Positions 1 to 41,784 of a stretch of 41,784 bases of DNA are shown one piece after another. A program made the position numbers and the translations under genes. Source of the DNA: Gemmatimonadaceae bacterium (GTDB lineage Bacteria; Gemmatimonadota; Gemmatimonadetes; Gemmatimonadales; Gemmatimonadaceae); the NCBI GenBank assembly GCA_019745365.1, contig JAIETI010000096.1, forward strand, positions 1 through 41,784, given 5' to 3'. The stretch's first letter is position 1; every line of letters begins with the position of its first letter. The notes beneath the pieces are model-generated. The model did not search any database. It saw only the letters and a list, made by a program, of their open reading frames with translations, and was not told where the DNA came from.

Positions 1-644
1 CCCTCGGCCCATTGCGCGACGCGCATGAGCGAATCGGGAGAAAGCCGCTGCCCGATCAGCTGGACGCGGGGGAGGTCGGGGGCGAGGTCTCGAAGCAGAA
101 GGAGCGACGGTGTGCTGAACGACTGCAGGAGCACCCGGTCGCCGAGCTTGAACTCACGGATGAGCGACACGAGCTGCCGCTCCATCCCCGGCGCCTCCTC
201 AGGGTTCTTCGTCTCGATGTAGTACCGCGTCCGCCGGCCGTAGCGCGCGAAGACCGCCCGCAGCGTCGGCACGCGCTCCGCCGCATACGTCGAGCGGGCC
301 CGCTCGGGCCAGCGCGCGTTGAACCAACTCCCGGCGTCGCAGTCCGCCAATGCCAGCCATGTGGCGTCGATGATGCGCCCCGTGCAGGCGGGTGCCCCTC
401 GGAGGGTTCGTACGCCGGTCGGGTCGTGCAGCACCACCAACACCGAGTCGCGCGTCATCTGCAGGTCCTGCTCGATGTAGTCCGCACCCGCGGCGAGTGC
501 CTGATCGTACGCCGCGAAGGTGTGCTCCGGGGCGTCCCAGCTCGCACCCCGATGCGCGACCACGGTCCCCGGCGGGGACTGAAACCGCGCAGCGAGGAGG
601 GGAAGCCCGAGGAAGAGAGCCCCGAGCGCGATCGAACGGCGCAT
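1..644 (-). CDS. Glycerophosphodiester phosphodiesterase, 3' part cut off by the window edge
   Basis: Hydrolyses glycerophosphodiesters to glycerol-3-phosphate and an alcohol; likely exported. Reading the minus strand from ATG at 644 gives 214 residues without a stop before the window ends. A hydrophobic signal (about residues 1-20, LGALFLGLPLLAARF) is followed by the GDPD signature: AHRGASWDAPEHT, then ADYIEQDLQMTRD and VLHDP, which supply the catalytic His pair and the acidic metal ligands. RYYIETKNPEE and VLLQSFS are the later conserved strands of the TIM barrel. The start is 44 bp from the divergent M61 gene, and a TAACAT hexamer lies 6 nt before the ATG, so transcription may be leaderless. 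The family assignment is firm; substrate is unknown. Confidence 0.9.
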   Translation of the reverse strand, partial: MRRSIALGALFLGLPLLAARFQSPPGTVVAHRGASWDAPEHTFAAYDQALAAGADYIEQDLQMTRDSVLVVLHDPTGVRTLRGAPACTGRIIDATWLALADCDAGSWFNARWPERARSTYAAERVPTLRAVFARYGRRTRYYIETKNPEEAPGMERQLVSLIREFKLGDRVLLQSFSTPSLLLLRDLAPDLPRVQLIGQRLSPDSLMRVAQWAE

Positions 645-650
645 CTTCGT

Positions 651-656
651 ATGTTA
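651..656 (-). promoter_or_regulatory. Putative -10 hexamer TAACAT for the GDPD gene
   Basis: On the minus strand TAACAT is followed by exactly 6 nt and then the ATG at 644, the spacing expected when transcription starts at or next to the start codon. The same 9-mer TAACATACG recurs in front of the M28 gene at 9288. On the plus strand the overlapping TATGTT (650-655) could serve the divergent M61 gene. No clear -35 is visible. Inference only. Confidence 0.35.
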
Positions 657-688
657 CCGTTTTCCCCTCCCCTTCGCCCAGTCGCCGG

Positions 689-2524
689 ATGCGCCTCCTC
701 CGCCCTGCTCTCCTCCTCCTCACCCTCCCTCTCGCGGCCCAGGCGCGCCCCGAGGTGCGCTACGAGATCAGGTTCCCGAACCTTCGGCACCACGAGGCCG
801 AGGTCGTGGCGACCTTTCCCGCGACGGCGGGGCGGCCGCTGCAGATCCGGATGAGTCGCAGCTCGCCGGGGCGGTACGCGGTGCATGAGTTCGCGAAGAA
901 CATCTATCGCGTGCGGATCACCGACGGGCGTGGGTCGCCCTTGTCGGCCACACGCAGCAACCCGCATCAGTGGGACGTTGTCGCGCGCGATGGGGTCGTG
1001 CGGTTCGCGTACACGCTCTTCGGCGATCGCGTCGATGGGACCTACACTGGGATCAGCGACGGACACGTACATCTCAGTGCACCGGCCACGTTCGCCTTCG
1101 CCCGAGGGCTCGACGCCAACCCCATCCGCGTGAAGTTCGTGCGGCCGGTCCCCACCTGGTCCGTCGCCACACAGCTCGTGCCCACCGACGACGCCGAAAC
1201 GTTCACCGCACCACACCTCCAGTACTTCTTCGATGCGCCGACGATGATCGGACCGCTGGAATGGCGCGAGTGGGAGGTGCCCGGGGCCAGCGGACCGCAG
1301 CGCGTACGGATCGCGATGAACGACCCTCGAGGCCGCGACAAGCTCGACGAGTACCAGCGGGGCGCGCAACGAATCGTGCGCGAGATGACCGGGGTCTTCG
1401 GCACGCTGCCGACCTTCGACTTCGGGCGCTACACCTTCCTCGCCGCCTATCTCCCGTGGGCCAGCGGCGACGGGATGGAGCACCGCAACTCCACCTCGCT
1501 CACCTCGAGTGGATCGATCGCCACGGGGATGAGCGGACTGCTCGGCACGGTCTCCCACGAGTTCTTCCATGCGTGGAACGTCGAGCGACTGCGCCCGAAG
1601 GACCTTGAGCCGTTCGACTTCGAGGATGCCGACCTGAGTTCGCTGCTCTGGGTGGCGGAGGGGTTCACGCAGTACTACGGCGGGCTGGTGATGGCACGCG
1701 CGGGGCTCACCGAGGAGGCGAACTACGTGCGGTCCGTCGGCTTCACCGTCGATCAGGTCGTGAATGCGCCGGGACGTGGCTTCTACGGTCCGATCGGGAT
1801 GAGCGAGCAGGCACCGTTCACGGATGCCGCGGTGTCGATCGATCCGCAGAATCGCTCGAACATCTTCATCTCGTATTACACGTATGGGGCTGGGATCGCG
1901 CTCGCGCTCGATCTCTCGCTGCGCGGGCGAGACAGCACGCTCTCGCTCGACACGTTCATGCAAGCGCTCTGGCGCGACTTCGGGCGACACCAGGCGAACT
2001 ACGCGCCCGCGCGCCCGTACACACTCGACGACTGGCGCCGCACGCTCGGTACGGTCGCGAAGGACACGGCGTGGGCCAACGACTTCGTGCGTCGCTTCGT
2101 CGCGGGGAACGAGGCACCGGACTATGCGGCGCTGCTCGCGCGTGCGGGCGTGACGCTCCGTGCGGCACGCCCCGAGGCGCCGTGGATCGGCGACAACGGC
2201 TGGCGGCAGGAGGGCGAACGACTGCTCCTGCAGCGCGCGGTGCTCGTCGGGTCTCCTCTCTATGCCGCGGGACTCGAGACGGGTGATCGGCTCGTCTCCT
2301 TCAACGGCGCCCCCGCCACGTCACCCGCAGTGGCGGACAGCGTGCTCGCGACACTGCGCCCGGGCCAGACGGTGCCTATCGAGTGGGGGAGTCGCGCCGG
2401 CGTGCAGCGCGGGACGATCACGATCGGCACGAGCCCACGTCTCGAGTCCGCGCTCGCCGCCGACGCGACGCCCGCGCAGCGCGCGTTCCGCGCGCGTTGG
2501 CTGGGCGCGAAGGCGCCACAGTGA
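689..2524 (+). CDS. M61 family metallopeptidase (glycyl aminopeptidase type) with C-terminal PDZ domain
   Basis: Secreted zinc peptidase of the M61 family. The ATG at 689 gives 611 aa starting with a signal peptide (MRLLRPALLLLTLPLAAQA). An open frame continues upstream, but it overlaps the divergent GDPD gene and lacks protein character. The N-terminal beta domain runs to about residue 220. The catalytic domain carries HEFFHAWNVERLRP (HExxH at 290-294) and EGFTQYYGG, whose Glu 324 is the third zinc ligand. A PDZ domain (LETGDRLVSFNG) covers roughly residues 520-600. It is first in a close-packed run; the next gene's ATG overlaps its TGA. Family is sure; the physiological substrate is unknown. 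Confidence 0.93.
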   Translation: MRLLRPALLLLTLPLAAQARPEVRYEIRFPNLRHHEAEVVATFPATAGRPLQIRMSRSSPGRYAVHEFAKNIYRVRITDGRGSPLSATRSNPHQWDVVARDGVVRFAYTLFGDRVDGTYTGISDGHVHLSAPATFAFARGLDANPIRVKFVRPVPTWSVATQLVPTDDAETFTAPHLQYFFDAPTMIGPLEWREWEVPGASGPQRVRIAMNDPRGRDKLDEYQRGAQRIVREMTGVFGTLPTFDFGRYTFLAAYLPWASGDGMEHRNSTSLTSSGSIATGMSGLLGTVSHEFFHAWNVERLRPKDLEPFDFEDADLSSLLWVAEGFTQYYGGLVMARAGLTEEANYVRSVGFTVDQVVNAPGRGFYGPIGMSEQAPFTDAAVSIDPQNRSNIFISYYTYGAGIALALDLSLRGRDSTLSLDTFMQALWRDFGRHQANYAPARPYTLDDWRRTLGTVAKDTAWANDFVRRFVAGNEAPDYAALLARAGVTLRAARPEAPWIGDNGWRQEGERLLLQRAVLVGSPLYAAGLETGDRLVSFNGAPATSPAVADSVLATLRPGQTVPIEWGSRAGVQRGTITIGTSPRLESALAADATPAQRAFRARWLGAKAPQ

Positions 2525-3540
2525 TGCGTACGATCACGATCGCCGCAGTGGCGGCGCTGCTCGGCGCTGACCTCCTGGCGGCGCAACCGCTGCGGTTCGA
2601 GCCGCGGCCGGTGGCCGAGGGACGGTGGTGGAAGGGGAACACGCACGCCCACACCCTCGAAAGTGACGGGGATTCGCCACCGGAGACGGTGGTCGCGTGG
2701 TACAAGGCGCATGGCTACGCGTGGCTCGTGCTGAGCGACCACAACGTGTTCACCGATCCCGTGCGCTTTCGCACGCTACAGGACAGCGCGTTCCTGCTGA
2801 TCCCCGGCGAGGAGCTCACCAGCGCGGCGGAGGGGAAGGCGATCCACGTGAACGGGCTAAACCTCCCGGGGCTGGTGCGCCCCGAGAGCGCGAGCACGAT
2901 CCTTGAGACGGTGCAGCGCAACGTGGATGCGGTGCGCCGCGTGGAGGGCGTGCCCCACGTGAACCACCCGAACTTCCTCTGGTCGATCGGCCCCGAGGTG
3001 CTGGCTCGGCTGGAGCGCGACAAGCTGTTCGAGCTCTACAACGGTCACCCGATCGTGCATAACGAAGGCGGCGGCGATCGCCCGTCGATGGAGGCGGTGT
3101 GGGACACGCTCCTCGCGCGTGGCAAGCGGATGTAAGGGATCACCGTCGACGACGCGCACCACTTTCAGGGGGAGTTCGCGCCGGAGCGTGCGAATCCCGG
3201 GCGCGGCTGGGTCGCAGTGCGTGCGCGACGCCTCGATGCGCAGGCCCTGATGGCCGCACTCGAGGCGGGCGACTTCTATGCGTCGAACGGCGTGGATCTC
3301 CGCGACGTGCAGGGTGATGCGCACACCCTGACCGTCACCGTCGCGCGCCGCGGAGACTATCGCTACTCGATCACCTGGATCGGCGACGGCGGGCGCGTCC
3401 TCGCGCGCGCGACCGGCGACACGCTCTTCCGCTACACTCTCCCCGCCGATGAGACGACACGTTACGTTCGCGCGCGGATCACGGATTCGGGCGGCCGCCA
3501 CGCCTGGATCCAGCCGTTCTTCACCACTCGTGCCCCCTGA
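2524..3540 (+). pseudogene. PHP-domain metal-dependent phosphoesterase interrupted by an in-frame TAA
   Basis: The ATG at 2524 overlaps the stop of the M61 gene. A signal peptide (ending LLAAQPL) precedes a PHP domain: KGNTHAHTLESDGDSP, WLVLSDHNVF and PHVNHPNF, as in CehA/McbA-like secreted PHP proteins. After residue 203 the frame meets TAA at 3133-3135. It then continues open in the same frame for 135 codons to TGA at 3538-3540 with clear homology-like sequence (GITVDDAHHFQGEF, then a beta-rich C-terminal domain). The interrupted site reads GKRM-stop-GITVDDAHHF; as I recall the family, a Tyr usually sits there, so one base change of TAC or TAT to TAA explains it. The short product would lack the DDAHHF metal-site residues. 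The options are a recent nonsense mutation, a sequencing error, or readthrough. Confidence 0.85.
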
Positions 3541-3547
3541 GCCCCTG

Positions 3548-5218
3548 ATGCGATCCTCGCTCGCCCTCCTCGTCCTCGCCGCTTCGACGCTCGCGGCCCA
3601 GCGCCCCGCCCCTCCGGTCGCCGATCTCGTGCTCGTGAACGGTCGCATCTACACCGTCGACGACTCACGCCCCCTCGCCGATGGGCTCGCGGTCCGCGAC
3701 GGCAAAGTGCTCTTTGTCGGAAACGCGGCGGGCGCGCGAGCGCTCGCCGGTGCGAGCACTCGCGTGGTCGATCTCGGCGGACGGACGGTCATCCCCGGGA
3801 TGGTCGATGCGCACGGCCATGTCACGGGGCTCGGCGATGCGCTGCGCACGGTCGATCTTGTCGGTACCGCCTCGTACCAACAGGTGATCGACCGCGTTGT
3901 CGCGAAGGCGAAGACGACGCCCAAGGGACAGTGGATCCTTGGGCGCGGCTGGGACCAGAACGACTGGGGGAATACGGAGTTCCCTACGCATGACGCGCTT
4001 TCGGCGGCGGTGCCGGACCATCCGGTGTACCTCGTGCGCGTCGACGGGCACGCCGGGCTCGCCAACGCCGCCGCCATGCGCGCCGCGAACGTCACCGCGG
4101 CGGCGAAGGATCCCTCCGGCGGGCAGATCATCCGGACGTCCGCGGGCGCGCCCACCGGCGTTTTGGTCGATAACGCGCAGGGGCTGATGCGGCGGGCGGT
4201 GCCACGCGACACGCGTGACGACGTGCGCGCGGCGGTGCTGGCATCGATCGCCGAAGCGCATCGCTGGGGACTCACCGGGACGCACGATGCCGGTGCGGGC
4301 GCGACGTCGCTCGAGGTGTACGAAGAACTCGGCCGCGCCAAGCAGCTCAAGTACCGCCTCTACGCGATGGTGAGCGACGACTCGGCACTCGTGGCGCGCT
4401 GGTTCGCCCGCGGGCCACTCGTCGGAGCGTACGACGGTACCCTCTGGGTGCGCAGCGTGAAAGCGTATGCGGACGGTGCCCTTGGCTCACGCGGCGCGGC
4501 GATGCTCGAACCCTACTCCGACGACCCGCACAACCGCGGGTTGCTCGTCTCGTCGCCGGAACACCTGCAGGACCTCGCGACGCGCGCCCTCCGGGCGGGC
4601 TTCCAGTTGAACACGCACGCGATCGGCGATCGCGGCAATCGCATCGTGCTGGATGGGTACGAAGCGGCGCTCAAGGCGGTGCCCACGGCGGACCACCGCT
4701 TCCGCGTGGAACACGCGCAGATCCTCAACTGGGACGACGTGCCGCGCTTCGCGCAGCTCGGCGTGATCCCGTCGATGCAGGCGAGTCACCAGACGAGCGA
4801 TATGTATTGGGCGGGCGCCCGACTCGGACTCACGCGATTGCCGGGCGCGTACGCCTGGCGTTCGCTCCTCAGCAGCGGCGTGGTGATCCCCAACGGGAGC
4901 GACTATCCGGTGGAGCATCCGAACCCGCTGATCTCCTTCCACGCCGCGTTCACGCGACAGGACGCCCGCGATTGGCCGCCCGAGGGATGGCAACCGCAAG
5001 AACGGATGACGCGTGACGAGGCGCTCAAGTCGATCACCCTCTGGCCCGCGTACGCCGCGTTCCAAGAGCAGCAACTCGGTTCACTCGCCCCGGGCAAGTT
5101 CGCCGACTTTGTCGTGCTCGACCAGGACATCATGCGCGTGGACCCCTCGCTCGTGCTGAAGACGCGGGTGCTGCAAACCTGGGTCGGTGGGGAACGCGTG
5201 TATGAGGCGAAGCCGTGA
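3548..5218 (+). CDS. Secreted amidohydrolase, YtcJ-like (amidohydrolase 3 family)
   Basis: Metal-dependent hydrolase acting on C-N bonds; the substrate cannot be told. The ATG at 3548 lies 8 nt after the broken PHP gene and gives 556 aa with a signal peptide ending LAAQ. The hallmarks in order are: LVNGRIYTVDD (composite beta domain), VIPGMVDAHGHVTG (HxH ligands at 89 and 91), GRGWDQNDWG, NTHAIGDRGNR, RVEHAQIL, GSDYPVEHPNPL (the catalytic Asp region) and SLAPGKFADFVVLDQD, the return to the beta domain. Length matches the family. The upstream open extension lies inside the PHP gene and is not used. The downstream GTG start overlaps its stop. Confidence 0.92.
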   Translation: MRSSLALLVLAASTLAAQRPAPPVADLVLVNGRIYTVDDSRPLADGLAVRDGKVLFVGNAAGARALAGASTRVVDLGGRTVIPGMVDAHGHVTGLGDALRTVDLVGTASYQQVIDRVVAKAKTTPKGQWILGRGWDQNDWGNTEFPTHDALSAAVPDHPVYLVRVDGHAGLANAAAMRAANVTAAAKDPSGGQIIRTSAGAPTGVLVDNAQGLMRRAVPRDTRDDVRAAVLASIAEAHRWGLTGTHDAGAGATSLEVYEELGRAKQLKYRLYAMVSDDSALVARWFARGPLVGAYDGTLWVRSVKAYADGALGSRGAAMLEPYSDDPHNRGLLVSSPEHLQDLATRALRAGFQLNTHAIGDRGNRIVLDGYEAALKAVPTADHRFRVEHAQILNWDDVPRFAQLGVIPSMQASHQTSDMYWAGARLGLTRLPGAYAWRSLLSSGVVIPNGSDYPVEHPNPLISFHAAFTRQDARDWPPEGWQPQERMTRDEALKSITLWPAYAAFQEQQLGSLAPGKFADFVVLDQDIMRVDPSLVLKTRVLQTWVGGERVYEAKP

Positions 5219-5604
5219 GTGCACCCGCGCTCGCGGGGCGGCGGCTCGCGCTGATCCGGATCGCGATGATCAGCGGGGTGGCCGTGTTCCTCTTCTTGGT
5301 GTGGGCCCTCCGGCGGCGCGGCGACATGGCGCCGGCGTCGCCGGAGCTCTGGACGGCGATGCGCGCGCTCCTGCTCATCAGCGGCATCGCCGTGCTCGGG
5401 GTCGCGGTGTTCGTGCGCTCACGCCTCGCCTCCTGGTCGCGCGACGCGCGTGGCACGGCCGCGATCCTCACGTGGGCGGTGGGTGAGTTCGCGGGACTCG
5501 CGGGCGGGATGTACCTGCTGACGACAGGCGACCAGCGTGGGTTGCTGCATGCGATCCTCGCGATGGGTGTCGCGTTCATCGCCGCGCCGGTCCCGCGCGA
5601 CTGA
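5215..5604 (+). CDS. Small four-helix membrane protein, unknown function
   Basis: 129 aa beginning with GTG at 5215, which overlaps the TGA of the amidohydrolase gene (GTGA). About four hydrophobic segments are visible: ISGVAVFLFLVWAL (about 20-33), LLLISGIAVLGVAVFV (52-67), ILTWAVGEFAGLAGGMYLL (84-102) and LLHAILAMGVAFIAAP (110-125), joined by short basic loops. I do not recognise the family. The overlaps on both sides (its stop TGA overlaps the next ATG at 5604) point to co-translation with the amidohydrolase and the BtuF-like gene. Confidence 0.75.
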   Translation: MSAPALAGRRLALIRIAMISGVAVFLFLVWALRRRGDMAPASPELWTAMRALLLISGIAVLGVAVFVRSRLASWSRDARGTAAILTWAVGEFAGLAGGMYLLTTGDQRGLLHAILAMGVAFIAAPVPRD

Positions 5605-6497
5605 TGCGGGTGGTCTCGCTCCTCCCCGCGGCCACGGAGATGGTCGCTGCCCTCGGCGCGTTCGAGTCGCTGGTCGGCGTGACGCACGAGTGCGACTTCC
5701 CCCCACCGGTGACGTCGCGCATGCGTGTCACCCATGCCACGCTCGATGCGCACGCGCCCAGTGCGGCGATCGACGCCGCGGTGCGCGCCGCGACGGCGGA
5801 GGGGACGCCGCTCTTCTCGCTCGATGCTGAGGGGATCCGCGCGCTCCATCCGGACCTCATCATCACGCAGGCAGTGTGCGACGTGTGTGCGGTGGCGGAG
5901 GCCGATGTGCGCGCACTGGCGGCGCAGCTCTCTCCCTCCCCGCCCGTGCTCTCGCTCGGCGCGACGACGCTCGACGGTATTCTGGGCGAGATTGCCGCGG
6001 TCGCGCGCGCGATCGGACACGACGATGAAGGCGCGGAGCTCGTCGTCGGACTCCGCGCGCGGATGCGCGCGGTGCACGAGCGACTGAAAGCCGCCCGCGC
6101 GCCGCGCCCGCGGGTCGCCGTGATCGAATGGACGGACCCCCTGTATGCGGCCGGCCATTGGACGCCAGACGTGATCCGGCGGGCCGGCGGTGTCGATGTG
6201 CTGGCGACGGCAGGGGCGCACTCAGTGCCGGTGAGCACGGATGCGATCATCGCGGCAGCCCCGGACGTCGTCATCGTGGCCCCCTGCGGCTTCGATCTCG
6301 CGCGCGCGTCCCGTGAAGCCGAGGCGCTCGCGGGTGCGCCCTGGTGTGCGGGACGCCCCGTGTGGGCGATCGACGCGAACGCGTTCCTCAGTCGCCCGGG
6401 GCCGCGCGTGGTCGATGCGGTCGAGATCGTCGCGCGGATCCTGCACCCCTCGCTCTTCACCCCACTCACTGAGGGACTCGCGCGCCGCGTCGCGTGA
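5604..6497 (+). CDS. BtuF-like cobalamin/iron-siderophore binding protein without signal peptide
   Basis: 297 aa of the BtuF/FhuD-type periplasmic binding fold (COG0614). It opens directly with MRVVSLLPAATEMVAALGA, the first strand of the domain, followed by VGVTHECDFP and LHPDLIITQAVCDVCAV. The second lobe has RVAVIEWTDPLYAAGHW and APDVVIVAPCGFDL. No secretion signal or lipobox is present, and no permease or ATPase gene is adjacent. Stand-alone cytosolic members annotated as cobalamin-binding proteins are common, so a role in corrinoid or metal-chelate handling is only inferred. ATGA-type overlap with the upstream membrane protein gene. Confidence 0.85.
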   Translation: MRVVSLLPAATEMVAALGAFESLVGVTHECDFPPPVTSRMRVTHATLDAHAPSAAIDAAVRAATAEGTPLFSLDAEGIRALHPDLIITQAVCDVCAVAEADVRALAAQLSPSPPVLSLGATTLDGILGEIAAVARAIGHDDEGAELVVGLRARMRAVHERLKAARAPRPRVAVIEWTDPLYAAGHWTPDVIRRAGGVDVLATAGAHSVPVSTDAIIAAAPDVVIVAPCGFDLARASREAEALAGAPWCAGRPVWAIDANAFLSRPGPRVVDAVEIVARILHPSLFTPLTEGLARRVA

Positions 6498-6519
6498 GTC
6501 CGCGCTCTGGAGACGGCCG

Positions 6520-7590
6520 ATGCTCGACGCGCGTGCGATCACCTTTCTCAAACAGCTGCTCGATACCCCGGGCCCGTCCGGCTACGAGGGACGCGCCGCC
6601 GCGGCGTGGCGCGCTGAGGCCGCGACCTTCGCCGACGAGGTGACGCAGGACGCGCTCGGCAACTCGTTCGCGGTGGTGAATCCGACGGGCGCGCCGACGG
6701 TCATGCTCGCCGGGCATATCGACGAGATCGGTGTGATCGTCACGCACATCGACGATCAGGGCTTCGTCTACATCGCCGCGATCGGTGGCTGGGATCCCCA
6801 GGTGCTCGTGGGGCAGCGCCTGCGGTTCGCGACGCGCACGGGTGAGGTGCTGGGCGTGGTCGGGAAGAAGCCGATCCATGTGATGAAGGCGGAGGAGAAG
6901 GAGAAGGCCTCGAAGCTCACCGATCTATGGGTCGACATCGGCGCGGTGAACGGTGCGGATGCGCGCGCGCGGATCGAGGTCGGTGATGCCGGCGTGATCG
7001 ACGCGCGTACGCTCGATTTCCCCAACGATCGGATCGTCTCCCGTTCGATCGATGACCGGATCGGCGCCTTCGTGGTGCTCGAGGCGCTCCGTCGCTACGC
7101 CGCCTCACCCGGGGCGGCGCGCGTCGTCGCGGTTGCGACCACGCAGGAGGAGATCGGCTATCAGGGCGGCGGCGCACTGCCTGGTGCCGTACGCGTCGCG
7201 CCCGCGATGGCGATCGTGGTGGACGTCGGCTTCGCGACGGACCATCCGCAGATCGAGAAGAAGGAGCACGGCGAAGCCACGATCGGTGGCGGGCCGGTCT
7301 TCTCCCGCGGATCGGTCGTGTCACCGATCGCGTACGGGATCGTGCGCGCGGCTGCCGAGCACCTCAACATCCCCTTCACCCTGCACGCCGCCGGCCTGTA
7401 CACGAGTACCGATGCCGACGCCGTACACCACGCACACGAGGGCGTCGCGACCGCGCTCCTCTCCGTGCCGAACCGCTATATGCACTCCCCGAACGAGATG
7501 GTGAGCCTGGTCGACCTCGACCGCAGTGCGGCCGTGATCGCCGAGGCGTGCCGTGCGGTGGACCGCACGACCGACTTCACCGCGCGGTAG
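6520..7590 (+). CDS. M42 family metallo-aminopeptidase (FrvX-like)
   Basis: Cytosolic dinuclear-zinc aminopeptidase of the M42 (TET) family, which trims peptides to amino acids. The ATG at 6520 gives 356 aa, starting with the conserved LKQLLDTPGPSGYEG. Metal and catalytic residues are present in order: AGHIDEIGVI (His, Asp), RSIDDRIGAFV (bridging Asp), TTQEEIGYQG (Glu-Glu), VVDVGFATD (Asp) and RYMHSPNEMVS (last His). Length matches the family. There are 22 nt between the BtuF-like stop and this start. The 3' end overlaps the convergent HEAT-repeat gene by 14 bp. Confidence 0.94.
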   Translation: MLDARAITFLKQLLDTPGPSGYEGRAAAAWRAEAATFADEVTQDALGNSFAVVNPTGAPTVMLAGHIDEIGVIVTHIDDQGFVYIAAIGGWDPQVLVGQRLRFATRTGEVLGVVGKKPIHVMKAEEKEKASKLTDLWVDIGAVNGADARARIEVGDAGVIDARTLDFPNDRIVSRSIDDRIGAFVVLEALRRYAASPGAARVVAVATTQEEIGYQGGGALPGAVRVAPAMAIVVDVGFATDHPQIEKKEHGEATIGGGPVFSRGSVVSPIAYGIVRAAAEHLNIPFTLHAAGLYTSTDADAVHHAHEGVATALLSVPNRYMHSPNEMVSLVDLDRSAAVIAEACRAVDRTTDFTAR

Positions 7591-9253
7591 GCGGCTCCTC
7601 GGGGACGCTGGGCATCGCCGTCGTCCGTCGGACACCGGCACGGAGTCCGCGCGCGGCGGCGTCGCGTACGTCGCGCTCTTTGTCTTGCGCGAGTTGTTGG
7701 AGCGCCACCATCGCGGCCGAGGTGCGCGCATCGGCGAGCGCGAGGACGACCGCGAGGCGGAGCCCGGGCGCCCGTCGCCGGAGCGCCGGCGCGTCGGCCT
7801 CGGCAAGAGCGACGAGTCGTTGCACCGCATCCGGGGTCGCGAGCCGCCCCAGCGCACGGAAGAGCGCGAACAGCACCTCGTCGTCCGTCTCACTCTCGCT
7901 CAGCTTCACGAGGACGGATGCCGCGCGCGAGACCCGGCGCGCCGACAGTCCGTCGACCGCGGAGGCACGGATGAGCGGCGCCTCGTCGGCGGTCGCGCGG
8001 ACGAGCGCGTCAAAGGCGAAGGGCACGTCGTAGGTCGCCAGCCCGAGCACCGCGCTGCGCCGGACGCGGACGTCTTTATGGGCGAGCAGTTCGCCGAGCA
8101 CACGCTCCAGTCCTGCCGGTCGGAAGATCCCGATGAGGTCCGCCGCGTCGCGCACCATCCACCAGCGCGCGTCCTCTGCCATCCCCGTCAGCGCAACGGG
8201 GAGCGCCGGGAGCGTGCCGAGAAGGGCATCGATGCGTGTGGCGTCGGCGGGACTCGACGCGCTCGCTCGAAGATCCGCGAGCACCTCGACGCCGTCGATG
8301 CCGAGCCGCGCGATGATCCGTTCCAGCTGGGCCGCGCGCTCCGGCGCGCCGATGAAGAGCTCCGCGAGTGGCCGTACGACCGGTGGCGCACTGAGCTTGC
8401 GCATGGCGACGATGAAGGCCCGACGGACGTCCTCGTCCCGCTCACCGGCCTCCACATCTAAGAGGCGTTCCAACAGGTCCGCCGCACGCTCCGTGAGCCC
8501 TTCGCGGATGCACTGCTCCGCGATGAACTCGAGTTCTTCGAGGATGCGACGCCAATGCGTGGCGCTCGTGCCTGGGGCCGCGAGCGCGAGGATCGCGTCG
8601 ATGCGCTCGGTGGACACCCGATGCGTCGCGTCGGTCGCTTCGGGGATCGCGAGAGTGTCCTCGGACTCGTCTGGGTCCGGCGCGGGATCCGGCGCGGCGG
8701 GCGGCGACGGCTCTGGCGCGGGCTCCGGCGTGGGCGTCGGCGTGGGCTCCGGCAACGCAACGGCCCCGGCGTCTGGTGCACTCGCAATCGCCGGCTCGGT
8801 CAGGGGCTCGGTGAAGGGTTCCGTGACCGGTTCGGTCTGCGGTTCATCGTCCGGCGCGTTGGACGGTCCGGACGCCTCGTTGGCGCGGAACGCGCCGGCG
8901 TTCACGCCGAGCCGGACGAGGAGAGCGGCCAGCGTCTCGCCCGAGACCGGCGGCGCGGCGAGCGCCGCCGCGAGAGCACGCAGCTCGTCGGCGCTCGCGG
9001 GAGGCGAGACCGTGAGCGCACCGTCGCCAAGACGCGCCCATCGCTTCGCGAGTTCTTTCGCGCCCTTCGCGCTCTTCGGCACCGCGGCGCCATTCCCGCT
9101 CCACCGGCCGTTCGCGACGGTCAACTGCGTCGGCCCCGTGGCGACCGCCTGCGCGCACTCCTCGAGCGCGCGATCGACGCCACTCGCGTCGTGCCCGAGG
9201 GCATACACGAGCTGCGCGAACGCGCGCGCGAATGAGGGGGCGGCTGGACTCAT
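7577..9253 (-). CDS. HEAT-repeat protein with a proline-rich hinge, unknown function
   Basis: 558 aa on the minus strand. Residues 1-120 form an alpha-rich domain. About residues 130-200 are a low-complexity linker: four TEP-x tetrapeptides (TEPVTEPFTEPLTEPA) followed by PTPTPTPEPAPEPSPP. Residues 210-540 are alpha-helical repeats of HEAT/armadillo type (AHKDVRVRRSAVLGLATYD, then DEAPLIRASAVDGLSAR, then DEVLFALFRALGRLA, then KERDVRDAAARGLRAG). Such scaffolds bind proteins; no catalytic motif is visible. There is no signal peptide. The gene is isolated on its strand, divergent from the M28 gene (71 bp between starts) and convergent with M42 with a 14-bp overlap of the tails. Confidence 0.85.
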   Translation of the reverse strand: MSPAAPSFARAFAQLVYALGHDASGVDRALEECAQAVATGPTQLTVANGRWSGNGAAVPKSAKGAKELAKRWARLGDGALTVSPPASADELRALAAALAAPPVSGETLAALLVRLGVNAGAFRANEASGPSNAPDDEPQTEPVTEPFTEPLTEPAIASAPDAGAVALPEPTPTPTPEPAPEPSPPAAPDPAPDPDESEDTLAIPEATDATHRVSTERIDAILALAAPGTSATHWRRILEELEFIAEQCIREGLTERAADLLERLLDVEAGERDEDVRRAFIVAMRKLSAPPVVRPLAELFIGAPERAAQLERIIARLGIDGVEVLADLRASASSPADATRIDALLGTLPALPVALTGMAEDARWWMVRDAADLIGIFRPAGLERVLGELLAHKDVRVRRSAVLGLATYDVPFAFDALVRATADEAPLIRASAVDGLSARRVSRAASVLVKLSESETDDEVLFALFRALGRLATPDAVQRLVALAEADAPALRRRAPGLRLAVVLALADARTSAAMVALQQLAQDKERDVRDAAARGLRAGVRRTTAMPSVPEEPPTAR

Positions 9254-9287
9254 GCGGACTCGGCTGGTGCGAGGGTGGAACCGCGCC

Positions 9288-9293
9288 TAACAT
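9288..9293 (+). promoter_or_regulatory. Putative -10 hexamer TAACAT for the M28 gene
   Basis: TAACATACG lies in the 71-bp gap between the divergent HEAT-repeat and M28 genes, 31 nt upstream of the M28 ATG. The same 9-mer precedes the GDPD gene. No convincing -35 hexamer is visible. Confidence 0.35.
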
Positions 9294-9324
9294 ACGCGGT
9301 AGCCCCACCCTCCGACCACACCCG

Positions 9325-10605
9325 ATGCGCCTCGTCCTTTCGCGCGTGACCGTCCGCGCCCTGCCTCTCCTGCTGGTCCTCGCGGCCTGCCGTCCCACCT
9401 CGGACCCCGCGCGCATCGTCGCGCGGAAGGTCGATCCCGCCGCACTCAAGCGCGATGTGGCCTGGCTCTCCGCCGATGCCCGAGAGGGTCGCCGTACCGG
9501 CACCCCGGGCAACGACTCGGCGGCGGCGTTCCTCGCCCGACGCTTCGAGAAGCTCGACCTGCGCCCCCTGCAACCGGGCGATGCCTTCCTCCAACCCTTC
9601 GTCGCCAAAGCCTCGTCGCGCGGCGGGGCCCGCGAGCTCCCGACGCAGAACGTCGCGGCGATGGCCGATGGCACCGACCCCGCGCTCCGTGGCGAGTACA
9701 TCGTCCTCGGCGCGCACTTCGACCACCTCGGTCGCGAATCGACCTTCGCCACGGACCCGCAGGCAGCGGATGCGATCCGGAACGGGGCGGACGACAACGC
9801 CTCCGGCACGGCGGTGATGCTCGAGCTCGCCCGCCGCTTTGCGAAGAAGCCCGCCAAGCGTTCCGTGATCTTCGTGGGCTTCAGCGGCGAGGAGTTCGGG
9901 CTGCTCGGGTCGGCGTACTGGGTCGCGAACCCGCCCGTGCCACCGGCGCAGATGGCCGCGATGCTCAACTTCGACATGGTCGGCCGCCTGCGCGACGACA
10001 AGCTCATCGTGTATGGCGTGGCGACCGCGAAGGAGCTGCCCGCGCTCGTCGACAGCGCGAACACGGCCGCGCTTCGCATCGCCAAGGTCCCCGACGGCGA
10101 AGGGCCGAGCGACCACTCGAGCTTCTATCAGAAGAAGATGCCAGTGCTCCACTTCTTCTCGGACACGCACGACGACTATCACGCCGCGACCGACGACGCC
10201 GACAAGATCAACGCCGCGGGGATGGTGAAGGTCGCGGATCTCGCCGAGCGCATCGCACGGCGACTGGCGGATGGGCCGCGTCTCGCATTCACCGAGGCGC
10301 CGGCGGCGACCCGCGTGGCGTCGCGGAGCAGCGGGAGCGGCGTCTACCTCGGCTCAGTGCCCGACATGGCCGCCGGTGAGGTGAAGGGGATGCGCTTGGC
10401 GAGCGTGCGCGCGGGGAGCCCTGCAGAGCTCGGCGGCCTCAAGGCCGGCGATGTGATCGTGCGGTTCGGCGGGGTGGAGGTCACGGACCTCTACACCTAC
10501 ACCGATGCACTGAATGCGAAGAAGCCGGGCGACGTGGTCGAAGTCATCGTCGATCGCGGTGGGCAGCGCGTCACGCTCTCGATCACGCTCGGCAAGCGCG
10601 GATAG
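9325..10605 (+). CDS. M28 family zinc peptidase lipoprotein with C-terminal PDZ domain
   Basis: Exported aminopeptidase-like enzyme, 426 aa from ATG at 9325. The N-terminus has a lipobox (LLLVLAAC, Cys 22), predicting lipid anchoring. Di-zinc M28 motifs follow in order: LGAHFDHLG, NGADDNASGTA, FSGEEFGLLGS (catalytic Glu and ligand), LNFDMVGR, GPSDHSSFYQ and DDYHAATDD (last His). A PDZ domain (SPAELGGLKAGDVIVRFGG) fills about the last 90 residues. The arrangement parallels the M61 gene upstream, which is also a peptidase plus PDZ. The open frame further 5' overlaps the divergent gene and is not used. Next gene starts 10 nt downstream. Confidence 0.94.
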   Translation: MRLVLSRVTVRALPLLLVLAACRPTSDPARIVARKVDPAALKRDVAWLSADAREGRRTGTPGNDSAAAFLARRFEKLDLRPLQPGDAFLQPFVAKASSRGGARELPTQNVAAMADGTDPALRGEYIVLGAHFDHLGRESTFATDPQAADAIRNGADDNASGTAVMLELARRFAKKPAKRSVIFVGFSGEEFGLLGSAYWVANPPVPPAQMAAMLNFDMVGRLRDDKLIVYGVATAKELPALVDSANTAALRIAKVPDGEGPSDHSSFYQKKMPVLHFFSDTHDDYHAATDDADKINAAGMVKVADLAERIARRLADGPRLAFTEAPAATRVASRSSGSGVYLGSVPDMAAGEVKGMRLASVRAGSPAELGGLKAGDVIVRFGGVEVTDLYTYTDALNAKKPGDVVEVIVDRGGQRVTLSITLGKRG

Positions 10606-10614
10606 GCGCGACGC

Positions 10615-11517
10615 GTGTCGCTCGTAGCCTGGACGAGCGCGCGCTTCGCGATCCCGCTCCCCGACGGCCATCGATTCCCGATTGCGAAGTACGAGCTGCT
10701 CCGGCAGCGCGTGCTCGCCGACGGCCTCGTCACTCCTTCCGCGATGCTCGAACCGGATCGCGCGCCGGCGGACGCGCTCGCGCGGGTGCACGACGGGGCG
10801 TACCTCGCGCGCGTCGCGGCGGGTACGATGCCACCGGCAGAGCAGCGGCGACTCGGATTCCCGTGGAGCGATGCCCTCGCTGAGCGGTCGCTGCGCGCGG
10901 CGGGGGGGACGCTCGAGGCCGCCTTCGCCGCGCTCGAGCGCGGCGTCACGATGAACCTCGCTGGCGGGACGCACCACGCGTTCCGCACCCACGGCGAGGG
11001 TTTCTGTGTCTTCAACGACGTCGCTGTCGCGGTCCGCGCGCTGCAGGCCGCGCGTCGCATCGAGCGCGCAGTGATCATCGACCTCGACGTCCACCAAGGG
11101 AATGGCACCCACGCGATCTTCGCTGAGGATCCATCGGTGACCACGTTCTCGATGCACGGCCGGCGCAACTACCCGTTCCACAAAGTGGCGGGGACGTACG
11201 ATGTCGAGCTCGGCGACGGGACCAGGGACGACCCGTATCTCGCGCAGCTGCGCGACACGCTCCCGTCGGTGCTCGCCCAGGCGCGCGCTGACATCGCGTT
11301 CTATCTCGCCGGGGCGGACCCGCACGAGGGCGACCGCCTTGGCCGCCTTGGGCTGACCTTCGATGGGCTCGCGGCCCGGGACCACTTCGTGCTCACACAG
11401 TGTCGGGAGATCGGGCTCCCTGTGGTCATCACGATCGCGGGCGGGTACGGTGCCCGCATCGAGGACACCGTCGCCATCCACGCCACCACCGCGCGCATCG
11501 CGCGAGAGTTCTGCTGA
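10615..11517 (+). CDS. Histone deacetylase family (AcuC/HDAC11-like) deacetylase
   Basis: Zinc-dependent deacylase of the arginase/deacetylase fold, 300 aa from GTG at 10615. Motifs: FPIAKYELL near the N-terminus (as in the class IV group), LAGGTHHAF (catalytic His-His), EGFCVFNDVAVA, IDLDVHQGNGTHAIF (Asp/His zinc ligands), LAGADPHEGDRLG (third ligand Asp) and ITIAGGYGA (catalytic Tyr loop). Bacterial members act on acetyl-lysine, acetylpolyamines or similar amides; the target here is unknown. Its TGA overlaps the ATG of the next gene, suggesting coupling with the alpha/beta hydrolase. Confidence 0.92.
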   Translation: MSLVAWTSARFAIPLPDGHRFPIAKYELLRQRVLADGLVTPSAMLEPDRAPADALARVHDGAYLARVAAGTMPPAEQRRLGFPWSDALAERSLRAAGGTLEAAFAALERGVTMNLAGGTHHAFRTHGEGFCVFNDVAVAVRALQAARRIERAVIIDLDVHQGNGTHAIFAEDPSVTTFSMHGRRNYPFHKVAGTYDVELGDGTRDDPYLAQLRDTLPSVLAQARADIAFYLAGADPHEGDRLGRLGLTFDGLAARDHFVLTQCREIGLPVVITIAGGYGARIEDTVAIHATTARIAREFC

Positions 11518-12407
11518 TGCCGCCGATCCCCCCGCCGCGCGAGAGCGGCTTCACGACGACCACGCCCGTCCCGCTCTACTGGTGTCGGTACGGGCCCGTG
11601 GGCGCGCCGCCGCTGCTTGTGCTCCACGGTGGACCCGGCGCACACCACGACTACCTCTTGCCACAACTCCTCACGCTCGCCGAGGAGTACGACTGCCTGT
11701 TCTACGACCAGCGCGGCGGTGGACGCTCGCGCCACGACGACGATCGCGCGGACATCACGTGGCAATCACAGGCCGCGGATGTCGCCGCCGTCTGCCGGGA
11801 GTTCGCGCTCGAACGCCCAGTCGTGGTCGGGTACTCCTGGGGCGCACTCTTGGCGATGCTCACGGCGACCGAGGCTGCGGCGGGCCGCCTCGCGCCGCGT
11901 CCCGCCGCGCTCGCGCTGATCGACCCCGCCCCGATCTCTCGCGCCTTTCGCACGACGTTCGAGCAGGAGTTCGCGGCCCGGTCGCAGAGCGAGGCCGTGC
12001 GGGCGCTCCGCACCGCGCTCGCCACCAGTGGGCTGAAAGAGCGGGACCCGGGGGCGTACAAACAGCGCGCATTCGAGCTGAGTGTCGCGGGGTACTTCGC
12101 GGACCCGGCCGCCTCGCACGGACTGACCCCGTTCCGGGTGACCGAACGCGTGCAGCGCGGCGTGTGGGACTCCCTCGGCGACTATGATCTGACCGAGGCG
12201 CTGACGGCGCTGCGCGACACCCCATCGCTCATCGTGCACGGACGCCAGGACCCGATCCCGCTGGCCTCGAGCGAGGCCGCGGCGGCCGCGATGGGAGCCG
12301 CCTTGGTTGCGCTCGACGCGTGCGGCCACGTACCGTATGTCGAACAACCGAGCGCGCTATTTGCGCCGCTCGTCGCGTTCCTCCACCGCGTCCTCCCCCC
12401 CGGCTGA
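11517..12407 (+). CDS. Alpha/beta hydrolase, proline iminopeptidase-like
   Basis: 296 aa, cytosolic. The N-terminal half shows LLVLHGGPGAHHDYL (HGGPG oxyanion motif typical of prolyl iminopeptidases), FYDQRGGGRSRH and the nucleophile elbow VVGYSWGALLAM (Ser in GYSWG). The acid is in LIVHGRQDPIPL and the catalytic His in ACGHVPYVEQP. A family S33 peptidase or related esterase is likely. The ATG at 11517 overlaps the stop of the deacetylase gene, and its own TGA overlaps the next ATG. Confidence 0.9.
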   Translation: MPPIPPPRESGFTTTTPVPLYWCRYGPVGAPPLLVLHGGPGAHHDYLLPQLLTLAEEYDCLFYDQRGGGRSRHDDDRADITWQSQAADVAAVCREFALERPVVVGYSWGALLAMLTATEAAAGRLAPRPAALALIDPAPISRAFRTTFEQEFAARSQSEAVRALRTALATSGLKERDPGAYKQRAFELSVAGYFADPAASHGLTPFRVTERVQRGVWDSLGDYDLTEALTALRDTPSLIVHGRQDPIPLASSEAAAAAMGAALVALDACGHVPYVEQPSALFAPLVAFLHRVLPPG

Positions 12408-12865
12408 TGTCGAACTTCGACGAAGTCACCCAACCGTACGTCGGCACGATCGAGTTCGAGGGGCGTCGCTACAACGTCTCCGTGCGCGTCGCGTTCGATG
12501 GGATCGAGTACGTGGGGCGCCTCTGGTTCGCCGACGAATCATGGGATGACCTCGGCGTCCCCGATCGCGGAGCGATCCCGGGGCGGAACCGCGAGGAAGT
12601 GGTGCGCGCGGCGCGAGCGATCCCGGCGGATGAGCAGGTGAAGCGGTATCGCCGCGCCGTCAGCGAGAAGCGGCGGTTCCACGGACTCCGCAAAGCGACC
12701 GACGAGATCCTCGCCAAGATCCGCTATCTCAACCAGGTCGCGATCTCCATGCGCGCCGGGTTGCTCGATGTCGAGGGCGCCGCGCAGGAGATCGACCTCA
12801 CCGAGCGACAACTCCACACGTTGATCGATCGGTTGAGCGTGCACGCGGGGATCGAAGAGGCCTGA
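12407..12865 (+). CDS. Conserved-looking protein of unknown function, 152 aa
   Basis: Starts at ATG 12407, overlapping the TGA of the hydrolase gene. The first 60 residues look beta-rich (YVGTIEFEGRRYNVSVRVAF, then GRLWFADESWDD). The second half looks helical and charged (HGLRKATDEILAKIRYLN, then EIDLTERQLHTLIDRLS). No signal peptide, no membrane segment and no motif I recognise. The overlap implies co-translation with the hydrolase. Codon bias fits a real gene. Confidence 0.75.
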   Translation: MSNFDEVTQPYVGTIEFEGRRYNVSVRVAFDGIEYVGRLWFADESWDDLGVPDRGAIPGRNREEVVRAARAIPADEQVKRYRRAVSEKRRFHGLRKATDEILAKIRYLNQVAISMRAGLLDVEGAAQEIDLTERQLHTLIDRLSVHAGIEEA

Positions 12866-12906
12866 GCCTCGCGCCCGCGCCGGGACCGCCCGGTGCCTGG
12901 CGTCGC

Positions 12907-12912
12907 TAGATT
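12907..12912 (+). promoter_or_regulatory. Putative leaderless -10 hexamer TAGATT for the PolX gene
   Basis: TAGATT is followed by exactly 6 nt and then the ATG at 12919, the same geometry as in front of the GDPD gene. No Shine-Dalgarno can fit between hexamer and start. Suggests a transcript beginning at the start codon. Confidence 0.35.
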
Positions 12913-12918
12913 TCGGGG

Positions 12919-14646
12919 ATGGACGCCCGCACGGCCGCACGGCAGCTGCAGGAGATCGCCACGCTGCTTGAGTTGCAGGGCGAACCGAAGCCCGCGCTCA
13001 CACGCTGGACTGACGCCGCTCGTCGCCTGCTCCGGCGCGCGGACGCATCGCTCGGAGCGCTCGCCGAGAGCGGCGCGTTCGATGCCCTCGCGTCGGAACC
13101 GCGCCGCGTCCTCGCCGAGCTCGAGCAGGACGGGACCTCGACGCTCCTCGAGCAGCTCCGCGAGTCGACCCCCGAAGGGTTCTTCGAGATGCTGCGCGTC
13201 CCCGGGCTCGGCGTCTCTCGGATCCGACGTCTGCACGACGGGCTCGGCGTGGAGTCGATCCACGAACTCGACGCTGCGCTGCGCGACGGGCGCCTTCGCG
13301 CGCTGCCGCGGTTCGGGGAGAAGGTGATCGCGCAGTTGGAGCGCGGCTTGGCGCTGATGCGCGAGCAGGGGACACCGGTGCTCCTTCCGCACGCGCGCGC
13401 CGAGACCGAACGGATGCGGGCGGCGATCGTCGGCGATCCACGGGTCCTCGCCGTCGAGGTCGCGGGTGAGGTCCGCCGCGCGTGTGAGGTCGTCGGGGAG
13501 ATCGCACTCGTGGTGGCGGTGCGGGACGCGGCCGACGCCGTCGCGGTGGCGGCGCAGATCGCACACGCGGCCGAGGTCACGAGCGCGTTCGGGGTGGGCA
13601 CGGGACGCGTCTCCATCCGCTATCGCGACGGCAGTCGACTCCGCCTCACCGTGGTCGGGACGGAGTCGTTCGTCGCGGCGCGCTGGTTCGAGACGGGATC
13701 CGACGCGCATGTCGCGGCGGTGGTCGCACGCGCGGCCGCGCGGGGCGTGCAGATCACGCCCGGTGGTGCGCGCGGCGCGGATGGGCGCACCATCGCCCTC
13801 GCGAGCGAAGCGGCGATCTATTCGGCCGCCGGGCTTCGCGACTTCCCGCCTGAGCTTCGGGAAGGTGGCGACGAGTTCGCCCTCGATCGCACCGATGATC
13901 TCGTGACGCTCGGCGACCTTCGCGGGGTCCTGCATTGCCACTCGCAGTACAGCGACGGCGGCGCGACGATCGCAGAGCTCGCCGCCGCGGCCGCCGCGCG
14001 CGGGTGGGAGTACCTCGGCGTGAGCGATCATTCGCAGAGTGCTTTCTATGCCGGTGGACTCACCCCGGACTCGCTGCGACGGCAGCACGATGAGATCGAC
14101 GCGGTGAACGCGAGCGGGCTCGGCGTGCGCGTGCTGAAGGGCGTCGAAGCCGACATCCTCCCCTGTGGGCGCGTGGACTATCCCGTCGCGGTGCTCGACC
14201 AGTTCGACTACGTGATCGCGTCGGTACACTCACGCTTCGGCATGGGCGAAGCGCAGATGACGACGCGCGTGCTCAAGGCGATGGACGATCCCCACGTGAC
14301 GATCCTCGGTCACCCGACCGGGCGTCTCCTCCTCACGCGCGAGCCGTACGCGCTCGACGTCGACGCCGTGCTCGCGAAGGGCGCGGAGGTGGGCGTCGCC
14401 GTGGAACTGAACGCGGACCCGCATCGCCTCGACCTCGACTGGCGCGCGCTGCACACCGCGCGGCGCCTCGGCACCGCGATCGAGATCGGGCCTGATGCGC
14501 ACGATGTGGCGGGGCTCGACAACGCGGCGCTCGGCATCGCGATGGCGCGCAAGGGTGGGCTCCGCGCCGCCGATGTGCTCAACACGCGTTCGGCGGACGA
14601 CATCGTCCACGCGGCGCGCGCACGCCGATCACCCGTCCCCGCGTGA
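12919..14646 (+). CDS. PolX-type protein: degenerate family X polymerase domain plus intact PHP domain
   Basis: 575 aa with the bacterial PolX architecture: an N-terminal 8-kDa-like region, helix-hairpin-helix (MLRVPGLGVSRIRRLHDGLG, about 93-112), palm and fingers (about 175-320) and a C-terminal PHP domain (about 333-570). In the palm, the usual GS-x-RR and DxD are here AGEVRRACEVVGEIALVV, so the two aspartates read as Glu 194 and Ala 196. The third aspartate, expected before LRVV, aligns with Arg 242 (RLRLTVVGTESF). The nucleotidyl-transfer site therefore looks lost. The PHP metal ligands are all present: HCHSQYSDG (339-347), GVSDHSQS, KGVEADIL, IASVHSRFG, LGHPTGRLL, ELNADPHRLDLD and GPDAHD. 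In studied PolX enzymes the PHP domain is a Mn-dependent 3'-5' exonuclease or phosphatase, so a nuclease or repair role is plausible. The GTG of nth overlaps its end. Confidence 0.92.
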   Translation: MDARTAARQLQEIATLLELQGEPKPALTRWTDAARRLLRRADASLGALAESGAFDALASEPRRVLAELEQDGTSTLLEQLRESTPEGFFEMLRVPGLGVSRIRRLHDGLGVESIHELDAALRDGRLRALPRFGEKVIAQLERGLALMREQGTPVLLPHARAETERMRAAIVGDPRVLAVEVAGEVRRACEVVGEIALVVAVRDAADAVAVAAQIAHAAEVTSAFGVGTGRVSIRYRDGSRLRLTVVGTESFVAARWFETGSDAHVAAVVARAAARGVQITPGGARGADGRTIALASEAAIYSAAGLRDFPPELREGGDEFALDRTDDLVTLGDLRGVLHCHSQYSDGGATIAELAAAAAARGWEYLGVSDHSQSAFYAGGLTPDSLRRQHDEIDAVNASGLGVRVLKGVEADILPCGRVDYPVAVLDQFDYVIASVHSRFGMGEAQMTTRVLKAMDDPHVTILGHPTGRLLLTREPYALDVDAVLAKGAEVGVAVELNADPHRLDLDWRALHTARRLGTAIEIGPDAHDVAGLDNAALGIAMARKGGLRAADVLNTRSADDIVHAARARRSPVPA

Positions 14647-15299
14647 CGGCGCGCCCTCGCTCGCTCGCCGCCAAGCGCACGCTTGCCGCCGAGATCGAGA
14701 CACGCCTCCGACGCGAGTATCCGACCGCGCATTGCGAGCTCGACTTCCGGACCCCGTACGAGCTGCTCGTCGCGACGATCCTCTCCGCGCAGTGTACCGA
14801 CAAACGGGTGAACATGGTCACGCCCGCGCTCTTCGCGAAGTGGCCGGATGCCCGCGCACTCGCGCGCGCCACACCGTCCGCGCTCGAGAAGGTCATTCAG
14901 AGCACCGGGTTCTTCCGCGCGAAAGCCAAGTCGCTCCTCGGCATGGCACGCGTCGTCGTGGAAGAGCACGGCGGCGAGATCCCGACCACGATGGAGGCGC
15001 TCGTCGCGCTTCCCGGCGTCGGTCGTAAGACCGCCAACGTGCTCCTCGGCAATGCGTTCGGTCGCAATGAAGGGATCGTCGTCGACACGCATGTGGCCCG
15101 CCTGAGCGCTCGGTTCGGACTCACCCGCGCCACCGATGCGGTGAAGATCGAGGCCGAGTTGATGCCCCTCTTCGCGCGAGACGGCTGGGCGCTCCTCTCC
15201 CATCTCCTCATCTGGCACGGGCGACGCGCGTGCACCGCGCGTGCCCCCAAGTGCGAGGGCTGCGTCCTCGCCGATATCTGCCCTTCCTCCTCCATCTGA
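14643..15299 (+). CDS. nth: Endonuclease III (base-excision DNA glycosylase/AP lyase)
   Basis: 218 aa from GTG at 14643, overlapping the TGA of the PolX gene. It removes oxidised pyrimidines and nicks AP sites. Visible: LSAQCTDKRVN with the catalytic Lys, the helix-hairpin-helix LPGVGRKTANVLLG, VDTHVARLSARFG with the catalytic Asp, and the C-terminal [4Fe-4S] ligands with the classic C-x6-C-x2-C-x5-C spacing (CTARAPKCEGCVLADIC). Length is normal for the family. Coupling with a PolX/PHP protein suggests one base-excision repair unit: glycosylase/lyase plus end-processing activity. Confidence 0.97.
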   Translation: MTARPRSLAAKRTLAAEIETRLRREYPTAHCELDFRTPYELLVATILSAQCTDKRVNMVTPALFAKWPDARALARATPSALEKVIQSTGFFRAKAKSLLGMARVVVEEHGGEIPTTMEALVALPGVGRKTANVLLGNAFGRNEGIVVDTHVARLSARFGLTRATDAVKIEAELMPLFARDGWALLSHLLIWHGRRACTARAPKCEGCVLADICPSSSI

Positions 15300-15754
15300 T
15301 GCGATCCCTTCGCCTGTCGTTCGTCGCGGTGACCCTCGTCGGCGTCGCCGCCTGCGCCCCGAAGCCGACCCCCGCGCCGGTGCCGGTCACCCCACCCATC
15401 GCGGCGGACCCCTGCACCGAGCTCTACGCCAGGTCGCTGGCGGCGCCCAGCCTTGCCGTGGATCGTGCGCCGTCGGTGGTGAAGTACGATCCGCGCCCGC
15501 TCGCCCCGCCCTACCCTCGGGGGGTGATCCGGCGGGACGGCACGACGAAGGTGAAGGTCTCGGTCGCGGTGGACACCGCTGGGAAGGCGGACATGAAGAC
15601 CTTCCAGGTGATCGAGACCACGCATGCGTGGTTGGCGAACGACATCAAGGCCAAGCTCCCGAAATGGAGCTTCTCGCCCGCATATGATCACGGCTGCAAG
15701 GTCCCGGCGCTCTGGGTCTTCACCGCCACACCGGGCGCCCGCGCCACGAAATAG
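15299..15754 (+). CDS. Lipoprotein with TonB C-terminal-like domain
   Basis: 151 aa; the ATG at 15299 overlaps the nth stop. A lipobox (VGVAAC, Cys 19) and a Pro-rich spacer (PKPTPAPVPVTPP) precede a domain resembling the TonB C-terminus: PPYPRGVIRRDGTTKVKVSV, a hydrophilic strand VDTAGKADM, then PKWSFSPAYDHGCKVPALWV. TonB-C-like lipoproteins with no N-terminal anchor helix occur in this kind of genome; the function is unknown. It probably shares a transcript with polX-nth only by position. A small hairpin follows the stop. Confidence 0.8.
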   Translation: MRSLRLSFVAVTLVGVAACAPKPTPAPVPVTPPIAADPCTELYARSLAAPSLAVDRAPSVVKYDPRPLAPPYPRGVIRRDGTTKVKVSVAVDTAGKADMKTFQVIETTHAWLANDIKAKLPKWSFSPAYDHGCKVPALWVFTATPGARATK

Positions 15755-15763
15755 CCCCCTGCG

Positions 15764-15776
15764 CCTCCGGCGGAGG
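15764..15776 (+). terminator. Short hairpin CCTCC-GGC-GGAGG between lipoprotein and cyclophilin genes
   Basis: A perfect 5-bp stem with a 3-nt loop, 10 nt after the TAG of the lipoprotein gene, followed 8 nt later by a TTTT run. It may end the polX-nth-lipoprotein transcript, but the stem is short and the U-run is displaced, so this is weak. The TTTT also belongs to the putative -10 TAGTTT of the next gene. Confidence 0.3.
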
Positions 15777-15781
15777 GCGAC

Positions 15782-15787
15782 TAGTTT
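15782..15787 (+). promoter_or_regulatory. Putative -10 hexamer TAGTTT for the cyclophilin gene
   Basis: TAGTTT lies 9 nt before the ATG at 15797, giving a predicted leader of only a few bases. It matches the TA(A/G)NNT pattern seen before other first genes of transcription units in this window. Confidence 0.3.
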
Positions 15788-15796
15788 TCCACCGAT

Positions 15797-16255
15797 ATGA
15801 AGACCGCCACTTTCGAGACCAATCAGGGGACCATCGTCGCGAACCTCTTCGACGATGCCGCGCCCATCGCCGTCGCCAACTTCGAGAAGCTCGCCAACAG
15901 CGGCTTCTATGATGGCGTGAAATTCCACCGTGTCATCCCCGATTTCGTCGTGCAGGGCGGGGACCCGCTCTCCAAGGAATTGCCGAACGGGCATCCGCGC
16001 GTCGGCACCGGCGGCCCGGGGTACCAGATCAAGTGCGAGACTGCGGGGAACCCGAACAAGCACAACGTCGGGGCCCTCTCCATGGCGCACGCGGGGAAGG
16101 ACACCGGCGGCTCGCAGTTCTTCATGGTGCTCTCCGAGGCGAACACGCGCCATCTGAACGGCGTGCACACTGTGTTCGGCCAGATCACGAGCGGGCTCGA
16201 CGTGATGCAGAAGATCAAGCCGAACGATCATATGAACTCCGTCCGCGTCGCCTGA
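15797..16255 (+). CDS. Peptidyl-prolyl cis-trans isomerase, cyclophilin type
   Basis: 152 aa, cytosolic (no signal peptide), PpiB-like. It catalyses prolyl isomerisation. Core motifs: [15 protein letters not shown] (active-site Arg), [19 protein letters not shown] and [17 protein letters not shown]. The short form with [18 protein letters not shown] at the start is typical of small bacterial cyclophilins. It is followed after 16 nt by the 52-aa membrane protein gene. Confidence 0.96.
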
Positions 16256-16271
16256 CCGCGAGGAACTCCTG

Positions 16272-16430
16272 ATGAGCGCGCATCCGCACGAATCCGATCG
16301 CTCCGCCGCTTTCACCGGCCTCATCCTCGGGACCGTCGCGCTGGTGGCGATGGCTTGGGGGATCGTCCATCTCACGAACAAGAAGTTCGAGGGACACAAG
16401 GCCGAGGCCGCGTCGAGCGCGACCAAGTAG
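16272..16430 (+). CDS. Small single-span membrane protein, 52 aa, unknown
   Basis: ATG at 16272, preceded by a GAGGAA ribosome binding site (16259-16264, 7 nt spacing), encodes MSAHPHESDRSAAFTG, then one hydrophobic helix (about 16-34, LILGTVALVAMAWGIVHL), then a charged tail ending AASSATK and TAG. It lies 40 nt before the ATPase/cbb3 block, so it may be a small accessory subunit of that block; this is only positional. The last codons are part of a 13-bp tandem repeat, so the C-terminus may vary between strains. I do not recognise a family. Confidence 0.7.
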   Translation: MSAHPHESDRSAAFTGLILGTVALVAMAWGIVHLTNKKFEGHKAEAASSATK

Positions 16431-16463
16431 CGCGACCAAGTAGCGCGACCAAGTAGCGTGACC
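16416..16463 (+). repeat. 13-bp tandem repeat, three full copies and one partial
   Basis: Unit AGCGCGACCAAGT occurs at 16416-16428, 16429-16441 and 16442-16454, then a partial, slightly diverged unit (AGCGTGACC). The first unit contains the last codons of the 52-aa gene, and its TAG stop straddles units one and two. Because 13 is not a multiple of 3, loss or gain of units does not extend the protein past the first TAG. The last partial unit sits 7 nt before the ATPase GTG start. Confidence 0.9.
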
Positions 16464-16470
16464 TGACCGC

Positions 16471-18360
16471 GTGACCGATCCGGTCCGCCTCCAGCGCCCC
16501 TCCACCCCACCGGGTCGAGGGGCGCTGGTCGTTCCGCTGCGAACGCTTCTCATCCCGCTGACCACGATCGCCGCGCTCCTGGTGGGCGGGGCGTTGCACC
16601 TCGCACGCCCCGAGCCGTGGGACGAGACGCTGCTCTTCGGCGCGCTGATCGTGGCGGGCGCCCCCGTGGTCTGGCGCACCGTACGCGGGATGCTCCGCGG
16701 CGAGTTCGCCAGCGATGTGGTCGCGATGCTCGCGATCCTCACCGCGGTCGCGCTCCGTGAGCCGATCGCCGGGCTGGTGATCGTGCTGATGCAGTCGGGC
16801 GGCGAGCTCCTGGAGCACTACGCGGAGGGACGCGCGTCGGACGCGGTCCGCGCGCTCGAAGCGGAAGCGCCCCGGATCGCGCATCGTCTGAGCGCTGGCG
16901 CTCGCGCGGTCGACATCGATGTCGATGCGATCGTCGTCGGTGACCGGCTCCTCGTCCGCCCCGGCGAGATGCTCCCTGCCGACGCGATCGTGGAGGAGGG
17001 GCGCTCGCATGTGGATGCCGCGCGTTTGACCGGCGAAGCGATCCCGGTGCCGGCTGTCCCGGGCATCGCGCTGCGCTCCGGGAGCGTGAATCTCGACGGC
17101 GCGTTGACGGTGCGTGCGACGGCGGTGGCGGCGGCGTCGCTCTATGCGCAGATCGTTGCACTCGTGCGCACGGCGCAGTCGGAGAAGGCGCCCATCCAGC
17201 GCCTCGCCGATCGGTACGCCGTCTGGTTCACTCCACTGACACTCGTGGTGTGCGGCATCGCGTGGTGGATCAGTGGTGATCCCCAACGCGTCCTGGCGGT
17301 GCTCGTGGTCGCGACCCCCTGTCCGTTGATCCTCGCGACGCCGGTCGCGATCATCGGCGGGATCAATCGTGCCGCGCGCGAACGGATCATCGTGCGCACG
17401 GGTGGCGGGCTTGAGCGTCTCGCCACCGTCGATACCGCGGTGTTCGACAAGACCGGCACGCTCACGTTGGGCCATCCCGAGGTCGTCGAGGTCGTGGCCG
17501 TCGATGGCACCACGCCGGACACGGTCCTCGCGCTCGCGGCTGCCGTGGAGGGACACTCGGGACACCTGCTCGCGCGGTCGGTGGTGCGCGCCGCCGAGGC
17601 GCGAGCCCTCACGGTCCCGGACGCTCGGGGCGTCGTGGACACCGCGGGGCGCGGGGTGCGCGGCGAAGTCGAGGGGGTGGTCATACGCGTCGGCGCGTCG
17701 GGGTTCTTGACCGATGAGTTAGGCCCCGGATCGACGGCGCTCGCGCCGATGCCGCCGGCCGAGGGACTCGTCGCCTGGGTCGCGCGTGACCGCGAGCGCA
17801 TCGGATGGATCCGGTTCGCCGACCGGATCCGCGACGGCGTCGCGCCCTTCTTGTCGCGCCTACGCGCGCTCGGGATCACACGCACCCTCCTCCTCTCCGG
17901 CGACGCACACGCGAACGTCGCCGCGGTCGCCGCGCAGGTGGGGATCACGGAGGCGCGCGGCGACCTCCTCCCCCCGGACAAGACCGGTAGGGTGCATTCC
18001 TTGATGCAGGAGGGGCGGCGCGTCCTGATGGTCGGCGATGGCACCAATGACGCGCCCGCGCTGAGTGCGGCGACGGTCGGGATCGCTCTGGCGGCGCATG
18101 GCGGCGGGATCTCGGCCGAAGCCGCCGACGCCGTGATCCTCGTCGATGATGTGACGCGAGTGGCGACCGCGATCGCGATCTCGCGGCGGACGATGCGCGT
18201 CGCCCGCCAGAGTATCGGGTGGGGGCTCGGACTCTCCGGCGCCGCCATGGTCGTCGCGGCACTCGGATGGCTCCCGCCGATCGCGGGTGCCGTCATGCAG
18301 GAGCTGATCGACGTGGCGGTGATCCTCAATGCCCTCCGCGCGGGGCGTGACGCGACCTAG
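16471..18360 (+). CDS. P1B-type heavy-metal ATPase with CPL motif and no N-terminal metal-binding domain
   Basis: 629 aa from GTG at 16471. It pumps a metal ion across the inner membrane at the cost of ATP. There are two N-terminal helices, the actuator loop LTGEAIPVP, the membrane motif VVATPCPLILATPVAI (Cys 284-Pro-Leu instead of CPC/CPH/SPC), the phosphorylation site FDKTGTLTLGHPE (Asp 326), and the hinge MVGDGTNDAPALSAA. The usual SEHP motif of the nucleotide domain is VEGHSGHLLA, without the Pro. No CxxC heavy-metal domain is present. The specificity is thus uncertain and it need not be copper. Position next to the cbb3 genes suggests a link to metal homeostasis of respiration, but the true CcoI is downstream at 24084. 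Confidence 0.92.
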   Translation: MTDPVRLQRPSTPPGRGALVVPLRTLLIPLTTIAALLVGGALHLARPEPWDETLLFGALIVAGAPVVWRTVRGMLRGEFASDVVAMLAILTAVALREPIAGLVIVLMQSGGELLEHYAEGRASDAVRALEAEAPRIAHRLSAGARAVDIDVDAIVVGDRLLVRPGEMLPADAIVEEGRSHVDAARLTGEAIPVPAVPGIALRSGSVNLDGALTVRATAVAAASLYAQIVALVRTAQSEKAPIQRLADRYAVWFTPLTLVVCGIAWWISGDPQRVLAVLVVATPCPLILATPVAIIGGINRAARERIIVRTGGGLERLATVDTAVFDKTGTLTLGHPEVVEVVAVDGTTPDTVLALAAAVEGHSGHLLARSVVRAAEARALTVPDARGVVDTAGRGVRGEVEGVVIRVGASGFLTDELGPGSTALAPMPPAEGLVAWVARDRERIGWIRFADRIRDGVAPFLSRLRALGITRTLLLSGDAHANVAAVAAQVGITEARGDLLPPDKTGRVHSLMQEGRRVLMVGDGTNDAPALSAATVGIALAAHGGGISAEAADAVILVDDVTRVATAIAISRRTMRVARQSIGWGLGLSGAAMVVAALGWLPPIAGAVMQELIDVAVILNALRAGRDAT

Positions 18361-18374
18361 CGGCGTCGGCTTTT

Positions 18375-18390
18375 CCCCGACAGCTCGGGG
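18375..18390 (+). other. Inverted repeat CCCCGA-CAGC-TCGGGG upstream of ccoNO
   Basis: A perfect 6-bp stem with a 4-nt loop, 15 nt after the ATPase stop and about 100 nt before ccoN. The T-run lies 5' of the stem (TTTT at 18371-18374), so it is not a standard plus-strand intrinsic terminator. The rest of the 131-nt gap shows no recognisable FNR-type TTGAT-N4-ATCAA box. GGAG at 18483-18486 is the likely ribosome binding site of ccoN. Confidence 0.35.
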
Positions 18391-18491
18391 GAGAGTCGCT
18401 GACTGTTCCAAGGCGGCGTCGGACCGATCATCCGGGTCAACGCGTCGGCACCATCCAGGTCGGCGCTGCACCCCTCCGCGACGGAGCGCCG

Positions 18492-20725
<2,234 letters not shown>

Positions 20726-20729
<4 letters not shown>

Positions 20730-20923
20730 AGCTCTCTGACGTGATGGGGAACGCTGGGCTCTCGGTGTATGCCGAACTCGCGCTGATCCTCTTCTTCCTC
20801 GCGTTCGTGGTGATCGTGCTCCGCCTCTTCGATCCCCGCGCCCGCACCCTCCACGATGCGGCGAGCCGGATGCCGCTCGACGACGAGCACCCCCAGACCC
20901 CGCGCAGCGCGCGACGGAGTTGA
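20726..20923 (+). CDS. ccoQ: CcoQ-like small subunit of cbb3 oxidase
   Basis: 65 aa with one transmembrane helix (about 17-34, ELALILFFLAFVVIVLRL) and a soluble tail (LDDEHPQTPRSARRS). CcoQ stabilises the CcoN-CcoP interaction in studied bacteria. The ATGA overlap with ccoNO and its place before ccoP support the call; sequence conservation in this family is low. Confidence 0.88.
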
Positions 20924-20924
20924 G

Positions 20925-21479
20925 ATGGCCACCGACGACGATCGCCTCCTCGATCACGAGTACGATGGGATTCGGGAGTACGACAATCCTCTCCCGACGT
21001 GGTGGAAGTTGCTGTTCTACGCCACGATCCTCCTCGTGCCCCTCTATTACTGGGATCCGTTCGGCATCGGCGTAGGCCCCGGTTCTACCAAGGCCTACGA
21101 CGCCGAGGTCGCCCAGTTCGCCGCGGAGCACCCGACGACGACGGGGCCCACGCTGAGCGACGAGCAGTTCGCCGCGCTCGCGACCGACTCCCGCGCGCTC
21201 GCAGACGGGAAGGCCGTGTACACGGCGAACTGTGCGGTGTGCCATCGCGCTGATGGCGGCGGGCAGATCGGCCCCAACCTCACCGATGATGCGTGGATCC
21301 ACGGGGCGACGCCGGCCGCGATCCACACGACGATCTCGGAGGGGGTCCTCGCCAAGGGGATGCCGAACTGGGGGAAGCTCCTCGCGCCCGAGAAGGTGGA
21401 CGCCGTCACGGCGTACGTGATCTCGTTGAAGGGGAGCAACCCGCCGAATCCGAAGGCGCCTGAGGGCGTGACGCCGTAG
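20925..21479 (+). CDS. ccoP: cbb3 oxidase CcoP subunit with a single haem c domain
   Basis: 184 aa; membrane-anchored cytochrome c passing electrons to CcoO. The typical CcoP N-terminus is present (DGIREYDNPLPTWWKLLFY, helix about 26-45). Only one haem-binding site follows: NCAVCHRADGGGQIGPNL (Cys 103, Cys 106, His 107), with the Met ligand likely in KGMPNWGK. Classical CcoP has two CxxCH sites and about 290 residues; this one is the short monohaem version. The ATG at 20925 follows the ccoQ stop by 1 nt. The upstream in-frame extension overlaps ccoQ and is not used. Confidence 0.95.
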   Translation: MATDDDRLLDHEYDGIREYDNPLPTWWKLLFYATILLVPLYYWDPFGIGVGPGSTKAYDAEVAQFAAEHPTTTGPTLSDEQFAALATDSRALADGKAVYTANCAVCHRADGGGQIGPNLTDDAWIHGATPAAIHTTISEGVLAKGMPNWGKLLAPEKVDAVTAYVISLKGSNPPNPKAPEGVTP

Positions 21480-21480
21480 G

Positions 21481-22890
21481 ATGGCGGCTCCGGTCGCTCC
21501 TGGACGTGTCCTCCCGACGCTCAATGAGGATGGGACGCGGCGCTGGATCCGTCCCAAGTGGAGTGACGGCCGCTGGGCCACGCGCCGTCGCGTCGTGGCC
21601 TATGCGCTCCTCGCGCTCTATCTGGCGATCCCGCACGTCTATCTGAGCGGCAAGCCGACGATCCTGCTCGACCTCCCGCGGCGGGAGTTCACCTTCTTCG
21701 GCGTCACCTTCCTGCCCACCGACACGCTCCTGCTCATGCTCCTCGCGCTCAGCGCCGTGATCGCGGTGTTCCTCGCGACGGCGCTGCTCGGTCGCGTGTG
21801 GTGTGGGTGGGGGTGCCCGCAGACGGTGTATATGGAGTTCGTCTTCCGACCGATCGAGCGCTTCTTCGAGTCGGGCGTCCGCGGGTCGACGAAGATCGAT
21901 GCCGAGGGCGGGCGGTTGCATTGGCGCCGGTGGGCGAAGCACGCGGTGTATCTCGTCATCGCGTCATTCCTCGCGCACACCTTCCTCGCCTACTTCGTCA
22001 CGTGGGACGCAGTGTCGCACTGGGTCTTCGGTGCGCCGGCAGCGCATCCCGTCGGCTTCGCGATTACGACGATCGTGACCGCGGCGGTGTTCCTCGACTT
22101 CGCTTACTTCCGCGAGCAGGTCTGCTTGGTCGCCTGCCCCTACGGACGCTGGCAGTCGGCGCTCCTCGACAACGACTCGATGATCGTGTCGTACGATGCG
22201 AACCGCGGGGAACCGCGCGGTAAGGGGAAGGACCGGTCCGGGAAGGGTTCGTGCGTGGACTGCGCCGCCTGTGTGACGACCTGCCCCACCGGGATCGATA
22301 TCCGCAACGGGCTGCAGATGGAGTGCATCCACTGCACGCAGTGCATCGACGCTTGCGATCATGTGATGGACACCATCGGCGAACCGCGCGGCCTCATCCG
22401 CTATAGCTCGCGCCACCTGCTCTCGGGCGATCGCACGCACTGGCTGCGGCCGCGGACGGTCCTGTATCCGTTGGCCTTCCTCCTCTTCTTCGGCACCTTC
22501 GTGTACCAGCTCTCCGCGCGCGACGCGGCCGATGTCACGGTGCTCGGCACCGCGTCGGGCGCCCCCTTCGCGATGCAGAACGCCACGCAGGTCTCGAACA
22601 GCGTCCGGGTGCGGGTCGCGAACCGGACCGCACTCACCCACCCGTACACGGTGCGGCTCATCGATGCGGACGACGCGACCTTGATCGCCCCGATGAACGG
22701 GATGCGCGTGGACCCGGGGCACACCGAGACAATGCCGTTCTTCATCCTGGCGCCGACGAGTTCGTTCCGCCACGGCACGCGCGAGATCGCGTTGAGCGTC
22801 ACCGACGGCGCGGGGTTCACCACACGACTCACCTACCGTCTGCGTGGCCCCGTCCGCGACGACGATGACGACCATGGAGCAGAACGATGA
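21481..22890 (+). CDS. ccoG: CcoG (RdxA/FixG) ferredoxin-like cbb3 assembly protein
   Basis: 469 aa; membrane protein with two [4Fe-4S] clusters that reduces Cu(II) during cbb3 assembly. There are five or so helices. Diagnostic motifs: KPTILLDLPRREFTFFG, RVWCGWGCPQTVYMEF, CLVACPYGRWQSAL, and the cluster ligands CVDCAACVTTCPTGIDIR (from Cys 258) and ECIHCTQCIDACD. The C-terminal Ig-like domain (about 360-460) is the usual FixG C-terminal domain, ending in an Asp-rich tail. It begins 1 nt after the ccoP stop and overlaps ccoH by 4 nt. Confidence 0.97.
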   Translation: MAAPVAPGRVLPTLNEDGTRRWIRPKWSDGRWATRRRVVAYALLALYLAIPHVYLSGKPTILLDLPRREFTFFGVTFLPTDTLLLMLLALSAVIAVFLATALLGRVWCGWGCPQTVYMEFVFRPIERFFESGVRGSTKIDAEGGRLHWRRWAKHAVYLVIASFLAHTFLAYFVTWDAVSHWVFGAPAAHPVGFAITTIVTAAVFLDFAYFREQVCLVACPYGRWQSALLDNDSMIVSYDANRGEPRGKGKDRSGKGSCVDCAACVTTCPTGIDIRNGLQMECIHCTQCIDACDHVMDTIGEPRGLIRYSSRHLLSGDRTHWLRPRTVLYPLAFLLFFGTFVYQLSARDAADVTVLGTASGAPFAMQNATQVSNSVRVRVANRTALTHPYTVRLIDADDATLIAPMNGMRVDPGHTETMPFFILAPTSSFRHGTREIALSVTDGAGFTTRLTYRLRGPVRDDDDDHGAER

Positions 22891-23369
22891 TCCCTCGCGA
22901 ATGGCGCTGGCCGATCGGCATCGTGGCGACGCTCCTCCTGACGGTCGGCGCGAACGTCGCGATCGCGATCGCGGCGAATGACGACCCGTCGATGACGGCG
23001 GAGTCGGACTACTATCAGAAGGCGATCCGCTTCGATGCGACACAGGCGTTGCGCCGGCGCGGAGAGCGGCTGGGATGGGCGCTGACGACGGACGCGGGCA
23101 TCCGGGGGACGAACGGCAGCTCCCTCTCCCTGACGCTGCGGGACCGGGCCGGTGTGCCGATCACGGATGCGACGGTGCGGATCACCGCGCGGCACGTGGC
23201 GCGTGCGTCTCGCGCCGTCACGGGTGTGCTCCCTTGGCGCGACGACGCCTATGTCGGCGCGCTGGCGCTCGATCGCGATGGGCTGTGGGATCTCGAGATC
23301 GACGTGATCCGCGGTACCGACCATCTGGTCGAGACGCGTCGCATCGAGCTGGGGCGCGCACCGCGATGA
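22887..23369 (+). CDS. ccoH: CcoH/FixH family cbb3 assembly protein
   Basis: 160 aa: one N-terminal helix (about 8-30, WPIGIVATLLLTVGANVAIA) and a periplasmic domain with the FixH signature SDYYQKAIRFD and beta-rich remainder (VLPWRDDAYVGALALDRDGL, WDLEIDV). CcoH is needed for stable cbb3 assembly. ATGA overlaps on both sides (ccoG upstream, the TauE-like gene downstream) show tight coupling. Confidence 0.93.
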   Translation: MIPREWRWPIGIVATLLLTVGANVAIAIAANDDPSMTAESDYYQKAIRFDATQALRRRGERLGWALTTDAGIRGTNGSSLSLTLRDRAGVPITDATVRITARHVARASRAVTGVLPWRDDAYVGALALDRDGLWDLEIDVIRGTDHLVETRRIELGRAPR

Positions 23370-24094
23370 CCGTCGCGCTCGCGATCGCGGTGCTCACCGC
23401 GAGCCTGGTCGGGTCGGTGCACTGCGCCGCGATGTGCGGCGGATTCGTCTGCTTCTATGCGGGCGGTGATGCGCGCACGGATTGGCGGGCACACGTCGCC
23501 TACAATGTTGGGCGCCTCACGACCTACCTCGCGCTCGGCACCGTCGCCGGACTCACCGGGCTCGGACTCGAGCGGGCCGGCGGGCTGTTCGGGGTGGGAC
23601 GCGCGGCGGCGCTCGTGGCCGCGTCGTTGATGATCCTTTGGGGACTCGCCTCCGTCGCGGAGCGCTTCGGGGTTCGACTTCCCTCGGCGCCCGGCGCCCA
23701 GTGGGTCGCGCCCCGCATCGCGGCCGCGATGCGCCGCGTGGCGGCGCTCGGCGCCGTCCGACGCGCGGGGGCAATCGGCGCGCTCACCACGCTCATCCCC
23801 TGCGGATGGCTCTACGCGTTCGCCATCACCGCCGCCGGCACCGGCACCGTGCACGGCGCGCTCCTGGTGATGATCGCCTTCTGGATCGGCACACTCCCTG
23901 TCATGCTCGCGCTCGGCGCGAGCGCGCGACAGGTGAGTGGCCCACTCCGCCGCGCGTTGCCGACCGCGAGTGCGATCGCCGTGGTCGTGGTCGGACTCGT
24001 TGCACTCGCACAGCGGAACGCGCCTCCCGTGAAGCCACCCACCCACACGATGCACGTTGCCACTCCACCTACCGGAGCACCCGATGCGCGCTGA
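23366..24094 (+). CDS. Sulfite exporter TauE/SafE-like membrane protein of the cbb3 cluster
   Basis: 242 aa, about six hydrophobic segments. The first helix carries SVHCAAMCGGFVCF, a C-x3-C next to a His that looks like a metal-binding site. The second repeat has TTLIPCGWLYAFAITAA. Members of this subgroup usually sit between fixH and the copper ATPase in cbb3 clusters and are suspected of copper transport or maturation; the TauE name reflects fold, not proven sulfite export. The C-terminal tail is His/Thr/Pro-rich (PPVKPPTHTMHVATPPTG). The ATG at 23366 overlaps the ccoH stop. Its end overlaps ccoI by 11 nt. Confidence 0.88.
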   Translation: MTVALAIAVLTASLVGSVHCAAMCGGFVCFYAGGDARTDWRAHVAYNVGRLTTYLALGTVAGLTGLGLERAGGLFGVGRAAALVAASLMILWGLASVAERFGVRLPSAPGAQWVAPRIAAAMRRVAALGAVRRAGAIGALTTLIPCGWLYAFAITAAGTGTVHGALLVMIAFWIGTLPVMLALGASARQVSGPLRRALPTASAIAVVVVGLVALAQRNAPPVKPPTHTMHVATPPTGAPDAR

Positions 24095-26516
24095 TGTGGT
24101 GACTCCGATCGCGACGGACATGCCGAGCGCGGCGGATGCGTGTGCGCACTGCACGCTTCCCGTCCCAGCGGGTGAACGCCGCCCCGACGCGACGGCGCAG
24201 TTCTGCTGCCACGGCTGCCGCACCGCGTGGGAGCTCCTCCACGCGCACGGGCTCGATCAGTACTATCGCTTCGCCGAGACGCGCGATCGCGCGGTGACGC
24301 CGAGCGGGAAGCAGTTCGAGGAGTTCGATCATGAGGCGTTCCGTGCCCTGTATGTCACGGCGGCCGGGACGGCGGAGCGGGTCGAGCTCTATCTCGAAGG
24401 GGTACACTGCAGCTCCTGCGTGTGGCTCGTGGAGCGCGTGCCGTTGCTCCTTGATGGCGTGATCCGCGCGGAGCTCGATGTGCGCCGCGCGCGCGCGACG
24501 GTGGAGTGGGATCCGCGCACGGTCACGCTCAGTGCGATCGCACGACAGCTCGACGCGCTCGGCTATACCCCGCATCCGTTCCGCGGCGTCGCGACGGAGA
24601 CCCTGCGGCGGCGCGAGGACCGGGCGATGCTCACGCGCATCGGCATCGCGGGAGCGCTCGCGGCGAACATCATGCTGCTCGCGCTCGCGACGTACAGCGG
24701 GTGGTTCAGCGGGATGGAGGTCGAGTACGAGCGCTATTTCCGCGTGATCTCCCTCGCGCTGACCACCCCCGCCCTGTTCGGTCCCGGCTGGCTCTTCTAT
24801 CGCGGTGCACTCGCCTCGGTGCGACTGCGGCGCCTGCATATGGACCTGCCGATCGCGATCGCACTCTCGGCGGGCTTCGTGCGCGGCGCGATCAATACGT
24901 GGACGGGGACGGGGCCGATCTACTTCGATGCAGTCGGGACGCTGGTGTTCCTGCTGCTCGGTGGCCGCTTCCTTCAGAATCGTGGGCAGCGGGCGGCGGC
25001 CGACGCGGCCGAACTGCTCGGCTCGCTCTCGCCGAATGCCGCGCGCATCGTCGAAGGAGAGCGCGAGCGCGAGCTACCGGTGGAGGCGCTCCTCCCGGGG
25101 ATGGTGCTCGCGGTGCGCGCGGGCGAGACCTTCGCGGCCGATGGGGTGGTCGCTGATGGGCACTCGTCGATCGACGCGTCGCTGCTCACGGGTGAGTCGC
25201 GCCCGGTGAGTGTGCGTGTGGACGATTCAGTCTTCGCGGGAACGGTGAATCTCGCCGCACCGCTGCGCGTGCGTGTGTCGCATGCCGGCGAGACGACGCG
25301 GATCGCGGCGCTGTTGCGCCGGATGGAGGAGAGCGCGCGACGCCGCGCGCCGATCGTGCAGTTGGCGGATTCGATCGCGGGGTGGTTCGTCGCCGTGGTC
25401 TTGGTGGTCGCGGTCGGCGCCTATTGGTACGGACTGCAGGTAGCGCCGGCACATGCGCTCGATAACGCGATCGCACTGCTCGTGGTCACCTGCCCGTGCG
25501 CGCTCGGACTCGCGACACCACTCGCGATCACGATGTCGATCGGGCGCGCCGCGCGCCGCGGGATCCTGATCAAGGGTGGTGACGCGATCGAAGCGCTGCG
25601 GAAGCCCGGGCTCATCCTGCTCGACAAGACGGGAACGGTCACTGCGGGCGAGACCGCGTTGGAGCGGTGGGAGGGCGACGAGCGCGTGAAGGCGCTGGTC
25701 ATGGCGTTGGAGCGCGGGAGCAGTCATCCGATCGCACGCGCGTTCCAGGCCGCCTGGCCCGTCGTGGTAGCACACGAGGCGACCGATGTCACCCATGTGC
25801 TCGGCGGCGGGGTGCGTGGGCGCGTGGACGGGCACGATGTGGTAGTCGGTGCGCCGGCGTTCGTGCGCGCTTCGTTGCGGAACGCGCTCGCGGTGGAGCC
25901 GCAGATCGATCCGACGATGACACCGGTCTGGGTCGCCGTCGACGGCACGCTGGCTGGGTGGGCGGGGTTCGGCGATCCGGTGCGTCCCGAGGCCCGCGGA
26001 GCGATCGCATCGCTCCGGCGCGCCGGATGGCGCATCGCGCTGCTGAGTGGCGACCACCCCTCGGTGGTGGGGGCGGTCGCAGCCGAGCTCGGGATCGCGC
26101 CAACGGATGCGGTAGGCGGCGCATCGCCCGAGGAGAAGTTGCGACGCGTGGAAGCGGCGCGACGCGAGGGGACCGTGGTGATGGTCGGCGATGGCGTGAA
26201 CGACGCGGCCGCGATCGCGGCGGCGACGGTCGGCGTCGGTGTGCATGGCGGCGCGGAGGCCTCGATGCAGGCGGCGGATGTGTATCTCTCGCGGCCGGGG
26301 CTGGAGCCGCTGGTGGAGCTCATCGACGGCTCGCGTCGCACCATGTTGGTCATCCGGAACAACATCATCTTTGCGATTGCGTACAACCTGCTGGGTGCGG
26401 GGCTCGCGATCGCGGGTGTGCTCGATCCGCTCATCGCCGCTGTGCTGATGCCGACGAGTTCATTGAGTGTGGTGCTCGCGAGTTGGCGCGGGCGGACCTT
26501 CGCGGAGCCCCGATGA
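24084..26516 (+). CDS. ccoI: Copper-exporting P1B-ATPase CcoI/FixI
   Basis: 810 aa; delivers Cu(I) across the inner membrane for the CuB site of cbb3 oxidase. The FixI-type N-terminus has a zinc-finger-like part (CAHCTLPVP, FCCHGCRTAWELLH) followed by a heavy-metal domain (LEGVHCSSCVWLVERV, Cys 109 and Cys 112). Core motifs: LTGESRPVSV, VTCPCALGLATPLAI (CPC at 470-472), LDKTGTVTAGE (Asp 514), SSHPIARAF (HP motif) and VGDGVNDAAAIAAA. The ATG at 24084 is preferred because GGAG lies 7 nt upstream; an ATG 27 nt earlier in frame is also possible. ATGA overlap with ccoS. Confidence 0.95.
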   Translation: MRADVVTPIATDMPSAADACAHCTLPVPAGERRPDATAQFCCHGCRTAWELLHAHGLDQYYRFAETRDRAVTPSGKQFEEFDHEAFRALYVTAAGTAERVELYLEGVHCSSCVWLVERVPLLLDGVIRAELDVRRARATVEWDPRTVTLSAIARQLDALGYTPHPFRGVATETLRRREDRAMLTRIGIAGALAANIMLLALATYSGWFSGMEVEYERYFRVISLALTTPALFGPGWLFYRGALASVRLRRLHMDLPIAIALSAGFVRGAINTWTGTGPIYFDAVGTLVFLLLGGRFLQNRGQRAAADAAELLGSLSPNAARIVEGERERELPVEALLPGMVLAVRAGETFAADGVVADGHSSIDASLLTGESRPVSVRVDDSVFAGTVNLAAPLRVRVSHAGETTRIAALLRRMEESARRRAPIVQLADSIAGWFVAVVLVVAVGAYWYGLQVAPAHALDNAIALLVVTCPCALGLATPLAITMSIGRAARRGILIKGGDAIEALRKPGLILLDKTGTVTAGETALERWEGDERVKALVMALERGSSHPIARAFQAAWPVVVAHEATDVTHVLGGGVRGRVDGHDVVVGAPAFVRASLRNALAVEPQIDPTMTPVWVAVDGTLAGWAGFGDPVRPEARGAIASLRRAGWRIALLSGDHPSVVGAVAAELGIAPTDAVGGASPEEKLRRVEAARREGTVVMVGDGVNDAAAIAAATVGVGVHGGAEASMQAADVYLSRPGLEPLVELIDGSRRTMLVIRNNIIFAIAYNLLGAGLAIAGVLDPLIAAVLMPTSSLSVVLASWRGRTFAEPR

Positions 26517-26665
26517 GCGTTCTCTATCTCGTGCTGCCCTTGGCGTTGCTGATCGTGCTCGTGGCTGGCAGTGCGTTCGCGTGGGCGGCGCGGCGCGGGC
26601 AGTTTGATGACCTCGAGACTCCGGCGCTGCGCGCGTTGCACGACGACGAGCCGGCGCGGCGGTGA
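26513..26665 (+). CDS. ccoS: CcoS (FixS) cbb3 maturation protein
   Basis: 50 aa; one helix (about 2-26, VLYLVLPLALLIVLVAGSAF) followed by WAARRGQFDDLETPALRALH. The sequence GQFDDLETPA is the CcoS signature. CcoS is needed for cofactor insertion into CcoN. The start overlaps the ccoI stop (ATGA). It ends the cbb3 block. Confidence 0.95.
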   Translation: MSVLYLVLPLALLIVLVAGSAFAWAARRGQFDDLETPALRALHDDEPARR

Positions 26666-26766
26666 CGCTGGGGGGACGCGCTTGCGGCGCACCTCCCGCC
26701 GTCGTAACAATGGTCGTCGATGACCGCACCCTGCGGCCGACGCCGTCCCGCACTCGAGACCGACCC

Positions 26767-28092
26767 GTGATCCCTCGGCTGGCTGTCCTCGGCGCGCTGC
26801 CGACCTTCCTGCTCGCCCAAGGATCCGCCCCGCCGTCCCTCTCCCTCGGCGAGGCGATCCGGTACGCTGCCGCTCGGGCCGTGCAGTCCCAAGTGGGGGC
26901 CCTCCGCGTGCAACAGGCCGCAGCGCGCTCCACCCAACGGCGTGCGGATCTGCTCCCCTCCCTCTCCCTCTCGCTCGGCGAGAATGCGCGGACGTTCAAC
27001 ACGGCGACGCTGGGCTTCTCGTTCCGTGATGCGAATGGCCGCCCGGCATTCGATCCGAACGGGCAGGTGATCGGCCCCGTGCGGGTCGTCGACGCGCGCG
27101 GGACGCTGCGCGCCCCGTTGCTCGACTGGAGCGCACTCGAACGCTGGCGCGCGGCCCGGGCGAGTGCGGACGTCGCGGACGCCGAGGCCGCGCAAGCCCG
27201 TGATGGCGCCGGAGGGCGCGCCGCGCTCGCCTGGCTGCGCACCACCCGCGCCATGGCACTCATCGACGCGCGGGCCAGCGACTCCACCCTCGCGGCGGAA
27301 CTGCTCGACATCGCCCGCCAGCAACTGCAGGCTGGCGTGGGAGTGGCCCTCGATGTGACGCGTGCGAATAGCCAGTACGCACTTGCGCGCGCGCAACTCC
27401 TCGGAGCTCGGAACGAGCTCGCCCGCGCGCGCCTTGATCTCGCCAGCGCGCTCGGGCTCGCGCGCGAACAGCTCCCGCTGCTCCTGCCGCTCTCGGCCTC
27501 GACGAGCGCGCCGCTCCCGACCGAAGCGGAAGCCGTGCAGGACGCACTCGCGCGTCGCGCAGACATTCGCGCCCTCGATACCCAGACGTTCGTCGCACGG
27601 CGCCAACTGGCAGCGATCCGCGGGGAACGCATTCCCGCGCTCACGGCGTATCGCGACCAAGGCGCGATCGGAGGCGCGACGGCGCATCTGCTCAACACGT
27701 ATACCTGGTCGCTCGGCGTATCGGTGGGGCTCTTCGACGGCTTCCGCCGCGAGGGACGCGTGCAGGAGCAACAGCTGGCGGTGCAGGAGCTGACGCTCCG
27801 CGCGCAGGATCAGCGGGATCTCGCGACGACCGAGGTGCGGAGCGCCCTCCTCGACGCGGCGTCGGCGACCGAGCAGCTCGCGGCGGCGACGGAACGTCTC
27901 GGCTTCGCCACCCAGGAGCTCGAGCAAGCCCGCGAACGATTCCGGGCGGGTGTCGCGTCGAACGCGGACGTGATCACCGCGTCGCTCTCGCTCAACGCGG
28001 CGCGAACGCTGGTCATCGACGCGCGGATGGCCCACGAGACGGCGCGCGTCGCACTCGCGCGCGCAAGCGGGAGACTCACCGAGCTGCCGTAG
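26767..28092 (+). CDS. TolC-family outer membrane efflux protein
   Basis: 441 aa from GTG at 26767, chosen because the protein then opens directly with a signal peptide (VIPRLAVLGALPTFLLAQG). ATG at 26710 or GTG at 26662 are longer alternatives in frame. It has the duplicated OEP architecture: SLSLGEAIRYAAARAVQSQ at the N-terminus, a long coiled-coil (about 120-240), the mid repeat PTEAEAVQDALARRADIRAL, LGVSVGLFDGFRREGRVQEQ and a second coiled-coil to the end. It forms a trimeric outer membrane channel for efflux or secretion. No pump or adaptor gene is adjacent; another TolC-like gene with an adaptor lies at 38490. Confidence 0.88.
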   Translation: MIPRLAVLGALPTFLLAQGSAPPSLSLGEAIRYAAARAVQSQVGALRVQQAAARSTQRRADLLPSLSLSLGENARTFNTATLGFSFRDANGRPAFDPNGQVIGPVRVVDARGTLRAPLLDWSALERWRAARASADVADAEAAQARDGAGGRAALAWLRTTRAMALIDARASDSTLAAELLDIARQQLQAGVGVALDVTRANSQYALARAQLLGARNELARARLDLASALGLAREQLPLLLPLSASTSAPLPTEAEAVQDALARRADIRALDTQTFVARRQLAAIRGERIPALTAYRDQGAIGGATAHLLNTYTWSLGVSVGLFDGFRREGRVQEQQLAVQELTLRAQDQRDLATTEVRSALLDAASATEQLAAATERLGFATQELEQARERFRAGVASNADVITASLSLNAARTLVIDARMAHETARVALARASGRLTELP

Positions 28093-28101
28093 ACCGCACG
28101 C

Positions 28102-28107
28102 TAACGT
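28102..28107 (+). promoter_or_regulatory. Putative -10 hexamer TAACGT before the receptor-like gene
   Basis: TAACGT lies in the 43-nt gap after the TolC stop, 28 nt before ATG 28136. It fits the TAACNT pattern seen elsewhere in the window. No ribosome binding site is visible between it and the ATG. Confidence 0.3.
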
Positions 28108-28135
28108 TTAGACTTCGCCGCGCGTCTACGTCGAC

Positions 28136-31100
28136 ATGCGCCGTCTTCTCCTTGCTTTCCTCGTTCTGTGCGCCATCACGCCGATCGCGCGTGCGCAGGT
28201 TGGGAGTGCGACCGACATCATCCGTGGGACCGTGCGCGCCCTCGACGGGCGCCCGCTTGCCGGCGCCCGCGTCGAGGTCACCTCGATCGAGACCGGGGTC
28301 ACCCGAACGCGCACCACGAACGAGAAGGGGCAGTACACGCTGCTCTTTCCGGACGGCGGCGGACAGTATCGCGTGGTCGCAAAGGCGATCGGGCACGCGC
28401 CGCAGACGAGTTCGATCACGCGACTCGCCGACGAGGATCGCCTCACCGCCGACTTCCGGCTGACCTCGGCCGCGCAAGCGCTCGCCGCCGTGACTGTGCG
28501 AGCCCAGCAGACGCCGGCGCGCCAGCAACGTGCCGAGCCGGGGAGCACCGAGCGAGCGCTCACCGGCGATCAGCTGCGGCGCTTGCCGGTCGATCCCAGC
28601 GATCCGAATGCCGTGGCCGCACTCGCGCCGGGTGTGGTGAGTGTCGGGGGCTCTGATACGAGCGCCGCGGGCTTCTCCGTTGCGGGCCAACGCAGCGACG
28701 CGAATCAGGTGACGCTTGACGGGCTCTCCTTCGGGGGAAGCGTGCCGCAGGAAGCGGTGCGCAACACCCGCGTGATCACGAACACCTACGACATCGCCCG
28801 CGGACAGTTCACCGGCGGACAGGTCGCGACCACATCACGCAGCGGCACGAACGACATCGCGGGGTCATTCTCGGCCGCGCTCCGCGATCCTTCGCTGCAG
28901 ACGACGAACGTGGAGGATGCGGGCGCTGGCTTCACCGGCGCGTACCATCAGTATCAGCTCTCAGGTGGCGTTGGTGGCCCGATCGTGAAGGATCAGAGCT
29001 TCTGGTTCGGCGCCGTGCAGCTCCGGCGCCGACTCGATCCGCTCCAAGCGATCACCTCCGCCGGCCCCGCGACGCTCAGCGCGCTCGGGATCGCGCCGGA
29101 CTCTGCCGCACGCTTCGTCGATCTCGTGCGACGCTTCGGGCTCCCGATCCGGAGTGGCGCCATCCCTGACAACCGCACCGCCGACAACGGCACCGCGATC
29201 CTGCGTCTCGACCATCAGCTCGGCGAGAACCACTCCCTCTCGCTTCGCGGTAACTGGCAGGGGTCGCTCACCGGAGGCGCGCGCCTCACCCCGCAATCGG
29301 TGCCGGCGCACGGCGGCGAGCAGGATGGCGAAGGCGGCGCGCTCGCGGCCTCGGTCTCAAGCACGATTGGACAGTATCTCCATGAATTCCGTGGGACCTT
29401 CCAACGCGACCAGCGACGCAACGATCCGTACAGCGGCATCCCCGAGGGACGCGTCCAGGTCGCCTCCCAACTCGCGAGCGGGCAGGCCGCCGTCACCGCG
29501 CTCAGCTTCGGCGGCAATCCCCAGCTCCCCGTCGATGATGACAACGGGACGATGGAGTTCACCGATGAGCTCTCCTGGCTCTCCGACGGTGGTGCGCACC
29601 GCTGGAAGCTCGGCGGACTCCTGAATCGCACGAGCTTCCGCAACACCGGTGGTGCCAATCGGAACGGCACCTTCCACTTCAACTCACTCAGTGAACTCGA
29701 GAACGGGAGACCGGTGGCCTTCACGCGCACACTCTCGCAGCGCATCCGCTCCGGGAGCGGCGTGAACGGCGGCGTGTACTTCGGCGACACCTGGCGACAG
29801 AGTGCGGCGTTCCAGCTCACCTACGGTGTGCGCGCGGAGGGAAGTCAGTTCGAAGGGCGCCCGGCGAACAATCCTGCGGTCGAGAGTCGGTTCGGTCGTC
29901 GCACCGATGTGTTCCCGAGCGACGTGCGCGTGAGTCCGCGCGTGGGCTTCACCGTAATGCTCGGCACGAATCCTCAGGCGGCGCGTCGCGGGGCGCGCGA
30001 CTCCGTGCGCACCGCGCGCGATTCGGTCCGGGTTGCGCGCGGAGACACGACCGCTCGCGCTCGTGGCGACAGCACGCCTCGCGGCGGTGGCCAACGCGCG
30101 GGCGCGGGCGCGCTCGCGGGGATCCGGCAGGCCGCGCGCGGCGCCGGTGGCGCTGGTGGACTTGGCGGTGGGCTCGGCGGAGGAGTGGGCGGTGGCCCAG
30201 GCGGCAACACCAACGGGCCGCAGCCCTGGATCGTGCGCGGCGGCATCGGTGAGTTCCGCGGACGCACCGCGCTCGGCCTCTTCTCGTCGGCGCTCGATGC
30301 GACGGGGCTTCCGAGCGGCGAGTTGCAGCTCGCGTGCGCGGGCGCGGTCACGCCGCTCCCCGATTGGTCGGGGTATCTCGCCAATGTCGCACGCGTGCCG
30401 ACGAGCTGCCTCGACGGCGGCCCGGCTGCGGCGCCGCTCGCGCAGTCGCGCCCGAACGTCACGCTCTTCGATCCCGACTTCGGCGCCCCGCGCAGTTGGC
30501 GCGGATCGCTCGGCCTCTCACGACGGTTCTTGCAGCGCTATCAAGCAGGAGCGGATCTCTCAGTGGCCGCGACGCGGATGCTCTCCGGCGTGCGCGATCT
30601 GAACCTCGTCCCGGCACCGCGATTCACCCTCGCCAGCGAAGGTGGACGTCCGGTGTACGTCCCCGCTGCGGCGATCTTCCCGGGAAGCGGCGCAACCACC
30701 GTCGCGGCCAGCCGACTCGATCCCGCCTTCGGCTATGTGTTCGAGGTCGGCTCGCGCTTCGTGAGCCGCAACACGCAGCTGCAGTTCACCCTCGGCGGCG
30801 CCTCGTTCCAGAAACTCCTCTGGAACGTCGCCTACACCTGGCAACGTTCGACGGATCAGGCCTCGAACGGTGGTGGGAACGCGCTCGGCGCCTACAACAG
30901 CGTGCTGACCGGCGGCGATCCGAATGTCGTCTCGCGCGCCACATCTGACCTCGAGCGACGGCACCAGCTGTTCGGCAACGCGACCTTCCTCGCGCGCCCG
31001 TGGATCGACATCACCGCCGTGCTCCGCCTGACCTCGGGGGCACCGTACACGCCCCGTGTCGGTGGCGACATCAACGGCGACGGTGCGCGCAACGACCGCG

Positions 31101-32023
31101 CCTTCATCTTCGACCCCGCCAGCACCGGCGATACGCTCCTCGCGAGCGCGATGCAGCGCGTGCTCGACCGGGCTCCACCGACGGCCGCCGCGTGTTTGCG
31201 GGCGCAGCTCGGACGCGTGGCCGAGCGCAACGCGTGCCGCACCGCATGGGCCGCGCAGCTCGATATCCAGATCAACCTCCGTCCCAACCTCGGCGACGCG
31301 CTCGGGCGTCGGTTGACGATCCAAGCGGCGCTCCTCAATCCGCTGGCGGGGATCGATCGGCTCCTGCATGGCGCCGATGCGATGCGCGGGTGGGGGCAGG
31401 CGGCGCTTGCGGATCCCACCCTGCTCTACGTGCGCGGCTTCGACCCTGTCGCGCAGCGGTATCGCTACGCGGTGAATGAGAACTTCGGCGCGAATGCGGC
31501 GCGCCGCGCAGCGATCAATCCGTTCCAGATCGCGCTGCAGGCGCAGTGGCAGGTGGAACCGGACCGGCAGCGACAGCAGCTCGAGCAGTTCGTCCGCGGG
31601 ACCGCCGGTGGCGTCGCGGGACTCGACCTCCTCTCGGTGGTGCAGCGCGTAGCGCCGAGCGTGATCGAACCGATGCTGGCGCTCGCAGACTCCTTGCAGC
31701 TGACAGCGGAACAGCAGGCGAAACTCCGTGCGATCGACGATTCGATGCACGCGCGCAATGAACTCCTCCTGCATCGCATCGAGGAAGCGGCGGAGAAGGA
31801 GTACAAGGCGGGGGGCGACCTGCAGTCGTTCTTCCGACAGTTCTTCCCGAAGATGCAGCCGACGCTTCAAGAAGCGCGTGGGAACTACCTGCGCGCGGTG
31901 GACGAGGCGCGCCGCACGATGACCGAGGCGCAGTGGCAGCGGCTCCCGCTCTCGATCCGTCAGCCGGCGCTGAATCGTGCACCCGGCGCGGGGAACGCTC
32001 GCGGTGGACGGCCGATCCCGTAA
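28136..32023 (+). CDS. Large TonB-dependent receptor-like protein with carboxypeptidase-regulatory domain and helical C-terminal extension
   Basis: 1295 aa, outer membrane. Signal peptide (ends PIARAQ), then a carboxypeptidase-regulatory-like domain (about 27-100: IIRGTVRALDGRPLAGARVE, TNEKGQYTLLF), a plug region (about 140-260: VAGQRSDANQVTLDGLSFGG) and a long barrel. The barrel is interrupted at about 620-690 by a low-complexity insert (RDSVRTARDSVRVARGDTT, then a Gly-rich stretch LGGGLGGGVGGGPGG). The barrel appears to end near residue 1142 (NPFQIALQAQWQVE). It is followed by some 150 residues of predicted helix with a Spy/LTxxQ look (DSLQLTAEQQAKLRAIDDSM, then FFPKMQPTLQEARGNY). The substrate is unknown. 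The 3' end is partly duplicated at 33075-33192. Confidence 0.85.
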   Translation: MRRLLLAFLVLCAITPIARAQVGSATDIIRGTVRALDGRPLAGARVEVTSIETGVTRTRTTNEKGQYTLLFPDGGGQYRVVAKAIGHAPQTSSITRLADEDRLTADFRLTSAAQALAAVTVRAQQTPARQQRAEPGSTERALTGDQLRRLPVDPSDPNAVAALAPGVVSVGGSDTSAAGFSVAGQRSDANQVTLDGLSFGGSVPQEAVRNTRVITNTYDIARGQFTGGQVATTSRSGTNDIAGSFSAALRDPSLQTTNVEDAGAGFTGAYHQYQLSGGVGGPIVKDQSFWFGAVQLRRRLDPLQAITSAGPATLSALGIAPDSAARFVDLVRRFGLPIRSGAIPDNRTADNGTAILRLDHQLGENHSLSLRGNWQGSLTGGARLTPQSVPAHGGEQDGEGGALAASVSSTIGQYLHEFRGTFQRDQRRNDPYSGIPEGRVQVASQLASGQAAVTALSFGGNPQLPVDDDNGTMEFTDELSWLSDGGAHRWKLGGLLNRTSFRNTGGANRNGTFHFNSLSELENGRPVAFTRTLSQRIRSGSGVNGGVYFGDTWRQSAAFQLTYGVRAEGSQFEGRPANNPAVESRFGRRTDVFPSDVRVSPRVGFTVMLGTNPQAARRGARDSVRTARDSVRVARGDTTARARGDSTPRGGGQRAGAGALAGIRQAARGAGGAGGLGGGLGGGVGGGPGGNTNGPQPWIVRGGIGEFRGRTALGLFSSALDATGLPSGELQLACAGAVTPLPDWSGYLANVARVPTSCLDGGPAAAPLAQSRPNVTLFDPDFGAPRSWRGSLGLSRRFLQRYQAGADLSVAATRMLSGVRDLNLVPAPRFTLASEGGRPVYVPAAAIFPGSGATTVAASRLDPAFGYVFEVGSRFVSRNTQLQFTLGGASFQKLLWNVAYTWQRSTDQASNGGGNALGAYNSVLTGGDPNVVSRATSDLERRHQLFGNATFLARPWIDITAVLRLTSGAPYTPRVGGDINGDGARNDRAFIFDPASTGDTLLASAMQRVLDRAPPTAAACLRAQLGRVAERNACRTAWAAQLDIQINLRPNLGDALGRRLTIQAALLNPLAGIDRLLHGADAMRGWGQAALADPTLLYVRGFDPVAQRYRYAVNENFGANAARRAAINPFQIALQAQWQVEPDRQRQQLEQFVRGTAGGVAGLDLLSVVQRVAPSVIEPMLALADSLQLTAEQQAKLRAIDDSMHARNELLLHRIEEAAEKEYKAGGDLQSFFRQFFPKMQPTLQEARGNYLRAVDEARRTMTEAQWQRLPLSIRQPALNRAPGAGNARGGRPIP

Positions 32024-32024
32024 C
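31901..32024 (+). repeat. Direct repeat copy 1: 3' end of the receptor-like gene
   Basis: This 124-bp segment, encoding DEARRTMTEAQWQRLPLSIR and the following tail through the TAA, recurs at 33075-33192. By eye there are about 7 mismatches and one 6-bp (two-codon, PL) deletion in the second copy. Confidence 0.9.
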
Positions 32025-32100
32025 GGTCGGCGGCCGTAACCGATCCACGTCTACTTCTCAGGGGCAAGCCTGTTGCCTACCGTACGGCGGGGGAACGGGG

Positions 32101-32526
32101 CTAACTCAGCGGCGGATCAGAATGCGCGCGGTTACGGGCCCATGCGCTGAGCTGAGCGGTGCGGAATCCGCTGCAGCAGGCCACGGCCAGCGGGAGCACG
32201 AGCTTCAGCATCGTCTCCGCCCGGTCACGTGGTACGCCGCGCTCAACGAGAACGCTTGCCAGAAACAGGAACGTGAATGCGTAAGACCAGACGTCGGCGA
32301 TGCCCATGGCGGGTACCGCGTGAGGCGACGCGATTGACACGACGCGCTGCTGTATCACGAAGGAAACGAGAATGGAGGCGATCAGCGTCCTCGCCACCCA
32401 GAGCGGAACATACGTACCCTCCCATGGTGTTGCGAGCACACGTGGCAGTTCACCGCCAACCGCGAAGATCAGAACGAAGAAGCAAGCCGCCGCAAGCAGC
32501 CCGGTTGCGCGCATGGTTGAGCTCAT
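32101..32526 (-). CDS. Small membrane protein, unknown, in a lower-GC patch
   Basis: 141 aa on the minus strand, with about four hydrophobic segments: GLLAAACFFVLIFAVGGELP (about 8-27), VARTLIASILVSFVI (44-58), DVWSYAFTFLFLASVLVE (77-94) and MLKLVLPLAVACC (105-117). The start could be ATG at 32526 (GAGAA about 7 nt upstream) or the in-frame ATG at 32514. No family recognised. Base composition is clearly less GC-rich than the neighbours and the gene opposes the surrounding plus-strand genes, which suggests acquisition by transfer. Confidence 0.65.
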   Translation of the reverse strand: MSSTMRATGLLAAACFFVLIFAVGGELPRVLATPWEGTYVPLWVARTLIASILVSFVIQQRVVSIASPHAVPAMGIADVWSYAFTFLFLASVLVERGVPRDRAETMLKLVLPLAVACCSGFRTAQLSAWARNRAHSDPPLS

Positions 32527-32587
32527 TGGGTGTTCTCGATGGTGTGCTGCTCATTCCGGTGATGGAAGCGCTTTTCCGTCAACAACG

Positions 32588-32815
32588 CTACGATTTGCGA
32601 AGTGGTTCGGCAATGAGATTCCACCCACCGACGTGCGACTCGTCGCGGCCGAGGTGCGCAGTGACGCGAGTGACCCTATAGGTATCCCACTTTACGAGCA
32701 CCTCGCCGCTCTGCTCGTTGATTGCGCGGACCGTCCCTAGACTCGAAGGTCCACGCCGACGCACGTATCGCACCCTTGTGCCAATTGCGATTGTGGGGTC
32801 TACGCGCCTGGGCAT
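32588..32815 (-). CDS. Small soluble protein with SH3/KOW-like beta fold, unknown
   Basis: 75 aa. The ATG at 32815 is chosen because GAGAGGAG lies 8 nt upstream; a longer open frame to 32941 has no such site and poor protein character. The sequence IAIGTRVRYVRRRGPSSLG, then GEVLVKWDTYRVTRVTAHLG and GGWNLIAEPL looks like a small beta-barrel of SH3 or KOW type that could bind nucleic acid or protein; this is inference from pattern only. It is on the same strand as, and 61 bp upstream of, the membrane protein gene at 32101, so both may share a transcript. Confidence 0.6.
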   Translation of the reverse strand: MPRRVDPTIAIGTRVRYVRRRGPSSLGTVRAINEQSGEVLVKWDTYRVTRVTAHLGRDESHVGGWNLIAEPLRKS

Positions 32816-33045
32816 TCGTTCGGCTCCTCTCAAGGGCGATGGGTAGCACTGTCGACCACTCAACGGACGCCCACACGATGAAGCTGTCAACCAGGTGTCC
32901 GCAACCATCGACGGTCGCGCCCATAGAGCAGTCCGAAACACCGCGGACTTGCGAGAGCCATCTCGCAGGCCGAGCAGGCGCGACGGCTGCCACGGGCGAC
33001 GCGCGATGGGTCACCGCTTTCTGGTGAGATCAGTGCCGCGCTTAG
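32816..33045. other. Lower-GC gap without a convincing gene
   Basis: About 230 bp between the minus-strand orphan gene and the receptor remnant. Open frames on both strands exist but have no start signals or protein-like composition. I see no tRNA, inverted-repeat pair or other structure in it. Confidence 0.5.
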
Positions 33046-33191
33046 GCAACGAACTCCTCGTGCACCGCGCACTGGACGAGGCGCACCGCACGATGACCGA
33101 GGCGCAGTGGCAGCGGCTCTCGATCCGTCAGCCGGCGCTCAATCGCACGCCGGGCGCGGGGAACGCTCGCGGTGGGCGGCCGATCCCGTAA
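33046..33191 (+). pseudogene. Remnant of a second copy of the receptor-like gene, 3' end only (repeat copy 2)
   Basis: Reads GNELLVHRALDEAHRTMTEA, then QWQRLSIRQPALNRTPGAGN, then ARGGRPIP and TAA. It matches the last 41 residues of the 1295-aa protein (ending at 32023), plus a short match (NELLLHR) from about 130 bp further upstream there, so an internal stretch is missing. The strongest identity is 33075-33192 against 31901-32024. No start codon or barrel remains. It looks like what is left of a tandem paralogue after deletion or insertion of the lower-GC patch. Confidence 0.85.
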
Positions 33192-33194
33192 CTT
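33189..33194 (+). promoter_or_regulatory. Putative -10 hexamer TAACTT before the BNR/VPS10 gene
   Basis: TAACTT overlaps the TAA stop of the receptor remnant and lies 1 nt before the hairpin at 33196. If used, the mRNA would begin within that hairpin. A second TAAC (33222-33225, in CCTAACCCG) is nearer to the start codon. Confidence 0.25.
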
Positions 33195-33195
33195 C

Positions 33196-33210
33196 TGGAG
33201 GTTGCCTCCA
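33196..33210 (+). other. Leader hairpin TGGAGG-TTG-CCTCCA upstream of the BNR/VPS10 gene
   Basis: A perfect 6-bp stem with a 3-nt loop that contains GGAGG, 26 nt before ATG 33237, followed by CCCC. A very similar element, with GGAGG and CCTCCACCCC, lies upstream of the HD-domain gene (36452-36466). It could be a 5' mRNA stabiliser, a sequestered ribosome binding site, or a weak terminator of the remnant; no U-run follows. Confidence 0.5.
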
Positions 33211-33236
33211 CCCCGCTGACCCTAACCCGCGTCTCG

Positions 33237-36200
33237 ATGCACCGCTCCCTCGCGCTGCTCCTCCTCGCCGCCCACGCGCTCCCCGCACAACGCCCCCGCT
33301 CCACGGCGGCCACCGCTGTCGCCGCGATCGACACCGCGATGCTCGGCTCTATGCGGTATCGCAGTATCGGCCCCACCCGCGGCGGACGGAGCACCGCAGT
33401 CGCTGGTGTGGCGACGAACCCGTTCCTCTTCTACATCGGGAGCACGGGCGGCGGTGTGTGGCGCACCGACGACGCCGGCGTGAGTTGGCGCTCGATCAGC
33501 GATGGCTTCTTCGGCGGCTCGATCGGGAGCATCGACGTCGCGGATAGCGACCCGAACGTGATCTACGTCGGCACCGGCTCACAGGACATCCGCGGCAACA
33601 CGAGCACCGGCCGTGGTGCGTGGAAGAGCACCGATGCCGGGAAGACGTGGCGCTTCGTCGGCCTTCGCGAGACTGGCGCGATCGGCAAGATGGTGGTGCA
33701 TCCCACCAACCCCGACCTCGTGTATGCGGCCGCGCTCGGTCATCCGTTCGGCAAGAACCGCGAACGTGGCATCTATCGCTCCACCGATGGCGGCGCGACT
33801 TGGAAGCAGCTGCTCTTCTTGAACGACAGCACCGGCGCGAGCGATCTCGCCATGCATCCCAGCAACCCACGCATCCTGTTCGCGGGGATGTGGCGCGGTG
33901 AGCGCAAGCCGTGGACGATGATCAGCGGCGGCGCAGAAGGCGGCGTGTATCGCAGCACCGACGGCGGTGAGACATGGCAGAAGCTCGCCGGCGGACTACC
34001 GACCGGGATCGTCGGCAAGGTGGGTGTGGCGATCTCGCCCGCCAACCCCGAGCGCGTGTGGGCGATGGTCGAGGCCGAGCCCGAGGGTGGACTCTATCGC
34101 TCAGATGATGGCGGCACGACGTGGGCCCGCGTGAACGCGGAGAACAAGATCCGGCAACGCGCCTGGTACTACTACCGGCTCACCGCGGACCCGCGCAACG
34201 AGAACACCATCTGGATCCAGAGTGTCCAACTCCAGAAGTCGGTCGATGGTGGCAAGACCTTCGAAGCGGTCAACGTCCCACACGGCGACACGCACGACCT
34301 CTGGATCAATCCGCTCCGCCCCGAGATCATGGTCCTCGGTGACGACGGCGGCGCGGTGGTCACGCTCACCGGGGGGAAGACGTGGAGCAGTATGAATGCG
34401 CTCCCCACCGCAGAGTTCTACGACGTCGTCGTCGATAACGCGTTCCCCTATCGTGTCTACTCAGCGCAGCAGGACAACGTCTCGATCTCGGTGCCCGCGT
34501 GGTTGGAATCGAACACCATGCACCCACTCAACGCGTGGCGCTACGCGGGCGGGTGTGAGACCGGGCCCATCGCGCTGCACCCGGATCATCCCGATGTGCT
34601 CTATGGCGGCTGCTATGGCGGCGCGATCTCGCGCTATGAGCCGTTGCGCGACTTCCGCCGCGAGGTGATCGCGTGGCCGCAGCAGCAGGTCGGCCAGGCG
34701 GCGGCTGATCTCAAGTACCGCTTTCAGTGGGTCGCGCCGATTCTTGTTTCGCGCCACGACCGCACCGTTGTCTATCACGCGAGCCAGCACGTGCACCGTT
34801 CGCGCGACGGCGGGATGAGTTGGCAGACGATCAGCCCTGATCTCACCACGAACGACAAGACCACGCAGCGCCGCGCTGGTGGACCGATCAACAACGACAT
34901 CACCGGCGTTGAGATCTACAACACCATCTTCACACTCGCCGAAGATCCTGCCGATGCGAAGGTGCTCTGGGCGGGCACCGATGATGGCCGTGTCCAGATC
35001 ACACGCGACGGCGGCAGCAGCTGGCAGGATGTCACACCACCGGGGATGCCCACGCAGGCGACGGTGAACCGGATCGATGCCTCACGCGCAGGGCGCGCGA
35101 TCATCGCGGCCCATCGCTATCGCCTCGACGACTACGCGCCCTACGCGTGGCGCACGGATGACTATGGCCGCACCTGGGTGCGCATCGCCGACGGGACGAA
35201 CGGCATTCCAGCGGACTATCCCGTGCGCGTCGTGCGCGAGGACCCGGTGCGTCGCGGCCTCCTCGTCGCCGGGACGGAGTTCGGCGCCTTCGTGAGCATC
35301 GATGACGGCACGCGGTGGCAACCGTTCCAGCGAAACCTTCCCATCGTGCCGATCAGCGATCTCCGCATCGCGCACGACGACCTCATCATCGGCACGCAGG
35401 GGCGTGCGTTCTGGATCCTCGACGATCTCTCCCCGCTCCGCGCGCTCGCTGCTGCGGCGCCCACCACCCGCGTCGCGCTCCTCCCACCACGGGACATTAC
35501 CCGCGCGGATCGCACGCAGAGCGGCGGGGCCGGCGGAGCGGAAACCGCGATCACACCACCGCCGCCCGGCGCGCTCTTCCATCTCTGGCTGAGCGACACC
35601 GTGACGGCGCCGTACGCCCTTGAAGTGCGCGACGCCACCGGCGCGCTCGTCCGACGCTTCACCACTGACACGGCGGAGAGTCGCCAGCTCCGCCAAGCCG
35701 CGCTCCCGGTCAAGCGCGGCGCACATCGCATCGACTGGGACCTGAGCTGGCCCGGCCCAACGCTGCCGAGTGATGTGTTGCTCTGGGCGTACGTCGGCGG
35801 GATCCCGGTGGTCCCCGGCAGTTACGAAGCCCGTCTCGTCGTCGACGGGCAGGCGCCGATGGCGCATCGCTTCACCGTGCGCCCCGACCCACGCGTCCCC
35901 GAGATCACGACGGCGGACTACCAGGCACAGCTCGCAGCTGCGCGCGTTCTTCGCGACTCACTCTCCGCGCTCGGCGCTGCGGTCGAGGCGCTACGTAGCG
36001 TCCGCACGCAGCTCCGCACGAGTCTCGATCAGGCCGACCGGATCGGACTCAAGGCCGAGCTCACGCCGCTCTCGAGCACCATGGATCGCTCGCTCGACTC
36101 CCTCGAGCAGACGCTGACCGAGCCCCGCACCAAGGTCGGCTACGACGTGCTGCGCTTCGGTGGACGACTCGACAATCAGATGGCCGAGGCCTACGCACAG

Positions 36201-36416
36201 ATCACTGGCGACAACGGCTACATCCACGGCGCGGGCATCGGTCGCCCAACGGCGGGGTCGTTGGAGCGGAGCGGTGAGCTGGTGCGCAGTTGGGTGCCGC
36301 TCGCGAAGTGCGTCGAAACGCTCCTCGACCGCGACGTCGCCGCATTCAACGAGAAGGCCCGCGCGCTGGGCGTCTCGCCGATCGTGCTTAAGCGAGGGAA
36401 AGGACCGATCAGCTGA
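33237..36416 (+). CDS. Secreted BNR/VPS10 (sortilin-like) repeat protein
   Basis: 1059 aa. Signal peptide ends ALPAQ. Residues about 35-740 form two beta-propeller halves of glycosyl-hydrolase/sortilin type with many Asp-box repeats: VWRTDDAGVSWRSIS, AWKSTDAGKTWRFVG, IYRSTDGGATWKQLL, VYRSTDGGETWQKLA, LYRSDDGGTTWARV, HRSRDGGMSWQTIS, ITRDGGSSWQDV. A linker and a beta domain (about 780-885, WDLSWPGPTLPSD) precede a helical C-terminal region (about 890-1040). This family is abundant in Gemmatimonadota and Acidobacteria, often annotated as glycosyl hydrolase, but no catalytic residues are evident. Its role may be peptide or glycan binding at the surface. It follows the receptor-like gene and its remnant, a common pairing by my recollection. 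Confidence 0.88.
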   Translation: MHRSLALLLLAAHALPAQRPRSTAATAVAAIDTAMLGSMRYRSIGPTRGGRSTAVAGVATNPFLFYIGSTGGGVWRTDDAGVSWRSISDGFFGGSIGSIDVADSDPNVIYVGTGSQDIRGNTSTGRGAWKSTDAGKTWRFVGLRETGAIGKMVVHPTNPDLVYAAALGHPFGKNRERGIYRSTDGGATWKQLLFLNDSTGASDLAMHPSNPRILFAGMWRGERKPWTMISGGAEGGVYRSTDGGETWQKLAGGLPTGIVGKVGVAISPANPERVWAMVEAEPEGGLYRSDDGGTTWARVNAENKIRQRAWYYYRLTADPRNENTIWIQSVQLQKSVDGGKTFEAVNVPHGDTHDLWINPLRPEIMVLGDDGGAVVTLTGGKTWSSMNALPTAEFYDVVVDNAFPYRVYSAQQDNVSISVPAWLESNTMHPLNAWRYAGGCETGPIALHPDHPDVLYGGCYGGAISRYEPLRDFRREVIAWPQQQVGQAAADLKYRFQWVAPILVSRHDRTVVYHASQHVHRSRDGGMSWQTISPDLTTNDKTTQRRAGGPINNDITGVEIYNTIFTLAEDPADAKVLWAGTDDGRVQITRDGGSSWQDVTPPGMPTQATVNRIDASRAGRAIIAAHRYRLDDYAPYAWRTDDYGRTWVRIADGTNGIPADYPVRVVREDPVRRGLLVAGTEFGAFVSIDDGTRWQPFQRNLPIVPISDLRIAHDDLIIGTQGRAFWILDDLSPLRALAAAAPTTRVALLPPRDITRADRTQSGGAGGAETAITPPPPGALFHLWLSDTVTAPYALEVRDATGALVRRFTTDTAESRQLRQAALPVKRGAHRIDWDLSWPGPTLPSDVLLWAYVGGIPVVPGSYEARLVVDGQAPMAHRFTVRPDPRVPEITTADYQAQLAAARVLRDSLSALGAAVEALRSVRTQLRTSLDQADRIGLKAELTPLSSTMDRSLDSLEQTLTEPRTKVGYDVLRFGGRLDNQMAEAYAQITGDNGYIHGAGIGRPTAGSLERSGELVRSWVPLAKCVETLLDRDVAAFNEKARALGVSPIVLKRGKGPIS

Positions 36417-36429
36417 CGGTCGGCGGCTC

Positions 36430-36473
36430 CGGGGGTGGCGTTACTATTGAAGGAGGTTTCTCCTCCACCCCCG
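36430..36473 (+). other. Nested inverted repeats in the leader of the HD-domain gene
   Basis: The inner stem is GGAGG (36452-36456), loop TTTCT, CCTCC (36462-36466). The outer arms CGGGGGT (36430-36436) and ACCCCCG (36467-36473) are also complementary. The ideal SD-like AAGGAGG is 28 nt before ATG 36485, too far for direct use unless folding brings it nearer. It may act as the terminator of the upstream gene or as a leader structure. Confidence 0.5.
36442..36447 (+). promoter_or_regulatory. Putative -10 hexamer TACTAT for the HD-domain gene
   Basis: TACTAT lies 4 nt before the GGAGG hairpin and 37 nt before the start codon of the HD-domain gene. No clear -35 is visible. With this hexamer the transcript would begin at or inside the hairpin. 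Confidence 0.3.
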
Positions 36474-36484
36474 AGTGCGCCGAT

Positions 36485-37072
36485 ATGCTTCCCAGCCGTG
36501 ACGATGCCCTTGCGTTGATGCAGGAGTGGACCGCCAGCGATTCGCTCCGCAAGCATATGCTCGCGGTCGAAGGCGCGATGGTCGCGTATGCCGAGCATTT
36601 CGGCGAGGACGTGGCGACGTGGTCGCTCGCGGGCCTCCTGCACGACTTCGACTACGAGCGCTTCCCGAACGACGCCCACGCCGCCGACGCGGAGCATCCG
36701 AGCGAAGGCGTCCGCCATCTTCGCACCTTGGGGTATCCCGAAGAAGTCTTGCAGGCGATCCTCGGCCACGCGCACTACACCGGCGTGGCGCGGGAGACGC
36801 GGATGGCCAAGGCGCTGTTCGCGGTGGACGAACTCTGTGGGTTGATCACCGCGGCCGCCTTGGTCCGCCCGTCGCGGAGTGTGCTCGACCTCGAGGCGTC
36901 GAGCGTGAAGAAGAAGATGAAGGACAAAGGGTTCGCCCGGGGGGTCTCCCGAGAGGACGTGGTCCAGGGGGCGGCCGAACTCGGGGTCGACCTCGACACC
37001 CACATCGCCTTCGTGATCACCGCGCTCCGTGCCCGTGCCGACGCCCTAGGACTGGCCGGCACCCCCGCGTGA
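36485..37072 (+). CDS. HD-domain (HDIG-type) phosphohydrolase
   Basis: 195 aa, cytosolic. Metal-binding HD residues: SDSLRKHMLAVEGAM (first His), AGLLHDFDYERFP (His-Asp), ILGHAHYTGVARET (two His), ALFAVDELCGLITAAALVRP (last Asp). The sequence continues with VKKKMKDKGFARGVSRED, typical of the small HDIG proteins that hydrolyse phosphate esters or nucleotides; exact substrate unknown. It is monocistronic by spacing (68 nt after the BNR gene, 56 nt before the sigma gene) and preceded by a structured leader. Confidence 0.92.
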   Translation: MLPSRDDALALMQEWTASDSLRKHMLAVEGAMVAYAEHFGEDVATWSLAGLLHDFDYERFPNDAHAADAEHPSEGVRHLRTLGYPEEVLQAILGHAHYTGVARETRMAKALFAVDELCGLITAAALVRPSRSVLDLEASSVKKKMKDKGFARGVSREDVVQGAAELGVDLDTHIAFVITALRARADALGLAGTPA

Positions 37073-37128
37073 CCCAACGCTTTCCCCCCATCCAGCGTAT
37101 GAGCGGGTGTGACTGGTGATGGGACGGA

Positions 37129-37740
37129 ATGACCGGACTCGCGGTGCGTCCACCGCTCGTGCAGCGACCGCTCAGCATGACTGAGCGGCCCCGCGTGAGC
37201 GAGCGTCCGGACGACGAACGCGCGTTGATCCTGGCGGCACAACGCGGGCGCATCGAGGCTTTCGATGAACTCGTGCGACGCCACCAACGGCGGGCGTATG
37301 TCGTCGCGCGTTCGATCGTGACGACGCACGAGGACGCGGAAGACGTGGTGCAGGATGCGTTCTTGCACGCGTGGAAGGCGATCGGTCGGTTCCTCCCGGA
37401 TCAGGCGTTCGCGGCGTGGTTGCATCGGATCGTGGCCAACGCGGCGCTCGATCTGACGCGGCGGCGCAAGGTGCGTGACGCGGATGAGCTCCCCGAGACA
37501 CTCGGGTCGCCGTTCCGCGATCCGGCGGAAGCCGGAGAGTTGGCGACTCGACTGAAGGTGGCGTTGGCACAGCTGACGGATCGACAGCGGGCCGTGTTGG
37601 TGATGCACGATGTGGAAGGCTTCAAACATTCGGAGATCGGCGCGACGCTCGGCATCCCGGAAGGGACCGCGCGGAGCGATCTGCACTACGCGCGCACACA
37701 ACTGCGCACTCTGCTGGGCAATCTGCGAGGGACCCTATGA
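37129..37740 (+). CDS. ECF-type RNA polymerase sigma factor
   Basis: 203 aa. Region 2: FDELVRRHQRRAYVVARSIV followed by EDAEDVVQDAFLHAWKAIGRF. Region 4: LTDRQRAVLVMHDVEGFKHS and EIGATLGIPEGTARSDLHYA, the helix-turn-helix for the -35. The ATG at 37129 follows GGGACGGA; ATG at 37177 would give a shorter protein starting MTERPRVSERPDDE and cannot be excluded. The ATGA overlap with the next gene, a single-span protein, is the usual sigma/anti-sigma layout. It heads an operon with a Spy-like protein, TolC and an RND adaptor, so it probably responds to envelope stress or toxic compounds. Confidence 0.93.
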   Translation: MTGLAVRPPLVQRPLSMTERPRVSERPDDERALILAAQRGRIEAFDELVRRHQRRAYVVARSIVTTHEDAEDVVQDAFLHAWKAIGRFLPDQAFAAWLHRIVANAALDLTRRRKVRDADELPETLGSPFRDPAEAGELATRLKVALAQLTDRQRAVLVMHDVEGFKHSEIGATLGIPEGTARSDLHYARTQLRTLLGNLRGTL

Positions 37741-38105
37741 CCGACAACACCGGACCCCGACTCGTCAGCGACGACGCACTCGACCGCGCCCTGCGCGTGG
37801 TCCATGCCGCGCCTGAGGACGCGGCCTACTGGGATGGACTGCACACCCGCATCATGGCGCGCGTGCGGGCTGGCGAGACGCTCGACGCGTGGTGGCTTGT
37901 TCCCGCACCGGTGCGTCGCGCCGGGCTCATCGCCGCCGCGCTCGCGCTCGTCGTCGGCGGCAGCCTCCTCCTCCGCGAACGGGCCGTCGATCGGCAGTTG
38001 GCGTACGACACGGTGATGGAACCGACGGAGTCCGTGCCACAGCTCGCCATCCGCGACCAGGGCTCGGAGCGGGATGCCGCGCTCCGCTACCTGAACGGGC
38101 GCTGA
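37737..38105 (+). CDS. Putative anti-sigma factor, single-span membrane protein
   Basis: 122 aa: a cytosolic N-terminal part (about 1-58, VSDDALDRALRVVHAAPEDA with helical character), one transmembrane helix (about 60-79, AGLIAAALALVVGGSLLL) and a short periplasmic tail. The ATG overlaps the stop of the ECF sigma gene. No ZAS zinc motif (H-x3-C-x2-C) is present, so the call rests on position and topology. Next gene starts 8 nt downstream. Confidence 0.7.
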   Translation: MTDNTGPRLVSDDALDRALRVVHAAPEDAAYWDGLHTRIMARVRAGETLDAWWLVPAPVRRAGLIAAALALVVGGSLLLRERAVDRQLAYDTVMEPTESVPQLAIRDQGSERDAALRYLNGR

Positions 38106-38112
38106 ACCCTCG

Positions 38113-38493
38113 ATGACCCGCTCCGTCCGCCTCTCCATCGCCCTGTACGCGCTCGCGACCATCGCGGGCGCGGTGATCGGCGTCGCCCTCGACCGCACCG
38201 TGCTGGAGAAGGATCGCCGGCGCCGTGGCTTCGACCAGCGGTCGATGCGAGCGATGCTCTATCGCGACCTCAAGCTGACCCCGACGCAGGAAGCGCAAGT
38301 CGATTCGATCCTCGATGACCGCTCCGCGCAGCAGCGCGCGCTGATGGCACCCCTCGCGCCGCAGATGGACTCGATCGTGCTCCGCGCCCGCGGACGCATC
38401 TCTGCGATCCTCACCCCGGAACAGCGGGCCACCTACGAACAGATGCAGCGCGAGCAGGAACGCTCGCGGCGCGCTCGGCAGGAGAAGCGATGA
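38113..38493 (+). CDS. Spy/CpxP-like periplasmic protein (LTxxQ type)
   Basis: 126 aa with an N-terminal signal or anchor helix (about 7-27, LSIALYALATIAGAVIGVALD) and a helical periplasmic domain. The two diagnostic stretches are DLKLTPTQEAQVDSILDDR and SAILTPEQRATYEQMQ, as in Spy, CpxP and heavy-metal resistance CnrX-like proteins, which act as chaperones or stress sensors. Placement between the sigma/anti-sigma pair and the efflux genes fits an envelope-stress role. Its ATGA overlaps the TolC start. Confidence 0.82.
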   Translation: MTRSVRLSIALYALATIAGAVIGVALDRTVLEKDRRRRGFDQRSMRAMLYRDLKLTPTQEAQVDSILDDRSAQQRALMAPLAPQMDSIVLRARGRISAILTPEQRATYEQMQREQERSRRARQEKR

Positions 38494-39794
38494 CCCGTCG
38501 CCGGACCCTTGGCGTTCTGATCACCCTCGCGAGCGGCGCCCTCCGCGCGCAGACGGGCGATGCCCGCGCGATCACGCTCGACGAGGCGGTACGCCTCGCC
38601 CAGCAGAACGCGCCGCAGGCGGTGCAGGCCCGCAACGCGGTGCGCACCGGTGGTGCCGCGCTCCGTACCGCGCGCTTCGCCTACGCCCCGACGCTGAACG
38701 TCACTGCGAACACCGCGAAGCAGGGCGGCGAGACCTTCTTCCAAGGGCAGCTCGTCCCCTTCCGCGGGGATCCGTGGTCGTACTCGAAGGGCGTGACGTC
38801 CCAGCTCGAGCTCTTCGACGGCGGACGCCGCTGGTTCAATCTCAAATCCGCGAACGCGAACCTCGACGCGGCCGATGCGTCCGAGACGCTGCAGCGCTAT
38901 CAGGTCGCGCTCTCGGTGAAGCAGCAGTACTTCGCCGCGCTCGCGGCGCGCGAAGCCCAGGCCGCTGCAGCCGCGCAGTTCGCGCAGGCCGACGCGCAGT
39001 TCAAGGTGGCCGCCGCCCGCGTGAAGGCCGGCGCCGCGACGATCTCCGACTCGCTCCGATCCGAGATCACCGTCGGTAATGCGCGTCTTGCCGCGCTCAA
39101 CGCGCAGAATGACCTGCGCAATGCCAACGCCGCGCTGACGCGACTCGTCGCCTCGACCACGACGGTGACGGCGATCGCCGGCGACACGGCCGAGATCGCA
39201 GGTATCGCGCTCGATGACGCCGCACTCGCCGCGCTCGTGGAACAGGGTCCGTCGGTGCGGAGCGCCGCCGCCGCGTTCGCCGCCGCGCGCGCCGGACGCA
39301 AGGCCGCGATCGCGCCGTACATGCCGACGATGAACCTGAGCTACAGTCTCAACGGCAACGCCGCGTCGCAGCGCTTCGACCCCACGGGGCGTCCCTTCGC
39401 CGCGCAGAACGCGACCCGCGTCACGCTCAACTTCCCGCTCTTCAACGGCTTCCAGCGCGAAGAGACGTACACCCGCACGAGCGTGGCTGAGCAGAACGCG
39501 GAAGCACAGTTCCGCGACGCGAAACTCCTCGCGCTCCAACAGCTCACGCAATTCCTCGGCGCGTTCCGCACCGCCGAACAGCGGGTGCTGATCCAGCAGG
39601 CCTCGATCGCCTCGGCACTCGAGGATGTGCGTGTGCAACAACGGCGCTACGAGCTCGGCGCCGCGACCATCCTCGAGATCGCTGTCTCGCAGGCCACTCT
39701 CAACAGCGCGCGCGCCGGTCTGATCTCGGCGCGTTTCGACGCCCGCGTGGCGAAGGCGCAGATCGAGGCCCTCGTCGGCCGCGACCTCAAGTGA
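38490..39794 (+). CDS. TolC-family outer membrane efflux protein of the RND operon
   Basis: 434 aa; signal peptide ends GALRAQ. OEP repeats: AITLDEAVRLAQQNAPQAVQ at the start, GVTSQLELFDGGRRWFN, a long coiled-coil (about 125-210), then VTLNFPLFNGFQREETYTRT in the second repeat and a second coiled-coil ending VAKAQIEALVGRDLK. It is the outer membrane exit duct. The start overlaps the Spy-like gene and the adaptor gene follows within 9 nt, so these form one efflux unit; the inner membrane pump would lie beyond the window. Confidence 0.93.
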   Translation: MTRRRTLGVLITLASGALRAQTGDARAITLDEAVRLAQQNAPQAVQARNAVRTGGAALRTARFAYAPTLNVTANTAKQGGETFFQGQLVPFRGDPWSYSKGVTSQLELFDGGRRWFNLKSANANLDAADASETLQRYQVALSVKQQYFAALAAREAQAAAAAQFAQADAQFKVAAARVKAGAATISDSLRSEITVGNARLAALNAQNDLRNANAALTRLVASTTTVTAIAGDTAEIAGIALDDAALAALVEQGPSVRSAAAAFAAARAGRKAAIAPYMPTMNLSYSLNGNAASQRFDPTGRPFAAQNATRVTLNFPLFNGFQREETYTRTSVAEQNAEAQFRDAKLLALQQLTQFLGAFRTAEQRVLIQQASIASALEDVRVQQRRYELGAATILEIAVSQATLNSARAGLISARFDARVAKAQIEALVGRDLK

Positions 39795-39802
39795 GGAAGA
39801 TG

Positions 39803-41784
39803 ATGACCCCCAAGCGCAATCGCCCGTCCGTCCTGTCGTTCCTGTCCCTCCTGTCCTTCCTAGGAGCAGCCGCAGGCTGCTCCAAAAAACCCGAAGCCAA
39901 GGCGACCATCTCCACCGCAGCCGTGGCGCGCCGCGACATCGTCGTGGACGCTGAGGCCACGGGCATCATCGAACCGATCAACGTGGTCGAGGTGAAGAGC
40001 CGCGCGTCGGGGCAGATCACCAAGATGCCGGTCGAGACGGGGACGCAGGTGAAGAACGGCGATCTCATCGTCGAACTCGACAAACGCGATCTACAGAACA
40101 GCTACGAGCAGACCAACGCCGACCTCGAGGCCGCGCAGGCGCGCATCGCGACGACGCAGGCGCAGAAGAAGCGCGCCGACGATCTCTTCGCGCAGCGCAT
40201 CATGACGGCGCAGGAGCATGAGGCGGCGATCCTCGACCTTGCGAACGCGCAGGCCGGTGTCATCCGTGCGCGCACCAACATGGACATCGCGCTGCAGCGG
40301 TTGGAGGACGCGACCGTGATCGCGCCCGTGGCCGGCACGGTGATCGACAAGCCCGTCTCGCTCGGGCAGGTCATTCAGAGCGGCACGGGGAGCATGGGTG
40401 GCGGCACGACCATCATCAAGATGGCCGACCTCTCCCGCGTCCGCGCACGCGCGCTCGTCAACGAGACCGACATCGGGCAGGTGACGGCTGGGCAGAGCGC
40501 GACGGTGACCGTCGATGCGTATCCGGATCGCCCCTTCCGCGGCACGGTGGAGAAGATCGAGCCGCAGGCGACCGTACAGCAGAACGTGACGATGTTCCCC
40601 GTGCTCATCTCGCTCGATAACAGCGACGGGCTGCTGAAGCCCGGGATGAACGGCGAGGTCTCGATCCTCGTGGAGCGGCACGATCAGGTGCTCGCGATCC
40701 CGAACGACGCGATCCGCAGCGTGCGTGAGGCGCGTCAGGCAGCGGCGTTGCTCAACCTCGACCCCGATAGCGTGAGTGCGCAGCTGCGGAGCGCCTTCGG
40801 CGGCGGATTCGGTGGTGGAAACGGTGTCGGTCGCGGTGGCCCCAATGGCGGCCGTCCGCAGACGCAGACGGCGCACGGTCTCGTGGACCTCGACGCACTC
40901 CAAGGCCCGGGCGGCCCCGGCGGCGGATTCCAGATGCCCGACGTGACCGACGCCGACTGCAAGAAGGTCGACGACGCGATGAAGAAGAAGCCGGCCGTCA
41001 AGAAGAAGATCGACGATCTCCGCGAGCAGATGCGGAGCGGCGGGGGCTTCAATCCGGACATGATGGCCCAGATGCGGACGCTGTACACCGAACTCGGCGT
41101 CGATGCTGGCATCGTGCGTGCCTGCGGGCGCCGCAATGGTGGGGGCGGCAACGGCGGCGGCGATCGCGCGGGTGCCGGCGGCGGGAATGGTGCTGGCAAC
41201 GGTGGTGGCAATGGCGGCGGCGCGCGCGCGCAACGCGGTGGTGCGCCCGATGGCGCGGCAACGCCGGTCCCGGTCGCACCGGGTGGCGGTCGCCAGCGCT
41301 CGCGCTCCGCGCTCGTCTTCGTCCAGCGCGCTGACTCCACCTGGGAGCCGCGTGTGATCCGCGCCGGTATCGCGAACTACGACTACACCGAAGTCCTCGA
41401 CGGCCTGAAGGAAGGCGAGAAGGTTGCGATGCTCTCCGCCGCCGCGCTGCAGGCCGCGCGTCAGCAGCAGAACGATCGCTTCCGCTCCATGGCTGGTGGC
41501 CCCCTCGGGGGCTCGCAACAGCCTGGTCGCGGTGGTGCGCCCGGTGGTGGTGGCGGTGGTGGTGCTTTCCCAGCTACTGCTCACGATACCCACGCTCTTT
41601 TTTGCGATTCTGGAAATAACGCAATATGGAAAGTCAATTTACACGATGGTCACCTCAGCATCCTTGCCGGAGGCAACGGAAAAGGTTCTCGTGATGGGAG
41701 CTGCGATTCTGTCCAATTTAACTTTCCTATTGCAATATGTTTTGGGGGTGAAAAGGGTGACTCGGTTAACCAAAACTCTATCTT
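39803..41784 (+). CDS. Efflux periplasmic adaptor (HlyD/MFP family) lipoprotein, 3' end replaced or cut
   Basis: Membrane-fusion protein linking an inner membrane pump to TolC. ATG at 39803 has GAGGA 5 nt upstream (ATG 39800 is the alternative). Lipobox LGAAAGC, then the barrel-sandwich strand VVEVKSRASGQITKMPVETG, a coiled-coil hairpin (LEAAQARIATTQAQKKRADD), DATVIAPVAGTVIDKPVSLG and the beta-barrel (VTVDAYPDRPFRGTVEKIEP). About residues 310-500 are an unusual Gly/Asn/Arg-rich insert containing a Lys-rich helical part with Cys 386 and Cys 441. The membrane-proximal domain (VFVQRADSTWEPRVIRAGIA) follows. No stop occurs before the window end: the frame runs from a poly-Gly stretch into NHL-repeat sequence at about 41571, very likely foreign. 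Confidence 0.85.
   Translation, partial: MTPKRNRPSVLSFLSLLSFLGAAAGCSKKPEAKATISTAAVARRDIVVDAEATGIIEPINVVEVKSRASGQITKMPVETGTQVKNGDLIVELDKRDLQNSYEQTNADLEAAQARIATTQAQKKRADDLFAQRIMTAQEHEAAILDLANAQAGVIRARTNMDIALQRLEDATVIAPVAGTVIDKPVSLGQVIQSGTGSMGGGTTIIKMADLSRVRARALVNETDIGQVTAGQSATVTVDAYPDRPFRGTVEKIEPQATVQQNVTMFPVLISLDNSDGLLKPGMNGEVSILVERHDQVLAIPNDAIRSVREARQAAALLNLDPDSVSAQLRSAFGGGFGGGNGVGRGGPNGGRPQTQTAHGLVDLDALQGPGGPGGGFQMPDVTDADCKKVDDAMKKKPAVKKKIDDLREQMRSGGGFNPDMMAQMRTLYTELGVDAGIVRACGRRNGGGGNGGGDRAGAGGGNGAGNGGGNGGGARAQRGGAPDGAATPVPVAPGGGRQRSRSALVFVQRADSTWEPRVIRAGIANYDYTEVLDGLKEGEKVAMLSAAALQAARQQQNDRFRSMAGGPLGGSQQPGRGGAPGGGGGGGAFPATAHDTHALFCDSGNNAIWKVNLHDGHLSILAGGNGKGSRDGSCDSVQFNFPIAICFGGEKGDSVNQNSI
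39831..39857 (+). repeat. 9-bp tandem repeat TCCTGTCNN x3 in the adaptor signal peptide
   Basis: Units TCCTGTCGT, TCCTGTCCC and TCCTGTCCT follow each other exactly and keep frame, encoding the LSFLSLLSFL core of the lipoprotein signal. Preceded by TCCGTCCG, which resembles a further diverged unit. Confidence 0.85.
39863..39883 (+). repeat. Perfect 9-bp inverted repeat GGAGCAGCC-GCA-GGCTGCTCC at the lipobox
   Basis: This hairpin-forming palindrome lies directly after the 9-bp tandem repeats and encodes GAAAGCS, including the lipidated Cys. It is followed by AAAAAA. Such a strong stem next to short tandem repeats looks like a REP-type dispersed element that has become coding, which is an inference. 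Confidence 0.7.
41571..41784 (+). other. Foreign-looking, lower-GC terminal segment encoding NHL repeats (probable chimeric join)
   Basis: From just after the poly-Gly codons (41543-41563) the base composition falls to roughly 45% G+C and codons change to A/T-ending ones (ttt, aat, ata, tct). The frame encodes HALFCDSGNNAIWKVNLHDG, then HLSILAGGNGKGSRDGSCDS, then VQFNFPIAICFGG, the NHL beta-propeller pattern. No other gene in the window has this composition. The join lies in a simple GGT/GGC repeat, a classic place for misassembly. The donor may be a eukaryote or a low-GC bacterium. Confidence 0.8.

Follow-up and report, generated by a model that had tools for sequence, protein, structure and literature searches.

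The last ~220 bp of contig C8, where an efflux adaptor runs on into an NHL-like segment, are almost certainly a chimeric contig end produced by the metagenome assembler and not part of a real fusion. The window analyzed here is the whole of this contig (41,784 bp), with position 41784 as its final base, and it belongs to a 2.83-Mb assembly of 193 contigs, a Gemmatimonadota-like metagenome genome whose nearest relatives are Gemmatimonadota metagenome genomes. We favor a misjoin because the orthologs of the adaptor lack the NHL segment, because the neighboring gene of the operon is found on another contig (C46) and because other contigs of the same assembly display foreign ends.

Composition and coding content at the contig end

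The foreign low-GC segment occupies 41563..41784 on the plus strand, with 45% GC and a GC3 of 0.38, and encodes about one NHL-type repeat that matches SOQ1 (see below) and is absent from the adaptor orthologs. Measured over 41564-41784 (221 bp), GC stands at 45.2%, as against 71.4% in the preceding 563 bp and 69.1% in the whole window, and GC3 drops from 0.84 to 0.38 across the join, which bears out the original observation of a sharp switch in GC and codon usage within a poly-Gly stretch. Elsewhere in the window, no 214-bp stretch falls below 55.6% GC, and across 81 contigs of the same genome about 0.02% of the interior 214-bp stretches are as AT-rich as this tail. The comparison of the two sides by composition, which had been put forward as a check, gives a clear break: under a third-order Markov model of the host genome, the change point is 41562, inside a (GGT)7-like repeat delimited by Tandem Repeats Finder at 41543..41564 (plus strand). 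The join, with its sharp compositional difference between the two sides, sits in a simple repeat, i.e., in sequence that can be shared by chance.

Searched alone, as had also been proposed, the translated tail matches the NHL propeller of the plant protein SUPPRESSOR OF QUENCHING 1 (SOQ1) with a whole-sequence phmmer E-value of 1.7e-8, a value summed over several repeats that are each weak individually. Neither the reversed sequence of the tail nor its other open frame yields anything comparable to the SOQ1 match, and no Pfam model reaches threshold on the tail. That other open frame, a hydrophobic reading, was considered as the real frame and rejected, as it has no match. Relative to the SOQ1-type NHL beta-propellers, the tail is alike in matching the NHL repeats of the plant protein but differs in having only about one repeat unit, below the Pfam threshold; the matched unit is SOQ1-like, and any remainder of a propeller would lie past the end of the contig. 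Of the claim that NHL repeats continue in frame from an RND adaptor, the in-frame and NHL-like parts stand, but the plural does not, there being about one repeat, and the adaptor is MacA-like with a MacB partner. The run-on in frame is unremarkable because the tail is open in two of its three forward frames, in keeping with the suggestion that the continuation could be due to chance.

The efflux operon and its continuation on another contig

Upstream of the join lies host sequence belonging to an efflux operon. Its first gene (38490..39794, plus strand) is a 434-aa ORF that codes for a TolC-like outer-membrane efflux protein, and the relatives L086 and L002 have, at the equivalent position, an ORF of equal length and closely similar sequence. 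The second gene (39791..41562, plus strand) codes for a MacA-like periplasmic adaptor, a membrane fusion protein of the HlyD/CusB type (Pfam HlyD_D23, E=9e-25; HlyD_3, E=1e-18), with orthologs that are ~50-64% identical across Gemmatimonadota. Its Gly-rich C-terminal tail is truncated by the predicted misjoin, and the frame that begins at 39791 stays open through the last codon of the contig, giving a 664-aa frame with no stop. The adaptor has the HlyD/CusB barrel-sandwich domain and adjoins TolC and MacB genes, the latter via C46; because its partner is a MacB-type permease, it belongs, as a MacA-like adaptor, to an ABC-type tripartite system and is not an RND adaptor. Between the core and the C-terminal part of the protein, at 40800-41290, there is a long, low-complexity insertion rich in Gly, Asn and Arg, and insertions of a similar kind are present in Gemmatimonadota orthologs.

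To place the end of the adaptor, we compared the tails of 35 of its best orthologs from other genomes, 32 of which have a readable stop while three run off their contigs. In all 32, a short tail rich in Gly, Pro and Arg closes the protein shortly beyond the position where the frame of the window turns foreign, and none of these 32 displays an adaptor-NHL fusion. When the whole 664-aa frame was searched against 41 genomes, the matches listed end at ~residue 600 or earlier, except for that in the window's own genome. A search of 297 other genomes of the same phylum did not recover the NHL peptide, a result that, along with the 32 orthologs, upholds the original view that a natural fusion is improbable; elsewhere in its own genome, the peptide has noise-level matches only. 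Searches of viral contigs, and of plasmids at the protein level, gave no donor of the tail, and a search among phages at the DNA level returned only short matches at chance level.

In 28 of 31 relatives (e.g., L086 and L002), the adaptor stop is followed within a few tens of bases by the start of a MacB-like permease, and this start is conserved as M, a short segment with ET or EI and then ALGALRANK. The best match to this permease in the window's own genome is 77% identical and lies at the very start of C46 (C46:84-1283), with PadR- and Kup-type genes further along the same contig, as in L002. Hence, the true continuation of the operon is found elsewhere in the assembly, and the stretch between the two contigs is missing. 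Taken across C8 and C46, and also in the relatives, the order of TolC-like protein, MacA-like adaptor and MacB-like permease is the same as in the MacA-MacB-TolC tripartite efflux operons. Classical MacB is longer than the permease frame of L002 (407 aa), which begins near the first membrane segment; the ATPase domain would therefore need to be encoded elsewhere.

No exact overlap is seen between the end of C8 and the start of C46, and a short gap remains. From orthology and synteny, and not from shared sequence, we conclude that the two contigs were neighbors, with the remainder of the Gly-rich tail between them. Ahead of the MacB core, the start of C46 (L125, 1-95) is unlike the conserved MacB N-terminus of the relatives. 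Upstream of ALGALRANK, C46 reads PIRQSSSNRVEFTRRFVIHSDNDRRAS..., which matches no relative. These ~90 bp probably represent another false extension at this gap in the assembly, and both sides of the gap appear to carry unrelated extensions.

Foreign ends on other contigs

We surveyed the assembly by sampling 81 of its 193 contigs by region, which covers 142 contig ends (for 20 long contigs, the near end only). Five of the 142, including the end of C8, lie under the 1% compositional level of contig interiors, as against 1.4 expected, and three lie under the 0.1% level; the Markov measure selects the identical five ends. The first ~180 bp of C84 (L165, 1-180) are compositionally unlike the host genome. 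At the start of C101 (L182, 1-120), a TA/TG microsatellite of ~100 bp, with 16% GC over the first 100 bp, is followed by a run of 11 G and then by host sequence, and this is another chimeric end. So is the start of C17 (L202, 1-110), where ~90 bp of unrelated AT-rich DNA are followed by a poly-C run and then by host sequence. Homopolymers of at least 11 are found just twice in 1.2 Mb of contig-interior sequence. The start of C1 (L187, 1-240) has a lower-GC coding sequence, presumably sucC-like (an assignment read from its translation), which grades into host-like sequence within the same gene and has the look of a chimera between species that falls within a conserved gene. Judging from these ends of C8, C101, C17 and C1, this assembly has a recurrent fault, namely the attachment of foreign tails at low-complexity sequence. 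Together with the SOQ1-like NHL match, the microsatellite tails suggest that eukaryotic DNA was in the sample, and the NHL segment itself is probably of eukaryotic origin.

These observations bear on a different reading, in which foreign DNA, such as a low-GC mobile element, is truly inserted in the adaptor gene in part of the population and the contig ends at the strain variant. A polymorphic insertion would break the contig at exactly this point, and the composition of the tail is foreign; however, the phage, plasmid and viral searches have no match, the sequence of the tail is that of a repeat from inside an NHL domain and not that of an element's end, the break falls within a simple repeat and microsatellite tails are found on unrelated contig ends, so that we regard such an insertion as very improbable.

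A chimeric join in place of a fusion

A genuine, lineage-specific fusion in which an NHL propeller, horizontally acquired in this one genome, follows the C-terminus of a MacA-like adaptor would account for the continuous frame across the join and the NHL-like tail, but it is still less credible than an insertion: an open frame means little in a tail that is open in two of three forward frames, no ortholog with a readable stop has an NHL tail, the composition shifts inside a simple repeat, the NHL sequence lies at the very end of the contig, the next gene of the operon opens another contig and foreign ends occur on further contigs of this assembly. The chimeric contig end agrees with the original proposal of a misjoin in the GGT/GGC repeat, with the break at 41562 inside that repeat, orthologs free of the tail, MacB on C46 and similar foreign tails on other contigs. 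C8 resembles known chimeric metagenome contigs in that its composition and coding content shift abruptly at a low-complexity repeat near a contig end, and in having its true neighbor on a different contig; it differs from them in nothing notable, as the run-on in frame merely mimics a protein fusion.

As for the assembler step itself, C8 tracks the TolC-MacA-MacB efflux operon of Gemmatimonadota as far as the Gly-rich C-terminus of the adaptor, where, we infer, the assembler used the GGT/GGC repeat to cross into unrelated DNA of lower GC that encodes an NHL-repeat protein and was probably donated by a eukaryote in the sample. In reality, the adaptor gene goes on for a few tens of Gly-rich codons to its stop, and the MacB-like permease found at the start of C46 comes next.

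There is, accordingly, no biology to draw from the adaptor-NHL fusion. Since several contig ends in this assembly are foreign, genes that lie within ~250 bp of a contig end are not to be trusted here. The case stands as a caution that in-frame joins at Gly-rich repeats can yield convincing false fusion proteins at contig ends.
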